Assembly: GCF_030530745.1 (NCBI RefSeq)
Contig: NZ_JAUMUI010000001.1
Span: forward strand, 106,961 to 170,960
DNA: 64,000 bases
DNA from: Neisseria sp.
GTDB taxonomy: Bacteria; Pseudomonadota; Gammaproteobacteria; Burkholderiales; Neisseriaceae
Reading direction: 5' to 3'
The first letter of the stretch is position 1. Each line of letters starts with the position of its first letter. Both the position numbers and the translations under genes were made by a program. This document shows positions 1 to 64,000 of this stretch, piece after piece. Below the pieces are notes generated by a model. It was given only the letters and a program-made list of their open reading frames with translations. It made no database searches and was not told where the DNA came from.

Positions 1-84
1 ACCGACGGAGCCTGTGTATTTTTTCACCAACTCGGACACGGGCTCGTTAAAACGGCCCGACCAGGTTTTGTTATCGTTCATCAT
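1..84 (-). CDS. argH: Argininosuccinate lyase, N-terminal fragment
   Basis: Only the first 28 codons are inside the window; the gene runs off the left edge. The reading begins [12 protein letters not shown] and continues with [15 protein letters not shown], the conserved opening of argininosuccinate lyase, which splits argininosuccinate into arginine and fumarate in the last step of arginine synthesis. Two ATG codons are adjacent (84-82 and 81-79); either could be the start. It is divergent from the sensor kinase gene at 128, with only 43 bp between them. Identification rests on this short but characteristic N-terminus. Confidence 0.85.
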
Positions 85-127
85 TCGCTCGCTTGCTTAT
101 CGCATTAGTTAGGATTTTGTTGTAAAG

Positions 128-1165
128 ATGCCTATTATACGTCAAATGCACACTTGGTTTGCAGTTCCCGATTTGCGCAATTTCGGCACCATATCGCGCC
201 TGATGCTGACAAGCATGCTGGCTTTGCTGCTGTTTCCGCTGATCAGCAATTCTTCGGAAAGCTACCTTGGGCAGGTTTACGGAAATGCCGCATGGGCGGC
301 ACCCACGCTGCTGCTGATTCTGGTGAAGGGCTACACACTGGCAAACGTGCTGCGGCGCGTTACCGAATCCAGATTCGCCGTGCCTGTCATACATATCTCC
401 AACCTAGTAATATTTACAGTGGTGGATTATGTGGTATTGGGCGAGCGCATGTCGTTTTGGCAACACTTTTTCCTGTTCAATTTCTTTGCTTTGGGGTTTA
501 TGTACACCGAAGCCTCGCGCCGTTACAGCCTGGCGCCCTCGCTTTCCGAAGCGCGTTTGAGCGCGCTGACCGCCCGCATCCGCCCGCACTTTCTGTTTAA
601 CAGCCTCAACGCTGCCATCAGCCTGATCCGCCTGCGCCCCTATGATGCGGAAACCCTGCTCGAAAATCTGGCCAACCTGTTCCGCGCCCAACTGCGCGAC
701 GGCAGCCAAAACAGCACGCTGGGGCAGGAAATCGAATGGGCGCAGGAATACATCGCCATCGAACAGATCCGCATGGGCCACACGCGCGTGCAGGTGATGT
801 GGCAGCACCATGCGCCCGACGACGCCGAAACGCCGCACCTTCTGCTGCAGCCCCTGCTGGAAAACGCCGTGTTCCACGGCATTGAATCCACCCACCGCCC
901 CGGCTGCATTTCGGTGCTGACCACGCGCCAGAAACATTGGATCTATATCCGCATCGAAAACCCCTACGTTCCCACCGACAGCCAGGAAAACGCCAAACCC
1001 CACAAAGGCAATTCTATGGCGCTGCGCAACCTGAAAGAGCGTTTGGCGCTGATGTACGACAACGATGCGGTGATTAAAAGCCGCCAGCTCGACGGTATTT
1101 TCCGCGTCGACATCCGCCTGCCCTACCGCAGGAAGTCTTCCGATTTAAAGCAGCTGTTCGGTTAA
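128..1165 (+). CDS. AlgZ/LytS-type sensor histidine kinase
   Basis: 345 residues. The first ~125 residues contain several hydrophobic segments, so the N-terminal half is a membrane sensor. The kinase core has the family's H-box RPHFLFNSLNAA with the phospho-accepting His at about residue 154, an N-box (LLLQPLLENAVFHG near 245) and a C-terminal glycine-rich ATP segment (GNSMALRNLKERLALMY). This is the His_kinase/HATPase arrangement of LytS, YehU and AlgZ (FimS). In Pseudomonas, algZ lies beside argH and is followed by the LytTR regulator algR. Here argH is adjacent, but the next gene is a metallopeptidase, so no partner regulator is encoded nearby. The signal sensed is unknown. Confidence 0.85.
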   Translation: MPIIRQMHTWFAVPDLRNFGTISRLMLTSMLALLLFPLISNSSESYLGQVYGNAAWAAPTLLLILVKGYTLANVLRRVTESRFAVPVIHISNLVIFTVVDYVVLGERMSFWQHFFLFNFFALGFMYTEASRRYSLAPSLSEARLSALTARIRPHFLFNSLNAAISLIRLRPYDAETLLENLANLFRAQLRDGSQNSTLGQEIEWAQEYIAIEQIRMGHTRVQVMWQHHAPDDAETPHLLLQPLLENAVFHGIESTHRPGCISVLTTRQKHWIYIRIENPYVPTDSQENAKPHKGNSMALRNLKERLALMYDNDAVIKSRQLDGIFRVDIRLPYRRKSSDLKQLFG

Positions 1166-1181
1166 GAGCCACACCCGCATC

Positions 1182-1216
1182 AAGGCCGTCTGAAAAATTG
1201 TTTTTCAGACGGCCTT
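1182..1216 (+). terminator. Convergent-DUS hairpin terminator
   Basis: Two inverted uptake sequences (AGGCCGTCTGAAAAA and its complement) form a near-perfect stem with a 3-nt loop, followed by TTTTATG. It sits 17 bp after the stop codon of the kinase gene, the usual position of such terminators in Neisseria. Confidence 0.8.
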
Positions 1217-1314
1217 TTATGCAAAAATCCTGCCGCCCTTCCCTCTGCCGCCTTAAACCCGAAAAGCAGGCGTATAATGCTGCCGTATTTTTTACCCGCA
1301 AAAGGAATCAGACC

Positions 1315-2145
1315 ATGCGTTGGCAAGGAAGGAAACAAAGCTCTAACGTGGAAGACCGCCGCAGCCGGGGCAGCCGCACCGGCGGCAAAGGCACCGGCAT
1401 CATCGGCATCATCATTTTACTGGTGGGCGCTTATTACGGCGTGGATTTATCCGGCATTGTCGGCACACCGCAAATCGGCACAGCCGCGCAGCAGTCTTCA
1501 CTCAGCAGCGGGCAGGAAGCCCAATTAAACGAGCTCTCGCGCGTGGTGCTGGCCGACACCGAAAGCGTGTGGGCCGATTATTTCAGCAAACGCGGCAGCC
1601 GCTACACACCCGCCACGCTGGTGCTCTACACCGCCGGCACCCAAACCGCCTGCGGCACCGGCCGGGCGGCGATGGGGCCGTTTTACTGCCCGGCCGACCG
1701 TAAGGTTTATCTGGATTTGTCGTTCTACGAAGACATGCGCAAACAGCTCGGCGCATCGGGCGATGCGGCGTTTGCCTATGTGATTGCCCACGAAGTCGGC
1801 CACCATGTGCAAAACCTGCTCGGTATTCTGCCGCAGGTGAACCAGGCACAGCAGAGCGTGGGCAAAACGCAGGCCAACGCGCTTTCGGTGAAGCTCGAAT
1901 TGCAGGCCGACTGCTTTGCCGGCATTTGGGCGCATTACGCCGTCAACCAGAAACTGTTTGAAGAGGGCGACATCGAAGAGGCCGTGGCCGCCGCCGAAGC
2001 AGTGGGCGACGACCGCCTGCAACAACAGGCGCAAGGCTATGCCGTGCCCGACAGTTTCACCCACGGCTCGTCTGCCCAGCGCATGGCATGGTTCAAACGC
2101 GGCATGCAGAGCGGCGACATCAATCAATGCAATACGTTTTCTTGA
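1315..2145 (+). CDS. ypfJ: YpfJ-type neutral zinc metallopeptidase
   Basis: 276 residues from ATG 1315 (MRWQGRKQSS). An upstream in-frame ATG at 1198 would translate the DUS hairpin and was not chosen. A basic N-terminus precedes one membrane segment (about 28-42, GIIGIIILLVGAYYG), so the body is probably exposed on the far side of the inner membrane. The zinc motif HEVGH is at 159-163, with the third-ligand-type motif ELQADCFAG about 40 residues later. The family is the neutral zinc metallopeptidases (YpfJ/KPN_02809); its substrate is unknown. Full length for the family. Confidence 0.88.
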   Translation: MRWQGRKQSSNVEDRRSRGSRTGGKGTGIIGIIILLVGAYYGVDLSGIVGTPQIGTAAQQSSLSSGQEAQLNELSRVVLADTESVWADYFSKRGSRYTPATLVLYTAGTQTACGTGRAAMGPFYCPADRKVYLDLSFYEDMRKQLGASGDAAFAYVIAHEVGHHVQNLLGILPQVNQAQQSVGKTQANALSVKLELQADCFAGIWAHYAVNQKLFEEGDIEEAVAAAEAVGDDRLQQQAQGYAVPDSFTHGSSAQRMAWFKRGMQSGDINQCNTFS

Positions 2146-2174
2146 TTAATTATTTGTTTTAAAAATAAAAAGAA

Positions 2175-2200
2175 GGCCGTCTGAAAAATTTCAGACGGCC
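2175..2200. terminator. Convergent-DUS hairpin
   Basis: Inverted uptake sequences (GGCCGTCTGAAA / TTTCAGACGGCC) lie between the convergent ypfJ-type gene and the membrane protein gene at 2223. The stem could end transcripts from both sides. Confidence 0.7.
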
Positions 2201-2222
2201 TGCTGCCTTTCAAAATGTTTTT

Positions 2223-2837
2223 CTACTGAATATGGTTCGACACCATGATATTCACGGTTGACAACAGCGACACCATCACCGCCAATGTGCCGGATATATC
2301 CGTAAAATAAGCCGTTTTTCTCAGTTTCACACCCAAGCCGAGCTGTATGATCAGAATCGCAGGCAACGGCAGGCTCAGATAATGGAAGGCATTCATAGAC
2401 AACACACCCGAAATCCCCAGCAACATCATGGCCAGCGAATACACCGCCGCCCAAAAAATATAAACCAAAGCATAGGTTTTGATGATGTTTTGCATGGGGC
2501 TGTTGCCCGTTTGGTCTTTTTTATACGTATACAGCGCAAAACCGGCAGCCACATGGAACACGGTGCAAGACAGCACAAATAAGGCAAATGAAATAAACGC
2601 CACCATACCCGTAAACGTAGGCAGCCTGGCCAGATAATAAAGCGGCATCATCCAAAAACTGCCGGCCAATAGGCTGAGAATGCCCGATGCAAAAATATTT
2701 TTGTCGGGCGTGTTGGCAATCACACTGTCTCTGCCCTGCTGCGGATTGCGGCGGTCGCGCCCCGAAAACAGCAGCACGCCCGCATACATATGAACCAGCC
2801 CCGATGCCAAAACCATTACCGCCATTGATAAATCCAT
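2223..2837 (-). CDS. Multi-pass membrane protein of unknown function
   Basis: 204 residues with about six hydrophobic stretches, including residues 1-25, 50-72, 77-107, 122-146, 150-168 and 183-197. The one extended polar section lies after the first membrane segment (RDRRNPQQGRDSV). I see no catalytic motif and do not recognise the family. The ATG at 2837 is used; a weak GGAGCGG-like binding site lies upstream. It is a single-gene unit with its own convergent-DUS terminator at the 3' side. Confidence 0.7.
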   Translation of the reverse strand: MDLSMAVMVLASGLVHMYAGVLLFSGRDRRNPQQGRDSVIANTPDKNIFASGILSLLAGSFWMMPLYYLARLPTFTGMVAFISFALFVLSCTVFHVAAGFALYTYKKDQTGNSPMQNIIKTYALVYIFWAAVYSLAMMLLGISGVLSMNAFHYLSLPLPAILIIQLGLGVKLRKTAYFTDISGTLAVMVSLLSTVNIMVSNHIQ

Positions 2838-3048
2838 ATCCGCTCCCGCTTATTAAAAATATGAGGCTTTTGCAAAATTCAAAGACATCACAAAAAGTTT
2901 ATCTGCCGCCATAACTCAGCCTCGATCCCAATGCCCGTATTGCTTTTGCAACCAAAAGATACTCGGGTAAAGCCCGGGTATGACGGTATCAGGTATGTTC
3001 AGGCGGCCTCAAACGCCTTTTGCCAAACCCGCCGGAAAAACGGCACGG

Positions 3049-4017
3049 TTACAGCGCACCCGCCACTTTCTTATTGCGCATCAAACACAGCATATCGGCG
3101 GCAACGTGGGCGGCAGCGATGGCGGTGATTTCAGCGTTGTCGTAGGCCGGTGAAACTTCCACCACGTCCATACCGACGATATTCAAATTGCCCAGCGCGC
3201 GGATAATGCCCAGCGCGGTGTGCGAATTGAGGCCGCCGGGAACGGGGGTGCCGGTGCCGGGGGCGAACGCGGGGTCGAGGCAGTCGATATCGAAGGTGAT
3301 GTAAACGGGGTGGCTGCCGATGATGTCGTAGATGCGTTTGACGGTGGCTTCGATGCCGTTTTCATTCACCCACGGCGCAAACAGCATGTTCATGCCCATA
3401 AAGTCGCTGTTCCAAGTGCGGATGCCGACTTGTGCGGAAGTGTGCGGGTTGATCAGGCCGTCTTTAATGGCTTTGTAAAACATGGTGCCGTGGTTGAGCG
3501 ACTCGGGCGCATCGTCGGGCCAAGTGTCGCAATGGGCGTCGAAATGCAAGAGGCTCAAGGGCTTGCCGTATTTTTCGGCGTGCGCCTGCAATAATGGATA
3601 GGTGATGAAATGGTCGCCGCCGAACGTGAGCATTTTGGCGTTGCTGTTGGTGATAATGTCGAGCGCGTGCTGTTTGATGGTTTCACGTATCGTCCACGGT
3701 TGGTGGGCGTCGAACCAGCAGTCGCCGTAATCGATAACGGCCAGATCGTCGAACGGGTCGAAACCCCACGGAAACAGGTTCAGTTCTGCCAGCTGCACGC
3801 TGGCTGCACGGATGGCGGCAGGGCCCAAGCGTGCGCCGGGGCGGAAGGTGGTGGCCAAATCGAGCGGCACGCCCGACACCACCACGTCCACACCGGCCAA
3901 ATCACGGGTGTAGCGGCGGCGCATAAACGATAAGGCACCGGCATAGGTGTTTTCAATGGTGGAGCCTTGCAGCGATTCGCGGCGGAACGCGCCGTCGCCG
4001 TAGATTTTTCCGTTCAT
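3049..4017 (-). CDS. speB: Agmatinase (ureohydrolase family)
   Basis: 322 residues from ATG 4017, preceded by GAGGGC at a good distance; a longer in-frame start at 4131 has no support. The manganese-site motifs are intact: GGDH (133-136), DAHCD (160-164) and FDIDCLD with D243 and D245. Ureohydrolases of this type cleave agmatine to putrescine and urea; the C-terminal PGTGTPVPGG loop fits agmatinase rather than arginase. Arginine decarboxylase (speA, 27768) and a PotGHI-type polyamine transporter are in the same window, which supports a role in putrescine production. Exact substrate is an inference. Confidence 0.88.
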   Translation of the reverse strand: MNGKIYGDGAFRRESLQGSTIENTYAGALSFMRRRYTRDLAGVDVVVSGVPLDLATTFRPGARLGPAAIRAASVQLAELNLFPWGFDPFDDLAVIDYGDCWFDAHQPWTIRETIKQHALDIITNSNAKMLTFGGDHFITYPLLQAHAEKYGKPLSLLHFDAHCDTWPDDAPESLNHGTMFYKAIKDGLINPHTSAQVGIRTWNSDFMGMNMLFAPWVNENGIEATVKRIYDIIGSHPVYITFDIDCLDPAFAPGTGTPVPGGLNSHTALGIIRALGNLNIVGMDVVEVSPAYDNAEITAIAAAHVAADMLCLMRNKKVAGAL

Positions 4018-4152
4018 GTTGCCTGCCCTCTTGCAAAAAATAAATATATTTTGGCCGTCTGAAAAGAGAAAAAGGCTTTCAGACGGCCTGAAAACGCGGT
4101 TTCCGCAGGAAATAAGTTTCTGCGAAGCCAAAACCCTTTTTTAAATACGCCG

Positions 4153-4839
4153 TCAATCGGCCTGTTTTTCCGCCGCTTTACGCGCGGCCTTACGCTCTTT
4201 GCGTTTGGCGCGGATGCTGCGGATGTGCTCGCGGAAAAAGCGTTGGCGTTGGCGTTTCTTCCACCAGAAATACAGCAGCACCGCCGCGCCGATGCCGATT
4301 AAAACGAACAACCCCGATTGGAACTGGTGCACTTTGTGCATCAGCCATTCGCGGTTTTCGGCGCCGTATGAGCCGAGATACACCCACACCGGCACCGAAA
4401 TCAGCGCAGCCAGGCCGTCCATAATCAAAAAGCGCAGGTAAGAAACTTTGCGGCTGATGCCGGCGGTGATGAAAATCGGCGTGCGCAAACCGGGCAGGAA
4501 GCGCGCGACAAACAGCACGCGGTTGCCGTATTTATCGAATTTTTCCTGCACCTGCGCATAGCGTTTCGGCGTCATCACGCGTGCAATAAAGCGCACTTTC
4601 AAGATTTTATGCCCGAACACGCGGCCGGCAACAAACATCAGGCCGTCGCCCACCAACACGCCGAGCATGCCCACCGCCACCATAATATGCACGTTGGTAT
4701 AGCCAAGGCCGGAAATCACGCCGCCGGCCACCAAAGTAACGTCTTCGGGTATCGGCACGCCGAAGCCGCAGGCCAGCAGCACCAAAAACACCGCTGCGTA
4801 ACCGTATTGGATAAAAAACGCTTCTAAAATTGCAAGCAT
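4153..4839 (-). CDS. DedA family membrane protein
   Basis: 228 residues. It shows the DedA/SNARE-associated layout: N-terminal hydrophobic helix, the amphipathic VPIPEDVTLVAGG segment, then the family signature around residues 115-130 (RFLPGLRTPIFITAG) and two C-terminal membrane helices. The tail (about 195-228) is strongly basic (KKRQRQR, KRKERKAARK). DedA proteins are polytopic inner-membrane proteins linked to undecaprenyl-phosphate or phospholipid flipping and envelope homeostasis. The specific lipid handled here cannot be read from sequence. A convergent-DUS pair lies between this gene and speB. Confidence 0.85.
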   Translation of the reverse strand: MLAILEAFFIQYGYAAVFLVLLACGFGVPIPEDVTLVAGGVISGLGYTNVHIMVAVGMLGVLVGDGLMFVAGRVFGHKILKVRFIARVMTPKRYAQVQEKFDKYGNRVLFVARFLPGLRTPIFITAGISRKVSYLRFLIMDGLAALISVPVWVYLGSYGAENREWLMHKVHQFQSGLFVLIGIGAAVLLYFWWKKRQRQRFFREHIRSIRAKRKERKAARKAAEKQAD

Positions 4840-4994
4840 GATGCTTGTATTCCTTATTGGTTTGATTGTATGGAATCTGTGCTGCTGTTTTCCGCCGCTG
4901 TTTTTTCAGACGGCCCCGCAGTATTTTTGAAAAATTACGGTTTGAAAACCATACTTCCAAACTTTTCCCGCAGGCCGTCTGAAAACAGCCGTGC

Positions 4995-6356
4995 CTATTT
5001 CTTGGTTTTTGCCGCAGGATCCGCCGTGCCTTGAATGGCAGCAGCGATACGTTCCGCCCCTTTCTTGGCCTGATCGATCTGGCGGGCCTCCACCATCACG
5101 CGCACTACAGGCTCGGTGCCCGAAGCGCGCAACACCACGCGGCCTTTGCCTTCGAGCTCTTTTTCCACTTCGGCCAGCACGTCTTTCGAAGCGCTCTGCC
5201 AATCCTGCCCTTTTTGAATGCGCACATTGATCATAGTTTGCGGAAACGCCTGCCAGTCGGAACACACGGTCATCAGGTCCTGCTTCAGAATGCGCAGCGC
5301 GGCCAATACCTGCAGGGCAGAAATGATGCCGTCGCCGGTATTGTGTTTGTCCATGCACAGAATATGGCCGCTGGCTTCGCCGCCGATTAACCAGCCGCGC
5401 TGGTGCAGTTGTTCCAACACATAACGGTCGCCCACTTTGGCGCGGCAGAAGGCAACGCCCTGCTCTTTCAGGGCCAGCTCCATCGCCATGTTGGTCATCA
5501 CCGTGCCGACCACGCCGCCGATTTCCACGCCTTCGCGGGCGCGGGCTTTGGCAATCACATAAATCAGACTGTCGCCGTCGTAAACCTTGCCGTTTTTATC
5601 CACCATAATCAGGCGGTCGCCGTCGCCGTCGAGCGCGATGCCGTAGTCGGCTTCGTTTTGCAGCACCGCCGCCTGCAAGGCTTTCGGGTGGGTGGCGCCG
5701 CATTTTTCGTTGATATTGTAGCCGTCGGGCTCATCTCCGATGGTTACCACCTGCGCCCCCAGCTCGTGAAATACTTTGGGCGCAACATCGTAACCCGCGC
5801 CGTTGGCGGTATCCACCACCAGTTTCAGGCCGCGCAGGTCGAGGTTGGCAGGAAACGTTGATTTGCAGAATTCGATATAGCGGTCGTCGGCACCGGTTAC
5901 GCGGCGGGCGCGCCCGAGTTTGTCGGAAGACAGGGTTTTCATTTCCTCATCAAGCCTGGCTTCGATTTCCAACTCGATTTCGTCAGAAAGCTTCACGCCG
6001 CCTTCGGCGAAAAATTTGATGCCGTTGTCGGAATAAACATTGTGCGATGCGGAAATCATCACACCGGCCGACAGGCGCAGCGCGCGCGTGAGATAGGCCA
6101 CGCCGGGCGTGGGCAGCGGGCCGGTTTGGATAACGTTGACGCCGGCGGCGGTAAAACCCGCCACCAATGCCGCTTCGAGCATATAGCCCGAAATACGGGT
6201 GTCTTTACCGATAATCACGGTGGGTTTGTGTTCGCTGTCGTGCTGAACCAACACCTGGCCTGCGGCATAACCGAGCTTCAATACAAAATCGGGGGCAATC
6301 GGAAACTGACCCACCTCACCGCGCACGCCGTCGGTGCCGAAATATTTCTTTGACAT
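4995..6356 (-). CDS. glmM: Phosphoglucosamine mutase
   Basis: 453 residues beginning [16 protein letters not shown] at ATG 6356; an ATG three codons upstream is less likely because the family starts at [10 protein letters not shown]. GlmM converts glucosamine-6-phosphate to glucosamine-1-phosphate for UDP-GlcNAc synthesis. The catalytic serine is in SASHN (S104), the magnesium loop is DGDGDR, the sugar-binding loop is GEASGH, and the phosphate-binding motif RASGTEP is near the C-terminus. Full length. The usual partner folP is not adjacent here. Confidence 0.95.
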
Positions 6357-6525
6357 ATAAAACACTCCGTGAAATTGAAGCTGTCATTGTAAATCAGCAC
6401 TGCCGCGGTATCCAGCGGTTTACAAGGTTTTGCGGTTTGCGGGCTTGCGCCGGACATCCGCAACACAGGCCGTCTGAAATTTAATCGGCTATAATCATGC
6501 CTTATTCCAACCGACGGACCGCCCC

Positions 6526-7425
6526 ATGTTTTCCGAAGCCGCCAAACACCTCACCACCGTGCGCGACATCCTGCGCTTTGCCGTAAGCCGTTTCAACGAA
6601 GCCGGGCTGCATTTCGGCCACGGCAGCGACAATGCCCACGACGAAGCCGCCTATCTGATACTGCACACCCTCAACCTGCCGTTAGACACGCTTGAGCCCT
6701 ATCTTGACGCCAAGCTGCTGAGTGCCGAAAAAGAAGAAGTGCTCGGCCTTATTGAACGGCGCGTAACCGAACGCATACCCGTGGCTTACCTCACCCGGCA
6801 GGCTTGGCAGGGCGAGTTTGATTTTTATGTCGACGAGCGCGTTATCGTGCCGCGTTCGTTTGTTTATGAGCTTTTGGGCGAACCGCTGCTGCCGTGGATA
6901 GAACACGAAGAACTGGTGCACCGCGCGCTGGATTTGTGCACCGGCAGCGGCTGTCTGGCCATCCAAATGGCGCACCACTACCCCGCCGCCGAAATCGACG
7001 CGGTCGATTTAAGCCTCGATGCCTTGGAAGTGGCCGCCACCAACATCGAAAGCTACGGCCTCGAAGAGCGCATCAACCTGATCCACACCGATTTATTTGA
7101 AGGGTTGGAAGGCACATACGATTTAATCGTTTCCAACCCGCCTTACGTCGATGCCGAATCGGTGGCCGAACTGCCCGAAGAATACCTGCACGAACCCGAA
7201 CTGGCCTTAGGCAGCGGTTCGGACGGTCTCGACGCCACCCGCGAAATCATCTTGCAGGCCGCCAAGTTCTTAAACCCCAAAGGCGTGCTGCTGGTTGAAA
7301 TCGGCCACAACCGCGACGTGCTGGAAGCCGCTTATCCCGAACTGCCGTTCACCTGGCTGGAAACCAGCGGCGGCGACGGCTTCGTATTCCTGCTCACGCG
7401 CGAACAGCTTTTGGGCGGGGAATAA
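6526..7425 (+). CDS. prmB: Ribosomal protein L3 N5-glutamine methyltransferase
   Basis: 299 residues from ATG 6526. The SAM-binding motif DLCTGSGCLAIQMA precedes the catalytic NPPY (about 204-207, SNPPYVDAE), the hallmark of glutamine N5-methyltransferases. The N-terminal helical domain and the strictly conserved AYLTRQAWQGEFDFYVDERVIVPRS-type stretch match PrmB rather than the release-factor enzyme PrmC. It methylates a glutamine of ribosomal protein L3. A single-gene unit with a DUS-pair terminator behind it. Confidence 0.92.
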   Translation: MFSEAAKHLTTVRDILRFAVSRFNEAGLHFGHGSDNAHDEAAYLILHTLNLPLDTLEPYLDAKLLSAEKEEVLGLIERRVTERIPVAYLTRQAWQGEFDFYVDERVIVPRSFVYELLGEPLLPWIEHEELVHRALDLCTGSGCLAIQMAHHYPAAEIDAVDLSLDALEVAATNIESYGLEERINLIHTDLFEGLEGTYDLIVSNPPYVDAESVAELPEEYLHEPELALGSGSDGLDATREIILQAAKFLNPKGVLLVEIGHNRDVLEAAYPELPFTWLETSGGDGFVFLLTREQLLGGE

Positions 7426-7465
7426 TCTTCCCGAAAATATCAAAAACATATGCAAAGTCTGCCCG

Positions 7466-7491
7466 GGCCGTCTGAATATTTTCAGACGGCC
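7466..7491 (+). terminator. Convergent-DUS hairpin terminator
   Basis: GGCCGTCTGAA and its inverted copy separated by 4 nt, followed by TTTC, 40 bp downstream of prmB. Confidence 0.75.
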
Positions 7492-7615
7492 TTTCAGTTT
7501 CCTCAGCCAAATATCTTTGCCGCCAAACCTTACCGAAGCCCGAAACCCTTGTTTTTCGTCATACCCGGCTCCAGTTTAGAGGCAGCAGATCAACACGCAC
7601 CAACCTTCCGCCCGC

Positions 7616-7646
7616 TTGACCTTCACCATACGTTAAGGTTTATAGT
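7616..7646 (+). promoter_or_regulatory. CueR-type (MerR family) copper operator-promoter
   Basis: The -35 box TTGACC (7616-7621) and the -10 box TATAGT (7641-7646) are separated by 19 bp, the overlong spacer typical of MerR-family promoters. Inside the spacer is the dyad ACCTT (7619-7623), 11 bp, AAGGT (7635-7639), the same half-sites and spacing as the E. coli copA CueR operator. It lies 34 bp before copZ. No merR-type gene is in this window, so the regulator must be encoded elsewhere. Confidence 0.85.
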
Positions 7647-7679
7647 TAAACTCTCACCTCACTTATCACGGAGAACATT

Positions 7680-7889
7680 ATGAACACCATCACCCTCAAC
7701 ATCGGCGGAATGACCTGCGGCGGCTGCGTTAGCAGCGTTACCAAAGTTTTGGAAAACCTAAACGGCGTGAAAAAGGCCGAAGTGAGCTTGGAAAACGCCA
7801 ATGCCGTGATTACTTTCGATGCCGGCAAAATCCGAACCGCCGCCTTAATCGAAGCTGTGGAAGACGCGGGCTTCGATGCCTCGCTGTAA
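7680..7889 (+). CDS. copZ: Heavy-metal-associated domain copper chaperone
   Basis: 69 residues, a single HMA domain. The metal-binding motif is GMTCGGC (residues 10-16, Cys13 and Cys16). The rest follows the ferredoxin-like HMA pattern ending in DAGFDASL. CopZ-type proteins bind cuprous ions in the cytoplasm and hand them to CopA. It is the first gene after the CueR-type promoter and lies 39 bp before copA, so the two are almost certainly co-transcribed. An AGGCCGTCTGAA uptake sequence lies in the gap. Confidence 0.9.
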   Translation: MNTITLNIGGMTCGGCVSSVTKVLENLNGVKKAEVSLENANAVITFDAGKIRTAALIEAVEDAGFDASL

Positions 7890-7928
7890 CACAGGCCGTC
7901 TGAAACGCCCGCAGCAGAAAGAAAAACC

Positions 7929-10091
7929 ATGCAGCAGAAAGCCCGTTTCCAAATCGGCGGCATGACCTGCCAAGCCTGCGCCTCGCGCATTGAGAAGGTG
8001 TTGAACAAAAAAGATTTCGTTCAAGCGGCCTCGGTAAACTTCGCCAGCGAAGAGGCGCAGGTGGTGTTCGACGGCAGCCGCACCGATGCCGCCGCGCTGG
8101 CGGCAATCATCGCAAAGGCAGGTTTTGAAGCGGTGGAAAAAACCGATACCGCCGCCACGGTGCCGTCTGAAAACCATATCGGCCGGCGTTTGTGGCTGCT
8201 GCTGACCGTCAACGTGCCGTTTCTCATCGGCATGGCGGGCATGATGACGGGCCGGCACGACTGGATGATGCCCGTTATGTGGCAGTTTGCGCTGGCCAGC
8301 GTGGTGCAGCTTTGGCTGGCGGTGCCGTTTTACAAAAGCGCATGGGCGAGCATCAAAGGCGGGCTGGCGAATATGGATGTGCTGGTTACCGTCGGCACGG
8401 TGGCGATTTACCTTTATTCAACCTATATGATGTTTGCCCACCGCGCGATGGGCCACGACGGCATGGCGCATGTGTATTTCGAGGCGGGCGTGATGGTGGT
8501 CGGTTTCGTGAGTCTGGGCAAATTTCTCGAACACCGCGCGAAAAAATCCAGCCTCAACAGCCTCGGCCTGCTGCTGAAACTCACGCCGAGCCAAGTGAAT
8601 GTGGAGCGCAACGGTCAATGGCAGAGCCTGCCGCTCGACCAAGTGCAAACCGGCGACCTGATCCGCGCCAGCCACGGCGAACGGATTGCGGCCGACGGAA
8701 CGGTGGAAAGCGGCGGCGGCTGGGCCGACGAAAGCCATCTCACGGGCGAATCGCAGCCCGAGGCAAAAACCGCCGGCAGCAAAGTGCTGGCAGGTGCCAT
8801 GATCACCGACGGCAGCATCGTTTACCGCGCCGAACAGCTCGGCAGCCAAACCCTGCTGGGCGACATGATGGCCGCGCTTTCCGAAGCGCAGGGCAGCAAA
8901 GCGCCGATTGCGCGGGTGGCCGACAAAGCGGCGGCGGTGTTCGTGCCCGCCGTGGTCGGCATCGCCGCGCTCACTTTTGTTTTGACCTGGCTCTTCAAAG
9001 GCGATTGGATACCCGCGCTGATGAACGCCGTGGCGGTATTGGTGATTGCCTGTCCGTGCGCGCTCGGCCTCGCCACGCCCGCTGCGATTATGGTCGGCAT
9101 GGGCAAGGCGGTGCACCACGGCATCTGGTTTAAAGACGCTGCCGCCATGGAGGCCGCCGCCCATGTAAACGCGGTGGTGCTCGACAAAACCGGCACCCTC
9201 ACCGAAGGCAAACCCGAAGTGGCGGCGGTGTATCTGAGGCCGTCTGAAAACACAGACGAAAACGAACTCTACCGCCTTGCCGCCGCCGTCGAACAAAATG
9301 CCGCCCACCCGCTCGCACGCGCCATCGTTCAAGCGGCCTTGGCGCGCGGCATCGCCCTGCCCGAAGCCTGCAATGTGCAAACCGAAGCCGGTGCAGGCGT
9401 GAAAGCCGATATCGACGGTATCGGCGAAGTGAAAGTGGGCAAACCCGCCTATTGCGGCCTCACACTGCCCGAAAACCTTGATTCCGTATGGCAAATCGCC
9501 AGCATCGCCGCCGTGTCGGCAAACGGCCGCGCCCTCGGCGCCTTCGCGCTGGCCGACCGTCTAAAAAACGACAGCAAACAGGCGGTAGGCCGTCTGAAAG
9601 CGCACGGTATCGAAGTGTATATGATGAGCGGCGACAATCAGGGCGTGGCCGGCTACATCGCCGCGCAACTGGGCATAGACCGCGCTTTCGGCAACATGAG
9701 CCCGCGCGACAAAGCCGCCGAAGTGCAGAAGCTGAAAGCCGCAGGCAAAACCGTGGCGATGGCGGGCGACGGCATCAACGACGCCCCCGCACTCGCCGCC
9801 GCCGACGTCAGCTTCGCCATGAAGGGCGGAGCCGACGTGGCCGAACACACCGCCTCGGCCACCCTGATGCAGCACTCGGCCGACCAAATGGTCGATGCCC
9901 TGCTGATTTCGCGCGCCACCCTGAAAAACATCAAGCAAAACCTGTTTTTCGCCTTTTTCTACAACACATTGGGCATTCCGTTGGCCGCCTTGGGCTTTCT
10001 CAGCCCGGTGATTGCCGGCGCAGCCATGGCCTTAAGCTCGATTTCGGTGCTTGGCAATGCTTTGCGCCTGAAGCGGGTAAGGATTGAGTGA
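7929..10091 (+). CDS. copA: Copper-exporting P1B-type ATPase
   Basis: 720 residues. One N-terminal HMA domain (GMTCQAC near residue 12) is followed by membrane helices, the actuator motif TGES, the transmembrane metal site CPC (about 375-377), the phosphorylation motif DKTGT (D about 419) and the hinge GDGIND (about 612). The CPC motif and HMA domain indicate Cu(I) specificity. The enzyme pumps copper out of the cytoplasm across the inner membrane. It is cotranscribed with copZ behind a CueR-type operator, which fits copper induction. Two uptake sequences lie inside the reading frame. Confidence 0.95.
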   Translation: MQQKARFQIGGMTCQACASRIEKVLNKKDFVQAASVNFASEEAQVVFDGSRTDAAALAAIIAKAGFEAVEKTDTAATVPSENHIGRRLWLLLTVNVPFLIGMAGMMTGRHDWMMPVMWQFALASVVQLWLAVPFYKSAWASIKGGLANMDVLVTVGTVAIYLYSTYMMFAHRAMGHDGMAHVYFEAGVMVVGFVSLGKFLEHRAKKSSLNSLGLLLKLTPSQVNVERNGQWQSLPLDQVQTGDLIRASHGERIAADGTVESGGGWADESHLTGESQPEAKTAGSKVLAGAMITDGSIVYRAEQLGSQTLLGDMMAALSEAQGSKAPIARVADKAAAVFVPAVVGIAALTFVLTWLFKGDWIPALMNAVAVLVIACPCALGLATPAAIMVGMGKAVHHGIWFKDAAAMEAAAHVNAVVLDKTGTLTEGKPEVAAVYLRPSENTDENELYRLAAAVEQNAAHPLARAIVQAALARGIALPEACNVQTEAGAGVKADIDGIGEVKVGKPAYCGLTLPENLDSVWQIASIAAVSANGRALGAFALADRLKNDSKQAVGRLKAHGIEVYMMSGDNQGVAGYIAAQLGIDRAFGNMSPRDKAAEVQKLKAAGKTVAMAGDGINDAPALAAADVSFAMKGGADVAEHTASATLMQHSADQMVDALLISRATLKNIKQNLFFAFFYNTLGIPLAALGFLSPVIAGAAMALSSISVLGNALRLKRVRIE

Positions 10092-10098
10092 TATGCCC

Positions 10099-10129
10099 AG
10101 GCCGTCTGAAAACACCTTTCAGACGGCCT
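10099..10129 (+). terminator. Convergent-DUS hairpin terminator
   Basis: AGGCCGTCTGAAA, a 5-nt loop and the exact complement, 8 bp after the copA stop codon. Confidence 0.75.
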
Positions 10130-10187
10130 AAACTCAATAAAATCAACCACATCAATTAAAAAATAAATAAATTCTAAGAAAACTATA

Positions 10188-10226
10188 AAAAATCTTATTT
10201 TAACTACGAAAAATCTTAGTTATAAT
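10188..10226 (+). promoter_or_regulatory. Putative recN promoter with tandem 10-bp repeats
   Basis: A TATAAT box (10221-10226) lies 52 bp before recN. Just upstream, the 10-mer AAAAATCTTA occurs twice (10188-10197 and 10209-10218) with a 21-bp period, about two helical turns, which puts both copies on one face of DNA. The -35 region is weak, so activator or repressor binding to the repeats is plausible but only inferred. Confidence 0.45.
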
Positions 10227-10278
10227 CCCGCATAACCATCTCACTCCCGTTTCAGACGGCCCCAACCGAGGAACTCCC

Positions 10279-11940
10279 ATGCTGCTGGCGCTTTCATTAC
10301 GCGACTTCGTGATTGTAGAAACACTCAACCTCAGCTTCCAAACCGGCTTCACCGTACTCACCGGCGAAACCGGTGCGGGCAAATCCATCACGCTTGATGC
10401 GCTCGGCTTATTGTTGGGCGACAAAGCCGACTTCAGCCAAGTGCGCACCGGCGCCCGAGAAGCCCGACTTTCCGCCCTGTTCGACATCGGCGGCCTGCCC
10501 GCATTGCAGGCGCAACTGTATGAACAGGGTTTGCTGGAAGAAGGCGGCGAAGAGCTGAGCATACGCCGCATTATCGACGTCAAAGGCAAAAGCCGCAGCT
10601 TCATCAACAACCAGGCCGCCACGCTGGCGCAATTGAAAGCAATCGGCAGCCAACTCATTGATATCCACGGCCAAAACGCACACCATTCGCTCAACCAAGA
10701 ATCCGCCCAGCGGCAATTGCTCGATGCTTTCGCCGGCGCCCAAGAACAGGCAGGATCGGTGAAAAAGCTTTACCAAAACTGGAGCGACGCCCGCAAATCC
10801 CTGCACGAAGCGCAAAACCACGCCGAAAACACCGCCATCGAACGCGAACGGGTGGAATGGCAATATAACGAACTGAACCGGCTCGATTTGCGCCACGGAG
10901 AATGGGAAAGCCTCAACCAAAGCCACCACAGCCTAGCCCACGCCGCCGAACTGTTGCAGGCCGCTGAGCAGGTTTCGGAACACATCGACGGCGACAACGG
11001 TATGCAGCGCCAACTCTACCAATGCCAAAAACTCTTGGGCAGCCTGCAAAACATCGAACCGCACTTTGCCGAAAGCCTCGAAATGCTCGCCGCCGTCGAA
11101 GCCGAATTGGGCGAAATCGGCGCCAATATGCGCGACGTAGCCAACCGCGTCGAAATCAACCCTAGAGAATTGGCCGAACAAGAACGGCGCATGGGCGAGC
11201 TGATGGGCATGGCGCGCAAATACCGCGTCGAACCCGAAGAGCTGCCCGCCAAACTCGAAGAGCTGAACCGCACCCTGCAAAGCCTGCACGAAGCCGCCGA
11301 CATCGCCGCCCTCGAAGCCGCCGTTGCGCACACCGAGGCCGAATACACCGCCGCCGCGCAGAAACTGTCGGCCATGCGTCGTGAGGCCGCCGCCAAACTG
11401 GCCGCCGAAACCACCGGACACATGCAGCATTTATCAATGAAAGGGGCGACCTTCCACATCGAACTGCCACCCTGCCCGCCCGCGCCGCACGGCTTGGAGC
11501 AAGTGCAGTACCAAGTGGCCGCCAACAAAGGCAGCCCCCTGCGCCCGCTCAACAAAGTGGCCTCCGGCGGCGAACTTGCCCGCATCAGCCTTTCCATCCA
11601 AGTGGTTACCAGCCGCTACACCCAAGTGCCGACGCTGATTTTCGACGAGGTAGACACGGGTATCGGCGGCGGTGTGGCCGAAACCGTAGGCCGCGCCCTG
11701 CGCGCGCTGGGCAAACGGCACCAAGTGCTGGCCGTTACCCACCTGCCACAAGTGGCCGCCTGCGGCGAAAACCACTGGCAGGTGCACAAACACAGCGAAG
11801 GCGATCAAACCGTTAGCGAAATCAAAGTATTGGACAACAGCAGCCGCATCGAAGAAATCGCCCGCATGCTCGGTGGCGAAGTGATTACCGGCACCACACG
11901 CAAACATGCCGAAGAAATGCTGGCTCTGGCGGCGCAATAA
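10279..11940 (+). CDS. recN: DNA repair protein RecN
   Basis: 553 residues, full length. The Walker A motif GETGAGKS is at 29-36, a long coiled-coil middle section runs from roughly 150 to 370 (rich in Glu/Ala/Leu heptads), and the C-terminal head has SGGELARISLSIQ and the Walker B stretch LIFDEVDTGIGG. RecN is an SMC-like ATPase acting at double-strand breaks. In Neisseria it supports recombinational repair and transformation survival. An alternating-frame overlap with other genes is absent; it stands alone behind its own promoter. Confidence 0.95.
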   Translation: MLLALSLRDFVIVETLNLSFQTGFTVLTGETGAGKSITLDALGLLLGDKADFSQVRTGAREARLSALFDIGGLPALQAQLYEQGLLEEGGEELSIRRIIDVKGKSRSFINNQAATLAQLKAIGSQLIDIHGQNAHHSLNQESAQRQLLDAFAGAQEQAGSVKKLYQNWSDARKSLHEAQNHAENTAIERERVEWQYNELNRLDLRHGEWESLNQSHHSLAHAAELLQAAEQVSEHIDGDNGMQRQLYQCQKLLGSLQNIEPHFAESLEMLAAVEAELGEIGANMRDVANRVEINPRELAEQERRMGELMGMARKYRVEPEELPAKLEELNRTLQSLHEAADIAALEAAVAHTEAEYTAAAQKLSAMRREAAAKLAAETTGHMQHLSMKGATFHIELPPCPPAPHGLEQVQYQVAANKGSPLRPLNKVASGGELARISLSIQVVTSRYTQVPTLIFDEVDTGIGGGVAETVGRALRALGKRHQVLAVTHLPQVAACGENHWQVHKHSEGDQTVSEIKVLDNSSRIEEIARMLGGEVITGTTRKHAEEMLALAAQ

Positions 11941-12032
11941 TCGGCACCGGATAAAGCAGACCGGCCAATCAAACGCCTTGCGAAATTCGCTTTAATCCCG
12001 AAAATATTTGTACCCTGCCATACTTTAAACCC

Positions 12033-12109
12033 CGTCATACTCGGGCTTGACCCGAGTATCTGCTATTTTCTGAACCGACACGGTACCCAGGGCAAGCCCG
12101 AATATAACG
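12033..12109. repeat. Dispersed palindromic repeat (TCGGGCTTGACCCGA family)
   Basis: CGTCATACTCGGGCTTGACC begins the left arm and GGCAAGCCCGAATATAACG ends the right arm, an imperfect palindrome of about 77 bp. Related copies are at 27499-27577 and inside 29679-29845 and 45552-45863. Confidence 0.7.
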
Positions 12110-12148
12110 CGGATGTTTGAAGATACCGAAATTACTCGCCAAAAATTC

Positions 12149-12181
12149 AGGCCGTCTGAAAACCCATGTTTCAGACGGCCT
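12149..12181. terminator. Convergent-DUS hairpin
   Basis: AGGCCGTCTGAAA and its inverted copy with a short loop, in the recN-clpX convergent gap (11941-12406). With the palindrome at 12033 and the Correia-like element at 12192, this accounts for most of that gap. Confidence 0.65.
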
Positions 12182-12191
12182 GATGTTTTTG

Positions 12192-12349
12192 TATGGCGGC
12201 TTAAATTTAAAACAGTACGGCGTTGCCCCGCCTTAGCCCAAAGAGAACGGTTTTGTAAGCCGCTGAAGCGGCAACAGAACCGGTTCCGTACTATCTGTAA
12301 CTGTCTGCGGCTTCGCCGCCTTGTCCCCTTTTAAATTTAAGCCACTGTA
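12192..12349. repeat. Correia-like repeat element, long form
   Basis: 158 bp with terminal inverted repeats TATGGCGGCTTAAATTTAAA and its counterpart ending GCCACTGTA. The interior (AGTACGGCGTTGCCCCGCC, then GAGAACGGTTTTGTAAGCCG) matches the layout of the 150-160 bp Correia/NEMIS elements of Neisseria. A second long copy lies at 37223-37379 in inverted orientation. Confidence 0.85.
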
Positions 12350-12406
12350 AAAGGCGGTACTTTTTGGATTGTGCAACAGCCTCGGCCTGCCCATACGTTT
12401 TGCATT

Positions 12407-13663
12407 TTACGCAGCGGTTGGCAGATACTCGCTTCCGTCCGCTTTCAACAGTTTGGGCGCCTCGCCTTTTTCAATTACGCTTTCGTTCACCACCACTTTT
12501 TTCACATCCTGCAAATCAGGCAGCATATACATAGTATCAAGCAGGCAGCGTTCGACAATCGAGCGCAAACCGCGCGCGCCCGTTTTACGCTCCATCGCCT
12601 GCCCGGCAATGCTGCGCAGGGCGGAAGGCAGCACTTCCAACTCAACGCCCTCCATTGCAAACAACGCCTGATATTGCTTCACCAGCGCGTTTTTCGGCTC
12701 GGTGAGGATATTGATTAAAGCATCTTCATCCAACTCGGCCAGCGTGGCAATCACAGGCAGGCGGCCGATTAATTCGGGAATCAGGCCGAATTTGATTAAA
12801 TCTTCCGGTTCCACGGTTTCAAACAGGGCGGTGATGTCGGCGTTTTCGTCTTTGCTGCTCACCACCGCACCGAAACCGATGCCGCCTTTTTCGGTTCGCT
12901 GGCGGATTACTTTCTCCAAACCGGCAAACGCGCCGCCGCAGATAAACAGGATATTGGTGGTATCGACATTGATAAATTCCTGATTCGGGTGTTTGCGCCC
13001 TCCTTGCGGCGGCACCGAAGCCACCGTACCTTCAATCAGTTTCAACAGCGCCTGCTGCACGCCCTCGCCCGATACGTCGCGGGTAATCGAAGGGTTGTCG
13101 CTCTTACGTGAAATTTTATCGATTTCATCAATATACACAATGCCGCGCTGGGCTTTTTCCACATCGAAATCGCATTTGCCCAAAAGCTTGGTGATAATCT
13201 GCTCCACATCTTCGCCCACATAACCCGCTTCAGTGAGTGTGGTAGCATCGGCCATCACAAACGGCACGTCGAGTTTGCGTGCCAGCGATTGCGCCAGCAG
13301 GGTTTTGCCCGAACCGGTGGGGCCGATCAGCAGAATATTGCTTTTCGACAATTCCACTTTGTCGCTGCTTTTGGGATGGCGCAAACGTTTATAGTGGTTA
13401 TACACCGCCACCGCCAGCGCTTTTTTCGCCTGTTCCTGCCCGATAACGTGATCGTTGAGGTTGGCCACGATTTCGGCGGGCGTGGGCAGTTTGTCTTCCC
13501 CTGCGCCCGCTTCCTGCATAAAATCATCATCAGGGTTTTGCAGCATGATGCCGCAGGTTTCCACACATTCGTTGCAGATGCAGGCGTGTTCGCCCTCAAT
13601 CAGGTTTTTTACTTCATGCTCGGGCTTACCGCAAAACGAGCAATAACGCTTTTCGTCAGACAT
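12407..13663 (-). CDS. clpX: ATP-dependent Clp protease ATP-binding subunit ClpX
   Basis: 418 residues. The N-terminal zinc-binding domain has CSFCGK and CNECVETC (four cysteines in the first ~36 residues). The AAA+ core has Walker A GPTGSGKT and Walker [10 protein letters not shown], followed by the sensor and C-terminal domains. ClpX unfolds tagged substrates and feeds them to ClpP. clpP is not adjacent, as is usual in Neisseria. A good promoter lies 66-94 bp upstream of the start codon. Confidence 0.96.
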
Positions 13664-14038
13664 ATTCCATTCTTCAATTATTCAGCTACAACAAAGCGGC
13701 CGGACGGAGCAGGCCGCAAAAATGGTTTAGTATAAATACTATCCGCCCGTTTATCAAACCGCACCGCTCAAATTGCCTTTCAAACCGTTCGGACGGCCTG
13801 TTTTACATAAAAAAATACAACGGAAACGTAAAAAATAGCGCAAACTAATGAAAAATATACTTTATTTACTTTACAAGCTCCTCCTGCTCCACGATAATCC
13901 GCTAGTCATTCCAAACAGCGCCGATTTGTCATAACCCCGATCCTGCCGCCGTTTGTACCGCAAAAATGTTTTTCGGACCCGGCTGCCGCTGTTTGCTTTC
14001 AAATCTTTCCCACAAAACACTTACGGAATCCGACTAAA
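13664..14038. other. Divergent clpX-pbpG intergenic region
   Basis: 375 bp without a convincing gene. Next to clpX it holds that gene's promoter (13729-13757). The middle (13800-13880) is AT-rich with A-tracts and no uptake sequence. I could not identify a strong promoter for pbpG; the sequence just before its ATG has only a weak ribosome binding site. Confidence 0.6.
13729..13757 (-). promoter_or_regulatory. Sigma-70 promoter for clpX
   Basis: On the minus strand TTGATA (13757-13752) is followed after exactly 17 bp by TATACT (13734-13729). Transcription would start near 13722, giving a leader of about 60 nt before the clpX ATG. Confidence 0.65.
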
Positions 14039-14974
14039 ATGAACTTCAGCAAAAAAATCGCCGCCGCCTGCCTGAGCATCGGGCTGGCCGCTTTTTCCCT
14101 GCCCGCCGCCGCCGATGATCTGGATGTGCTCGGCCAGTTTTTAGAACAAAACTTTCCTGTAGAAAATGATCCGATAGGTGCGTTTGCCTCCATGAATGCG
14201 GCCGAGCAGGTAGAGGCGCAGGCCGCTTATGCCGGCCCCCTGCTGTCTTCGCAATCCGCCCTGATTGTGAACAACAAAACCGGCGAAGTGCTGTTTCAGA
14301 AAAATCCCAACCGCGTAATGCCCATTGCTTCGATTTCCAAATTAATGTCGGCAATGGTGGTGCTTGACGCCAATCAAAACATGAGTGAACGCCTGACCAT
14401 TACCGAGGCCGAAATCGACCGCCTGAAAGGCACCGGCAGCCGCTTAACCGTGGGCACCACATTAACGCGCGGAGAAATGCTGCACCTGAGCCTGATGAGC
14501 AGCGAAAACCGCGCAACCCATGCACTCGGCCGCAACTACCCGGGCGGCATGGCCGCTTTCGTCAGCGCCATGAACCGCAAAGCGCAAAGTTTGGGTATGA
14601 CCAGCACTCGTTTTTACGAACCGACCGGCTTGGATTTCCGCAATGTTTCCACTGCCAACGATCTGAACAAATTGGTACAGGCCGCCAGCAAATATCCCGC
14701 CATCCGCCGCGACAGTACCTCCAACCACCGTTCGGTTTACACCAAACGCGGCCAGATCAGCTATAAAAACACCAACCAGCTGGTACGCGACGGCGGCTGG
14801 AATATCGAGTTGCAGAAAACCGGCTATATCCGCGAAGCCGGACGCTCGATGGTAGTGAAAACCAATGTGCAAAACCAGCCCGTTACCATTGTTTTACTGA
14901 ATGCGCCCTCCTCACTCAGCCGTGTGAACGATGCGCGCAAAATCGAATCGTGGATGCTGCAGCGCCGCTCTTAA
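14039..14974 (+). CDS. pbpG: D-alanyl-D-alanine endopeptidase (PBP7 type)
   Basis: 311 residues with an N-terminal signal peptide (MNFSKKIAAACLSIGLAAFS, cleavage after AAA near residue 25). The penicillin-binding active-site motifs are SISK (S98, K101), SEN (in SSENRATHALG) and KTG (in LQKTGYIREAG). This is the low-molecular-weight PBP class that cuts cross-links in periplasmic peptidoglycan. Residues 25-75 form a linker without recognisable domains. Single-gene unit ended by a perfect DUS palindrome. Confidence 0.9.
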   Translation: MNFSKKIAAACLSIGLAAFSLPAAADDLDVLGQFLEQNFPVENDPIGAFASMNAAEQVEAQAAYAGPLLSSQSALIVNNKTGEVLFQKNPNRVMPIASISKLMSAMVVLDANQNMSERLTITEAEIDRLKGTGSRLTVGTTLTRGEMLHLSLMSSENRATHALGRNYPGGMAAFVSAMNRKAQSLGMTSTRFYEPTGLDFRNVSTANDLNKLVQAASKYPAIRRDSTSNHRSVYTKRGQISYKNTNQLVRDGGWNIELQKTGYIREAGRSMVVKTNVQNQPVTIVLLNAPSSLSRVNDARKIESWMLQRRS

Positions 14975-14993
14975 ACATTACTTCCAAACAAGC

Positions 14994-15025
14994 AAAGGCC
15001 GTCTGAAACGTTTCAGACGGCCTTT
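14994..15025 (+). terminator. Perfect DUS palindrome terminator
   Basis: A 32-nt perfect palindrome, AAAGGCCGTCTGAAACG joined to its complement and ending CCTTT, located 20 bp after pbpG. Confidence 0.8.
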
Positions 15026-15057
15026 GTGTACATGCCACAATCAACTCTTTGTTTTAT

Positions 15058-15199
15058 TTAAATGTTTCAACACACAGGACGACACATAAAGCGCCGCCCT
15101 ACGTGTTGCCCTGATTGGGAAGGGGTTACACCCCTACCCGATAAACCCAAATTCTACCGCCATAAATGGCGGGGTCTCAACCGAAAAGGAAACTTGATA
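15058..15199. repeat. Dispersed ~140-bp repeat, copy 1
   Basis: This stretch recurs, inverted and about 90% identical by eye, at 40951-41086. Its left end reads AAATGTTTCAACACACAGG, and its centre contains GATAAACCCAAATTCTAC. I do not recognise the family and see no reading frame in it. The first 14 nt of the motif GTTTCAACACACAG equal the start of the CRISPR repeat of this genome. Confidence 0.75.
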
Positions 15200-15240
15200 A
15201 AGTGTTTTTACTGCAACTTGCAGCAAAATAACTATAGTTT

Positions 15241-15272
15241 TACTCTAATTTTAAGAAAAGCTAGAGTATAAT
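15241..15272 (+). promoter_or_regulatory. Putative promoter with flanking inverted repeat
   Basis: A TATAAT box (15267-15272) lies about 100 bp before the flavoprotein gene. The 7-bp arms TACTCTA (15241-15247) and TAGAGTA (15262-15268) form an inverted repeat running into the -10 box, a possible repressor site. The -35 match is poor. Confidence 0.4.
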
Positions 15273-15373
15273 GCCTAAATATCATAAACACACTTTGATG
15301 TGCTGCACTGCCTGCCAACGGTAAACAGCTGTTCAAGTTTACGCAACACATCTGACAAATTAAGGAAATACAT

Positions 15374-16540
15374 ATGCAGCATAGCTTCAACCCTTTAATT
15401 ATACGGGGAAAATCACTGATTCCGATTGTACAGGGGGGCATGGGCGTAGGCGTATCCGCATCCAAATTATCCAGCGCCGTGGCTCGGGAAAACGGCTTGG
15501 GCACCATCGCCAGCGTGGACTTGCGCCACCTGCATGACGACTTGCTGGCCGAGTCTAAAATCAACCCTTCCGAAGAAAAATACGCCAGGCTCAACCACAT
15601 CGCACTCGACCGTGAAATCCAAAAAGCTAAAGCAGACGCGCAAGGCAAAGGTATGATTGCCGTGAATGTGATGAAAGCGGTGAAAGACCACCAGCGCTTG
15701 GTGCGCCAAGCCTGCGAATCGGGTGCCGATGCCATTGTGATGGGCGCAGGGCTGCCGCTTGATTTGCCCGAAATGACCGAGGGCTACCACAAAAATGTTG
15801 CCCTGCTGCCGATTCTTTCCGAATCGCGCGGTATCAACATCGTGTTGAAACGCTGGATGAAAAAAGGCATTCTGCCCGATGCCATCGTTATCGAACACCC
15901 TGCCCACGCCGCCGGACACTTGGGCGCGATGACGGTAGACAGTGTAAACGATGAAAAGTTCGAGTTTAAACGAGTGATTGAAGAAACGTTTGAAGTGTTT
16001 AAAAAGCTCGGGCTGGAAAGCGAAAAAATCCCGTTGGTGCTGGCCGGCGGCATGGCCAATTTCGAAAAAATCACCACAGCGCTGAAAAGCTGGGGAGCTT
16101 CCGCCGTACAAATCGGCACCGCTTTCGCCGTTACCGAAGAAGGCGATGCCCATCCGAACTTCAAACAAACACTAGCAGGCGCGCCGGTGGAGCAAGTAGT
16201 GGAGTTTATGTCGGTGGCCGGCCTGCCTGCGCGCGGTGTGCGCACTAAATTTCTCGACAGCTACATCAAGCGTGAAGCCAAGCTTCAGGCCAATGCCAAA
16301 GCCGACCCGCGCCGCTGCACACAGGGCATCAATTGCTTGTCGGTATGCGGCTTGCGCGACGGCTTGGAAAAAGTAGGCCAGTTCTGCATCGATATCCAAC
16401 TGGCCGCCGCTTGGCGGGGTGAAGTCGATAAGGGTTTGTTCTTCAGAGGCAAAGACCCGCTTCCTTTCGGCAATGCCATCAAAAGCGTGCGGGAAACCAT
16501 TCAATATCTGCTGCAAGGCCACCCCGTACAGCAAGGTTAA
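15374..16540 (+). CDS. Nitronate monooxygenase-like flavoprotein
   Basis: 388 residues from ATG 15374, with AAGGAAA upstream. It is a TIM-barrel FMN protein of the 2-nitropropane dioxygenase/nitronate monooxygenase family: PIVQGGMGVGVSASKL near residues 18-33, DAIVMGAGLPLDLPE near 119-133, HPAHAAGHLG near 177-186 and the FMN-phosphate segment VLAGGMANFEK and WGASAVQIGTAF. The C-terminal part contains two close cysteines (RRCTQGINCLSVCG), unusual for classical nitronate monooxygenases. The same family includes enoyl-ACP reductase FabK, so the exact reaction is uncertain. Confidence 0.8.
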   Translation: MQHSFNPLIIRGKSLIPIVQGGMGVGVSASKLSSAVARENGLGTIASVDLRHLHDDLLAESKINPSEEKYARLNHIALDREIQKAKADAQGKGMIAVNVMKAVKDHQRLVRQACESGADAIVMGAGLPLDLPEMTEGYHKNVALLPILSESRGINIVLKRWMKKGILPDAIVIEHPAHAAGHLGAMTVDSVNDEKFEFKRVIEETFEVFKKLGLESEKIPLVLAGGMANFEKITTALKSWGASAVQIGTAFAVTEEGDAHPNFKQTLAGAPVEQVVEFMSVAGLPARGVRTKFLDSYIKREAKLQANAKADPRRCTQGINCLSVCGLRDGLEKVGQFCIDIQLAAAWRGEVDKGLFFRGKDPLPFGNAIKSVRETIQYLLQGHPVQQG

Positions 16541-16664
16541 GCCCTGTCAATACAGGCCGTCTGAAAATAAATTTGGCTCAAATACCATAAAGCTGCAAAA
16601 TATTTTCAGACGGCCTGAGATCTTTGCAAGTCGCTTAGGCCGTCTGAAACATCCGATTATTGTC

Positions 16665-16684
16665 ATTTCCGCCTACGCGGGAAT
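16665..16684. repeat. dRS3-like 20-mer
   Basis: ATTTCC, 8 nt, GGGAAT: one mismatch from the Neisseria dRS3 consensus ATTCCC-N8-GGGAAT. dRS3 copies are known insertion targets of Neisseria filamentous phage. Confidence 0.65.
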
Positions 16685-16814
16685 GACGGCAAATAAACTT
16701 TTTTGAGTTTTGCAAAAGCCTCGGCCTTAGAGAATGCTGTAAAGGCTTTAACTTATTGTTTGAATCAATCAGGTATTTCCCTTTTGTTCATATTGAATTT
16801 AATCTACGCCAATA

Positions 16815-16854
16815 AAAAACCGAACCGCCCATATTTCTAGGCGGTTCGGTTTTT
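16815..16854. terminator. Bidirectional rho-independent terminator
   Basis: AAAAACCGAACCGCC and GGCGGTTCGGTTTTT form a 15-bp perfect stem with a 10-nt loop. A-run on the left and T-run on the right allow it to end both the flavoprotein and the potI transcripts. It is not made of uptake sequences. Confidence 0.85.
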
Positions 16855-16880
16855 CCATCTGTACTTGCATTATCGATAAA

Positions 16881-17771
16881 TCAGCGGCCCACTTTTTCCA
16901 ACGCCAGCTTTTCCTGCCGGTAAGCTTCTGCGGCTTCTCGTTCGCGTTTGGTGGCTTGGCGCATCATGTAGTAATTGATGAGAATCACCAATGTGCCGAC
17001 GATGGTAATCATGATGGTTGCCAACACGTTCATCTGCGGATCAAGGCCGAGTTTGATTTTAGAGAAAATTACTTGCGGCAAGGTGGAAGAACCGGGGCCG
17101 GAAAGAAACGAGGTAATCACCAAGTCATCTAATGACAAGGTAATGCCGAGCAAAAAACCCGAAGCAATGGCCGGTGCAATCAGCGGCAGGGTAATCACAA
17201 AAAAGATTTTCAACGGGCGTGCACCCAAGTCCATAGCCGCTTCTTCCAGAGATTGGTCCAACTCGATCAAACGCGAGCGGATCACCACAGTGATATAGGC
17301 CATACACAAGGTGGTGTGCCCCAGAAAAATGGTGAAAAAGCCGCGGTCGAAATAAAGCCAGCTCAGTAATTCGCTGCTTTGCAGGAACATCTGCACCTGA
17401 ATAATCAGCAGCAGCATCGATAAACCGGTAATCACATCGGGCATAACCATCGGCGCCGACACCATGCCGGCAAACAAGGTGCTGCCGCGAAACCGCTTGA
17501 TGCGTGCCAGCGCATAACCTGCCAATGTGCCGAGCACAACGGCGGCCAGCGACGATACCACAGCAATCCGCAACGACAACCAAGCCGCCTCAAGAATGGT
17601 GCTGTTATTCATCAACGCGCCATACCATTTGGTTGAAAAGCCGCCCCAAACGGTTACCAGCTTGGATTCGTTAAACGAATAAACCACCAACACCACCAAA
17701 GGGATATACAGGAAGGCCAAACCCAAACCCAGCATCAGTTTGAGAAACCAAGACAATCTGTTTGACGACAT
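16881..17771 (-). CDS. potI: Polyamine ABC transporter permease (PotI/PotC type)
   Basis: 296 residues with six predicted membrane helices and the ABC-permease EAA loop (LEEAAMDLGARPLKIFFVITLPLIAPA, near residues 175-200). It pairs with the permease at 17771 and the ATPase at 18765 to import spermidine or putrescine. Its ATG overlaps the upstream stop as TAATG, a sign of translational coupling. The C-terminus has a basic coiled tail (KREREAAEAYRQEK). No substrate-binding protein (potF/potD) is encoded beside it. Confidence 0.88.
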   Translation of the reverse strand: MSSNRLSWFLKLMLGLGLAFLYIPLVVLVVYSFNESKLVTVWGGFSTKWYGALMNNSTILEAAWLSLRIAVVSSLAAVVLGTLAGYALARIKRFRGSTLFAGMVSAPMVMPDVITGLSMLLLIIQVQMFLQSSELLSWLYFDRGFFTIFLGHTTLCMAYITVVIRSRLIELDQSLEEAAMDLGARPLKIFFVITLPLIAPAIASGFLLGITLSLDDLVITSFLSGPGSSTLPQVIFSKIKLGLDPQMNVLATIMITIVGTLVILINYYMMRQATKREREAAEAYRQEKLALEKVGR

Positions 17772-18748
17772 TATTTGGCCCCTTCTTCAAGTTCACGGTT
17801 TTCATAACGGTGGAACAGCACAATCGGAATCACCAGCAGGATCACCATCACCACGGCAACGGCGGAAGCCAGCGGCCAGTTGTTCTGATCGAAGAACGCC
17901 TGCCACAACACCTTACCGATCATCAGGTTTTCCGAGCCTCCGACCAGTTCGGGAATCACATATTCGCCCACCGCCGGCACGAATACCAGCATCGAGCCTG
18001 CGATAATACCGGTTTTCGACAACGGCAGGGTAATCGCGAAAAAGGCTTTCAGCGGCCCCGCGCCCAAATCGGATGCGGCCTCCAGCAGCCTGCCGTCAAG
18101 CTTCACCAGTTGGGTGTAGAGCGGCAGGATCATAAACGGCAGATAGGCGTAAACCATCACCAGATTCAGCGAAAACGAGTTGTAAAACAGGTTCAGCGGT
18201 TCGCTGATCACACCGTATTTCAACAAAAAGTTGTTAATGATACCGTTATGCCCCAGCAACCCCATCCATGCATAAACGCGCAATAGGAACGAAGTCCAGA
18301 AAGGCAGCATAATCGCCAGCAGCAGGCCGTTCCGATAAGCGGGATTGGCACGCGAAATGGCATAGGCAATCGGATATCCGAGTGCAAGACAGATTAAGGT
18401 GGTGGTCAGTGCGGTTTTAATCGACAGCCAATAAGTGAGCAGGTAAATATTTTTACCGTTTCCCGCTGCCAACGGGTTGAGCATCTGCCCCAGGCTGATC
18501 CAAAAGTTCTGGAAAATATCCGAATAATTTTGATAACTCAGGGCAACATTCACCCGCCCCATATCGGGATCAGTGGTAATCAGCGGCGAGTAGGGCGGAA
18601 TGGCAATTTCCTGCTCGGCAAAGCTGATTTTCAGCACAATCGCAAACGGCACCAAAAACAGCACCAGCAGCCAGATATACGGTACGGCGATTACCGCCCG
18701 CCGCCCCGGCCGGCGCAACAGTTTGTGTTTCAGTTTTTTCAGTTTCAT
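17771..18748 (-). CDS. potH: Polyamine ABC transporter permease (PotH/PotB type)
   Basis: 325 residues from ATG 18748 (MKLKKLKHKLLRR); an ATG five codons earlier is possible. The N-terminus is highly basic, followed by the first membrane helix (YIWLLVLFLVPFAIVL). A large periplasmic loop and five more helices follow; the EAA loop reads LEAASDLGAGPLKAFFAITLPLS. It forms the membrane channel with PotI. The upstream ATPase gene ends 16 bp before it. Confidence 0.88.
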   Translation of the reverse strand: MKLKKLKHKLLRRPGRRAVIAVPYIWLLVLFLVPFAIVLKISFAEQEIAIPPYSPLITTDPDMGRVNVALSYQNYSDIFQNFWISLGQMLNPLAAGNGKNIYLLTYWLSIKTALTTTLICLALGYPIAYAISRANPAYRNGLLLAIMLPFWTSFLLRVYAWMGLLGHNGIINNFLLKYGVISEPLNLFYNSFSLNLVMVYAYLPFMILPLYTQLVKLDGRLLEAASDLGAGPLKAFFAITLPLSKTGIIAGSMLVFVPAVGEYVIPELVGGSENLMIGKVLWQAFFDQNNWPLASAVAVVMVILLVIPIVLFHRYENRELEEGAK

Positions 18749-18764
18749 CGCACATCCTTGCAAT

Positions 18765-19889
18765 TTAGCTGAACAGGGGGGTAGGTTGGTTTTCAGGCCA
18801 GCTTACATAAACGGTTTCATCCCAAGTGGGCGGTGTGATATTGCGCACATACCAATAAGGCGCCGGCACTTGGCTTTTGATTACGCGGCCGTTAGCCAGC
18901 TGTACGTGGTAGATGGTGAAACTGCCCAAATAGGCGATTTCTTTGATAATGCCTTTTTCCCAGTTGAAACCGCCCTCTTCTGCCGGCTGTTCCTTATGCA
19001 CGTCGATGTCTTCGGGGCGGATGCTGATCCACAGGCTCTGCTCGGCACGGCCGCCCAAGCCGTGATCGATGCGCACTTTGTTTTCCAACTCAGGCGATTC
19101 GATAACGGCGTAATCGGCGTGATCTTCCAAAACCACACCCTCAAAAATATTGGTTTCACCGATAAACTCCGCAGTAAAGCGGCTGTTGGGAAAGTCATAC
19201 ACATCACTGGGCGTACCCACCTGCTGCAGCTTGCCTTCCGACATAATCGCCACACGGGTGGCCATGGTCATGGCCTCTTCTTGGTCATGCGTTACCATAA
19301 TGCAGGTTACGCCTACTTGTTCCAACGTATTAACCAGTTCAAGCTGGGTTTGCTGGCGCAGTTTTTTATCCAAAGCGCCCAAAGGTTCGTCGAGCAGCAG
19401 GATTTTCGGACGCTTGGCCAGGCTGCGTGCCAAAGCCACGCGCTGCTGCTGGCCGCCTGAAAGTTGGTGCGGTTTGCGCTTGGCGAACTTGGTCATCTGC
19501 ACCAAACGCAGCATTTCTTCGACGCGGTCGATAATTTCGCCTTTGGGCACTTTGTCCTGCTTCAAACCGAAAGCGATATTCTGCTCCACCGTCATATGCG
19601 GAAACAGCGCATAGCTTTGAAACATCATATTGATCGGGCGGTCGTAAGGGGCAAGGCGGGTAATATCTTGGCCGTCGAGAATGATTTTTCCCTGATTCGG
19701 CGTTTCCATGCCCGCCAGCATGCGCAGCAGTGTGGACTTGCCGCTTCCCGAGCTGCCCAACAGGGCGAAAATTTCATGTTTTTCAATATCCAAGTCGATG
19801 TGGTCGACAGCATAATTGTCACCAAATTTCTTCACCAAACCTTGAATTTGCAGATAAGGCCGGGTGGAAGACGCAGCGGTTGCGTTCAT
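18765..19889 (-). CDS. potG: Polyamine ABC transporter ATP-binding protein
   Basis: 374 residues from ATG 19889 ([17 protein letters not shown]), the start that places the ABC domain at the usual distance; an upstream ATG at 19937 is less likely. Walker A is GSSGSGKST, the signature is [15 protein letters not shown], Walker B is [12 protein letters not shown], and the H-loop is [14 protein letters not shown]-terminal TOBE domain follows (from about 290). First gene of the operon potG-potH-potI. With speA and speB in the window, a polyamine substrate is the natural reading. Confidence 0.9.
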
Positions 19890-20310
19890 AAACAATACTC
19901 CAATCGATAACGGGTACCGGCGAAACGGGGTTCGCAAAGGGTGAAAATAAAGCTGTTTGATTGCCTGATGAAAAACCGTTGTTTAAATACATTAAATAAA
20001 CGGCTTTTTTATAAAAAGCGCACGGGCAGCACGGAAACTTCTAAGGGCTGTGGAAAACCCGTTAAGGTTGCCGACAGCCCCGACTGAACTTGTAATTATA
20101 TTAGCCTGCGGCCAAATGGGGCAATATAAAATTAAACTTTTGAACCATTGGAAAAACTTCCAAGGTGTTTTTTACCGCACACTCCAAACAGACGGACAGG
20201 CGGCAAACCAAGTAACTTTTCATACGGCCGAATCCAAGGTCTGTTGACAATTAACGCAACGGCGGCTTTTGCCTCAAAAAACCGCTTCACCGGCCAATTG
20301 TCAGCAGACC
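19890..20310. other. Intergenic region with two short inverted-repeat elements
   Basis: 421 bp between potG and the 3' end of xerD. It contains a 40-bp element at 20042-20081 and a 78-bp element at 20236-20313, both of the AGGGGCTG family. The rest is AT-rich; a promoter for potG should lie in 19900-20030 but no clear -35/-10 pair stands out. Confidence 0.6.
20042..20081. repeat. Short AGGGGCTG-family element
   Basis: Begins TAAGGGCTGTGG and ends GTTGCCGACAGCCCC; the ends are inverted repeats. It looks like an internally deleted copy of the elements at 20236 and 51331. Confidence 0.55.
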
Positions 20311-20313
20311 CTA
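20236..20313. repeat. AGGGGCTG-family miniature element
   Basis: AAGGTCTGTTGACAATTAAC at one end and AATTGTCAGCAGACCCTA at the other, with CGCAACGGCGG inside. It is closely related to 51331-51410. The right end supplies the xerD stop codon. Confidence 0.7.
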
Positions 20314-21201
20314 GCCGCGCGGGTGGTGTTCCCGCACAATACTTTTCAGCCGCTCGTTGGCAACGTGGGTGTAAATCTGCGTGGTGCTGATGTCGGCGTG
20401 GCCAAGCAAGAGCTGCACCACGCGCAAATCGGCGCCGTGGTTGACCAAATGGGTGGCGAAGGCGTGGCGCAGGCCGTGGGGGCTGAGGTGCCGTATACCG
20501 GCGCCCTCGGCATATTTTTCCACTATCATCCATGCCAATTGGCGGCTGACGCCCGTGCGTTTCTGGCTCACAAACAATTCGTCGCAAATGCGGTTTTTCA
20601 ATAATTGCGGCCGCGCTTCGGCCAGATAGCGCTCTATCCAATACACGGCTTCGGCTCCCAGCGGCACGATGCGTTGTTTGTTGCCTTTGCCGACGGTGTT
20701 GATGATGCCTTTGCCGAGGTTGGCTTCGTTCACTTTCAGCTTCACCGCTTCGCTCACGCGCAGGCCGGTGGCGTAGATTAATTCGAGCAGGGCTTTGTCG
20801 CGCAGGCCGTGCGCGGTTTCGGTGTCGGGCGCATTTAACAGCGCCTCGATTTGCGCTTCGGTAATCAGTTTGGGCAGCGTTTGCGCCTGCTTGGGCGCGC
20901 TGAGGTGGCGGGTGGGGTTGTCGGTGCGCTGCTCGGTTTCAAGCAGCCAGCCGTAGAGCCGCTTGCAGGCCGACAGCGCGCGCGCCTGCGAGCGTGTTTT
21001 TTCATCGGGGTGGTAAACGGCGGCGGCCAAGTCGGTGCTTTGCGCGGTTTGCCAGTCCAACCCCTGCGCGCGCAGGCGGCCGGCAATTTTTTCCAAATCG
21101 CGGCGGTAGGCATCGAGCGTGTTTTGGCTCAAACGGTGGTTCAGCCACAGGTGTTCGAGCAGGCGTTCGGCAAAGATGTCGGGGTGTTTTTCAGACGGCA
21201 T
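20311..21201 (-). CDS. xerD: Site-specific tyrosine recombinase XerD
   Basis: 296 residues. The N-terminal SAM-like core-binding domain (FAERLLEHLWLNHRLSQNTL) is followed by the catalytic domain with the first Arg in ATGLRVSEAV, HGLRHAFATH (His and second Arg) and the nucleophile Tyr in LLGHADISTTQIYTHV. XerD works with XerC at dif to resolve chromosome dimers. Full length, ending REHHPRG. Its TAG stop lies within the terminal repeat of a miniature element. A small membrane-protein gene is directly upstream, 9 bp away. Confidence 0.93.
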   Translation of the reverse strand: MPSEKHPDIFAERLLEHLWLNHRLSQNTLDAYRRDLEKIAGRLRAQGLDWQTAQSTDLAAAVYHPDEKTRSQARALSACKRLYGWLLETEQRTDNPTRHLSAPKQAQTLPKLITEAQIEALLNAPDTETAHGLRDKALLELIYATGLRVSEAVKLKVNEANLGKGIINTVGKGNKQRIVPLGAEAVYWIERYLAEARPQLLKNRICDELFVSQKRTGVSRQLAWMIVEKYAEGAGIRHLSPHGLRHAFATHLVNHGADLRVVQLLLGHADISTTQIYTHVANERLKSIVREHHPRG

Positions 21202-21210
21202 AAACGGGGT

Positions 21211-21411
21211 TCACAGGGCGGCCGTTACGATAATCAAGGCAAAAACCGCAACGATGGCCGCCAGAATGCTTAACATGGCGATTTTGGCGGTTTTGGCCTT
21301 AACCGCCGCCAAATACGCTTCCGCCCGCGCTTTGCCGGCCTGCGCTTCGGCCAGAAGGATCTCCATCTCGGCCAGGCGTTTCTGTAAATCGGATTGGGGG
21401 TTTTCGTTCAT
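21211..21411 (-). CDS. Small coiled-coil, single-pass membrane protein
   Basis: 66 residues. Residues 1-40 form a charged helix with heptad-like spacing (LQKRLAEMEILLAEAQ), and 44-65 form a C-terminal membrane anchor (AMLSILAAIVAVFALIIVTAAL). I do not recognise the family. It is 9 bp upstream of xerD on the same strand, so the two are probably one transcript. A function in membrane association of a partner is conceivable but not shown. Confidence 0.65.
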   Translation of the reverse strand: MNENPQSDLQKRLAEMEILLAEAQAGKARAEAYLAAVKAKTAKIAMLSILAAIVAVFALIIVTAAL

Positions 21412-21460
21412 ATTTAAATTTAAAGCATTGCGGTTGCGTTTTTTTCAGACGGCCTGCGGG

Positions 21461-21922
21461 TTATATTTCCACGCCTTCGTGTTTCAGCAGCCAGCGTTTG
21501 ATATTGAGCGCGTCGCCCTCGCCGCTGGAAAAGCCGCCCAAGCCGTGTTTGGCGACGACGCGGTGGCAGGGCACCACCAGTGCCAGCGGGTTTTTTCCGC
21601 ACGCGCCGCCGACGGCGCGCGGGTGGCTGCCGATTTTGCGGGCGATGTCTTGGTAAGTCATCACCTGCCCGGCGGGGATTTCGGCAATCGCCTGCCACAC
21701 TTTCCGCTGATAGGCCGTGCCCTGCTCCGAAACGGGCTGGTTAAAGTTTTTCAGACGGCCTGCGAAATAGTCGTCGAGCTTGCGCTGCCACGCTTCGGGC
21801 AGGGGATACGGCGCATATTCGGGCTTGCCGGAAAGATGCAGTTCGAGCAGGTTGTTTTGCGCGTCGAAAACCAGCGTAATGTTGCCGAACGGAGCAGCGT
21901 ATAAACAGGGATAGCGGTTCAT
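21461..21922 (-). CDS. ogt: Methylated-DNA--protein-cysteine methyltransferase
   Basis: 153 residues, the size of Ogt. The winged-helix DNA-binding part reads IPAGQVMTYQDIARKIG, followed by the Arg finger (SHPRAVGGACGKNP) and the alkyl-acceptor motif VPCHRVV near residue 123. The C-terminus GGFSSGEGDALNIKRWLLKHEG is typical. It removes methyl groups from O6-methylguanine in a suicidal reaction. An uptake sequence lies within the reading frame. Confidence 0.93.
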   Translation of the reverse strand: MNRYPCLYAAPFGNITLVFDAQNNLLELHLSGKPEYAPYPLPEAWQRKLDDYFAGRLKNFNQPVSEQGTAYQRKVWQAIAEIPAGQVMTYQDIARKIGSHPRAVGGACGKNPLALVVPCHRVVAKHGLGGFSSGEGDALNIKRWLLKHEGVEI

Positions 21923-21990
21923 AATGCCTACTTATGCTTACTTTGGCCGTCTGAAAACCCGCAGCCGGATTTTCATTGTTTTTTAAACCA

Positions 21991-22038
21991 TAGGGCGTGC
22001 AGTCAGAAAGCGTTGCGGCGTTATGACTACACGCCCTA
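21991..22038. repeat. Short AGGGCGTGTAGTCAGAAAG-family element
   Basis: TAGGGCGTGCAGTCAGAAAG at the left, ATGACTACACGCCCTA at the right. The ends match those of the longer element at 24614-24777; the interior is deleted. Confidence 0.65.
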
Positions 22039-22053
22039 GCGAATAACACGCGT

Positions 22054-22638
22054 TCAACCGGCCAAACCCAAACGCGCCGCCAGCCGTTCTTTAACCTGCG
22101 GCCATTCGGCGCGGATCAGGCTGTACATCACGGTGTCGCGCACGCTGCCGTCGCGGCGCGCCTGCTGGCCGCGTATCACGCCGTCTTTTTGCGCGCCCAG
22201 CCGTTCGATGGCCTGCTGCGAGCGGGTGTTCAGGTTGTCGGTGCGCCAGCCCACGGTTTGTGCGCCCAGCGTGTCGAAAGCATGGCACAGCAGCAGGTAT
22301 TTGCAGGTGGTGTTGGCACGGCTGCGCCAGTAGCTTTGCGCATACCATGTGTAGCCGATTTCCAAGCGTGCGGCGGCGGGAATGATGTCGTGATAGCTGG
22401 TACTGCCGATAACTCTGCCGCAGGTTTCGTCTATCACGGCGAAGGCCAGACGGTCGGGCGTGAGCAAGGCTTTGCGGATATAGGCGGCGGTTTCGTGCGG
22501 CTCGGGCACCGAGGTAAACACCAGCCGCCACAATTCGCCGTCGGCTGCGGCTTCGCGCAGGCCGTGTTCGTGCTGTATACCCAGCGGCTCCAAACGGATG
22601 CCGTTCAAATCGAGGGTTACGGGTTGTAGGGTATTCAC
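22054..22638 (-). CDS. GNAT family acetyltransferase (RimJ/RimL-like)
   Basis: 194 residues if translation starts at GTG 22638 (MNTLQPVTLDLNGIRLEPLG); a longer ATG start would overlap bcp by 175 bp and has no conserved sequence. The acetyl-CoA region is YTWYAQSYWRSRANTTCKYLLLCHAFDTLG, followed by VGWRTDNLNTRSQQAIERLGAQKDG, which matches the RimJ/RimL-type acetyltransferase fold. The substrate is unknown. It follows bcp by 11 bp on the same strand, so the two are likely co-transcribed. Confidence 0.8.
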   Translation of the reverse strand: MNTLQPVTLDLNGIRLEPLGIQHEHGLREAAADGELWRLVFTSVPEPHETAAYIRKALLTPDRLAFAVIDETCGRVIGSTSYHDIIPAAARLEIGYTWYAQSYWRSRANTTCKYLLLCHAFDTLGAQTVGWRTDNLNTRSQQAIERLGAQKDGVIRGQQARRDGSVRDTVMYSLIRAEWPQVKERLAARLGLAG

Positions 22639-22649
22639 GGCTGTTGCTT

Positions 22650-23090
22650 TCAAGACAGGTTTTGCAGGGTTTCCAGCACTTCCTGCGCATGGCCGGCCAC
22701 TTTCACTTTGCGCCATTCGCGGATGATTTCGCCGTTGCGGTCGAGCACGAAAGTGCTGCGCTCGATTCCCAGCGATTCTTTGCCGTAAAGTTTTTTCAGC
22801 TTGATGACATCGAACATTTTGCACACGGTTTCGTCGGCGTCGCTCAACAGTTCGAACCGGAAACCCTGTTTGGCGCAGAAATTCCGGTGCGACTTCACGC
22901 CGTCGCGCGAAATGCCTACTACGGTATAACCCAATGCTTCAAACTGCGCCAGGCGGGCGTTGAAGTCCAAACCTTCGGTGGTGCAGCCCGGCGTGCTGTC
23001 TTTCGGGTAGAAATAAACCACCAGTGGCAGATGTTCGGACGACACGAAATCGCGGCCGACGCCGGAAGGCAGGGTGAAGTGATATGACAT
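22650..23090 (-). CDS. bcp: Thiol peroxidase Bcp (peroxiredoxin Q type)
   Basis: 146 residues. The thioredoxin-fold peroxiredoxin motif is YPKDSTPGCTTEG with the peroxidatic Cys near residue 44. Many Bcp enzymes carry a resolving Cys five residues later; here that position is Leu, so resolution must use another cysteine (for example in NFCAKQGF or ETVCKMF) or an external thiol. It reduces hydrogen and organic peroxides in the cytoplasm. Confidence 0.9.
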   Translation of the reverse strand: MSYHFTLPSGVGRDFVSSEHLPLVVYFYPKDSTPGCTTEGLDFNARLAQFEALGYTVVGISRDGVKSHRNFCAKQGFRFELLSDADETVCKMFDVIKLKKLYGKESLGIERSTFVLDRNGEIIREWRKVKVAGHAQEVLETLQNLS

Positions 23091-23169
23091 ATTTGCCCTT
23101 TCTTGCGGAAATGTTTTCAGACGGCCTTATCTTATATCATTTCGGGCAGGTGCCAAAAGCCTTGCCTTA

Positions 23170-23250
23170 TATAGCGGATTAAATTTCAAATAAGACAAGG
23201 CAGGCAGTGCAAATAAAGGCAACACCGTATTACTTGAAATCCAACCGCTG
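23170..23250. repeat. Decayed Correia-like element
   Basis: Begins TATAGCGGATTAAATTTCAA, has ACAAGGCAGGCAGTGCAAAT inside, and ends TTGAAATCCAACCGCTG. The ends are degenerate inverted repeats of the Correia type and the interior is shortened. Confidence 0.6.
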
Positions 23251-23328
23251 CCGGCCGTCTGAAAATTCCGCTACGGCTTTACACGCTCCTTTATAATGTG
23301 CGCAATTCGTTAGAAAAAGGAAAACGAA

Positions 23329-24609
23329 ATGGGCGTTTTAAACAGTTTGTTGGGAATGGCGGTGCTGATTGCGATTGCAGTGCTGCTCTCCACCAACCGC
23401 AAAGCCATCAATATCCGCACGGTGGCGGGCGCGTTTTTGATCCAAGTGGCGCTGGGCGCGTTGGTGCTGTATGTGCCGTGGGGGCGCGACGGCCTTTTGG
23501 CGGTGTCCGAAGGCGTGGGCAAGGTGATTGCCTACGGCGGCGACGGCGTGAGCTTTTTGTTCGGCGGTTTGGTGTCGGACAAAATGTTTGAGGTGTTCGG
23601 CGGCGGCGGTTTCGTGTTCGCCTTTCGCGTGTTGCCGATGATCGTGTTTTTCTCGTCGCTGGTGGCGGTGCTGTATTACATCGGCGTGATGCAGATTCTG
23701 ATTAAAATCATCGGCGGCTTTCTGCAAAAAGTGCTGGGTACGTCGAAAGCCGAATCGATGTCGGCAGCGGCGAACATTTTCGTAGGCCAAACCGAAGCGC
23801 CGCTGGTGGTGCGCCCGTTTATCCGCAAAATGACCGAATCGGAGCTGTTTGCCGTTATGAGCGGCGGCTTGGCTTCGGTGGCCGGCTCCGTGTTGGGCGG
23901 CTACGCGCAGATGGGCGTTCCGCTGCCCTACCTGATCGCCGCTTCGTTTATGGCCGCGCCCGGCGGCCTGCTGTTTGCCAAACTGCTGGTTCCGGAAACC
24001 GAAAAACAGCAAACCGAAACGGAAATCGACGCCGCCGCCGATGAAGAAGAAAAACCCGCCAACGTGATTGATGCGGCTGCGGGCGGCGCGGTAACGGGCG
24101 CGCAGATTGCCATAGCGGTAGGCGCTTCGCTGCTGGCGTTCGTGGCCTTAATCGCCATGCTCAACGGCCTGATCGGCGGCGTGGCGGGCTGGTTCGGCTA
24201 CGGCGGCCTGACCCTGCAAACCATTTTGGGCTGGCTGTTTGCGCCGCTGGCTTGGGTAATCGGCGTGCCGTGGCACGAAGCGGGCACCGCAGGCTCGTTA
24301 ATCGGCCAAAAAGTGGTGGTGAACGAATTTGTGGCCTATTCCGAATTCGTGAAATACTTGCGCCCCGAATCGGCCGTCAAGCTGAGCGAAAACACGCAGG
24401 CTATTATTTCGTTTGCCTTGTGCGGCTTCGCCAACCTGGGTTCCGTCGCCGTGCTGGTGGGCGGCCTGAGCATTATGGCACCCAACCGCCGCAAAGACGT
24501 GGCGCGCCTCGGCCTCAAAGCGGTGGCGGCCGGCTCGCTGTCCAACCTGATGAGCGCGGTGATTGCCGGTTTGTTTATCGGTTTGTCGGGCGCGGCCATT
24601 ATCGGTTGA
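23329..24609 (+). CDS. nupC: Concentrative nucleoside transporter
   Basis: 426 residues from ATG 23329 with AAAGGAAAACGAA upstream. The protein is highly hydrophobic with the CNT family layout: the first helices, the nucleoside-recognition segment ([23 protein letters not shown]), the GQTEAPL motif ([14 protein letters not shown]) and the C-terminal [25 protein letters not shown]. Such transporters import nucleosides with a proton or sodium ion across the inner membrane. Residues about 225-245 are an acidic cytoplasmic insert ([14 protein letters not shown]). Confidence 0.92.
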
Positions 24610-24613
24610 AACC

Positions 24614-24777
24614 AGGGCATGTAGTCAGAAAGCGTTGCGGCGGTATTTTTGGTTAAAATCCGCACCTGCGGCGTTAAAAATGCTCGCAAGATGTCCAATC
24701 TTGCTGCGCTTTTTGCCTTGCATCTGCGGATTTTTCCTCAAAAAACCGCTTCGCAAACCTTCTGACTACACGCCCTA
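24614..24777. repeat. AGGGCGTGTAGTCAGAAAG-family element, long copy
   Basis: 164 bp with inverted ends: AGGGCATGTAGTCAGAAAGC on the left and TTCTGACTACACGCCCTA on the right. An inner inverted repeat (AAAATCCGCACCTGCGG region / TGCGGATTTTTCC) gives a long stem-loop. No reading frame; probably a non-autonomous miniature element. Confidence 0.75.
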
Positions 24778-24781
24778 AATA

Positions 24782-24817
24782 AGGCCGTCTGAAAACCTGT
24801 TTGCCTTCAGACGGCCT
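24782..24817 (+). terminator. Convergent-DUS hairpin
   Basis: AGGCCGTCTGAA and its inverted copy separated by 12 nt, between nupC and ribE. Confidence 0.6.
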
Positions 24818-24846
24818 GCTTGATTTATAAAAGGAAACAACAATTT

Positions 24847-25455
24847 ATGTTTACCGGCATCGTTCAGGGCATGGGGCGCATCGCCGCCGTGCACGCGCCC
24901 TCCCCCGACTTTCGCACCTATACCGTCGAGCTGCCCGAAGAAATGGCGCACAATCTGCAAACCGGCGCTTCTATTGCCAACAACGGCTGCTGCCTCACCA
25001 TCACCAAAATCAACGGCAGGCTGGTGGATTTCGACCTGATGGACGAAACGCTGGCCAAAACCAACCTCGGCGCACTAAGCGTGGGCAGCCCCGTCAACCT
25101 CGAGCGCGCCGCCCGCTTCGGCGACGAAATCGGCGGCCATCTGATGAGCGGCCACATCATCGCCACAACCACCGTTACCCGCATCGAAGAGAGCGCGCAC
25201 AACCGCACCGTATGGTTTGCCCTGCCGCCCGAATTAAAGCCCTATATCCTTACCAAAGGCTTCGTGGGCTTGGACGGTTGCAGCCTCACCATCGGCAGCG
25301 TAACCGACGGCGAATTCAACGTGCACCTGATACCCGAAACCCTGCAACGCACGCTGTTCGGCAGCCGCCGCGCGGGCGATGTGATCAACATTGAGATCGA
25401 CCCGCAAACACAGGCAGTGGTAGACACAGTAACCCGCGTGCTGGCGCAGCGCTAA
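24847..25455 (+). CDS. ribE: Riboflavin synthase alpha chain
   Basis: 202 residues starting MFTGIVQGMGRI at ATG 24847; AAAGGAAACAACAATTT precedes it, and an in-frame ATG at 24820 would remove that site. The protein is two tandem lumazine-binding barrels: the first starts MFTGIVQ, the second near residue 97 (GHIIATTTVTRIEE). The conserved SIANNGCCLTITKI and FVGLDGCSLTIGSV repeat units are the active-site halves. It dismutates dimethylribityllumazine to riboflavin. No FMN riboswitch is visible upstream. Confidence 0.95.
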   Translation: MFTGIVQGMGRIAAVHAPSPDFRTYTVELPEEMAHNLQTGASIANNGCCLTITKINGRLVDFDLMDETLAKTNLGALSVGSPVNLERAARFGDEIGGHLMSGHIIATTTVTRIEESAHNRTVWFALPPELKPYILTKGFVGLDGCSLTIGSVTDGEFNVHLIPETLQRTLFGSRRAGDVINIEIDPQTQAVVDTVTRVLAQR

Positions 25456-25475
25456 CCGCAGCTTTGCAAAAGTAC

Positions 25476-25508
25476 AAGGCCGTCTGAAACGTTTCAGACG
25501 GCCTTTTT
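25476..25508 (+). terminator. DUS palindrome terminator
   Basis: Perfect palindrome AAGGCCGTCTGAAACG and complement followed by a T-run (TTTTT to 25508); located between convergent ribE and rsmE. Confidence 0.85.
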
Positions 25509-25536
25509 CAAACCTGACGGCGGCATCAAATAAAAT

Positions 25537-26259
25537 TCAGGCGAAATCGCCCCATAATGCCTGCATGGCAGCGATAGCCGCCAGCGCGGCGGTTTCGGTG
25601 CGCAAAACGCGCGGGCCGAGTTTGACCGATTCGAAACCGGCATCAAACGCCGACTGCTCTTCCGCCGCCGTCCAACCTCCTTCGGGGCCGGCCATCAAAA
25701 CAATACCCTGCGGATCAGGCTTGATGCTGTTCAAACTGCGTGCCCGGTTAAGGCTCATCAGCAGGCGCGAACCCTCGGGCAAACCTGCCAAGGCTTCGCG
25801 GTAAGGCAACAGCGGCAGCACTTTCGGCACCACGTTGCGCCCGCTTTGCTCGCAGGCCGACACCACAATATCCTGCCAACGCGCCGAACGCTTGTCGGCC
25901 CGCTCGCCGCTCAAACGCACCACGCAACGCTCGCTCAACACCGGCCTGATTTCGGCAACGCCCAATTCCACACTTTTTTGCAGGGTGAAATCCATACGCT
26001 CGCCGCTGGAAACGGCCTGCACCAGCGTAATACGCAGCGGCGATTCGTTGTCTGCCCCTTCTTCGCGCAAAATCTCGGCCTGCGCGCGGCGCTTTTCCAA
26101 AAGCGCCAAACGGGCGGGATAAGCCTTGCCGTTGCCGTTAAACAGCACGATTTCTTCATGCGCGCGCGTGCGCAGCACATTCAGGTGGCGCACCACATTA
26201 TCGGGCAAATCAAGCAATTGGCCGGAAGATAAAGCATAGGGGACATAAAAGCGTGGCAT
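25537..26259 (-). CDS. rsmE: 16S rRNA m3U1498 methyltransferase
   Basis: 240 residues. An N-terminal PUA-like domain (residues 1-70, VVRHLNVLRTRAHEEIVLFNGNG) precedes a SPOUT domain with SAM-knot motifs VLMAGPEGGWTAAEE and VKLGPRVLRTETAALAAIAAMQA. RsmE methylates U1498 of 16S rRNA as a dimer. Full length. Confidence 0.93.
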   Translation of the reverse strand: MPRFYVPYALSSGQLLDLPDNVVRHLNVLRTRAHEEIVLFNGNGKAYPARLALLEKRRAQAEILREEGADNESPLRITLVQAVSSGERMDFTLQKSVELGVAEIRPVLSERCVVRLSGERADKRSARWQDIVVSACEQSGRNVVPKVLPLLPYREALAGLPEGSRLLMSLNRARSLNSIKPDPQGIVLMAGPEGGWTAAEEQSAFDAGFESVKLGPRVLRTETAALAAIAAMQALWGDFA

Positions 26260-26342
26260 TGTGTTGGTATCGTCGGCTGAAAAAAGTTAATATTGTCGTT
26301 TTCAGGCCGAAATGGCAAGCATTTAATCTTTAAGGATACATC

Positions 26343-27131
26343 GTGTTAAACAGACTGCATATGCTGGTGCGTGAAGTGGCGCAAACCGAAGTGATGCCAC
26401 GTTTTCTCGACGTGGGCATCAGCCGCAAAGCCGACGGTTCGCTGCTGACCGAAGCCGATTTGGCCGCACAGGCGGCATTTGCAGCCAAACTGCCCGCGAT
26501 TATCGACTGCCCCATGCTGGGTGAAGAAATGCCTCCGCAGCGCCAAAACGAATTATGGCGGTATAACAGGCAAGGATTATGGGTGGTCGACCCCATCGAC
26601 GGCACCAACAACTTCATCAACGGCCTGCCGCATTTCGCTTTATCGTGCGCCTTTATCCGCAACGGCCGCCCGCAACTGGGCGTGATTTACAGCCCCGTAA
26701 GCGACGAATGCTTTTACGCCGAACGCGGCGGCGGCGCGTTTCTCAACGGCCGCCCGCTGCCGTTGCGCAATGTGGGTAAACAGCTGCACGAAGCCATCGC
26801 CGGCGTGGAAATCAAATACCTGCGCTCGGGCAAACTTTCCAGCCGCATGAACACGCTGGCGCCGTTCGGCAGCATACGCAGCATGGGCAGCAGCACGCTG
26901 GACTGGTGCTATCTGGCTTCGGGCCGCTACGATATCTATGTGCACGGCGGCCAAAAACTATGGGACTACGCCGCCGGCGCACTGATTTTTGAAGAAGCAG
27001 GCGGCAAACTGGCCACCTTGGAAGGCGATGATTTCTGGAGCGGCGAGCATGTGTTCAAGCGTTCGGTGATTGCGGGTTTGCAAGATGAATTGTTTGCAAA
27101 ATGGCTGAAATGGATTCGCGAAAACCAATAA
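26343..27131 (+). CDS. Inositol monophosphatase family protein
   Basis: 262 residues from a GTG start at 26343, chosen because AAGGA (26332-26336) lies seven bases before it. The metal-binding motifs are GEEMPP (near 61-66), WVVDPIDGTNNFINGLP (about 81-97) and KLWDYAAGALIFEEAGG (about 205-221), as in SuhB, CysQ and related magnesium phosphatases. Substrate could be inositol phosphate, PAP or another sugar phosphate; motif spacing alone does not decide. It stands alone, divergent from rsmE. Confidence 0.85.
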   Translation: MLNRLHMLVREVAQTEVMPRFLDVGISRKADGSLLTEADLAAQAAFAAKLPAIIDCPMLGEEMPPQRQNELWRYNRQGLWVVDPIDGTNNFINGLPHFALSCAFIRNGRPQLGVIYSPVSDECFYAERGGGAFLNGRPLPLRNVGKQLHEAIAGVEIKYLRSGKLSSRMNTLAPFGSIRSMGSSTLDWCYLASGRYDIYVHGGQKLWDYAAGALIFEEAGGKLATLEGDDFWSGEHVFKRSVIAGLQDELFAKWLKWIRENQ

Positions 27132-27322
27132 CGCCGCCCTGCCCCGCGCATGGCCTGCAAACGGCCTCTTAACAAGCCGTATGAATAAACCGCATAAAAC
27201 ACAAAAACTTCCTGAAAATTATATTCAAAACGATTATGCTATTTGCAAACAAACAACAATGAACGTAAATTGTGAAAATAATTGCACAGATTAACGCCAT
27301 TTAAAGCTAACTGGTTTAGAAT

Positions 27323-27438
27323 GCAAACCGCTGGCACCGCTAACGCCTTTTCTCTCCCTTGAGGCGGGTGCCGGTAAGACGTTTTCCCGCAATGTATTGG
27401 CCATTCATACTTCTCCCTTGGTATGAATGGTTTTTTTT
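27323..27438 (+). ncRNA. Candidate small regulatory RNA with twin C/U-rich loops
   Basis: A TAGAAT box (27317-27322) precedes two stem-loops. Stem 1 pairs GGCACC (27333-27338) with GGTGCC (27367-27372) and CGCC (27344-27347) with GGCG (27363-27366). Stem 2 is a perfect 10-bp terminator stem, CCATTCATAC (27401-27410) with GTATGAATGG (27421-27430), followed by eight T residues. The 9-mer TCTCCCTTG lies in both loops (27353-27361 and 27412-27420) and could pair with Shine-Dalgarno sequences. Start and expression are inferred; the terminator direction fixes the strand. Confidence 0.55.
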
Positions 27439-27498
27439 ATCTGCAGAATACCGCCCTGCCGTTTTTTACGGTTAAAGCCGTCTGAAACACCCAACCGT

Positions 27499-27577
27499 CG
27501 TCATGCTCGGGCTTGACCCGAGCATCTTCTATTTCTTTCGAAACAATGAGATGCTCGGGTCAAGCCCGAGCATGACG
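27499..27577. repeat. Near-perfect palindromic repeat (TCGGGCTTGACCCGA family)
   Basis: CGTCATGCTCGGGCTTGACC starts the left arm and its exact complement ends the element; GAGCATCT/AGATGCTC extend the stem around a short AT-rich centre. Confidence 0.8.
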
Positions 27578-27767
27578 TAAGGGCTTTACAATATCGGCTA
27601 ATTTTGTACAGGCCTCAGGCCGTCTGAAAACGGCGCCGGAAACCTGATTGCGCCGAATCCTATCCCCAAAGCCCCAACCTTAAAAGCCTCCCGAAACCTC
27701 CCCGCCGCCGCAACCGCTTATGCTATGATTCAAACCGTTTATCAACCCTGTTTTCAAAGGAAAAAAC

Positions 27768-29672
27768 ATGTCTTGGTCGGCAGCAGACAGCGCTTCGCTT
27801 TACGGTATCCGCCATTGGGGCGACCGCTATTTTTCAGTGGGTGAAAACGGCCGCGTGATGGTGCGGCCGAACGACCAAAGCAGCACAGAAGTCGATTTAT
27901 ACGGCTTGGTGGCGCAACTCAACAGACGCGGGCAGGATCTGCCCATGCTGTTCCGCTTTCCCGATATCCTGCAAGACCGCGTGGCGCGGCTGTGTGCGGC
28001 GTTCAACCGTTCCATACGCAAAAACAGTTATCAAGGCAGATATACGGCGATTTATCCGATTAAGGTCAACCAGCAGGAAAGCGTGGTTAAAAACATCATC
28101 GTACCGAAAAACAGCGAGGTTTCCATCGGCCTCGAAGCCGGTTCCAAACCCGAGCTGATGATTGTTTTGGCGTTCGCCCCCAAAGGCGGGACCATCGTGT
28201 GCAACGGCTATAAAGACCGCGACTTCATCCGCCTGGCGCTGATGGGGCAACGGCTCGGCCATCAGGTATTTATCGTGATTGAAAAAGAATCCGAAGTGGA
28301 TTTGGTGATTCAAGAATCGCAAAACCTCGGCATCAAGGCCAATATCGGCCTGCGCGTGCGACTTTCTTCACTCTCGTCGAGCAAGTGGGCCGACACCGGC
28401 GGCGAAAAAGGCAAGTTCGGCCTTTCCGCCGCGCAGCTGATTTCCGCCGTGGAAAAACTCACCGCCGCCAATCTGGCCGACACGGTCAAACTGATGCACT
28501 TTCACATGGGTTCGCAGATTTCCAATATCGCCGACTACCGCATGGGCTTCAAAGAAGCCGTGCGCTATTTCGCCGAGCTGCGCGGCCTGGGGCTGCCGAT
28601 TGAGTATGTCGACGTGGGCGGCGGCCTCGGCGTGGACTACGACGGCACGCACTCGCGCAATGAGAGCTCCATCAACTACGACATGGGCGAATATTCGCAC
28701 ACCATCGTTTCGATGCTGGCCGAATACTGCAACGAACACAACGTGCCGCACCCGCATATTTTTTCGGAATCCGGCCGCGCCATGACCGCGCATCACGCCG
28801 TGCTGGTGATGAACGTTACCGATGTCGAACGCCTGCCCGAACAGGTTCCCGAAACCTCCGGCGAAGAAAACCTTTCTTTCGCCACCAAAAAGCTGATTGC
28901 CTGTCTCGACATCAACGACAGCGAAATGGTTACCGAAACCTATTACCGCATCGGCCACTATCTCACCGAAGTAACCGAGCTTTATCTCGAAGGCAAAGTG
29001 CCGCTGAAAGAAAAAGCGCTGGCCGAACAGCTCCACGCCGTATTGTGCCGCCGTCTGAAAAACCAGCTTCAGGCAGACCGGCGCTCGCAGCGTCAGGTTT
29101 ACGACGATTTAACCGACAAACTGGCCGACAAATATTTCTGCAACTTCAGCGTGTTCCAAAGCCTGCCCGACACTTGGGCCATCGGCCAGGTGCTGCCCGT
29201 TATGCCGCTGCACCGCCTTAACGAGCGCCCTACCCGCCGCGCCGTATTGCAGGATTTAACCTGCGATTCAGACGGCAAAATCAGCCAGTATGTTGATCAG
29301 CAAAGCATAGAATCCAGCATGAGCGTGCACGATTTAATCCCCGGCGAACCGTATGTTTTGGGCGTGTTTATGGTGGGCGCGTATCAGGAAATCCTCGGCG
29401 ATATGCACAACCTCTTCGGCGACACCGATTCGGTCAACGTTTATGTGCGCAACGACGGCAGTATCGAATTTGCCGGCATGGAAGAACACGACACCATCGA
29501 GGATATGCTGCATTATGTGCACCTTTCCACCAACGAAGTGATCAACAAATTCGAAGAAAAAACCCGCTGGGCGCAATTGCAAGCTGCCGAACGCAGGCTT
29601 TACACCGCCGAATTTCTGCACGCGCTCAAACAAAGCAGCTATCTGAGTACCGAAACGGAAGACGGAATCTAA
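27768..29672 (+). CDS. speA: Biosynthetic arginine decarboxylase
   Basis: 634 residues from ATG 27768 with AAAGGAAAAAAC upstream. It is a fold-III PLP decarboxylase: the lysine that binds PLP is in YPIKVNQQ (about residue 99), the glycine-rich phosphate site is [13 protein letters not shown], and the C-terminal barrel carries the [11 protein letters not shown] and [18 protein letters not shown] motifs. SpeA makes agmatine from arginine, the substrate for SpeB (3049-4017). No N-terminal signal peptide is seen, so it is probably cytoplasmic. Confidence 0.95.
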
Positions 29673-29678
29673 AAAAGC

Positions 29679-29845
29679 TGAGACCTTTGCGAAACTGCTT
29701 TGTCCGTTTTCAAACCTCTGCGTCATGATCAGGCTCGACCCGAGCATCTTCTTGTTTTAAAAGAAAAAGATATACCCGGGGCAAGCCCGGGTATGACGAA
29801 ATAGAATAAACTCAGGATTAAAACGGCTGTTTTGCAAAGGTCTCA
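29679..29845. repeat. TGAGACCTTTGC-ended repeat enclosing a palindrome
   Basis: Inverted ends TGAGACCTTTGC (29679-29690) and GCAAAGGTCTCA (29834-29845) are perfect over 12 bp. The interior is the TCGGGCTTGACC-type palindrome (about 29723-29800). A larger copy is at 45552-45863. Confidence 0.75.
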
Positions 29846-29863
29846 GGCTGCCGATATTTTTTT

Positions 29864-29920
29864 GAACTGCACCCCCAAAGTCGGACACCCTCCGACTTAG
29901 AAAGGTGCAGTTCATTTTTT
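29864..29920 (+). terminator. Two-part stem terminator after speA
   Basis: GAACTGCACC (29864-29873) pairs with GGTGCAGTTC (29904-29913), and AGTCGGA with TCCGACT inside it, followed by ATTTTTT. The sequence resembles the ends of IS3-type insertion sequences (TGAACTGCACC...AGTCGGA), so it may be an IS relic now serving as terminator. Confidence 0.65.
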
Positions 29921-29951
29921 CAGACGGCCTCATACATCCGATCGAGCCGGA

Positions 29952-32804
29952 TTAATCCTCATACGCTTCCATGGGCGGGCAGGAGCAAACCAGATTCTTG
30001 TCGCCGAACACGTCGTCCACACGGTTGACGCTCGGCCAGAATTTGTGTTCGCGCACATAGGGCAGCGGGAACACGGCTTCTTCGCGGCTGTAGGCGCGGT
30101 TCCATTCGCCGGCCACGTCGGCGGCTGTGTGCGGCGCGTTGATGAGCGGGTTGTCGTCTTTCGGCCACTCGCCGTCCTGCACTTTTTTCACTTCCTGCCT
30201 GATGGCTTTCAGGGCGGCGGTGAAGCGGTCGAGTTCGGCTTTGCTTTCGCTCTCGGTCGGCTCGATCATCAGCGTGCCGGGCACGGGGAACGACACGGTG
30301 GGGGCGTGAAAGCCGTAGTCCATCAGGCGTTTGGCGATGTCGGTTTCGGTGATGCCGCTCTCGGCTTTGAGCGGGCGCAGGTCGACGATGCACTCGTGCG
30401 CCACGCGGCCGTTTTTGCCGGTGTAGAGAATCGGGTAATCTTCTCCCAGTTTTTTCGCCACATAGTTGGCATTCAACAGCGCCCACTGAGTGGCCTGCTC
30501 CATGCCCTGTTTACCCATCATGGTGATGTACATCCAGGTAATCGGCAGAATGCCTGCCGAACCGTAGGGCGCGGCGGAAACGGCACCCATGCCCTCGGCA
30601 ACGCCTTCTACGGGCGTTACGCTGTGGCCGGGGGCAAACGGGGCGAGGTGGGCTTTGAGGCCGATGGGCCCCACACCCGGGCCGCCGCCGCCGTGCGGGA
30701 TGCAGAAAGTTTTGTGCAGGTTCATGTGCAATACGTCGGCTCCGACTTCGGCAGGCTGCATGATGCCGATTTGGGCGTTCATGTTGGCGCCGTCCATATA
30801 AACCTGACCACCGTGATCGTGGATGATGCGGCAGATGTCGCGGATACCTTCTTCATACACGCCGTGGGTGGAGGGGTAGGTAATCATCAGCGCGCCCAAG
30901 CGGTCTTGATGCTCGGCGGCTTTGGCTTTCAAATCGTCAATGTCGACGTTGCCGTTTTCATCGGTTTTCACCACCACAACCTTCATGCCCATCATATGTG
31001 CGGATGCCGGGTTGGTGCCGTGGGCGGACTGGGGAATCAGGCACACGTCGCGGCCGGGTTGGCCGTTGGCTTCGTGGAAGCGGCGGATGGCCAGAAGGCC
31101 GGCGTATTCGCCCTGCGCGCCGGAATTGGGTTGGAGCGAAACGGCATCGAACCCGGTAACGGCTTTGAGCTGCTCCTGCACATCGTGCAGCAGCTGCGCG
31201 TAGCCCCTGGTTTGTTCCGACGGGGCAAACGGGTGGATATTGGCGAATTCGGGCCAGGTAATCGGGACCATTTCGGCAGTGGCGTTGAGCTTCATGGTGC
31301 AGCTGCCCAGCGAAATCATGCTGCGGTTCATCGCCAGGTCGCGGTCTTCCAGCTTTTTCAGGTAGCGCAGCATTTCGTGTTCGGTGTGGTAGCGGTTGAA
31401 CACTTCGTGGGTGAGGATTTCATCGCTGCGCAGCAGGTTTTCAGGCAGCCTGAAAACCGCTTCGGCAGGCAGGGTGAGCGTGTTTTTGCCGCTGAACAGG
31501 GAATACAGCACCGCCAGCTCTTCGCGGGTGGATTCTTCGCTGAACGCCACGGCGATGCGGGTGCTGCCGGCGCGGCGCAGGTTGTAGCCCGCATTCAGTG
31601 CGCTGCGGTAAGTTTCGTCTGCCTTGGTTTCATTGCCGCACTCCACCAGCACAGTGTCGAAAAAGACTTCGTGCACCACATTGAGGCCGTCTGAAACCAG
31701 CGCGTCGGCAAAGGCGGAAGCCAGTGCGTGGATGCGTTTGGCAATGCGCTTCACGCCTTCGGGGCCGTGGTAAACGGCATACATGCCGGCCAGGTTGGCC
31801 AGCAGTGCCTGTGCGGTGCAGATGTTGGAAGTGGCTTTTTCGCGGCGGATATGCTGCTCGCGGGTGGAGAGCGCCATGCGCAGCGCGGGCTTGCCGCGTG
31901 CGTCTTTCGATACGCCGATAATGCGGCCGGGGGCGGAGCGTTTGTATTCGTCTTTAAACGCGAAATAAGCCGCGTGCGGGCCGCCGAAGGCCATCGGCAC
32001 ACCGAAGCGCTGGGTGCTGCCCAAGGCGATATCCGCCCCCAGCCCGGCAGGGGATTTCAGCAATACCAGGCTCATCACATCGGCGGCAACGGCCACAACC
32101 GCGCCTTTTTCTTTCAAACGGCCGATAACTTCCTGCAAATCGGCAACATCGCCGTCTTTGCCTACGTATTGGAACAGCGCGCCGAAGAAATCGCCTTCGG
32201 AGGCCGTCTGAAAATCCCCGACAACCAATTCGAAACCGAAATATTTGGCGCGGGTCTGCATCACATCCAGCGTTTGCGGATACACGCGTTCGTCTACAAA
32301 AAAGCGGTTGCTTTTCACCTTGCTCACGCGCTTGGCCATCGCCACTGCTTCAGCGGCGGCAGTGGCTTCATCCAGCAGCGACGCGCCTGCGGTATCGAAG
32401 CCGGTCAAATCCAAACACACCTGCTGAAAATTGAGCAGCGCCTGCAGGCGGCCTTGGGCGATTTCGGCCTGATACGGCGTGTAGGCGGTGTACCAGCCTG
32501 GGTTTTCCAGCACGTTGCGCAGAATCACGTTCGGCAGGCGGGTCGGATAATAGCCCAGCCCGATGTAGCTTTTGTTCACTTTATTGCGCACGGCAACCGC
32601 TTTGATTTTCGCCAGCGCGTCGGCTTCGGTGAGCGCCTCAGGCAGCTTGAGTTCGGACGGCATACGGATGCTTTGCGGCACGGTGTTGCCGATAAAGCCC
32701 GCCATATCTTTTTCGCCCAACGCCGATAGCAGCGCGGCTTCGTCGTTAAAGCTGATATGGCGGGAGGCGAATTCGTTGTTGTCAAACAATTCGTTGAAAT
32801 TCAT
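29952..32804 (-). CDS. gcvP: Glycine dehydrogenase (decarboxylating), P protein
   Basis: 950 residues from ATG 32804 ([16 protein letters not shown]), with AAAGGAAA upstream; an in-frame ATG at 32843 is not needed. The single-chain P protein has two PLP-enzyme-like halves; the PLP lysine lies in [20 protein letters not shown] (near residue 700). It decarboxylates glycine and passes aminomethyl to the H protein in the glycine cleavage system. gcvT and gcvH are not in this window. I see no glycine riboswitch in the 180 bp upstream. An IS1016-like element is inserted 179 bp before the start. Confidence 0.95.
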
Positions 32805-32983
32805 GGATTTTCCTTTGTATGCGTAAAAAAGCGGCCTGCGCACGGCCTGCTGTTTGAAACGGGGGTAATTTTAAACGCTTTTGCGGGTTTGACGGGAGTT
32901 TTCTTAAATAGAAATTTCCCTAGAGAAACATTGCCGACATTTTATCATTTTGAGTAGATTTAATCAGAAAATAAAAATATTTT

Positions 32984-33696
32984 GGGGCTGACGTAGATTA
33001 GCAGTCATGATAGGCTGCTAAAATGAAAATAACCCATTGTAAATTAAATAAATCCGTACAGAAAAAGCTGCTTGAATTTTTTGTACTGGAAGTTACCGCC
33101 CGTTCCGCTGCGGATATTCTAGGCATCCAGCCCAACTCGGCCATGCTGTTTTACCGCAAAATCCGCCAAGTCATCGCCTATCATTTGGCAGTGCATGCAG
33201 AGGAAGTCTTTGACGGTGCGGTGGAGTTGGACGAAAGCTATTTCGGCGGACAGCGCAAAGGCAAACGCGGCAGGGGTGCGGCAGGCAAAGTCGCCGTCTT
33301 CGGCATCCTGAAACGGCAAGGCAAAGTGTTTACCCTTGTGGTTGATAACACCGGTCAGGATACTTTACTTCCTGTTATCAAAAAGAAAATCATGCCGGAC
33401 AGTATCGTTTATACTGATTGTTACAAGAACTATGACGTACTGGACGTAAGCGGTTTTATCCACCACCGCATCAACCATTCCAAACAGTTTGCACAGCGCC
33501 AAAACCACATCAACGGCATTGAAAATTTTTGGAACCAGGCCAAACGCATTCTGCGCAAGTACAACGGAATTGATCGGAAATCTTTCCCACTGTTCTTGAA
33601 GGAATGCGAGTTTAGGTTTAACTTCGGCACACCAAGTCAGCAGCTCAAAACGCTGCGAAAATGGTGTGATGTTTAGAGCTAATCTACGTCAGCCCC
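32984..33696 (+). mobile_element. IS1016-like insertion sequence (IS1595 family)
   Basis: 713 bp, bounded by inverted repeats GGGGCTGACGTAGATTAG (left, from 32984) and CTAATCTACGTCAGCCCC (right, to 33696), 18 of 18 identical. It contains one uninterrupted transposase gene and is flanked by an exact 8-bp direct repeat. All parts needed for movement in cis are present, which suggests recent insertion. Confidence 0.93.
33023..33676 (+). CDS. IS1016-type transposase
   Basis: 217 residues, full length. The ISXO2-like DDE domain includes VELDESYFGGQRKGKRG (first Asp), SIVYTDCYKNYDVLD (second Asp) and HINGIENFWNQAKRILRKYNG (Glu). The N-terminus carries a helix-turn-helix-like section (RSAADILGIQPNSAMLFYRKI). 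It matches the IS1016 transposases of Neisseria and Haemophilus. The frame is intact. Confidence 0.93.
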   Translation: MKITHCKLNKSVQKKLLEFFVLEVTARSAADILGIQPNSAMLFYRKIRQVIAYHLAVHAEEVFDGAVELDESYFGGQRKGKRGRGAAGKVAVFGILKRQGKVFTLVVDNTGQDTLLPVIKKKIMPDSIVYTDCYKNYDVLDVSGFIHHRINHSKQFAQRQNHINGIENFWNQAKRILRKYNGIDRKSFPLFLKECEFRFNFGTPSQQLKTLRKWCDV

Positions 33697-33855
33697 AATA
33701 TTTTTGTCAATCAATTATCATAACATGATGAATAATTTAAATTATTTATTGACCTATTTGGCAGAATTGCAGACAATCCCCCTTTACAAAAAATACCTGT
33801 TCAAAACCAAACTCAATCCGCTTAACTTAAAATCCGTTTTTTAAAGGAGGTTATT

Positions 33856-34767
33856 TTGCATAACGACATTTTATATCAACAAGCAGTTGCTTACAGTTTG
33901 GAACATAATTTTCATAAAAAATTTTCCGAAGATCTCAACAAGCTAAAATCCGACTCGTTTGTTCTCAGCCAGATCGAAATTGACAACCTTCTGCCGGACA
34001 CGCCTACTGAAACAGGATTTGTTCATGATTCCGACATTCCGACAACCTCAATTTCCCTGCTTGCCTACCTATATGCACTGAACCTTTATCCGGTTGTTTA
34101 TGAAGGCGAAAACAATGGGCATCTGATTCGCCATGTAGTACCTAGAAAAGGACTGGAAAAACAGATAAGTTCCTACGGTTCAAATGAAACTTTTTATCCC
34201 CATGTAGACAACCCCGATTTACAGCTGCGCAATGAGCCGCTTCAAAGGTCAATTAAAACTCCTTCCCCCGATACGCTAACCCTGCTCTGCTTAAGGCAGC
34301 ATGAAGGTGTTGCAACCAGCATTTTATTATTAAACGATATACTGACTTTTTTATCTGAAGAAGAAAAACAGCTCTTGCAAGACCCTGTATTTTCAGTTAG
34401 CAGACCCGCCTCTTTTGCCGGCAGCCATACTACGGAAAATCTGCCCCTATTGATTCAACAATCTGACGGATCTTACATTTCCCGATTTGACTATCACAAT
34501 ATCTCCACACAATACAGTCATGGCCATATCAGTGCCTTAGAAAAATTCAAGCACATTTCAACAGATGAAACCATTTGGAAAGCCTTTTACCTCCAACCGG
34601 GACAGGCCGTTACGTTTGACAATCAAAAAACGTTACATACGCGCAACGGTTTCAAGCCCTATTTCAACGGTAAAGACAGATGGCTTTTGCGCGTATTCGG
34701 CCTGTATCACAAACCTTCTGACTGCTGCCTGGTTCCCGGCTCCAAACACCATTTGAAAACCCTGTAA
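33856..34767 (+). CDS. TauD/TfdA-like Fe(II)/2-oxoglutarate oxygenase
   Basis: 303 residues from TTG 33856; the very strong AAAGGAGG (33843-33850) five bases before it decides the start. The facial-triad motif is HVDN (H112, D114 approximately) and the distal His and 2-oxoglutarate Arg are in TLHTRNGF and DRWLLRVFG near the C-terminus. The layout resembles the clavaminate synthase-like group that hydroxylates free amino acids, but the substrate is unknown. Sequence is visibly AT-rich and has no internal uptake sequence, unlike its neighbours. It lies 151 bp from an IS and next to a TSUP permease, so transfer is likely. Confidence 0.75.
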   Translation: MHNDILYQQAVAYSLEHNFHKKFSEDLNKLKSDSFVLSQIEIDNLLPDTPTETGFVHDSDIPTTSISLLAYLYALNLYPVVYEGENNGHLIRHVVPRKGLEKQISSYGSNETFYPHVDNPDLQLRNEPLQRSIKTPSPDTLTLLCLRQHEGVATSILLLNDILTFLSEEEKQLLQDPVFSVSRPASFAGSHTTENLPLLIQQSDGSYISRFDYHNISTQYSHGHISALEKFKHISTDETIWKAFYLQPGQAVTFDNQKTLHTRNGFKPYFNGKDRWLLRVFGLYHKPSDCCLVPGSKHHLKTL

Positions 34768-34815
34768 TTTTTAAATTTACCTCTCGATTCTTTATTCAAA
34801 ACAGATAGGATTAAT

Positions 34816-35622
34816 ATGGACGCTATTTTTGTAGACGGCAGCATCATTGCCGAATATTTTTACATCGGTTTGGCTTTGTTGGTATTGGCATCTTTGGTGG
34901 CAGGCTATATTGATGCCATAGCAGGGGGTGCAGGTTTGATTCTTATTCCCGCTTTCTTAATGGTCGGGCTTCCTCCGCAAGTGGCATTGGCCCAAGAAAA
35001 ACTGGTCAGCACAATCGGCACTCTGGCTGCCATCAAAAACTTTATGAAAAGCAGCTCGATTGTTTGGAAAATTATACCCGTGGGCATAATTTCCGCGTTA
35101 ATCGGTGCCTATATCGGAGCAGAAGTTATCTTAATGCTTCCAGCGCATATAATCAGTTATATTATTCTCGCTTTTCTGCCTGTCGGCCTTTTCGCCACTT
35201 TGTTCAAAGGTAAATTACTTGCCAAAGCCGACAACAGCGCAGGCAGCGAAATTAAAAAATCTGCCGTTGCAGTTTTCATTACCTGCTTGGTAGTAGGTTT
35301 TTACGATGGTTTTTTCGGCCCGGGAACAGGCAGCATTTTTATTATTGCGTTATTTATTATTAATAAATTAACTCTGCTACAGGCATCGGCCACTTCGAAG
35401 ATTTTTAATTTTGCTTCCAATATCGGTGCATTCGTGGCTTTTTTAATCGCCGGAAAAATGGCTTTTTTAATCGGCATTCCGATGATTCTTGCCAATTTGG
35501 CAGGCAATCATTTCGGCAGTTTGCACGCAATCAACAGTAATGGTGAAATTATTAAGAAAGTTTTAATCGTTACCGTAGGCTTGATTATGTGTACTATGAT
35601 TTATAAAGCCTTTTCGGGATAA
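34816..35622 (+). CDS. TSUP (TauE/SafE) family membrane permease
   Basis: 268 residues, mostly hydrophobic with about eight helices in two repeated halves; the family motif GYIDAIAGGAGLILIPAFL is at residues 32-50 and its second-half counterpart is GFYDGFFGPGTGSIF. TSUP proteins carry sulfite, sulfonate or other small anions. It lies 48 bp after the oxygenase, so the pair may handle one compound. AT-rich like the preceding gene and without an internal uptake sequence. Start ATG 34816 with AGGATTA upstream. Confidence 0.85.
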   Translation: MDAIFVDGSIIAEYFYIGLALLVLASLVAGYIDAIAGGAGLILIPAFLMVGLPPQVALAQEKLVSTIGTLAAIKNFMKSSSIVWKIIPVGIISALIGAYIGAEVILMLPAHIISYIILAFLPVGLFATLFKGKLLAKADNSAGSEIKKSAVAVFITCLVVGFYDGFFGPGTGSIFIIALFIINKLTLLQASATSKIFNFASNIGAFVAFLIAGKMAFLIGIPMILANLAGNHFGSLHAINSNGEIIKKVLIVTVGLIMCTMIYKAFSG

Positions 35623-35651
35623 AAATCTTAAAGATTTTCAATGGAAAACGG

Positions 35652-35676
35652 AGGCCGTCTGAAATTCAGACGGCCT
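35652..35676. terminator. Convergent-DUS hairpin
   Basis: AGGCCGTCTGAA, one base, TTCAGACGGCCT; between the convergent permease and maf genes. It marks the return to DUS-rich resident DNA. Confidence 0.7.
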
Positions 35677-35743
35677 TAAAGTATTTTTGCAAGGGCTTCC
35701 ATTTCCTTTTCTTCGGGTAAACAGGCAACCGGCATTTCGGTTT

Positions 35744-36349
35744 TCAGGCCGTCTGAAAAGGTGGGACTGCCAATCCCAGGTTTTTCAACAAAGTTACAGT
35801 TTCAAACACGGGCAGACCCATCACACCAGTAAAGCTGCCGCGCAGGTTTTCCACGAATATCCCGCCCAAGCCTTGAATGCCGTATGCGCCGGCTTTGTCC
35901 ATGGGTTCGCCGCTGGCAATATAGGCGGTGATTTCGGCTTCGCTCAGGGGTTTGAAAGTAACGTCGCTCTGCTGCATCAGGGCGCGGGTATCACCTTGCC
36001 AATAAACGCATACGGCCGTTAATACTTGGTGAGTGGTGCCGGAAAGCCGGCGCAGAATATCGGCGGCATCGTCTGCTGATTGGGGTTTGCCGATAATGTG
36101 GTTGTGCAGTGCGACGGTGGTATCGGCACTCAGCAGCGGGTATTCGGGTGTAAAAGGATGTTGTGCCTGCCAATAAGCAACGGCAGCGGCGTTTTTTTCA
36201 AACGCCATTCGCGCTACATAAGCGGCTGCGGCTTCATGCAGATAAGGGGTTTCGTCGATTTCTGCGCGCAGACGGGCAACAGTGTAGCCGAGGTTCTCGA
36301 GAATTTCACGGCGGCGCGGGCTGCCTGAGGCAAGGTAAACCGTGTTCAT
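35744..36349 (-). CDS. maf: Maf-type nucleoside triphosphate pyrophosphatase (YhdE group)
   Basis: 201 residues. The Maf motif ASGSPRRREIL is at residues 7-17, the catalytic LLSADTTV follows near 72-79, and GEPMDKAGAYGIQGLGG near 147-163 is the YhdE-type signature. This subgroup hydrolyses dTTP, UTP and modified pyrimidine triphosphates. Its ATG overlaps the stop of the upstream SDR gene as ATGA, so the two are translationally coupled. A second, different Maf (YceF type) is at 40301. Confidence 0.88.
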   Translation of the reverse strand: MNTVYLASGSPRRREILENLGYTVARLRAEIDETPYLHEAAAAYVARMAFEKNAAAVAYWQAQHPFTPEYPLLSADTTVALHNHIIGKPQSADDAADILRRLSGTTHQVLTAVCVYWQGDTRALMQQSDVTFKPLSEAEITAYIASGEPMDKAGAYGIQGLGGIFVENLRGSFTGVMGLPVFETVTLLKNLGLAVPPFQTA

Positions 36350-37188
36350 TTACCTTGCCCTTCGACGGCGCCGCGCTGCATACGGTCGAGCAGCCGAATA
36401 GGCAACAGGCGGCGCAGATACCAAAACAATACGGTGGGAAAGGTAACGAGATAGCGTGCTTTAGGCCGCTCGGCAGTGAGGGCTTTTACGCACACGGCGG
36501 CACAATCGGGCGACGACATGGTGAAAGGCGCCACCGCACCTTCCGCTTCTAGGCGGTTAAGCTGACGGCGGTAGTTTTCGGCGTGAAAACTGGATCCGAT
36601 GTCGATATATTGGTGCAGTTTTTTCAAGGCGTTGGGGCGGAAGCGGGTAGCAATCGGACCGGGTTCGACCAAGCTGACAAAAATACCGCTACCGTAGGTT
36701 TCGTGGCGCAGCGTGTCGCACATGCCTTCGAGTGCGAATTTGGTGCTGTTGTAGGCGCCGCGCCAAGGCATGGCCGAAAACCCCAAAATGCTGCTGTTCA
36801 CCAAAATCCTGCCGTGGCCTTGCTGCCTGAACACCCGCATGGCCAGGCGGATACATTCCCATGCGCCGAAAACATTGGTTTCAAACTGCTCGCGCAGGGC
36901 TTCGCGCGGAACGTCTTCCACTGCACCGACCTGGCCGTAGCCTGCGTTGCTGAACAGGGCGTCGAGCCTGCCGCCGGTTAGTGCCAACAGGGAGTCGAAA
37001 GCGGTTTGTATGCTGTGGCTGTCGGTAACGTCCAGTTGCAGTGCGTCGGTCAAACCTTCGTTGCGCAAGCGCCCGACGTCTTCAGGGCGGCGGCATGTTG
37101 CGAACACGCGCCAGCCGAGTGCGTGCAGCTGTTTGGCAGTATCGTAACCGATGCCGCTGGAGCAGCCGGTGATTAAGATGGTTTTCAT
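36346..37188 (-). CDS. Short-chain dehydrogenase/reductase
   Basis: 280 residues from ATG 37188 (MKTILITGCSSGIGYD). The Rossmann motif TGCSSGIG (7-14), the NAG-type motif SNAGYGQ, catalytic Ser in VNSSILG and YNSTK give a complete classical SDR active site. The C-terminal 25 residues contain a hydrophobic-basic stretch (FPTVLFWYLRRLLPIRLL). Substrate unknown. It precedes maf with a 4-bp overlap. The Correia-like elements at 37223-37482 lie just upstream and could supply its promoter. Confidence 0.85.
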   Translation of the reverse strand: MKTILITGCSSGIGYDTAKQLHALGWRVFATCRRPEDVGRLRNEGLTDALQLDVTDSHSIQTAFDSLLALTGGRLDALFSNAGYGQVGAVEDVPREALREQFETNVFGAWECIRLAMRVFRQQGHGRILVNSSILGFSAMPWRGAYNSTKFALEGMCDTLRHETYGSGIFVSLVEPGPIATRFRPNALKKLHQYIDIGSSFHAENYRRQLNRLEAEGAVAPFTMSSPDCAAVCVKALTAERPKARYLVTFPTVLFWYLRRLLPIRLLDRMQRGAVEGQGK

Positions 37189-37222
37189 AGCATTAATAAC
37201 GGTTTGATAAGCGTGGGATAAG

Positions 37223-37379
37223 TATAGTGGCTTAAATTTAAAAGAAGACAAGGCGGCGAAGCCGCAGGCAGTACAAATAATACGGAACCGATTCTGTTGC
37301 CGCTTCAGCGGCTTACAAAACCGTTCTCTTTGGGCGAAGGCGGGGCAACGCTGTACTGTTGTAAATTTAAGCCACTACA
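37223..37379. repeat. Correia-like repeat element, long form, second copy
   Basis: 157 bp from TATAGTGGCTTAAATTTAAA to TTAAGCCACTACA. Interior sequence is the reverse complement of the element at 12192-12349 with a few changes. It lies 34 bp upstream of the SDR start codon. Confidence 0.85.
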
Positions 37380-37482
37380 GCGAAAAAACTTTATTTCTGC
37401 CACGGCGTTGCTGCGCCTTGCCGTACTACTGTACTCTGCGGCTTGCTACCTTGTGGCAAAAATAAGTTTTTCCGCTATATAA
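37376..37482. repeat. Short Correia-like element abutting the long one
   Basis: About 105 bp with imperfect inverted ends: ACAGCGAAAAAACTTTATTT on the left, AAATAAGTTTTTCCGCTATA on the right, and GCCACGGCGTTGC inside. It follows the long element without a gap, sharing the terminal ACA. Confidence 0.65.
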
Positions 37483-37673
37483 ATGACAATTTGGGCGTAC
37501 GGCCGCCGCGCCGATGCCGTTGTGTGTAGGCGGCATTCAATATTTGAATGCATGTGTGCGAAGAAGGTTTCGTGCCCTATGCCGATTAGTCTTTTGAATT
37601 CGATGCCTGTGAGTCTTGTACCGGTTTCGTAACTTATGAAACCAGTTTAAAAAACCGGCAGTTTCGCAAGAAG

Positions 37674-37696
37674 TCTCTCTCTCTATATATATATAT
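37674..37696. repeat. TC/AT dinucleotide microsatellite
   Basis: TCTCTCTCTCT directly followed by six AT units, ending 9 bp after the plsX stop codon (minus strand). Its position in a 3' flank makes phase variation of plsX unlikely. Confidence 0.8.
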
Positions 37697-37705
37697 CCAA
37701 CCGCA

Positions 37706-38770
37706 CTAACCGATGTTGTCGGCCATAGCCGCCTGCTCGCTTTCCAATTTTTTCTCCATCATCACCGCCAGCTGTGCGGCTACGCCCTGCTCTATTTTGG
37801 TCAGGCTGTCCGCGTGGGCTTCGTGATAAGCCTCTTCCAACGCAAATGCAAAGCCGACCGCATCAGTGCCGCCGTGGCTTTTAATCACCACGCCGCGCAG
37901 TCCGAGAAAGATGGCGCCGTTGAAGCGGCGGGGGTCGAATTTGTTTTTAAAACCTTTCAGCGCCGGCATGGAAACCAGTGCGGCGGCTTTGGTGAACACA
38001 TTGGCCTGAAATTCCTGCTTGATGGCGCCGCCCATAAACTTCACAGCGCCTTCTATGGTTTTCAGCACGATATTGCCCACAAACCCGTCTGCCACAATCA
38101 CATCGACCTTGCCGGAAAACACTGCATTGCCTTCCACGTTGCCGACAAAGTTCAGGTTGCTTGCCTTCAGCAGCTTGAACGTTTGCTTAACGGTTTCGGT
38201 GCCTTTGATGTCTTCCGTACCCACATTCAGCAAACCCACGCGCGCACGGCCGTTTTCGGGGTAAAGGGCTTGGTAAAGTTCGCTGCCGATGACGGCAAAC
38301 TGCATCAATTGCTCTTCGGTGCAATCGACATTGGCACCCAAATCCAGCATCAATGTCATGTGGTCGTTGGAAGACGGCAGAAATTTGGCAATGGCGGGCC
38401 GCTCGATGCCGGGAATGGTTTTCAGCACGAAACGCGCCGTCGCCATCAGCGCGCCAGTATTGCCCGCCGACACAGCAGCCTGCGCCAAGCCTTCTTTCAC
38501 TTGGTTGACGGCGATGCGCATCGAAGAGTCTTTTTTGTTTTTCAACGCCAACTGCGGAGCTTCGTCCATTTCCACCACTTGGGAAGCGTGCTGCACGGTG
38601 ATGCGCCCCATCGGCGCATGGGCGGCGGCAAGCGCGGCTTTCACACGCTCCTCGTCTCCCACCATAATCAGATTCACGTTGTTCTGCCGGTTTAGAAAGG
38701 CCACGGCACCGGGAACGGTAACGTTCAATCCGGCATCGCCGCCCATGGCATCAACGGCCAAAGTAATCAT
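37706..38770 (-). CDS. plsX: Phosphate acyltransferase PlsX
   Basis: 354 residues. Conserved blocks MITLAVDAMGGDAG (1-14), VSAGNTGALMA (near 101-111), MLDLGANVDCTEEQLMQFA and GNIEGNAV-type VGNVEGNAVFSGKVDVIVADGFVGNIVLK are all present. PlsX makes acyl-phosphate from acyl-ACP for phospholipid synthesis. In many proteobacteria the order is yceD-rpmF-plsX-fabH-fabD; here rpmF and plsX are separated by a phosphoribosyltransferase gene and fabH/fabD are 3.4 kb away. Confidence 0.95.
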   Translation of the reverse strand: MITLAVDAMGGDAGLNVTVPGAVAFLNRQNNVNLIMVGDEERVKAALAAAHAPMGRITVQHASQVVEMDEAPQLALKNKKDSSMRIAVNQVKEGLAQAAVSAGNTGALMATARFVLKTIPGIERPAIAKFLPSSNDHMTLMLDLGANVDCTEEQLMQFAVIGSELYQALYPENGRARVGLLNVGTEDIKGTETVKQTFKLLKASNLNFVGNVEGNAVFSGKVDVIVADGFVGNIVLKTIEGAVKFMGGAIKQEFQANVFTKAAALVSMPALKGFKNKFDPRRFNGAIFLGLRGVVIKSHGGTDAVGFAFALEEAYHEAHADSLTKIEQGVAAQLAVMMEKKLESEQAAMADNIG

Positions 38771-38836
38771 TCATGTTTCTCCGTATGTTATACAAATGTT
38801 TCAGACGGCCGGGCTTCACGGCCGCAAAACCTGCGC

Positions 38837-39367
38837 TCATTCTGCAGCCTGCGCTGCCAGGCGGTTGTGCCCGTCGATATCTTCGGCATCCCACGGGTAG
38901 TTGATCCACCAGTCGGGCACGGTCAATCCGCTGAAATAAGGCATATTTTCAGGCAGTTTGCCTTGTTTTTCTTTGATTTTCTCATGCAAAACGGCAATAC
39001 CCACAGTGCCGAACTGCTCTTTGGCCAATTCATTGAGGCAGAATTCAAGCGTAACACGGCTGTCGTCCACCTCATCCACCACCAGCACGTTTTTACCGCG
39101 CAGGGTTTCAGGCATGGGATCCAGCCATTGGATTTTTTTCACGCAGTCGGTTACCCGGCCTTCGTTATCGCTGTCGTAATAGGCGGTGGTAACGGCGTAA
39201 ATCGGAATTTCCAAAAAACAGCGCAGAATCCGAGCCGGAATAAAACCGCCGCCACCGATAGCTATCATGGCATCATAACGCACGCCCGAGGCTCGGATTT
39301 TTTCTGCAAGTTGCTTGATAACGCGGTGGATATCGTCGTATGTATACCAGATTTTCTTTTTCATCAT
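38837..39367 (-). CDS. Phosphoribosyltransferase (Gpt/Hpt-like)
   Basis: 176 residues from ATG 39367 (MMKKKIWYTYDDIHR); starts at 39364 or 39394 are also possible. The PRPP-binding motif VLVVDEVDDSRVTL is near residues 83-96, and the N-terminal MIAIGGGGFIPARILR matches the substrate-binding loop of type I phosphoribosyltransferases. It probably salvages xanthine, guanine or hypoxanthine, but the base specificity is not readable. It sits between plsX and rpmF on the same strand. Confidence 0.82.
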   Translation of the reverse strand: MMKKKIWYTYDDIHRVIKQLAEKIRASGVRYDAMIAIGGGGFIPARILRCFLEIPIYAVTTAYYDSDNEGRVTDCVKKIQWLDPMPETLRGKNVLVVDEVDDSRVTLEFCLNELAKEQFGTVGIAVLHEKIKEKQGKLPENMPYFSGLTVPDWWINYPWDAEDIDGHNRLAAQAAE

Positions 39368-39529
39368 AACAAACACCGGCAATACCGCAGGCATATACCT
39401 TCAAAGTAAAATTTCAAACTGTCTGATTTATTGATATGTCAAATCTGCGGCGTTTAACGCAAAAAAGCCAGTAATTGCGGTTGAAAGGCAATCTTCTGGC
39501 TTTTGTTCATAGTCGGGATCTAGAGTGGG

Positions 39530-39709
39530 TTACTCGCCTTTGGCTTTCACCACTTTGCGGCCGCGGTACATACCATTGGGGGAAATATGGTGCGGGCGGT
39601 GCACTTCGCCGGTAGCGCCGTCAACCGACAGGGCGGGCGCGGTCAGAGCATCGTGCGAGCGGTGCATACCGCGGCGTGAGGGGGATTTTTTGTTTTGTTG
39701 AACGGCCAT
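39530..39709 (-). CDS. rpmF: 50S ribosomal protein L32
   Basis: 59 residues, starting [20 protein letters not shown] and ending [12 protein letters not shown]. The N-terminal basic [14 protein letters not shown] block is diagnostic. The usual zinc-ribbon cysteines of many L32 proteins are absent, as in most proteobacterial forms. GGAGCTT precedes the start. It follows yceD by 36 bp, the conserved order. Confidence 0.97.
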
Positions 39710-39745
39710 TTCAAGCTCCTAAAATATAAAAACTGTAAAACCGGG

Positions 39746-40249
39746 TCAGCGGCTGCTTTTCAACCCTGCCAAAACGGCAAACGGGTTGGGTTTGTCTCGG
39801 TTGACCTCTCCGACGGCGGCATTGCCGCAGTTTTCATGGCGGGGCGAAAACGGCAGGGCCATCAGGATTTGGTCTTCCACCAAAGTGCGCACGTCGAGCG
39901 TTTCTTCCGCCACCATGCCTTCCAAGTCTTCGTCGGAAAGCATGGCCGAATCCAAACCGGCTTCGTCGGCAAACAACACGATACGGCCGGTTTCGTTGAA
40001 ATCGAACTGCATCGGCTGCATACACCGCTGGCACACCAGCGGCACGCTGCCGGTTACGCCCAAATCAAGAAACAAACGCCCGAAGCGGTCTTGCCCGCCC
40101 TGAAGCGTGAACAATACCTCGGCCTGTTTGTCGGCAAAATATTCGTGCGACCAAACGCGTTCGTCCAACTGGTTCAGCAAAAACCTGCCTTTAAGGTTCT
40201 GCTTTTCTGCGGCGAAGGCGGCGGGATCAATCAAATCAAGGTCTGACAT
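39746..40249 (-). CDS. yceD: 23S rRNA accumulation protein YceD (DUF177)
   Basis: 167 residues from ATG 40249 (MSDLDLIDPAAFAAEK). The DUF177 motif with CxxC is VPLVCQRCMQPMQFDF near residues 72-87, and the acidic C-terminal section includes DVRTLVEDQILMALPFSPRH. YceD is needed for normal 23S rRNA levels in several bacteria and plants. It is the first gene of the yceD-rpmF group and divergent from yceF, as in E. coli. Confidence 0.9.
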   Translation of the reverse strand: MSDLDLIDPAAFAAEKQNLKGRFLLNQLDERVWSHEYFADKQAEVLFTLQGGQDRFGRLFLDLGVTGSVPLVCQRCMQPMQFDFNETGRIVLFADEAGLDSAMLSDEDLEGMVAEETLDVRTLVEDQILMALPFSPRHENCGNAAVGEVNRDKPNPFAVLAGLKSSR

Positions 40250-40300
40250 AAACGGAACATGATATAATTTTATTGTTTTAACGTCAATGTTTTTACACAC

Positions 40301-40891
40301 ATGAATGCAAATCTGCCGCTTATTTTAGGCTCGGGTTCGGTGTTCCGCCAAGCACAGCTGCAACGCTTGGGGGTTTCGTTTCAAACGGCCCGTCCCGATT
40401 TCGACGAAACGCCCGTGCCCGGCGAAACCGCCGAGCAAACCGCCTTACGCCTTGCCGTCGGCAAAGCCCGCTCGCTGGCCGGAAAATTTCCGCACGCGCT
40501 GATTATCGGCGCCGACCAAGTGGCTTGGTGCAACGGCCGCCAGCTCGGCAAGCCGATGAACGTCGCAAACGCACAACAGATGCTGGCTCAATTAAGCGGG
40601 CAGCGTATTGAATTTTACAGCGCACTCTGCCTGCTCAACACCGTTTCAGACGGCCTGCACACCCACGTTGATAAAACCGTGGTTACCATGCGCGAATTGA
40701 GCGGCAGGCAAATCCGCCGTTACCTGGAGCGCGAACCCGATGCAGTTTACTGCGCCGGCGCAGCCAAAAGCGAAGGCCTGGGCGCGGCGCTGCTGGAACG
40801 GATAGACAGCACCGATCCCAACGCCCTCATCGGCCTGCCGGTTTTCAAACTGGTTGAGTTTCTGGCGGCGGAAGGTATGGAAGTTATTTAA
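40301..40891 (+). CDS. yceF: Maf-type m7GTP pyrophosphatase (YceF group)
   Basis: 196 residues. The Maf motif reads LGSGSVFRQAQL with Ser-Gly-Ser-x-x-Arg retained; IIGADQVAW and CAGAAKSEGLG are the YceF-type blocks. The group hydrolyses 7-methyl-GTP. Being divergent from yceD is the classical context. The Maf at 35744 belongs to the other subgroup, so both housecleaning activities are present. Confidence 0.9.
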   Translation: MNANLPLILGSGSVFRQAQLQRLGVSFQTARPDFDETPVPGETAEQTALRLAVGKARSLAGKFPHALIIGADQVAWCNGRQLGKPMNVANAQQMLAQLSGQRIEFYSALCLLNTVSDGLHTHVDKTVVTMRELSGRQIRRYLEREPDAVYCAGAAKSEGLGAALLERIDSTDPNALIGLPVFKLVEFLAAEGMEVI

Positions 40892-40950
40892 CAACAATCA
40901 GACCAAAAAACCTTTATAAAACCACTTTGAGGCCGTCTGAAAATATTTTC

Positions 40951-41086
40951 ATCAAGTTTCCTTTTCGGTTGAGACCCCGCCATTTATGGCAGTAGAATTT
41001 GGGTTTATCGGGGTGTAACCCTTTCCCAATCAGGGAAACACGTAGGGCGGCGCTTTATGTGTCGTCCTGTGTGTTGAAACATTTAG
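40951..41086. repeat. Dispersed ~140-bp repeat, copy 2 (inverted)
   Basis: Reverse complement of the repeat at 15058-15199, with a few substitutions and one deletion of about 5 bp near GGGGTGTAACCC. It ends CTGTGTGTTGAAAC (41067-41080), the complement of the CRISPR repeat's first 14 nt. Confidence 0.75.
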
Positions 41087-41160
41087 ATAAAATAGCCCGT
41101 TTTTTTCAGACGGCCTGATCAAACCGGCCGGTTTGCCGGTTGCACCGAAAGCCCGAAACC

Positions 41161-41871
41161 ATGCCCGCCATACTCTATCTCATTCCCACCCCGCTCGGCG
41201 CACCCGACACACCCTGCCTGCTGCCGCACGAACAGGCACAAATCACCGGCTTGACCGATTTCGTAGTCGAAGCCGAAAAAACCGCCCGCGCCCACCTGAA
41301 GCATTTGGGCGTAACCGCGCCGATACGCGAACTGAACCTGCAAACACTCAACGAACACACCGACATCAAAACCCTGCCCGATTTGCTCAAACCGCTGCAA
41401 GAAGGCCGCAGCATGGGCATAGTCAGCGAAGCCGGCTGCCCTGCCGTGGCTGACCCCGGCGCCAATCTGGTGGCGTTGGCGCACGGGTACGGCTTTGAAG
41501 TGCGGCCCTTGATCGGCCCGTCCAGCCTGCTGCTGGCTTTGATGGCATCGGGTGCCAACGGTCAGAATTTTGCATTCAAAGGTTACCTGCCGTCTGAAAA
41601 AAGCGAACGCATCCATGCTTTAAAGGCATTGGAGCAGCGTTCCCGCCAGCATAACGAAACCCAGTTGTTTATCGAAACACCCTACCGCAACGACGCCCTG
41701 CTGGCCGATGCTGTCGGAACACTCTCTCCCACCACCCGCCTGTGCACCGCCAGCGATTTAACGCTGCCTTCGCAAACCATCATCAGCCGAACCGTGGCCG
41801 ACTGGCGCAAAAACGGCACATTGCCCGACCTGAAAAAACGCCCCACCATATTTGTTGTGCACGCTCGCTGA
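41161..41871 (+). CDS. RsmI-like SAM-dependent methyltransferase
   Basis: 236 residues from ATG 41161 (MPAILYLIPTPLGAPD). It has the tetrapyrrole-methylase fold: the N-terminal LIPTPLG segment, MGIVSEAGCPAVADPGANLV near residues 84-103 and GPSSLLLALMASGANGQNFAFKGYLP near 119-144. The family includes RsmI (16S rRNA C1402 2'-O-methyltransferase). This protein is shorter than canonical RsmI and its start differs from the usual LYVVATPIGN, so it is a paralogue whose target is not known. Confidence 0.78.
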   Translation: MPAILYLIPTPLGAPDTPCLLPHEQAQITGLTDFVVEAEKTARAHLKHLGVTAPIRELNLQTLNEHTDIKTLPDLLKPLQEGRSMGIVSEAGCPAVADPGANLVALAHGYGFEVRPLIGPSSLLLALMASGANGQNFAFKGYLPSEKSERIHALKALEQRSRQHNETQLFIETPYRNDALLADAVGTLSPTTRLCTASDLTLPSQTIISRTVADWRKNGTLPDLKKRPTIFVVHAR

Positions 41872-41918
41872 CTACGGTGCAGGCGGCCGCTTCCCCAACC
41901 GTTCATTTCCATCATGTC

Positions 41919-41947
41919 TTGCCAAACGGAAACTCTTTACCTATAAT
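41919..41947 (+). promoter_or_regulatory. Sigma-70 promoter for tRNA-Pro
   Basis: TTGCCA (41919-41924), 17 bp, TATAAT (41942-41947), 12 bp before the mature tRNA 5' end. Confidence 0.8.
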
Positions 41948-41959
41948 GCACGGCTTATT

Positions 41960-42036
<77 letters not shown>

Positions 42037-42177
42037 ACAAACAATTCAGGCAGCTTTGGCAATCCAAAGCTGCCTGTTTGCTTAGAGGCTGCCCTGCCCC
42101 CGGTTATTAATATTTGGGAAACCGGGCGGATTATCTTACAATAGCCGTTATCCGCAAACCATCATAAAGGCGTTACC

Positions 42178-43143
42178 ATGCAGTATGCCAAAATTCTCGG
42201 CACAGGCAGCTATTTGCCCGCCAACCGCGTCAGCAACGATGATTTAGCCAAAAGAATCGATACTTCCGACGAATGGATCACCACGCGCACCGGTATCAAA
42301 TTCCGCCATATCGCCGACGATAACGAAAAAACCAGCGATTTGGCCGTTGCCGCCGCGCACAATGCCTTGGCAAGCGCCAACCTGCCCGCCGGAGAGCTTG
42401 ATCTGATTATCGTCGCCACTTCAACGCCCGATATGATTTTTCCTTCCACCGCCACCATCGTGCAGCAGAAGCTCGGTATCGGCAGCAGCGGCTGCCCCGC
42501 TTTCGACGTACAGGCCGTGTGCGCAGGTTTTATGTATGCCGTCACCACCGCCAACGCCTACATCAGAAGCGGCATGGCCAAAAACGTGTTGGTAATCGGC
42601 GCGGAAACCTTCAGCCGTATTCTCGACTGGAACGACCGCACCACCTGCGTGCTGTTCGGCGACGGCGCAGGAGCGGTGGTATTGGGTGCATCCGACGAAC
42701 CGGGCATCATCCACAGCAAACTGCAGGCCGACGGTAACTACCTTGACCTGCTCAAAACCCCGGGCCAAGTGGCAAACGGCCGGGTTTTGGGCACCCCTTT
42801 CCTAACCATGGACGGCCCCGGCGTATTCAAATTCGCCGTAAAAATGCTGGCGAAAGTGGCCGACGAAGTGATCACCGAAGCAGGCTGCACTGCCGATCAA
42901 ATCGACTGGCTCGTGCCGCACCAAGCCAACAAACGCATTATCGAAAGCACCGCCAAACATTTGGGGCTGGACATGGAAAAAGTGGTGCTGACCGTGCAGG
43001 AACACGGCAACACTTCCGCAGCGTCTATTCCGCTCGCCTTAGACAGCGGCATACGCAGCGGCCAAATCAGCCGCGGCCAACACCTGCTGCTCGAAGGCAT
43101 AGGCGGCGGCTTTGCCTGGGGCGCGGTGCTGTTGAAATACTAA
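42178..43143 (+). CDS. fabH: 3-oxoacyl-ACP synthase III
   Basis: 321 residues. The catalytic triad is complete: Cys115 in AVCAGFMYA, His in [11 protein letters not shown] and Asn in [11 protein letters not shown]. FabH condenses acetyl-CoA with malonyl-ACP to start fatty acid synthesis. The N-terminal [18 protein letters not shown] and the active-site tunnel motifs match the acetyl-CoA-type enzymes. fabD follows after one intervening gene. Confidence 0.96.
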
Positions 43144-43319
43144 CCGTTTGAAAACAATACAAACCATTAAAAAAACAACATTCAGGCCGTCTGAAACACA
43201 GCAGCAAACCGAATATTTTCAGACGGCCAAACAAAAAACGAATAAAACGACGGCGGCCAACCAGCGAGCAGGGGAAGCTCCCGTCCGCCCAACCATAATT
43301 TACCAAACACATTACGAAA

Positions 43320-44576
43320 ATGACCAAACAAATACATTACGGCACAGTAACGCACTGGTTCGCCGGGCTGCAACGCGGCTCGGTGGTTTCCGATGATCAC
43401 GGCGCGCAGCGGATTCTGCTCGAAGCCTCATCTTTAAGCCGGCACTACGCCCACCCGAAAAGCGGCGACCGCATCAGTTTCTGCCTGCATCAAGACGCCA
43501 AAAACCGCTTGTGCGCAGAAGGTGTGTCGCTTCTGCCCCCCTTAAAGGAAAATGAACGGGTGGAAGTAACACTTACCGAATGGGATTTCAGGCAAAACGG
43601 CGGCTACGGCATCCACCAAGTGCAGCGCAGTTCCCCGATTTTTATTTTGGGGCAGTTTTTAAACGACCAAACCCGTATTCCCGAAACCGGCGAAGTTTTG
43701 GAAGGCAGGCTGGTCAAACACGGCAACGGCCAATGGCTTTTGGTGGAAGCCGACATTATCGGCAGGCCGTCTGAAACCGCACCGGACACAGCACAGCAAC
43801 CCTCCGCCACTGCCGCCGAAGAACAACCGCAAACCGAAACCGGCCGCGCCGGCGGCCCGCAAATCTCTGGCGGCACCGATACCGTACAACACGGCACCGC
43901 CGGATCCGACACGCCCGCCCTGCCCGCCAACCGTGTTTTAAACGGTGAAATCATCAGTTGGGACGACGAAAAAGGCTACGGTTTTATCCGCACCGCAAAA
44001 AAACAAAGTGTGTTTTTCCACATTTCTGCGTTCCACTACACATCGCAGCGGCCGCAGGCCGGGCAGCAAGTGAGTTTCTACTGCAACCGCCCCGTCGGCA
44101 GCGAACCGCAGAAAGCCCTGAAAGTGGTGTTGAGCGGCCACGAGGCCTCGCTGTTTTCCGACCGCCCCTACGATTACCACGAGCTGAACCTGAATATGCG
44201 CAAATTTTTGTGTTACGGACTGAGCGGAACGGTTTACCTGCTGGCCGTTAACCATTATTCCACCAAACTGGCCGCGTTTTACCTGCTTGCCAGCGCTGCC
44301 GCCTTCTGGCTTTACCGCAGCGACAAGCAAACCGCCGTTACCCAAGCCGGCAAAACAGGTTATCTGGGGCGTGTGCCGGAGAAAAAGCTGCACCAAATCG
44401 GCCTGATCGGCGGCTGGCCGGGCGCTCTTTTGGCACGCGGCACTTTCAACCACAAAACCGGCAAAGCATCGTTTATCCGCGTTTTCTGGCTGGTGGCGGC
44501 AATCAATATTGCCATCACCTATGCTCTGCTGATACATTATGCCGATAATCCGCTTGCTTCATTGTTAAAAAACTAA
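43320..44576 (+). CDS. Cold-shock domain / DUF1294 membrane protein
   Basis: 418 residues. Residues 5-70 resemble an OB-type fold, 80-145 a second (VEVTLTEWDFRQNGGYGIHQV), 150-200 are a low-complexity linker rich in Ala, Thr and Gln, and 205-265 are a recognisable cold-shock domain (GEIISWDDEKGYGFI, VFFHISAF). The C-terminal 120 residues carry membrane helices and the DUF1294 signature (LIGGWPGALLARGTFNHKT). CSD-DUF1294 fusions are known; their function is unknown. The gene lies between fabH and fabD, 9 bp before fabD, so fabD may depend on its transcript. Confidence 0.82.
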   Translation: MTKQIHYGTVTHWFAGLQRGSVVSDDHGAQRILLEASSLSRHYAHPKSGDRISFCLHQDAKNRLCAEGVSLLPPLKENERVEVTLTEWDFRQNGGYGIHQVQRSSPIFILGQFLNDQTRIPETGEVLEGRLVKHGNGQWLLVEADIIGRPSETAPDTAQQPSATAAEEQPQTETGRAGGPQISGGTDTVQHGTAGSDTPALPANRVLNGEIISWDDEKGYGFIRTAKKQSVFFHISAFHYTSQRPQAGQQVSFYCNRPVGSEPQKALKVVLSGHEASLFSDRPYDYHELNLNMRKFLCYGLSGTVYLLAVNHYSTKLAAFYLLASAAAFWLYRSDKQTAVTQAGKTGYLGRVPEKKLHQIGLIGGWPGALLARGTFNHKTGKASFIRVFWLVAAINIAITYALLIHYADNPLASLLKN

Positions 44577-44585
44577 AGGATTGCT

Positions 44586-45515
44586 ATGTCTTTCGCATTT
44601 TTCTTTCCCGGCCAAGGTTCGCAGAGCCTCGGCATGATGAACGGTTTCGACGGCACCGCCGTTGTGAAGGCCACTTTCGACGAAGCCTCCGCCGTGCTCG
44701 GCCAAGATTTGTGGGCGATGATTAACGGCGGCGATGCCGCCCCCATCAACGAAACCGTCAACACCCAGCCGCTGATGCTGGCCGCCGGCGTGGCCACTTA
44801 CCGCGCCTATCTCGAAGCAGGCGGCAAAGCTCCCGCCGTAGCGGCCGGGCACAGCTTGGGCGAATACACCGCATTGGTGGTTGCGGGCGCATTGGATTTT
44901 GCCGATGCCGTCAAACTCGTGCGCCTGCGCGCCGAGCTGATGCAGAGCGCCGTGCCGCAAGGCGAAGGGGCGATGGCCGCCATTTTGGGGCTGGACGATG
45001 ATGCGGTGCGCGAAGTTTGCACCGAAGCCGCCCAAGGCAGCGTGGCGGAAGCCGTCAACTTCAACTCGCCCGGCCAAGTGGTGATTGCCGGTGCCGCCGC
45101 TGCGGTCGAGCGCGCGATGGAGCTTGCCAAAGAAAAAGGCGCCAAACGCGCCTTGCCGCTGCCTGTTTCGGTACCCTCGCATTGCAGCCTGATGAAGCCT
45201 GCCGCCGAAAAACTGGCCGAAGCATTGAAAAACGTAGTGATCAAAACACCGCAAATCCGCGTAATCCACAATGCCGACGTAGCCGCCTACGACGATGCCG
45301 AAAAAATCAAAGACGCCTTGGTACGCCAGCTTTACAGCCCCGTGCGCTGGACCGAAACCGTCAACGCGCTGGTTGCCGAAGGCATTACCCAATCCGCAGA
45401 ATGCGGCCCCGGCAAAGTATTGGCGGGCTTGGCCAAACGTATCAACAAAGAAGCCTCGTGCAGCGCGCTGACCGATACCGCGCAAGTGGCCGCTTTTATC
45501 GAATCACAAACCTGA
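44586..45515 (+). CDS. fabD: Malonyl-CoA:ACP transacylase
   Basis: 309 residues. PGQGSQSLGMM (8-18) and the nucleophile motif GHSLGEY (Ser90) are present, as are the Arg of LVRLRAELMQ and the catalytic His in SVPSHCSLM. FabD loads malonyl groups onto ACP. AAAGGATT precedes ATG 44586. A single uptake sequence lies after the stop codon. Confidence 0.96.
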   Translation: MSFAFFFPGQGSQSLGMMNGFDGTAVVKATFDEASAVLGQDLWAMINGGDAAPINETVNTQPLMLAAGVATYRAYLEAGGKAPAVAAGHSLGEYTALVVAGALDFADAVKLVRLRAELMQSAVPQGEGAMAAILGLDDDAVREVCTEAAQGSVAEAVNFNSPGQVVIAGAAAAVERAMELAKEKGAKRALPLPVSVPSHCSLMKPAAEKLAEALKNVVIKTPQIRVIHNADVAAYDDAEKIKDALVRQLYSPVRWTETVNALVAEGITQSAECGPGKVLAGLAKRINKEASCSALTDTAQVAAFIESQT

Positions 45516-46036
45516 TAACAGAACTTTTCAGACGGCATGAAACACTAATGCCGAGACCTTTGCAAAAATAGGTTTTAGTCCTGAATTTATTTATGTTTCA
45601 TCATACCCGGGCTTGTTCTGGGTATCTGTTATTTCTTTTGAAACAAAAAGATACCTTTGCAAACCTCCAGATGTGGATACAGTTCAAGGCGTAGCAGCGC
45701 AGCGGGCGCAGACATAAACATAGAGTCAGGCAGGCGGGCGGGCAGCGCGCAACGCAGAAATGCGCCGCAGATGGGGGGTAAAGGTCTCAAAAAGATGCCC
45801 GGGGCAGGCTCGGGCATAACGCAGAGGTTTTAAGTTGTTGGAAGGAGTTTTGCAAAGGCCTCATGCCGTCTGAAAATCCGATCCATCCCATCATGAATAC
45901 CGTTAGAAAAAGCCGGGTTCTGCTGCTTACAGAACCCGGCTTGAAAAGGCTGTTTGAGAAATGTCCAAGTATCGGGAGGTGGTCTCCCCCGTTTCAGACG
46001 GCCTGTCAACCAACCCTTCTTTTGTGCCGTAACCAA
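45516..46036. other. Repeat-filled convergent gap
   Basis: 521 bp between fabD and the transporter pseudogene. It is almost entirely a TGAGACCTTTGC-ended repeat with an internal insertion (45552-45863), followed by a hairpin (GGGTTCTG / CAGAACCC, 45917-45942) that may serve as terminator, and a DUS at 45992. Confidence 0.7.
45552..45863. repeat. TGAGACCTTTGC-ended repeat, enlarged copy
   Basis: Ends CGAGACCTTTGC (45552-45563) and GCAAAGGCCTCA (45852-45863) match the 167-bp element at 29679, but this copy is 312 bp. The extra ~125 bp (45661-45790) interrupts the palindrome between its arms and is GC-rich (GCGTAGCAGCGCAGCGGG); it seems to be a nested insertion or a rearranged copy. Confidence 0.65.
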
Positions 46037-47354
46037 TCACGATGCTTCAGCAGGACGCTGCTTGGTATTGATACGCAGAGTACAGAATGCGGCCAAACCC
46101 AACAGAACACCGGCGCACATCATTGCATTGGTGGGATTGGCGCCCAACACATGATTGAAAATCGGACCGAAGGTAACGGTTTCAATCAGCATCGGAATCA
46201 CAATCATCATATTGATGATGCCCATATACACGCCGTAACGCTCTTTGGGCACTTCAGCCACAGCAATCAAAAACGGCACGCCCATAATCGAAGCCCAAGC
46301 GATACCGAAACCTATCATCGGCAGGAACAGCATATATTTATTGGTGATGTGCGGGAAAGTCAGCAGGGCAGCTGCGGCCAATATCAAACACAGGGCATGA
46401 ACTTGTTTTGCACTGTATTTTTTGGCCAACGCCATCAGGCCGAAAGCGGAAATAAAGGTTACGATGTTGTACCAGCCGTTTACCAAGCCCGTCCAGCCCA
46501 CTGCCTGCTCGAAACCTGCTTTGTCGGCAGGCGTGGCGCCCCACACCGATTTGGCGATACTGAGGGTAACGTATTGCCAGTAGATAAACATGGCATACCA
46601 CTGGAACAGGTAAACCAAAGCAAGCTGCCACAGGGGTTTGGGCATTTCCTTGATGGCCGAGGCGATTTCCGTTACAGCGGCGACAAGGCCTCGCGGTTTG
46701 GCGCGCATCTCTGCCAGTTCTTCGTCGCTGGGGCGGATTTCGGGGGTTGAGAATACCGAGATTAAAACCGAACCGATGGAGCAGACGGCACCGACATAAA
46801 ACGAACCGTATACCCAATAGGGAATGCCGGATTCGGAAGTGCCGGTAATCCATTGCTGGAAGAAATACAGCGACACGTTGGCCAGCGTGATGCCCAAACC
46901 GGTAAACACCGACTGCATCAGAAAGCCGGTGGGCTGTTGGTTATCGGGCAGTTTGTCGGCGATAAACGCACGGTAGGGTTCCATGGCGGTGTTGTTGCTG
47001 ATATCCAAAGAGCCACAACATCAGCACGGCCATCCACAGCGCGGTAACGTGCGGATAGAAAAACAGACAGATACTGCACCCGATGGCGCCGATTAAGAAA
47101 TAGGGGCGGCGGCGGCCCAAGCCGTTAACCCATGTGCGGTCGCTCAAAGCGCCGATCAAGGGCTGCACCAAGAGGCCGGTTACGGGGCCGGCCATATTGA
47201 GAATCGGCAGTTGGCCGGGGTCGGCATTCAGAAAGCTGAAAATCGGATTGATGGCGGTTTGCTGCAAACCGAAGCTGTATTGGATGCCGAAAAAACCGAA
47301 GTTCATCAGCATAATCTGGCGCAGCGTCATCGCCACACGGTGGTCTATTCTCAT
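46037..47354 (-). pseudogene. MFS sugar transporter, frameshifted
   Basis: Two overlapping reading frames make up one transporter of about 438 residues. The first (47354 downward, MRIDHRVAMTLRQIMLMNFGFFGIQYSFGLQ) is intact to WMAVLMLWLF; the second resumes with DISNNTAMEPYRAFIADKLPDNQQ and continues to the stop at 46037. One base too many at 47005-47006 (GG for G on the minus strand) separates them. It belongs to the sugar:cation symporter-like MFS group often found with maltose phosphorylase genes in Neisseria. The LacI regulator is next to it. A sequencing error is possible. Confidence 0.85.
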
Positions 47355-47627
47355 GATTGAAGACTCCTTTTAATTGAAAAACCTGAGAAAGTTTGTCCCG
47401 TGCGTGTGTGGTGAAGGTAAATCGCAGCCTTATGTTCAGGCTTGTTTTGATTATCGGGTACGGCCGGTTTTGTTTTCTAAAAAACCGCCCTGCCCGCCGC
47501 GCACATCGGCGGCAAACCGGCAAAGCGATTCCTTAAAACAGATTTTTGACGGCGGTGGCGACGGTTTGTTGTTATTGTTTTAATGAGAGACGGTTTTCAG
47601 ACGGCCTGTGAATCAGGCTCTAGATAT

Positions 47628-48680
47628 TTATGGTTGTTTTATGCGGTTTATATCGGTTACCGATTCCCGCCACACGGTATCGCAGCCGATCACGACCGGC
47701 CGCTGCGGCAGATCTTTACCCGCCACCGCATCCAGCAGCATCTGCGCCGCCCGTGCGCCCATGGCCGTATAGGGCAGATCGGCGGTGGTCAACGGCGGAA
47801 ACAGCGTTTCGGCAATCGAGCGGTGGTCGTCGTAACCGGCCACCGATATTTCTTCGGGCACCTTGATGCCGCGCGAACGCAAAATGCCGTAAAGCCTCAC
47901 CGCCATTTCATCGTTACCGCAGCACAAAACAGTGGGCTGTTTCGGCAGCGCCAGCAGTTTCCCTACTGCCGCCTGCAAAGATTCGCTTCGGTTGGTGTAG
48001 TCGGGGTAGCCCGCCAAATCCAAAGCCGCATCATAAGCGATGCCCGCTTCTTCCAACGCGCGGCGGTAGCCGAGGCGGCGCAGTTTGCTGGCAACAGTCT
48101 GCGGCTGCAGGCTCAGATAAGCAATACGGTGGTGGCCGGCTGCAATAATCCGCTTTACCAAGCCGTATTGGCCTTGTTCGTCGTCGGGCAGCACCGACGG
48201 CGTGCCCTGCTTGTCGAAACAGTTGACCAAAACCAGCGGGCAGTTGGGTTTCAGCTCCGGCAGGCGTACTTCCTGATGAAACTCGGCCACATACAGAATA
48301 CCCTCGGCCCGGTGCTCCAAAAATGTGCGCATCAGCATTTCCACCTGATCAAAACGGTTGCCCGTGTCGGCAATCATCACCGTTTTGCCCGCTTCGGCCA
48401 TCGTGCGCTGTATGCCCTGCACCAAAAACATATCGGGCAGGCCGCCGCCGCTGTGGCGGTCGTGATGGCGGGAAATCGCACCGGTAATCAGACCCACCAG
48501 CCCGGAACGGTTGGAACGCATGATGCGGGCGGCAGACGAGGGGATATAACCCAGCTCTTCCATCGCCGCCTCCACTGCGGCACGGGTTTTCGCACTCACC
48601 GGCGCATCACGGTTCAAAACCCGGCTGACGGTTTTGGGCGACACGCCTGCCCGTTCTGCAACATCATAAATCGTGGCCAT
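47628..48680 (-). CDS. LacI family transcriptional regulator
   Basis: 350 residues. The helix-turn-helix MATIYDVAERAGVSPKTVSRVLN is at residues 1-23, followed by the hinge helix (IPSSAARIMRS) and a periplasmic-binding-like sugar domain. It is on the same strand as, and upstream of, the sugar transporter pseudogene, so it probably controlled that gene. A palindromic operator lies 73 bp upstream of its own start, suggesting autoregulation. The inducer is unknown; glucose or maltose-type sugars are likely given pgi on the other side. Confidence 0.88.
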   Translation of the reverse strand: MATIYDVAERAGVSPKTVSRVLNRDAPVSAKTRAAVEAAMEELGYIPSSAARIMRSNRSGLVGLITGAISRHHDRHSGGGLPDMFLVQGIQRTMAEAGKTVMIADTGNRFDQVEMLMRTFLEHRAEGILYVAEFHQEVRLPELKPNCPLVLVNCFDKQGTPSVLPDDEQGQYGLVKRIIAAGHHRIAYLSLQPQTVASKLRRLGYRRALEEAGIAYDAALDLAGYPDYTNRSESLQAAVGKLLALPKQPTVLCCGNDEMAVRLYGILRSRGIKVPEEISVAGYDDHRSIAETLFPPLTTADLPYTAMGARAAQMLLDAVAGKDLPQRPVVIGCDTVWRESVTDINRIKQP

Positions 48681-48753
48681 ACCTGCCGCTTTCCTGCGGA
48701 TTTTTCTTACCGCAGCTGCCTGTTTCGGTTAATTGCGGCAAAGCATATCACAG

Positions 48754-48769
48754 ATGACATCGGTGTCAT
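48754..48769. promoter_or_regulatory. LacI-family operator palindrome
   Basis: ATGACA-TCGG-TGTCAT, a 16-bp even palindrome with central CG, the form used by LacI-family proteins. It lies in the divergent lacI-type/pgi intergenic region, directly downstream of a minus-strand TATAAA box (48774-48780 region), where a bound repressor would block lacI-type transcription and might affect pgi. Confidence 0.6.
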
Positions 48770-48953
48770 ACCGTTTTTTATACACAAATTTGAGAAAAAT
48801 CAATCTATCTTTTCATTCTCCTGCCGTACTTTTCGCCGCTTTCCGGGTCAAATACTTATTTGTGTGAAAATAACGGCATGCAGGTTATACTACACGCCGC
48901 TACAAACCCGTTTCAGACGGCCTCACCTTGATAAAGTCCATCGGAAATAAAAC

Positions 48954-50588
48954 ATGAACAACATCACCCAGTCCGCCGCCTGGCAAAACCTGCAGGCCCA
49001 TCAAATCAATACCGCCAATATGCGCATGCGCGAGCTTTTCGAAGCCGATCCGCAACGCTTCGACAACATGCACGAAACCCTGCACGGCCTACTGTTCGAC
49101 TACAGCAAAAACCGCATCAGCGAAGAAACCCTGCAATTATTGTGCGAACTGGCCGAAGCCGCCGGGCTGCAACAGCAGGCCGCGGCCATGCGCCGCGGCG
49201 GCAAAATCAACATCAGCGAAAAACGCGCCGTGCTGCATACCGCCCTTCGCCTGCCCGCCGATGCCGATCCCGTGCTGGTAGACGGCGAAAACATTATCCC
49301 CGCCGTACACCGCGAACTCGACCGCGCACTGGCTTTCGCCGAAAACCTGATTAACGGCGTGCACACCGGCGCCACCGGCAAACGCATTACCGATTTCGTG
49401 CACATCGGCATCGGCGGCTCGGACTTAGGCCCCCAACTGGCCGTGCAGGCCCTGCAACCCTTTCACAAAAACGTGCGCGTACACTTCGTTTCCAACTCCG
49501 ACGATGCCAACATCGCCCAAGTGCTCGCCCCCCTCAACGCCGAAACCACCGTTTTCTGCGTGGCCAGCAAATCGTTCGGCACCCCCGAAACCCTGCTCAA
49601 CGCCCACGCCGCCCGTGCCTGGTTCCGCGACGGCGGCCTGCGCGAAGCCGACATCGCCCGCCATTTCGCTGCCATTTCCAGCGACGTGGCTGCCGCACGC
49701 AACTTCGGTATCTCACCCGACAATGTATTCGCCATGTTCGACTGGGTGGGCGGACGCTATTCCGTATGGTCGGCCATCGGCCTGCCCGTGATGGTGGCCG
49801 TCGGCGGCACCCACTTCCGCAAATTTCTCAGCGGCGCGCACGCAATGGACAAACACTTCTTCAACACCCCGCCGCGCCGCAATATCCCCGTTTTACTGGC
49901 CTTAATCGGCATATGGTACGGCAATTTCTGCGGCGCGCACGGCCAGGCCGTCGTGCCCTACAGCCACAACCTGCGCCGCCTGCCGGGCTATTTGCAGCAG
50001 CTCGACATGGAAAGCAACGGCAAACGCCGCACGCTGCACGGCGACACGGTGGAATGCCACACCGGCGGCATCGTGTTCGGCGAAGAAGGCGTTAACTGCC
50101 AACACGCCTTTTTCCAACTGCTGCACCAAGGCACGCGGCTGATTCCCGCCGATTTCATCGTGCCGATGCGCACCCCCTACCAAATCGGCCGCCAGCACCG
50201 CTTCACCGTCGCCAACGCCTTCGCCCAAACCGAAGCACTGATGCGCGGCAAAACCCTTGAAGAAGCCCGCGCCGAACTCACCGCCCTGCCTGAAGCCGAA
50301 CGCGAAGAGCTTGCGCCGCAGAAAGAATTTCCCGGCAACCAGCCCAGCAACAGCATACTGATCGAAGAAATCAACCCGTTCAACCTCGGCATGCTGATTG
50401 CCATGTACGAACACAAAGTATTCGCCCAAGGCGCAATTTGGGGCATCAACTCTTTCGACCAATGGGGCGTGGAATACGGCAAAGCGCTGGCAAAAAACAT
50501 CGAACCCGAGCTTGCCCGCACCCAAAACATTCAACACGATTCTTCAACCGCCGGATTGATTGCGTTTTACCGCAAATGCAACCCATAG
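48954..50588 (+). CDS. pgi: Glucose-6-phosphate isomerase
   Basis: 544 residues, full length. The phosphosugar signatures DFVHIGIGGSDLGPQLAVQAL (near 143-163) and GRYSVWSAIGLPV (near 265-277) are intact; the catalytic Glu is in MESNGKR, the His in QNEVGVNCQHAFFQLLHQGT-type GVNCQHAFFQLLHQG and Lys in NSFDQWGVEYGKALA. Interconverts glucose-6-phosphate and fructose-6-phosphate. N. meningitidis is known to have two pgi genes; only this one is in the window. A CRISPR-like repeat lies 75 bp after its stop. Confidence 0.95.
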   Translation: MNNITQSAAWQNLQAHQINTANMRMRELFEADPQRFDNMHETLHGLLFDYSKNRISEETLQLLCELAEAAGLQQQAAAMRRGGKINISEKRAVLHTALRLPADADPVLVDGENIIPAVHRELDRALAFAENLINGVHTGATGKRITDFVHIGIGGSDLGPQLAVQALQPFHKNVRVHFVSNSDDANIAQVLAPLNAETTVFCVASKSFGTPETLLNAHAARAWFRDGGLREADIARHFAAISSDVAAARNFGISPDNVFAMFDWVGGRYSVWSAIGLPVMVAVGGTHFRKFLSGAHAMDKHFFNTPPRRNIPVLLALIGIWYGNFCGAHGQAVVPYSHNLRRLPGYLQQLDMESNGKRRTLHGDTVECHTGGIVFGEEGVNCQHAFFQLLHQGTRLIPADFIVPMRTPYQIGRQHRFTVANAFAQTEALMRGKTLEEARAELTALPEAEREELAPQKEFPGNQPSNSILIEEINPFNLGMLIAMYEHKVFAQGAIWGINSFDQWGVEYGKALAKNIEPELARTQNIQHDSSTAGLIAFYRKCNP

Positions 50589-50663
50589 GCCGCCACCTTT
50601 TGCCGGTAAGGCAGAAATCAAACCGATGCGGCCGGTGCTTTGTCAGAACCGGCCGCATCGTTT

Positions 50664-50695
50664 GTTTAAACACACAGCCGCCCGAAGGCGGCTGG
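50664..50695. repeat. Lone CRISPR-like repeat
   Basis: 32 nt matching the array repeat at 29 positions: it reads GTTTAAACACACAGCCGCCC then GAAGGCGGCTGG. The differences are at positions 5, 20 and 32. The palindrome AGCCGCC/GGCGGCT is preserved. No second repeat is found on either side at one-unit distance. Confidence 0.8.
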
Positions 50696-50770
50696 TTAAA
50701 GGCAATGCCGGCATCGTTTTTTGCGGCGGTTCCGAATTGCCGGACTCAAACTCGGTTCGCCCCCACACAC

Positions 50771-51262
50771 TCACTCAATCCTTACATACGCCACCGACAA
50801 AATTTCAATCACTTCCCTGCCCTCCGGCCCGTTCAGCACCACTTCGTCGCCTTCGCGCGCTTTAATCAGGCTGCGCGCCAGCGGCGAAATCCATGAAATT
50901 TTGTTTTTGGCCGTGTCGATTTCGTCGATACCGACGATTCTCACCACCTGTTCGCTACCGTCGCCGCGCAAAAGTTCCACCGTGGCGCCGAAAAACACTT
51001 GGTCGGTGGCTTCGCGGATTTCTGGATCGACCACTTGCGCCGCTTCCAAACGCTTGGTTAAAAAACGGATGCGGCGGTCGATTTCGCGCATACGGCGCTT
51101 GCCGTAGAGATAGTCGCCGTTTTCGCTTCGATCGCCGTTGCCCGCCGCCCAATTCACAATCTGAACGATTTCGGGGCGTTCTTTGTTAACCAGGCTGTAC
51201 AGCTCGTCTTTCAAAGCCTGCCAGCCTGCGGGGGTGATGTAGTTGGGTGTGTTGCCGCTCAT
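50771..51262 (-). CDS. greB: Transcription elongation factor GreB
   Basis: 163 residues. The N-terminal coiled-coil begins YITPAGWQALKDELYSL and includes RSENGDYLYGKRRMREIDRRIRFL; the C-terminal FKBP-like domain ends with GDEVVLNGPEGREVIEILSVAYV. The acidic tip (ENGDY) that enters the polymerase channel is present. Length and KRRMREIDRR motif indicate GreB rather than GreA. It rescues backtracked RNA polymerase. Confidence 0.93.
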   Translation of the reverse strand: MSGNTPNYITPAGWQALKDELYSLVNKERPEIVQIVNWAAGNGDRSENGDYLYGKRRMREIDRRIRFLTKRLEAAQVVDPEIREATDQVFFGATVELLRGDGSEQVVRIVGIDEIDTAKNKISWISPLARSLIKAREGDEVVLNGPEGREVIEILSVAYVRIE

Positions 51263-51330
51263 GTAATGCCGTCTGAAATGTACAAAAGTGCATTTTAACC
51301 GATTGCCGCGCTTTTTTCAGACGGCCTCCC

Positions 51331-51410
51331 TAGGGGCTGTTGACAATTAACGCAACGGCGGTGTTTTTGGCCAAAAATACCGCCGTTGCGTTGAATGTCG
51401 GCAGCCCCTA
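51331..51410. repeat. AGGGGCTG-family miniature element, symmetrical copy
   Basis: 80 bp from TAGGGGCTGTTGACAATTAA to GTCGGCAGCCCCTA. The arms (AACGCAACGGCGGT and ACCGCCGTTGCGTT) form a near-perfect hairpin around TTTTTGGCCAAAAA. It lies between the divergent greB and PepSY genes, 65 bp before the latter. Confidence 0.8.
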
Positions 51411-51474
51411 ATTTCCGACTAAACCGGACCCGTTAAAATTTATCCTGTATTTCCCGCATCATTAAGGAGTTGCC

Positions 51475-51747
51475 ATGAAAAAACCGTTTGCCCTGATGAC
51501 CGCTGCCGCGCTGATATTTTCCGCCGCCGCACCTGCGTCCGCCCAAACCTATATTTCAAGAAAGCAGGCAGTTGCCGCCGCCAAAGCCAAAGTGCCCGGG
51601 CGCGTTGCCGATGTAGATGCAGAACTTGATTCACGCCGCCCGCATTATGAAGTGGATATTTATACCAAACGGGGCCGCAAACACGAAATCAAAGTAGATG
51701 CACGCACCGGCAAGGTTTATTCAAACCGTATCGACTATGATGATTGA
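51475..51747 (+). CDS. PepSY domain periplasmic protein
   Basis: 90 residues with a signal peptide (MKKPFALMTAAALIFSAAAP, cleavage after ASA near 23). The mature protein is one PepSY-type repeat: ISRKQAVAAAKAKVPGRVADVDAELDSRRPHYEVDIYTKRG and IKVDARTGKVYSNRIDYDD. Such small proteins are exported and thought to inhibit proteases or bind partners at the envelope; no function is established here. AAGGAG is at a good distance from ATG 51475. Confidence 0.85.
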   Translation: MKKPFALMTAAALIFSAAAPASAQTYISRKQAVAAAKAKVPGRVADVDAELDSRRPHYEVDIYTKRGRKHEIKVDARTGKVYSNRIDYDD

Positions 51748-51768
51748 TAAAGGTTTTACAAATGCTTC

Positions 51769-51814
51769 AGGCCGTCTGAAAAAATTTCTTTATAGAAAAC
51801 TTTTCAGACGGCCT
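51769..51814 (+). terminator. DUS hairpin terminator
   Basis: AGGCCGTCTGAAAA and TTTTCAGACGGCCT with AATTTCTTTATAGAAAAC in the loop, 21 bp after the PepSY gene. Confidence 0.7.
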
Positions 51815-51881
51815 TCTTACAGGCTGCGTTAACAACCGATACCCATCAATACGGTTTTTCCGTAACTTGGCGTAGTAACTT

Positions 51882-52454
51882 CTATGCCTGCACCCGGCCG
51901 CGCCGGTAGGCCGCATATTTCCGGTATAGCCACACAGCCACAAACACCACCACGAATACGGCCAGAACCGGCAGAAACAGGCTGAGCAGCGTCATCACCA
52001 CCGCCGCACCGGTTTCCAAAACCGAAAACACGGGATTGGCCGTGCCGCCCGTGGCGGCGGTACTGGCTGCGCGGGTGGTGGCGTTCACGCCTTTAATGGC
52101 CGCCGCTGCGCCGCCGCCTGCTATAACCGCCAGCGCCCACGTTACGGCGGGGCTTAAATCGGCGGCGGTCGAGGCCATCACGGCCGTGCCCGCCAAGCCG
52201 GCCAGCGGTACTGCGAGCGTGTCGAGCAGGTTGTCGACAAACGGCACCAGATAGGCCAGCGATTCGGTGATGGCGGCGATGCCGAGGATAATCAGCGCGT
52301 TGGTGCTGCCCAGCCACTGCCAGCTTTCGTTCAACGGCCACATGCCGAAATAAGCCGACACGCTCAGGGCAAACAAAGGCAGAAAAACGCGAAAGCCCGA
52401 GCTGGCCGCCAAACCGATGCCGAGCGCGATGCTGATAAGTGTTTCAAAGTTCAT
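51882..52454 (-). CDS. DUF4126 family membrane protein
   Basis: 190 residues from ATG 52454 (MNFETLISIALGIGLAASSG). About five hydrophobic helices are separated by short Gly/Ala-rich loops; the blocks GFRVFLPLFALSVSAYFG and AVPLAGLAGTAVMASTAADLSP match DUF4126. The centre includes a low-complexity Ala/Thr run (GVNATTRAASTAATGGTANP). Function unknown. It shares a strand with the rhodanese gene, 84 bp away. Confidence 0.8.
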   Translation of the reverse strand: MNFETLISIALGIGLAASSGFRVFLPLFALSVSAYFGMWPLNESWQWLGSTNALIILGIAAITESLAYLVPFVDNLLDTLAVPLAGLAGTAVMASTAADLSPAVTWALAVIAGGGAAAAIKGVNATTRAASTAATGGTANPVFSVLETGAAVVMTLLSLFLPVLAVFVVVFVAVWLYRKYAAYRRGRVQA

Positions 52455-52538
52455 GATTTTAATCGAAAACAGAAAACGCGCATGATACTGCAATCTTGCG
52501 CGTTTGCGGCAGATTTACGATTATGGCAACCCGGCCCG

Positions 52539-52859
52539 TCAATATCTCGGTACAGCAGGATCGGCCTGCAACGACCAGGCGTCGATACCGCCTTGCAGGT
52601 TATACAGTTCGTCGAAACCTGCGTTGGCCAAATACATGGCGGTGTGCAGGCTGCGCACGCCGTGGTGGCAATACACCACAATCGGGCCTTCGTCGGGCAA
52701 CTCGTTGTGGCGCAGCGGAATCAGGTTCATCGGAATATGCACATGGCCGGGCAGCGCGCAAAAGGCAACTTCCTCGTCGGTGCGCACGTCGAGCAGGGTT
52801 AACGGTTTGCCTTCGGCAAGCCATTGCTGCAATTGTTGGGGGGTGATTTGCGGAATCAT
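52539..52859 (-). CDS. Rhodanese-domain protein
   Basis: 106 residues, a single rhodanese domain: TLLDVRTDEEVAFCALPGHVHIPMNLIPLR and the active-site loop VVYCHHGVRSLHTA with the catalytic Cys near residue 63. The CHHGVRS loop is the GlpE-like single-domain type. It transfers sulfur from thiosulfate or persulfide; the acceptor is unknown. Confidence 0.88.
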   Translation of the reverse strand: MIPQITPQQLQQWLAEGKPLTLLDVRTDEEVAFCALPGHVHIPMNLIPLRHNELPDEGPIVVYCHHGVRSLHTAMYLANAGFDELYNLQGGIDAWSLQADPAVPRY

Positions 52860-52883
52860 AATGAGTGTGTTTGAGTGTGTGCA

Positions 52884-52912
52884 AGGCCGTCTGAAACGCG
52901 TTCAGACGGCCT
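52884..52912. terminator. Convergent-DUS hairpin
   Basis: AGGCCGTCTGAA, five bases, exact complement; upstream of the rhodanese gene and downstream of pcm on the minus strand. Confidence 0.7.
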
Positions 52913-52999
52913 CAAACTTTGCAAAATTAAATTCCCGCCTGCTGTGCAGGTTGGGCGTTTCTGATGCTGGCCGGCCGTGCGGAAGATTCGGCCTGTTTG

Positions 53000-53650
53000 T
53001 TAAAACTGAAATTTTCCGGCGGCTGCGGGGGTATTCAGATAAGGGATATAAGTGTCGAACAACGTGTGTTCGGTAAAGCCTTCGCCGTGGCGGGTAATCA
53101 GCAGGGCGCGCTGAACAGGCGCGCTGCCCGCCACCACCACCATACGGCCGCCGTTTTTCAATTGGTTTTTCAAGGCTTCGGGCACAACGGGCACGGCACC
53201 GCCGATATAGACGGCATCGAACGGGGCGCTTTCCGAAACACCTGCCAGGCCGTCGCCGGTTTGATAAACCACATTATCGAAACCGAGCCCGTCAAGCACG
53301 TTTCGGGCACGCTGTTGCTGTGCGGCGTCGATATCAATAGTGGTTACGCTGCCGCCCAGTTTGTGCAGCAGCGCGGTGGCATAACCCGAGCCGGTGCCGA
53401 CCTCCAGCACGCGCTCGCCCGCTTTCAGCGCTAACCCCTGAATCAGGCGGGCAACGATTTTCGGCTCCAGCATGCTGCCGCCGTTAGGCAGCGGCAGCGT
53501 TATATCGGCATAGGCGTAAGCCCGCTGCGCTTCGCCCACAAAACGTTCGCGCGGCACTTCGGCCAGTGCGTCTAAAACATCGAAATCCAACACATCCCAA
53601 GGGCGGATTTGTTGTTCTACCATATTGAAACGTGCTTGCTCAAAGTTCAT
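53000..53650 (-). CDS. pcm: Protein-L-isoaspartate O-methyltransferase family
   Basis: 216 residues. The SAM motif is VLEVGTGSGYATALLHKLGG (near residues 81-100); the preceding LPNGGSMLEPKIVARLIQGLAL corresponds to the PIMT motif that contacts substrate. Repair-type PIMT has a conserved Ser in GDG..; here the C-terminal part (VVVAGSAPVQRALLITR) is less conserved, as in many beta-proteobacterial homologues, so activity on isoaspartate is not certain. Starts MNFEQARFNMVEQQIRPWDV, typical for this subgroup. Confidence 0.82.
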   Translation of the reverse strand: MNFEQARFNMVEQQIRPWDVLDFDVLDALAEVPRERFVGEAQRAYAYADITLPLPNGGSMLEPKIVARLIQGLALKAGERVLEVGTGSGYATALLHKLGGSVTTIDIDAAQQQRARNVLDGLGFDNVVYQTGDGLAGVSESAPFDAVYIGGAVPVVPEALKNQLKNGGRMVVVAGSAPVQRALLITRHGEGFTEHTLFDTYIPYLNTPAAAGKFQF

Positions 53651-53846
53651 GCCTTGCTCCGTGGCGGTTTGATATTCGGATTGTTTTTGGATTATACGGT
53701 GTTTGACGCGGGTATCACAATGTTTCAGACGGCATGTGCAGCATCTCAGCTTGATTTTTTTCGGCTTCAGACAAACCGTTAAAAACTATCATAAAAACCA
53801 AAATTTTATCATGGCAGTTTTTCACTGCTTTTTATAAAAACCGTTC

Positions 53847-53879
53847 AGGCCGTCTGAAACCGAATTTTTCAGACGGCCT
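53847..53879. terminator. Convergent-DUS hairpin
   Basis: AGGCCGTCTGAAA / TTTCAGACGGCCT with a 7-nt loop, just after the ettA stop codon (minus strand). Confidence 0.7.
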
Positions 53880-53897
53880 GCATAGATGGTTGGGCCA

Positions 53898-55571
<1,674 letters not shown>

Positions 55572-55798
55572 AGCAATCTCTTAAACTTCATGCATAGATT
55601 GGAAAATTTCACACAACCCGGCAGGCCGTCTGAAGCCTACCGTTCCTACTGTTTAAAGATTTTTACATTTTAACCGAAAAAATCTTTTTTAAAAACAATG
55701 AGTGAAGATAAGCAGCATCCCCCAACCTCCCGCCGACACATACCGCTGTTTAATAACCATATCGGTCTTAAATATCTTCAAAATTGCCAATTTCGGCA

Positions 55799-55830
55799 GA
55801 TCCAATACACAACCGCTCAAAAGCAACTGA
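55799..55830 (-). repeat. Decayed CRISPR repeat beyond the array end
   Basis: 21 of 32 positions match the repeat, and 9 of the 11 differences are transitions. It starts 68 bp before the first annotated repeat, within the array's own unit range (64-69). Recognisable core: CAATACACAACCGCTC. Confidence 0.6.
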
Positions 55831-55866
55831 AGTGGTTTATCCGGCATTGGCTTCATTCTGCCAATT

Positions 55867-58155
55867 GCTTCAACACACAGCCGCCTGAAGGCGGCTGCTT
55901 GTCCAAATCCCGGCGGCGTTTGTCCGGCAGCAGGTTTCAACACACAGCCGCCTGAAGGCGGCTGCTTATTAACATACCATCCCTTGTTGTGAAAGACGTA
56001 GTTTCAACACACAGCCGCCTGAAGGCGGCTGCTTCGGGCTTCCCGCAAATTTCAGTCGGCCAGTTAATGTTTCAACACACAGCCGCCTGAAGGCGGCTGC
56101 GTTTTGAAAGGTAGGGCGCATAAACGGCCTTGCCGGTTTCAACACACAGCCGCCTGAAGGCGGCTGCATTAAAGTTTATTCCCCTAGCATGATTGAGCTT
56201 GTTTCAACACACAGCCGCCTGAAGGCGGCTGCGTTGTTGGTGTAGTTCTTGCATTACTTGTGAATAGTTTCAACACACAGCCGCCTGAAGGCGGCTGCTG
56301 GATGTATGCTGGCAGCGGCTGCGACTTCAACGGTTTCAACACACAGCCGCCTGAAGGCGGCTGCCTATAGGCGGTATAGCCGTTGCCCAAAGCCTGCAGT
56401 TTCAACACACAGCCGCCTGAAGGCGGCTGCACGCATCTACCTGGTCGTCATGCCTCCCGTTGGGGTTTCAACACACAGCCGCCTGAAGGCGGCTGCTTCA
56501 ATACCACGGGGCGAAGTAGTTAGTTCTGAAGTTTCAACACACAGCCGCCTGAAGGCGGCTGCGTCCCGGCAGTACCGGAATAAGACGGGGATTTTGTTTC
56601 AACACACAGCCGCCTGAAGGCGGCTGCCTGACAGATTTCTTTTGGCGTTGTTTTACATAACGTTTCAACACACAGCCGCCTGAAGGCGGCTGCATGGATA
56701 ATCATCCAATGCCAGCGGGGCAAGGTTGTTTCAACACACAGCCGCCTGAAGGCGGCTGCTGCGTGGTTTTGGCATCTTTAATACTCCGTAATTGTTTCAA
56801 CACACAGCCGCCTGAAGGCGGCTGCAGGCTGCCGTTGCCGAACGCAGCCGAAAACTGCTGTTTCAACACACAGCCGCCTGAAGGCGGCTGCGCCCAACCT
56901 GCGCACGCCCTGCATCCTGCACTGGGATGTTTCAACACACAGCCGCCTGAAGGCGGCTGCTGAATTAAAGAGCAGTTATGCTTATTACAAGCAGGTTTCA
57001 ACACACAGCCGCCTGAAGGCGGCTGCCCGCGCCCTTGGCCTCAATCCTACGTAAAACAGAGTTTCAACACACAGCCGCCTGAAGGCGGCTGCCTTCACGA
57101 TATGAGTTTGCATATTATTCTCAAGTGTTTCAACACACAGCCGCCTGAAGGCGGCTGCGTAATAACGGCTGCGGAAGAATCCTCAATATAGACGGTTTCA
57201 ACACACAGCCGCCTGAAGGCGGCTGCACAAAGCTTCGCTTCGCTTCGTTTTGTATGCTGAAGTTTCAACACACAGCCGCCTGAAGGCGGCTGCTTTTGCC
57301 GTTCATCTATCCTGTATCACCTTGTATATGTTTCAACACACAGCCGCCTGAAGGCGGCTGCATAACGCGGTCAAAGTGCCCACTTGCCAAACTATGTTTC
57401 AACACACAGCCGCCTGAAGGCGGCTGCGTTGGCGCAGATTTAGACAAATTAAGCAGCACGGTTTCAACACACAGCCGCCTGAAGGCGGCTGCTTTACCCT
57501 ACCCGGCAGCTGATAGACGGGGATTAGTTTCAACACACAGCCGCCTGAAGGCGGCTGCTTGACCGCCCTTTTCGGGGATTTGCGCGGCCTGCAAGTTTCA
57601 ACACACAGCCGCCTGAAGGCGGCTGCCTTCACATTCAGCCTTGGCGTGGTAAGCGAAGAGGTTTCAACACACAGCCGCCTGAAGGCGGCTGCCTGATTCA
57701 TATTTGCGCACTGTACCCTGTTTCGTGTTTCAACACACAACCGCCTGAAGGCGGCTGCACGATTACAAATGCCGTTTCTGAATTGACTTTTAGTTTCAAC
57801 ACACAGCCGCCTGAAGGCGGCTGCCCATTACGCCGCTGGGCAGACGGTTGATATAGCTCTGTTTCAACACACAGCCGCCTGAAGGCGGCTGCAGAAGAAG
57901 GGCGCGGGCTGAAAAAGCCGATTTGTTGTTTCAACACACAGCCGCCTGAAGGCGGCTGCGTCGGTACTGGTTTCAGCCAGCTTTACTATCTGTTTCAACA
58001 CACAGCCGCCTGAAGGCGGCTGCCTAACAACATTTTTTCTTCTGTTTCCACACAAATGTTTCAACACACAGCCGCCTGAAGGCGGCTGCGCGGCCATGCC
58101 GTCAAAACCAAAAACGACAAAATGTTTCAACACACAGCCGCCTGAAGGCGGCTGC
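55867..58155 (-). CRISPR. Type I-C CRISPR array, 35 repeats
   Basis: I count 35 copies of a 32-nt repeat and 34 spacers of 32-37 nt (units 64-69 nt). On the plus strand the repeat begins GTTTCAACACACAG, has the palindrome AGCCGCC-TGAA-GGCGGCT and ends GC. By analogy with other I-C arrays the transcribed strand is minus, giving an 11-nt crRNA 5' handle TGTGTTGAAAC. The repeat at 55867 has C for T at position 2 and the one at 57727 has A for G at position 14; all others look identical. The variant at the far end from cas2 fits leader-distal decay. No spacer matches another part of this window by eye. Confidence 0.97.
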
Positions 58156-58346
58156 TCCCTATGGTTTGAAGCCTTGCTGGGTAAGGCTTGGCGGCCTTTG
58201 ATTCGCTAAACTTCCGCATAGGGAGTGATTTGCAGTATAGCACGGTATGAATTTTTATACTGCATTTTTATAACATACTGATTTTTAAAGAATTTTTTGC
58301 TATCGCTAACCTGCCTGCATTTTAATGAGAACCGCAGGTTAGCGAA
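58156..58346 (-). promoter_or_regulatory. CRISPR leader region
   Basis: 191 bp between cas2 and the first (leader-proximal) repeat. It is AT-rich in the middle (58225-58300). Near cas2 a perfect 12-bp inverted repeat, TCGCTAACCTGC (58303-58314) and GCAGGTTAGCGA (58334-58345), and near the array TCCCTATG/GCATAGGGA (58156-58163, 58216-58224) frame it. It should contain the array promoter and the integration signals for Cas1-Cas2. Confidence 0.7.
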
Positions 58347-58640
58347 TTATAAAATCAACGTATCCTTAAATATATCCACCGCCGGTTTGGCACCGTAGTG
58401 CTCTACTTTTCTGCGCCATTTGCTGCCCAAATGGTAAAACCGCAAACTGTCGCACTCGGGGTTGTAAGTTTCCAATAATTTTGCTTTCAATACTACCCAC
58501 TGATCGGGCGTAACGTCGCATTCAAACACCGAATATTGCGCCCGCACGCCGTAATCCAGGCAATGTTTGGCAATCCTGCGCAGCCGTTTCTGCCCTTCGG
58601 GATCGTCAAATGAAATATCGTAAGTAATCAACATCAGCAT
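58347..58640 (-). CDS. cas2: CRISPR-associated endonuclease Cas2
   Basis: 97 residues with the ferredoxin-like fold; the conserved Asp is D8 in LITYDIS, followed by RLRRIAKHCLDYGVRAQYSVFEC, typical of subtype I-C Cas2. It forms the integration complex with Cas1. It lies 39 bp after cas1 on the same strand. The gap contains GCAAGCGGTC, one base away from a Pasteurellaceae-type uptake motif. Confidence 0.96.
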   Translation of the reverse strand: MLMLITYDISFDDPEGQKRLRRIAKHCLDYGVRAQYSVFECDVTPDQWVVLKAKLLETYNPECDSLRFYHLGSKWRRKVEHYGAKPAVDIFKDTLIL

Positions 58641-58679
58641 TGGTAAAATTTTCCTAAAAAATGACCGCTTGCAAACCGG

Positions 58680-59693
58680 CTACCTCATTAAAAACGGCGG
58701 ATATTCCGCCAAATCGCCGCGTAAATGGCGGGCGAGCAACATTGCCTGAATATATGGCAATAATCCGATTTCTACTTCCTCGTTCAAAAAAGGATGAACT
58801 ATTTTTTCCTGTTTTTTCGCCTGTAAGGTTTGGAATATCAACTTGCGTGTTTCAGGTTTAATCATAATTGCACCACTTGCTTCGCTAACAAAGTCTGTTG
58901 GTTTGATTTGCCCGCGGTTAATCAGCGACAACACCATTCTATCCACCCACCAGGCACGGAATTCTTCCAAAATATCCTGTGCCAAACTGTCTCGCCCCGG
59001 ACGGTCGGCGTGCAAAAAGCCCACCTGCGGATCCAAGCCCACGCCCTGCAAGGAACCGCTGATGTCTTTACCTAAAATACTGTATAAAAACGACAGCAAC
59101 GCATTCACCCCGTCGCGCGGCGGGCGGCGGTTACGTCCGTAGAACACAAAACCGCTTTCTGTCTTAATCAACTGCCCGAACACGCCGAAGTAGCGGGCTG
59201 CCGCGTCGCCCTCGATACCGCGAATCAGTTCCAGATTTTCCGCTTTTTTCAATTGCATCAGTGATGAATTTAATGCCGAAACCGCCGTCTGAATCTCCGC
59301 ATTATCGCCGTGATTGCGAATCTGCCGCTGCAACACCCGCTTGGAAGCCTGAATTTTGGCGGCGATAATATTGCGTGCCACCGGCACGGGGTTTTGCTCG
59401 GAAAGCCGATACTGCGTCCGCCGCAACAGCACGTTACCGCTCTGCCGCCCTTGCAACCGCCCCAAAAAACGCCCGTTTTCGGTGAAAAACGCCAAATTGA
59501 CATTATTTTCACCGCAAAACCCCATCAAAAACGGCGACACCAACACATTGCCGAAACAGAAAATATGCCCGATGGAATGCACCGGCAACTGTGCCACTTT
59601 TTTGTGATCTTGCTCCACCACCAAAGTTTCGCGTTCTTTGTGGAGATAACTGCCTTGAGTGGTGATATACAGCGTATTTTGCAGCTTACGCAT
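58680..59693 (-). CDS. cas1: CRISPR-associated endonuclease Cas1 (subtype I-C)
   Basis: 337 residues from ATG 59693 (MRKLQNTLYITTQGSYLHKE), with GGGAG upstream. A longer frame to 59786 would translate an uptake sequence and is rejected. The metal-binding residues are E161 (RGIEGDAAARYFG), H228 (GFLHADRPGRD) and D240 (LAQDILEEFR). Full length and intact. It integrates new spacers with Cas2; Cas4 (61018) should trim and orient prespacers. Unlike the usual I-C order with cas4-cas1 abutting, 1.3 kb of unrelated DNA separates them. Confidence 0.97.
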   Translation of the reverse strand: MRKLQNTLYITTQGSYLHKERETLVVEQDHKKVAQLPVHSIGHIFCFGNVLVSPFLMGFCGENNVNLAFFTENGRFLGRLQGRQSGNVLLRRTQYRLSEQNPVPVARNIIAAKIQASKRVLQRQIRNHGDNAEIQTAVSALNSSLMQLKKAENLELIRGIEGDAAARYFGVFGQLIKTESGFVFYGRNRRPPRDGVNALLSFLYSILGKDISGSLQGVGLDPQVGFLHADRPGRDSLAQDILEEFRAWWVDRMVLSLINRGQIKPTDFVSEASGAIMIKPETRKLIFQTLQAKKQEKIVHPFLNEEVEIGLLPYIQAMLLARHLRGDLAEYPPFLMR

Positions 59694-59925
59694 GGTTGAA
59701 AAACTCCCTTTATTTTGACCGCTCTTTTGTTTTTGGAACAACTTACCATTTAGGCCGTCTGAGAAAATCAGTCTTTCAGACGGCATAGAACAAAAAACAG
59801 ATAACCACTAACGCGTTCGTGTTCAAGGACACAACCCATGTTTGCTTCTATTTATATGCAATTTAGTATCTTCATGCTAAAATACTCTTGGCTTAAATTC
59901 ACAACCTTAATTAAAGGAACATTAA

Positions 59926-60605
59926 ATGAAAAATAGATTTTATTTAAAAACGAAGGTCCTAACGATCAAATAATATTCGATGCCCTTCATTATGCTTCCG
60001 AAATTTCTACTCAAAATAATGACAAGCATATTCATATCATATTTCCCCATAAAGCTAATTTTGAATCAACCAATCTTGGTAAAATAATTGACCAAATATT
60101 TGGTAATGGTTCAGCCAAGAAATTATGCAAAGGTGAAAGCATAGGAAATTTAGATTTTATACTACCATCAAAAATTAACCTCCATAATTCGTCCGGTACA
60201 ATTTTGGCAATTTATTGTTCAACTGATGATATGAATAAAATAGACTCAAATGCTTCTGCAAATTCAATTATATTTGTATCATGGCTCTCAGAAGAAGCTG
60301 ATATTTGGGAGAGTACTTGGCATAATAATGGGCTTAACATTATTCACGGGGAATCCTCTCAACAAATTGAAATTTTACCAGAAGAAATCACATCATCATT
60401 AAAACGGTTAACCTCTATGGTTAATCTATCTACTGGCTTGGCGCACCCTTCAGATCAAAAGCATGCTCAACGTATTTTCAAAGAGCTACAAGAAAAAGGA
60501 TACAAAGCCGATGAACAAACAGTTGCAAATTGGGCCATAGCCAATGGCTGGAATGCTCGCCATTTGAATGATCTCAAAAAACTAACCAAGAGATATCTTT
60601 CATAA
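59926..60605 (+). pseudogene. Accessory gene of unknown family, frameshifted, inside the cas operon
   Basis: A good start (AAAGGA at 59913-59918 before ATG 59926; extended -10 TGCTAAAAT at 59875-59883) opens MKNRFYLK but stops after 15 codons. Reading one base differently at the A5 run 59946-59950 gives one continuous protein of about 226 residues that runs to 60605. The 133 C-terminal codons are open without any fix (from TTG 60204). The C-terminus is helical and charged (HPSDQKHAQRIFKELQEKGY). I do not recognise it. It is antisense to the cas genes, AT-rich, and has no uptake sequence. Confidence 0.65.
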
Positions 60606-60686
60606 TTTTTATTCGTTCAATAAACCCTTAGATGACTTTTTTAAATATTTAAAAAAACCATCTAAATTACAATCTATAGGCAAATT

Positions 60687-60728
60687 ACGTAGGTTGGATT
60701 AGACAAAATTCTGTAACCCAACCTACGT
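60687..60728. repeat. Palindrome ACGTAGGTTGG
   Basis: ACGTAGGTTGG (60687-60697) and CCAACCTACGT (60718-60728) form an 11-bp perfect stem with a 20-nt loop. Palindromes of this sequence type occur as dispersed repeats in gammaproteobacteria. It lies between the convergent plus-strand pseudogene and the minus-strand remnant. Confidence 0.7.
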
Positions 60729-61015
60729 TTACTCATCATCTAGGTCAAGTCTTTCTCTTTCTTCCCTTATTGCCTCCAAATCACCTTCACTAAGCTCTCA
60801 TTCCAAATAGTAAAAAAATTGTATTTTTATTATCTAGTATTTCATTCATTTCATCTAAAATTATTTTCTACAAAATTATTCTCTTCTATCTCATCAACAT
60901 TTTTTAATAATAACTCTTGCGGCAAACCACTTTTTAACCCGAGAAAGTTATCATGAAAGGTATAAACCCGATCATCATGTCCAGTATCTACAAGAATATT
61001 CACAATATTTTCTAC
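60729..61015 (-). pseudogene. Decayed coding remnant 3' of cas4
   Basis: Three reading-frame pieces join into one protein-like segment of about 95 residues after two single-base corrections: VENIVNILVDTGHDDRVYTF then DEMNEILDNKNTIFLLFG then ELSEGDLEAIREERERLDLD, ending at TAA 60731-60729. The 5' end is cut off exactly at the cas4 stop codon, in another frame. Family not recognised; the acidic tail and 'TGHDD' segment give no function. Confidence 0.5.
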
Positions 61016-61017
61016 TA

Positions 61018-61686
61018 TTACTCTCCAAACAACCCCTCCACATACCCCACCGACTTATCCTTCTCCAGCAACTTCGGTTGGCAAATTTCTATCAGCGAGC
61101 AGGCTTTGCAGTGTTTGCCGTATTCGGGCAGCGGGGTAGTGCCGCTGTCTAACAGTTCGCGTACTTGGCGGATCGCGTTCAGGGTTTCGGCTCTGAGGCC
61201 ATCTGAAAATATTACCGGCACGCGGTGTCGGGTTTGCATATACCAGAGTGCGCCCTCGTCTATAGTTTGCCCCGTCATTTCTTCCAGACAAAGCGCTTGG
61301 GCGCAGAGCTGGATTTCGTCCATCGCGGTGGGTTTGGGCCTGCCGCGTTTGTATTCTACGGGTTTCAGGCTGCCTGTACGCAAATCCCGCTCCACCATAT
61401 CGGCAATGCCCGTCAGCCCCAAGCGTTCGGCGGACAAATGCACGCTGCGTTCAAACCGCACGCCTTTGCGGGTTTCAGGCTCGCCGCCGTCCACTCGTTC
61501 GTGCAGCACCCGCCCCTGTGCGGTGAGAAAATTCTCCGCCCACGCCTGTTCGTTGTGAATCAACGCACACTGGCGCGGGCAAAAGGCGTAGTGTTGCAGG
61601 GCGGAGAGGGGAACGGTGGGTAGATCCCGTTCCCCTGTGCCTGCAAGCGGTGGTTTTTGCTCAGAATTTTGCAAATTTTCCGTCAT
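61018..61686 (-). CDS. cas4: CRISPR-associated exonuclease Cas4
   Basis: 222 residues. Iron-sulfur cysteines are C36 (FCPRQC region) and C193, C196 and C202 (HCKACSLIEIC). The RecB-type nuclease motifs are GIADMVERD and VEYKRGRPKP (Asp, Glu-x-Lys). Cas4 processes prespacers and selects PAM-bearing ends with Cas1-Cas2. Its ATG overlaps the cas7 stop as TGATG. It is the last gene before the 1.3-kb insertion. Confidence 0.95.
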   Translation of the reverse strand: MTENLQNSEQKPPLAGTGERDLPTVPLSALQHYAFCPRQCALIHNEQAWAENFLTAQGRVLHERVDGGEPETRKGVRFERSVHLSAERLGLTGIADMVERDLRTGSLKPVEYKRGRPKPTAMDEIQLCAQALCLEEMTGQTIDEGALWYMQTRHRVPVIFSDGLRAETLNAIRQVRELLDSGTTPLPEYGKHCKACSLIEICQPKLLEKDKSVGYVEGLFGE

Positions 61687-62525
61687 CAGAAACCGTCTAT
61701 TTCTTGAGGTGTTAATCCGTCGAGATTATCTAACCGATAGCTGCCGTCGGCGTTTACTTTCAGGCTGCCGTGTACGTTGGCGGACGAATATTGCCCTGCT
61801 TTGCAATTGTGTTCCCACCAGATGAGTTTGAGTACCTGCATACTGCCTTCGGGGCGGGCGGAAGATGCGTCGCCTTCAAACAGTTTGGTGAGCACGGCTT
61901 TGATTTTGTCGGCATCGCCGTCTGAAAAGCCGGTGCGTTCGGCCAGCTGCGGCGACATGGCGCCGAAGGCGACGTAAATGCCGCTGTCCACGCGGTGTTT
62001 CATGCCCATGGTGTCGGAGCCGCGTTTGCTGCCGTCGCCTTCGCCGCTGACGCTTTTGGTAATTTGCGTACTGGTGATATTGACCGGCTCAACACTGAAT
62101 GCGGATTGAATGGTTACGGGACCGCGTACGGCAATCGATACGCCTGCGCCGTCATCACTTTTGCCGAATGCGAATACCTGCCCGAAGCTGCGCACGTCCA
62201 GCCATTTTTCACAGGCTTTTTTAGCAGTTTCGTCTTTATCGGCTTTTTTACCGAATGCCTCTGCCCCCAAGCCGACTTCTTTGTCTTTGGCACGGTTGGC
62301 AAGGCTGGTCATGCCGTCGGTTTTCTTTTCGTCGGATTGTACGAAGATGGCTTCGCCGCTGTCTTGCAGGCGGTCGCGGATTTTGCGTTTCAAACAAACA
62401 TCGGTCATTTCGCCGATGCCTGAAAAATCGGCACGCGGGCGGTTGCCGTTTAAGGGGTCGCCGTTGGGATTGGCGTTTTTGACGCTGATAATCAGGGCAA
62501 AGTCGATTTTTTTGGTTAAGCTCAT
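61686..62525 (-). CDS. cas7: Cascade backbone subunit Cas7 (Csd2), subtype I-C
   Basis: 279 residues. The N-terminal DFALIISVKNANPNGDPLNGNRPR is the hallmark of Csd2/Csh2 proteins, followed by CLKRKIRDRLQ and the RRM core. It polymerises along the crRNA spacer in the effector complex. It starts 25 bp after cas8c and overlaps cas4 by one base. Full length; one uptake sequence is embedded (near 61915). Confidence 0.96.
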   Translation of the reverse strand: MSLTKKIDFALIISVKNANPNGDPLNGNRPRADFSGIGEMTDVCLKRKIRDRLQDSGEAIFVQSDEKKTDGMTSLANRAKDKEVGLGAEAFGKKADKDETAKKACEKWLDVRSFGQVFAFGKSDDGAGVSIAVRGPVTIQSAFSVEPVNITSTQITKSVSGEGDGSKRGSDTMGMKHRVDSGIYVAFGAMSPQLAERTGFSDGDADKIKAVLTKLFEGDASSARPEGSMQVLKLIWWEHNCKAGQYSSANVHGSLKVNADGSYRLDNLDGLTPQEIDGF

Positions 62526-62550
62526 GTTGTTTTCCTTTCAATGTTCAGGG

Positions 62551-62952
62551 TTATTCAGGGGTTTCGGTTTTCTTTTGTTTGGCGGCTTTGCGTGCGGCAA
62601 TTTGGCGTGCCAGCTCCATTTTTTGGCAGTGGTAACCGAGCAGGAATTCGCCGCTTAATTTGTCGTCGCAAACAAAGTCGTCGGTTTGGAACAGCTCCAT
62701 AATCTCACCGATGGCCTGCGTGCCCGTATCTTTGCCGCGGCTGCGCAGTCGGTCTTGATAGGGTTTCAGTGCCAATTCGATATTGCGCCAAGTGGCAAAA
62801 GGGTGTTCGGCAAAGCGCTGCATATAGCGTTCGGCGGTGGTGGCGCGTTTTTCCTCCGCCAGATAAAGCGCATAGGATTCGATATTTTCGGCAATGGCCA
62901 GCAGCCTGCCGTACAAGTAGTCGCGTGAACGGTTTTCTGTATCTAAACTCAT
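62551..62952 (-). CDS. cas11c: Internal in-frame Cas11c small subunit
   Basis: 133 residues from an internal ATG of cas8c (MSLDTENRSRDYLYGRLLAI). A strong Shine-Dalgarno sequence, AAAGGAGAA (62969-62961), lies about 10 nt before it inside the cas8c reading frame. Subtype I-C systems are known to make Cas11 from such an internal site of cas8c. The predicted all-helical C-terminal domain fits. Expression here is inferred from the binding site. Confidence 0.78.
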   Translation of the reverse strand: MSLDTENRSRDYLYGRLLAIAENIESYALYLAEEKRATTAERYMQRFAEHPFATWRNIELALKPYQDRLRSRGKDTGTQAIGEIMELFQTDDFVCDDKLSGEFLLGYHCQKMELARQIAARKAAKQKKTETPE

Positions 62953-63999
62953 AGGGTAAGTTCTCCTTTCTGATAAATCATGATGACGGGCGCGCCAGCC
63001 TTTGTATAAAGCGCAAGCGACGCCGATGTTTCTTTGCCACTCCCAATTTTCGCTGCCGCTCGGATTGCAGGCCGTCTGAAAACTTTTTTGCACCAAATCA
63101 TAAGGCATCGGCACGTTTTTACCGCCGGCAATCACGGGCAGCAGGCGGGCGTAGAGTTGTTTTTTCAGGGCATCGCTCAATGTCTGTCCGTAAACGGCGT
63201 AGCCGATGGCAGACGGCGACGGCGGCACAAACGCCCACAGGGTTTGTTTATCTGTTTTTTTGCCGTTTTGCTTTTCAATGCTGTGGCGTTGGTACCAAGA
63301 AAAATCGTCTATCCAAGCGTCCAGGTTGGCGAAATAGTCGGCAGGCAGAAATTCTTGGTAGTAAGTCAGCGCCATACGTCCCGGTGTGGCGGAGTCCAGC
63401 ATGAGCAGGGAAATCTGTTCATGTTCTTTCAGCGCTTTTTTATAGCCGTGCAGTTTCTTTTTAATGATGGCGGCGGCCTGCCGCCCGATATTGACAGACC
63501 AATCGATACCGCTGTTTTCGTTTTCAGACAGACTGTTGATTTCGTCATTATTTTCAACCGCACTTGTATCCAGATTATCCCAGTCGATTTCGTCAAAAGT
63601 ATCTTTTATCGGCGAAGGAATTTCTTTGCCGCTGATTGCCCAAGCAACGGTTACCTGATCGCCGTTGCGGATACCTTGGCGGGCGATCAGCCAACGTAAT
63701 GCACTGTGTGCTTTGGCGGATACTTCCGCCGAGACACTGGCCGCCTCTTCAGCCGCTTCAAAACGCCCACGGAAGGTGTAGCCCGCCGTATCGTTGGACG
63801 AAATCAATTTGGCTTTATCGCCCGTATGACGCAATTTGGCAGGGTGCATGGTGGAAACCGACGTATCGATACCCTGTATCAAACAAAAACCCTGTTGTGC
63901 CGCACTGCTGCCGATGTAGTCTATCCACGACTGCTGCACGCTTTGATCCGTCCATGTTTCGCTATGCACATCGCCGGCAATTTCCACACACCAGCACAC
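62551..63999 (-). CDS. cas8c: Large subunit Cas8c (Csd1), C-terminal part
   Basis: The window edge cuts the gene; 482 C-terminal residues are present, roughly 80% of a typical Csd1 of about 590. Blocks such as SNDTAGYTFRGRF, AHSALRWLIARQG and LMLDSATPGRMALTYYQE match subtype I-C Cas8. Cas8c recognises the PAM and starts R-loop formation. Its last 133 codons overlap the internal cas11c start at 62952. Upstream genes cas5 and cas3 should lie beyond 64000. An exact Haemophilus-type uptake motif lies at 63548-63565. Confidence 0.94.
   Translation of the reverse strand: MCWCVEIAGDVHSETWTDQSVQQSWIDYIGSSAAQQGFCLIQGIDTSVSTMHPAKLRHTGDKAKLISSNDTAGYTFRGRFEAAEEAASVSAEVSAKAHSALRWLIARQGIRNGDQVTVAWAISGKEIPSPIKDTFDEIDWDNLDTSAVENNDEINSLSENENSGIDWSVNIGRQAAAIIKKKLHGYKKALKEHEQISLLMLDSATPGRMALTYYQEFLPADYFANLDAWIDDFSWYQRHSIEKQNGKKTDKQTLWAFVPPSPSAIGYAVYGQTLSDALKKQLYARLLPVIAGGKNVPMPYDLVQKSFQTACNPSGSENWEWQRNIGVACALYKGWRARHHDLSERRTYPMSLDTENRSRDYLYGRLLAIAENIESYALYLAEEKRATTAERYMQRFAEHPFATWRNIELALKPYQDRLRSRGKDTGTQAIGEIMELFQTDDFVCDDKLSGEFLLGYHCQKMELARQIAARKAAKQKKTETPE
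63548..63565 (-). other. Haemophilus-type DNA uptake signal sequence
   Basis: On the minus strand AAGTGCGGT (63565-63557) is followed by TGAAAATAA. Core and flank fit the Haemophilus USS consensus AAGTGCGGT-N-R-W6. It lies within cas8c. The Neisseria uptake sequence has no resemblance to it. Confidence 0.7.
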
Positions 64000-64000
64000 C

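Follow-up and report, generated by a model that had tools for sequence, protein, structure and literature searches.

In defence islands and hotspots different defence systems accumulate at one locus, and the insertion of IS elements into cas loci is reportedly a known case of foreign DNA in a cas operon. The minimal mobile elements (MMEs) of Neisseria are said to have been described by Saunders & Snyder in 2002 and by Snyder in 2007. By the definition quoted in PMC3082526, these are different whole-gene cassettes lying between the same two conserved genes, exchanged by homologous recombination in the flanks and varying from strain to strain within a species. The site described here lies between cas4 and cas1 of a type I-C CRISPR-Cas locus at the end of the window (the whole 64,000-nucleotide stretch of Neisseria sp. 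DNA that was analysed). This locus occupies the minus strand, cas8c, cas7 and cas4 being followed by cas1, cas2 and CRISPR repeats:

55700..58300 (edges approximate), minus strand: CRISPR array of about 34 repeats, the repeat core being counted 34 times within 55001-58400
58347..58640, minus strand: cas2 (PADLOC Cas2c, 4e-39)
58680..59696, minus strand: cas1 of type I-C (TIGR03640, 489.8 bits, over the cut-off)
59697..61017, no strand: cas4|cas1 slot, 1,321 bp, GC 0.32
61018..61686, minus strand: cas4 (PADLOC Cas4c, 3e-81), with its stop at 61018
61686..62525, minus strand: cas7 (Csd2; TIGR02589, over the cut-off)
62551..63999, continuing past the window, minus strand: cas8c (Csd1; TIGR01863, over the cut-off)

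The cas genes were checked with Pfam, PADLOC and NCBIfam. Cas8c/Csd1, cas7/Csd2 and the I-C cas1 all score over curated NCBIfam cut-offs, and the locus resembles type I-C CRISPR-Cas both in these profiles and in the order cas8c-cas7-cas4-cas1-cas2, differing from it in the gap that this lineage has between cas4 and cas1. Both cas1 and cas2 are open frames followed by the repeats, and together with the array they look intact. Beyond the window in its own genome (G000, locus L101), cas5 and cas3 follow cas8c; two frames judged by eye, one helicase-like (896 aa) and one RhuM-like (166 aa), lie upstream of cas3.

An AT-rich insert of about 1.3 kb between cas4 and cas1 had been predicted originally, and the segment is indeed set apart, with a GC content of 0.32 compared to approximately 0.44-0.57 in the neighbouring cas genes (500-base windows). 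It contains the following features:

59718..59726, minus strand: uptake sequence of the Haemophilus type, one mismatch, within the cas1 leader, which is conserved (from the sequence)
59751..59787, no strand: inverted pair of neisserial uptake sequences (DUS) before cas1, with an exact 12-mer at 59775-59786
59926..60605, plus strand: gene X, its body open at 59937-60605, with a DUF1889-like C-terminus
60628..60665, no strand: palindrome after X, 19-nt arms, 89% complementary, terminator-like by eye
60687..60728, no strand: REP-like palindrome between X and the remnant, 20-nt arms, 85% complementary, 11-bp outer stem
60729..61015, minus strand (cas-sense): decayed remnant of a 119-aa gene family, matching an intact gene in locus L061 (genome G023)

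For the DUS pair, and for all DUS counts below, we used what we take to be the letters of the DUS core. The letters and dialect names of the Haemophilus-type sequence (USS) are those given in PMC3630211 and PMC12616744.

The remnant begins right after the cas4 stop as had been predicted, lacks its first 25 codons and is broken twice in frame, leaving three pieces in different frames that correspond to residues 26-74, 79-92 and 91-119 of the intact 119-aa relative (76%, 64% and 72% identity respectively). This relative adjoins cas4 in G023, a different genome of the same genus. PADLOC returned no family at E up to 1 for the remnant and none for the intact form. The predicted 11-bp-stem palindrome is present at 60687-60728. 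The other palindrome was not called in a terminator scan; promoter and terminator scans of the insert gave results at or below chance, and Rfam gave no match at gathering score. The segment did not prove to be a common IS, which would have refuted the original reading: Pfam detected no transposase-like family among its proteins and there is no flanking direct repeat, the only repeat present being an unrelated one of two copies, so that neither the transposase gene nor the flanking direct repeats of an insertion sequence are found.

The plus-strand gene expected antisense to cas exists as an open frame of 222 aa (59937-60605) next to cas1, but its start is broken, the ATG at 59926 being out of frame and followed by an in-frame TAG at 59934. 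The promoter-like box proposed for it did not hold up, as a sigma-70 consensus scan found 6 sites compared to 6.1 (sd 2.5) in shuffled sequence and none just before X, though the leader (TAAAATA, AAGGAA) is conserved with loci L038 and L060. Judged from its sequence, the window slot combines the worn remains of two cassettes: from one, the end of a gene of the 119-aa family, and from the other, gene X in antisense, its start broken. Both cargo genes are probably inactive, and because both are decayed the present contribution of the window copy to immunity is probably nil.

Intact 226-aa relatives of X occupy the same slot of another Neisseria (G033, 83% identity), of Haemophilus parainfluenzae (L038, 81%) and of a second Pasteurellaceae genome (G177, 66-67%). 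X is antisense and adjoins cas1 in all 4 slots where it is found. The interval between X and cas4 differs among them: the window has the remnant there, G033 a gene of 219 aa, and H. parainfluenzae a SLATT_5 membrane gene (PADLOC RTasSLATT, 2e-34); G177 lacks any ORF of 60 aa at this place. Outside the slot X is rare: matches, several of them partial-length, occur in 4/84 genomes of the family and 4/369 of the class (own genome included in both) and in 3/140 Pasteurellaceae. A relative with 47% identity in G066 lies beside iscS/iscU-like genes rather than cas (by eye). X is also present in 20 of 72,556 plasmid records, relatives on plasmids being annotated as DUF1889 family protein, and a named defence system adjoins X in only one of five plasmid contexts viewed. 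This is Klebsiella variicola plasmid pKPN692_2 (L217), where X is annotated as two reading frames beside avs3a/avs3b; in Bradyrhizobium X has as neighbours an ATP-binding protein along with a 3'-5' exonuclease. No named defence system appears in the remaining three contexts. There was no X in phage records, and none of seven pattern matches in viral contigs was a relative. The C-terminal ~70 residues of X resemble DUF1889/YoaC (PDB 2es9, 2jn8; E 4e-6), from which X differs by an additional N-terminal part of ~140 residues; its score lies below the Pfam gathering cut-off for DUF1889 (PF08986; 23.5 bits vs 26.9), the N-terminal part has no convincing match, and PADLOC gave no family at E up to 1. 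We consider it most likely that X functions as an accessory anti-phage gene.

It had been assumed that cas4 and cas1 normally abut in I-C loci, which is true of most other I-C lineages but not of this one. In Neisseriaceae, 25/28 cas4-cas1 junctions contain an insert of > 200 bp (589-2,702 bp; GC 0.27-0.43, median 0.30), and the three tight junctions measure 66, 2 and 4 bp; the 28 omit L063 (no cas1 in place), L009 (contig end) and the array or broken loci L061, L067, L068 and L070, and retain L051 despite its truncated cas1. In Pasteurellaceae, 39/50 junctions exceed 200 bp, counting L159, in which cas4 was not found within 4.9 kb. The other 38 measure 296-2,444 bp with a median GC of 0.31, three loaded slots lack any ORF of 60 aa, and the 11 tight junctions measure 0-104 bp. 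These 50 junctions, each with a cas1 that is nearly complete, represent 48 genomes (two each from G106 and G116), broken cas1 copies being omitted (e.g. G158, G135, G200, G201, G209, G205, G124:C40). L159 is omitted from the tallies of length, GC, orientation and uptake motifs, L095 is omitted from the junction gap tallies, and L038 lies outside both the 28 and the 50 and is included in the orientation and motif tallies. Assignment to Pasteurellaceae rests on L038 (H. parainfluenzae) and on richness in two USS forms, at least four of either form being present in 17 of the 20 control stretches from Pasteurellaceae genomes introduced below.

A class-wide draw of 369 genomes gave 32 matches, from which 30 loci were read (own included). 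Among the 29 others, 21 junctions measure 31 bp or less, one 175 bp and six 582-1,091 bp, and one locus has no cas4 nearby. Inserts of > 200 bp are thus found in 64/78 junctions of the two families compared to 6/28 class-wide (Fisher 1.6e-8), a contrast in which shared ancestry of loci overstates independence and for which the Pasteurellaceae loci were picked by similarity to the cas1 of the window. The six class-wide inserts also differ in kind, having GC within ~0.09 of the adjoining cas1 and containing small toxin-antitoxin-like or BRO-like genes (by eye).

To characterise the cargo, 30 proteins were scanned with PADLOC and Pfam, covering 19 cas4-cas1 slots (18 from Neisseriaceae, among them the array locus L061, plus L038) and a few other places. 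Strong PADLOC matches were obtained in 8/19 slots, which is a count and not an enrichment. These include RTasSLATT (L038), PstI-like (L040) and AlwI-like (L041) restriction-modification, AbiP2 (L045), Old in two pieces (L047), DarT with DarG (L048), Shedu (L053), and a SMODS cyclase with a SLATT effector, i.e. CBASS (L054). The remaining 11 slots gave no strong PADLOC match; Pfam adds HNH_5 (L039), Nmad2 (L055), PIN_12 (L056) and a Rce1-like protein (L066). A 349-aa protein of L066 looked SIR2-like by eye; this was rejected, as PADLOC gave no match and Pfam no SIR2 family. Among Pasteurellaceae proteins, 3/4 match in PADLOC (HEC-05, Old, and PDC-S35 with a TIR domain) and 3/8 in Pfam. The cargo differs between loci, which rules out a single conserved accessory cas gene, and the comparison of junctions confirmed that related I-C loci differ in the genes they carry, an intact X being present in three relatives. 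The expectation that cargo had been acquired within a defence locus is likewise upheld, in the form of a recurrent slot occupied in two families by different genes, often of defence.

In Neisseriaceae, cas5 and cas8 overlap by an estimated 4 bp in 27/27 loci and the cas8-cas7 interval never exceeds 63 bp (n = 27), with no cargo at either junction in 27 loci each. The cas7-cas4 junction exceeds 200 bp in 5/28, two of these (262 bp) having no cas-sense ORF of 60 aa; cas3 and cas5 overlap in all 10 loci of one effector type and are separated by 106-4,007 bp in all 13 loci of the other, six of them by > 1.5 kb. The cas1-cas2 interval is at most 79 bp in 29 class-wide loci measured. With cas5-cas8 and cas8-cas7 closed and cas7-cas4 and cas3-cas5 sometimes open, cargo therefore sits mainly at module borders. 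The longest ORF of the cas4-cas1 slot is cas-sense in 57 of 61 slots with an ORF (3/64 have none).

The loci of the second effector type thus have another slot, at cas3-cas5 (L075, L083, L085, L087, L090, L094), holding Gabija, SIR2+HerA, Old-like, DUF262-like (HEC-06) and metallo-beta-lactamase-fold genes; PADLOC, run on four of the six long slots, identified GajA+GajB (L087), SIR2+HerA (L094), Old (L083) and HEC-06 (L075, 7e-18). A 122-aa gene at cas7|cas4 suspected by eye of being an EVE protein has no Pfam match. In L070 (G019, 8509-10927) an SLFN-g3 helicase gene (PADLOC PDC-S41, 2e-289) lies inside a split cas4, and in L069 (G082, Neisseriaceae) cas4 and cas1 abut and cas2 is found ~8.3 kb beyond cas1.

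Clustering placed 11 cassettes, one of them weakly, in the slot of both families: AbiP2, X, HNH_5, Old, CBASS, Nmad2, a 572-585-aa gene, a 94+313-aa pair, DarTG, PIN_12 and, with only 27-52% identity, a small membrane protein. As to the flank recombination by which MMEs are defined, a tract of ~4.3 kb is identical in G050 and G054. It starts within cas8, spans cas7, cas4 and the slot, and stops 509 nt into cas1; outside it, identity is 83-95% downstream and 59-95% upstream. The tract is by this pattern a homologous replacement, and the only clean one among the pairs compared. In L051/L052 and L039/L049 the slot is about ten points more alike than the cas7-cas4 flank; in L055/L057 there is no contrast between slot and flank, in L058/L059 the slot is less alike than the flanks, and L042/L054 have unrelated cargo between flanks that are ~90-92% alike.

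The cas flanks of the 50 Pasteurellaceae loci contain 136 DUS cores in 190,927 nt, compared to 4 in 300,020 nt of control sequence (twenty 15-kb stretches from Pasteurellaceae genomes, GC 0.38-0.48), and reach a GC of 0.56. Because both DUS cores and GC exceed the controls, many Pasteurellaceae I-C loci look imported from Neisseriaceae, and the neisserial uptake sequences within them point to cross-family traffic. Fewer than two DUS cores are present in 16/39 loaded loci, and at least two in 23/39 loaded compared to 2/11 tight loci, a modest difference (p 0.037). The flanks of L136, L155 and L162 have GC 0.54-0.56 and 7-9 DUS cores in 3.4-4.1 kb, their cas genes lying within AT-rich, USS-bearing genomes. 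An exact Haemophilus-type USS occurs within 160 nt of cas1 in 6/25 Neisseriaceae slots and in 10/39 Pasteurellaceae slots. For the Neisseriaceae slots the expected number is 0.33, given a background in that family of 30 per 358,700 nt. Its position is always -25 to -33, so that it may simply be an inherited part of the cas1 leader beside the ribosome site, and we do not claim bilingual uptake tags as a selected feature.

Chimeras of cas1' and cas4' form five junctions in three genomes (G048, G023, G013; loci L051, L061, L067, L068) with one common breakpoint, from cas1 nt ~350 to cas4 nt ~202; one junction keeps only cas1 nt 199-349, and in L067 a DarTG cassette lies between two chimeras. In a simple model, a cas4'-cargo-cas1' unit would have formed a circle and then been integrated through one crossover. 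Full copies of cas1 exist elsewhere in G048 and G031, and only pieces of it were found in G013 and G023. In G048 (L225) and G031 (L226) a complete cas1-cas2-CRISPR unit lies on a separate contig from the effector genes, the run of which stops at cas4 or cargo beside an rpoD-like gene.

The slot, its varying cargo, the position bias, one replacement tract and the sharing between two families are direct observations, and we think it highly probable that this I-C lineage has a cassette slot at its cas4|cas1 junction, whose often defensive cargo is swapped by recombination in the flanks and which is worn in the window. On this reading, AT-rich segments, typically with one or two genes and in many cases encoding known defence systems, would enter between the 3' end of cas4 and the 5' end of cas1 and be replaced by homologous recombination via the conserved cas4 and cas1 flanks, as in the one clean pair, with donor DNA most likely arriving by natural transformation. 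Since nearly all cargo lies in the cas orientation, sense cargo could be read with the operon, presumably by co-transcription, and many cassettes should protect against phage through the mechanisms known for their families.

The cargo could instead be a partner or regulator of CRISPR that tunes spacer acquisition or backs up interference, X being expressed inversely to the cas transcript. Its position inside the adaptation part of the operon, the predominance of cas-sense ORFs and the constant antisense placement of X next to cas1 all agree with such a role, but the cargo acts by diverse mechanisms (restriction, abortive infection, toxin-antitoxin, CBASS), many such systems work alone, and cargo is absent from 3/28 Neisseriaceae and 11/50 Pasteurellaceae loci. 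In the window, where cas1 and cas2 are open and ~34 repeats follow, we found no evidence that the insert regulates or interrupts spacer acquisition, and we regard this explanation as unlikely. Less probable still is an addiction module guarding the cas operon against loss. DarTG is present in L048, L067 and L168, and some class-wide inserts are toxin-antitoxin-like by eye; however, most identified cargo is not toxin-antitoxin, G013 keeps its DarTG cassette though only pieces of cas1 were found there, and the window cargo has decayed. That same decay of both genes, and the palindromes beside them, would be expected if the insert were neutral debris or IS remains with no relation to defence. We give this the least credence, because at this point the relatives have cargo that is intact and for the most part different (three genomes have an intact X), and the window insert has neither a transposase-like family nor flanking direct repeats.

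A cassette slot of this kind means that an operon of adaptive immunity contains an exchangeable place for other defence genes. Its position picks out a short set of genes as good candidates for anti-phage systems of a new kind: X, the 572-585-aa gene, the 94+313-aa pair, genes of 119 and 207 aa, and others. The sequences also document the passage of defence genes between Neisseriaceae and Pasteurellaceae, which uptake sequences help to trace, and the slot opens to testing the question of whether the two arms of immunity, adaptive and innate, are passed on and expressed jointly. We put forward more tentatively, as a possibility we rather doubt, that the I-C operon is a platform for the exchange of innate-immunity cassettes, with the conserved 3' end of cas4 and 5' end of cas1 as homology arms, uptake tags of two families at the cas1 border, cassettes able to multiply as cas4'-cargo-cas1' units (as the common breakpoint of the chimeras would suggest), and cargo of unknown type that is anti-phage. 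In that case defence genes would travel, and may be expressed, with CRISPR adaptation, and X and the other unknown cargo would represent undiscovered anti-phage families.

No slot of this kind in a cas operon is described in the open-access literature searched, most subscription papers and all preprints lying outside this scope, so that a description may exist elsewhere, and none appears in passages of PMC5704561, PMC11090510, PMC1538595, PMC3082526, PMC9944170 or PMC12231136. Unlike IS insertions into cas loci, the window slot contains no IS and is flanked by intact cas frames. It is like defence islands in bringing different defence systems to one locus, but lies inside a cas operon and is usually limited to one or two genes, and the window slot shows neither an integrase nor a phage context. 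The slot, with many unrelated clusters of cargo between one conserved pair of genes, agrees with MMEs as PMC3082526 defines them, one genome having been compared per species. It differs in that the flanking pair is cas4 and cas1 of a single operon, that the cargo is rich in named defence systems, and that the same slot is common to Pasteurellaceae. We therefore read it as a minimal-mobile-element-like defence slot inside a CRISPR operon.
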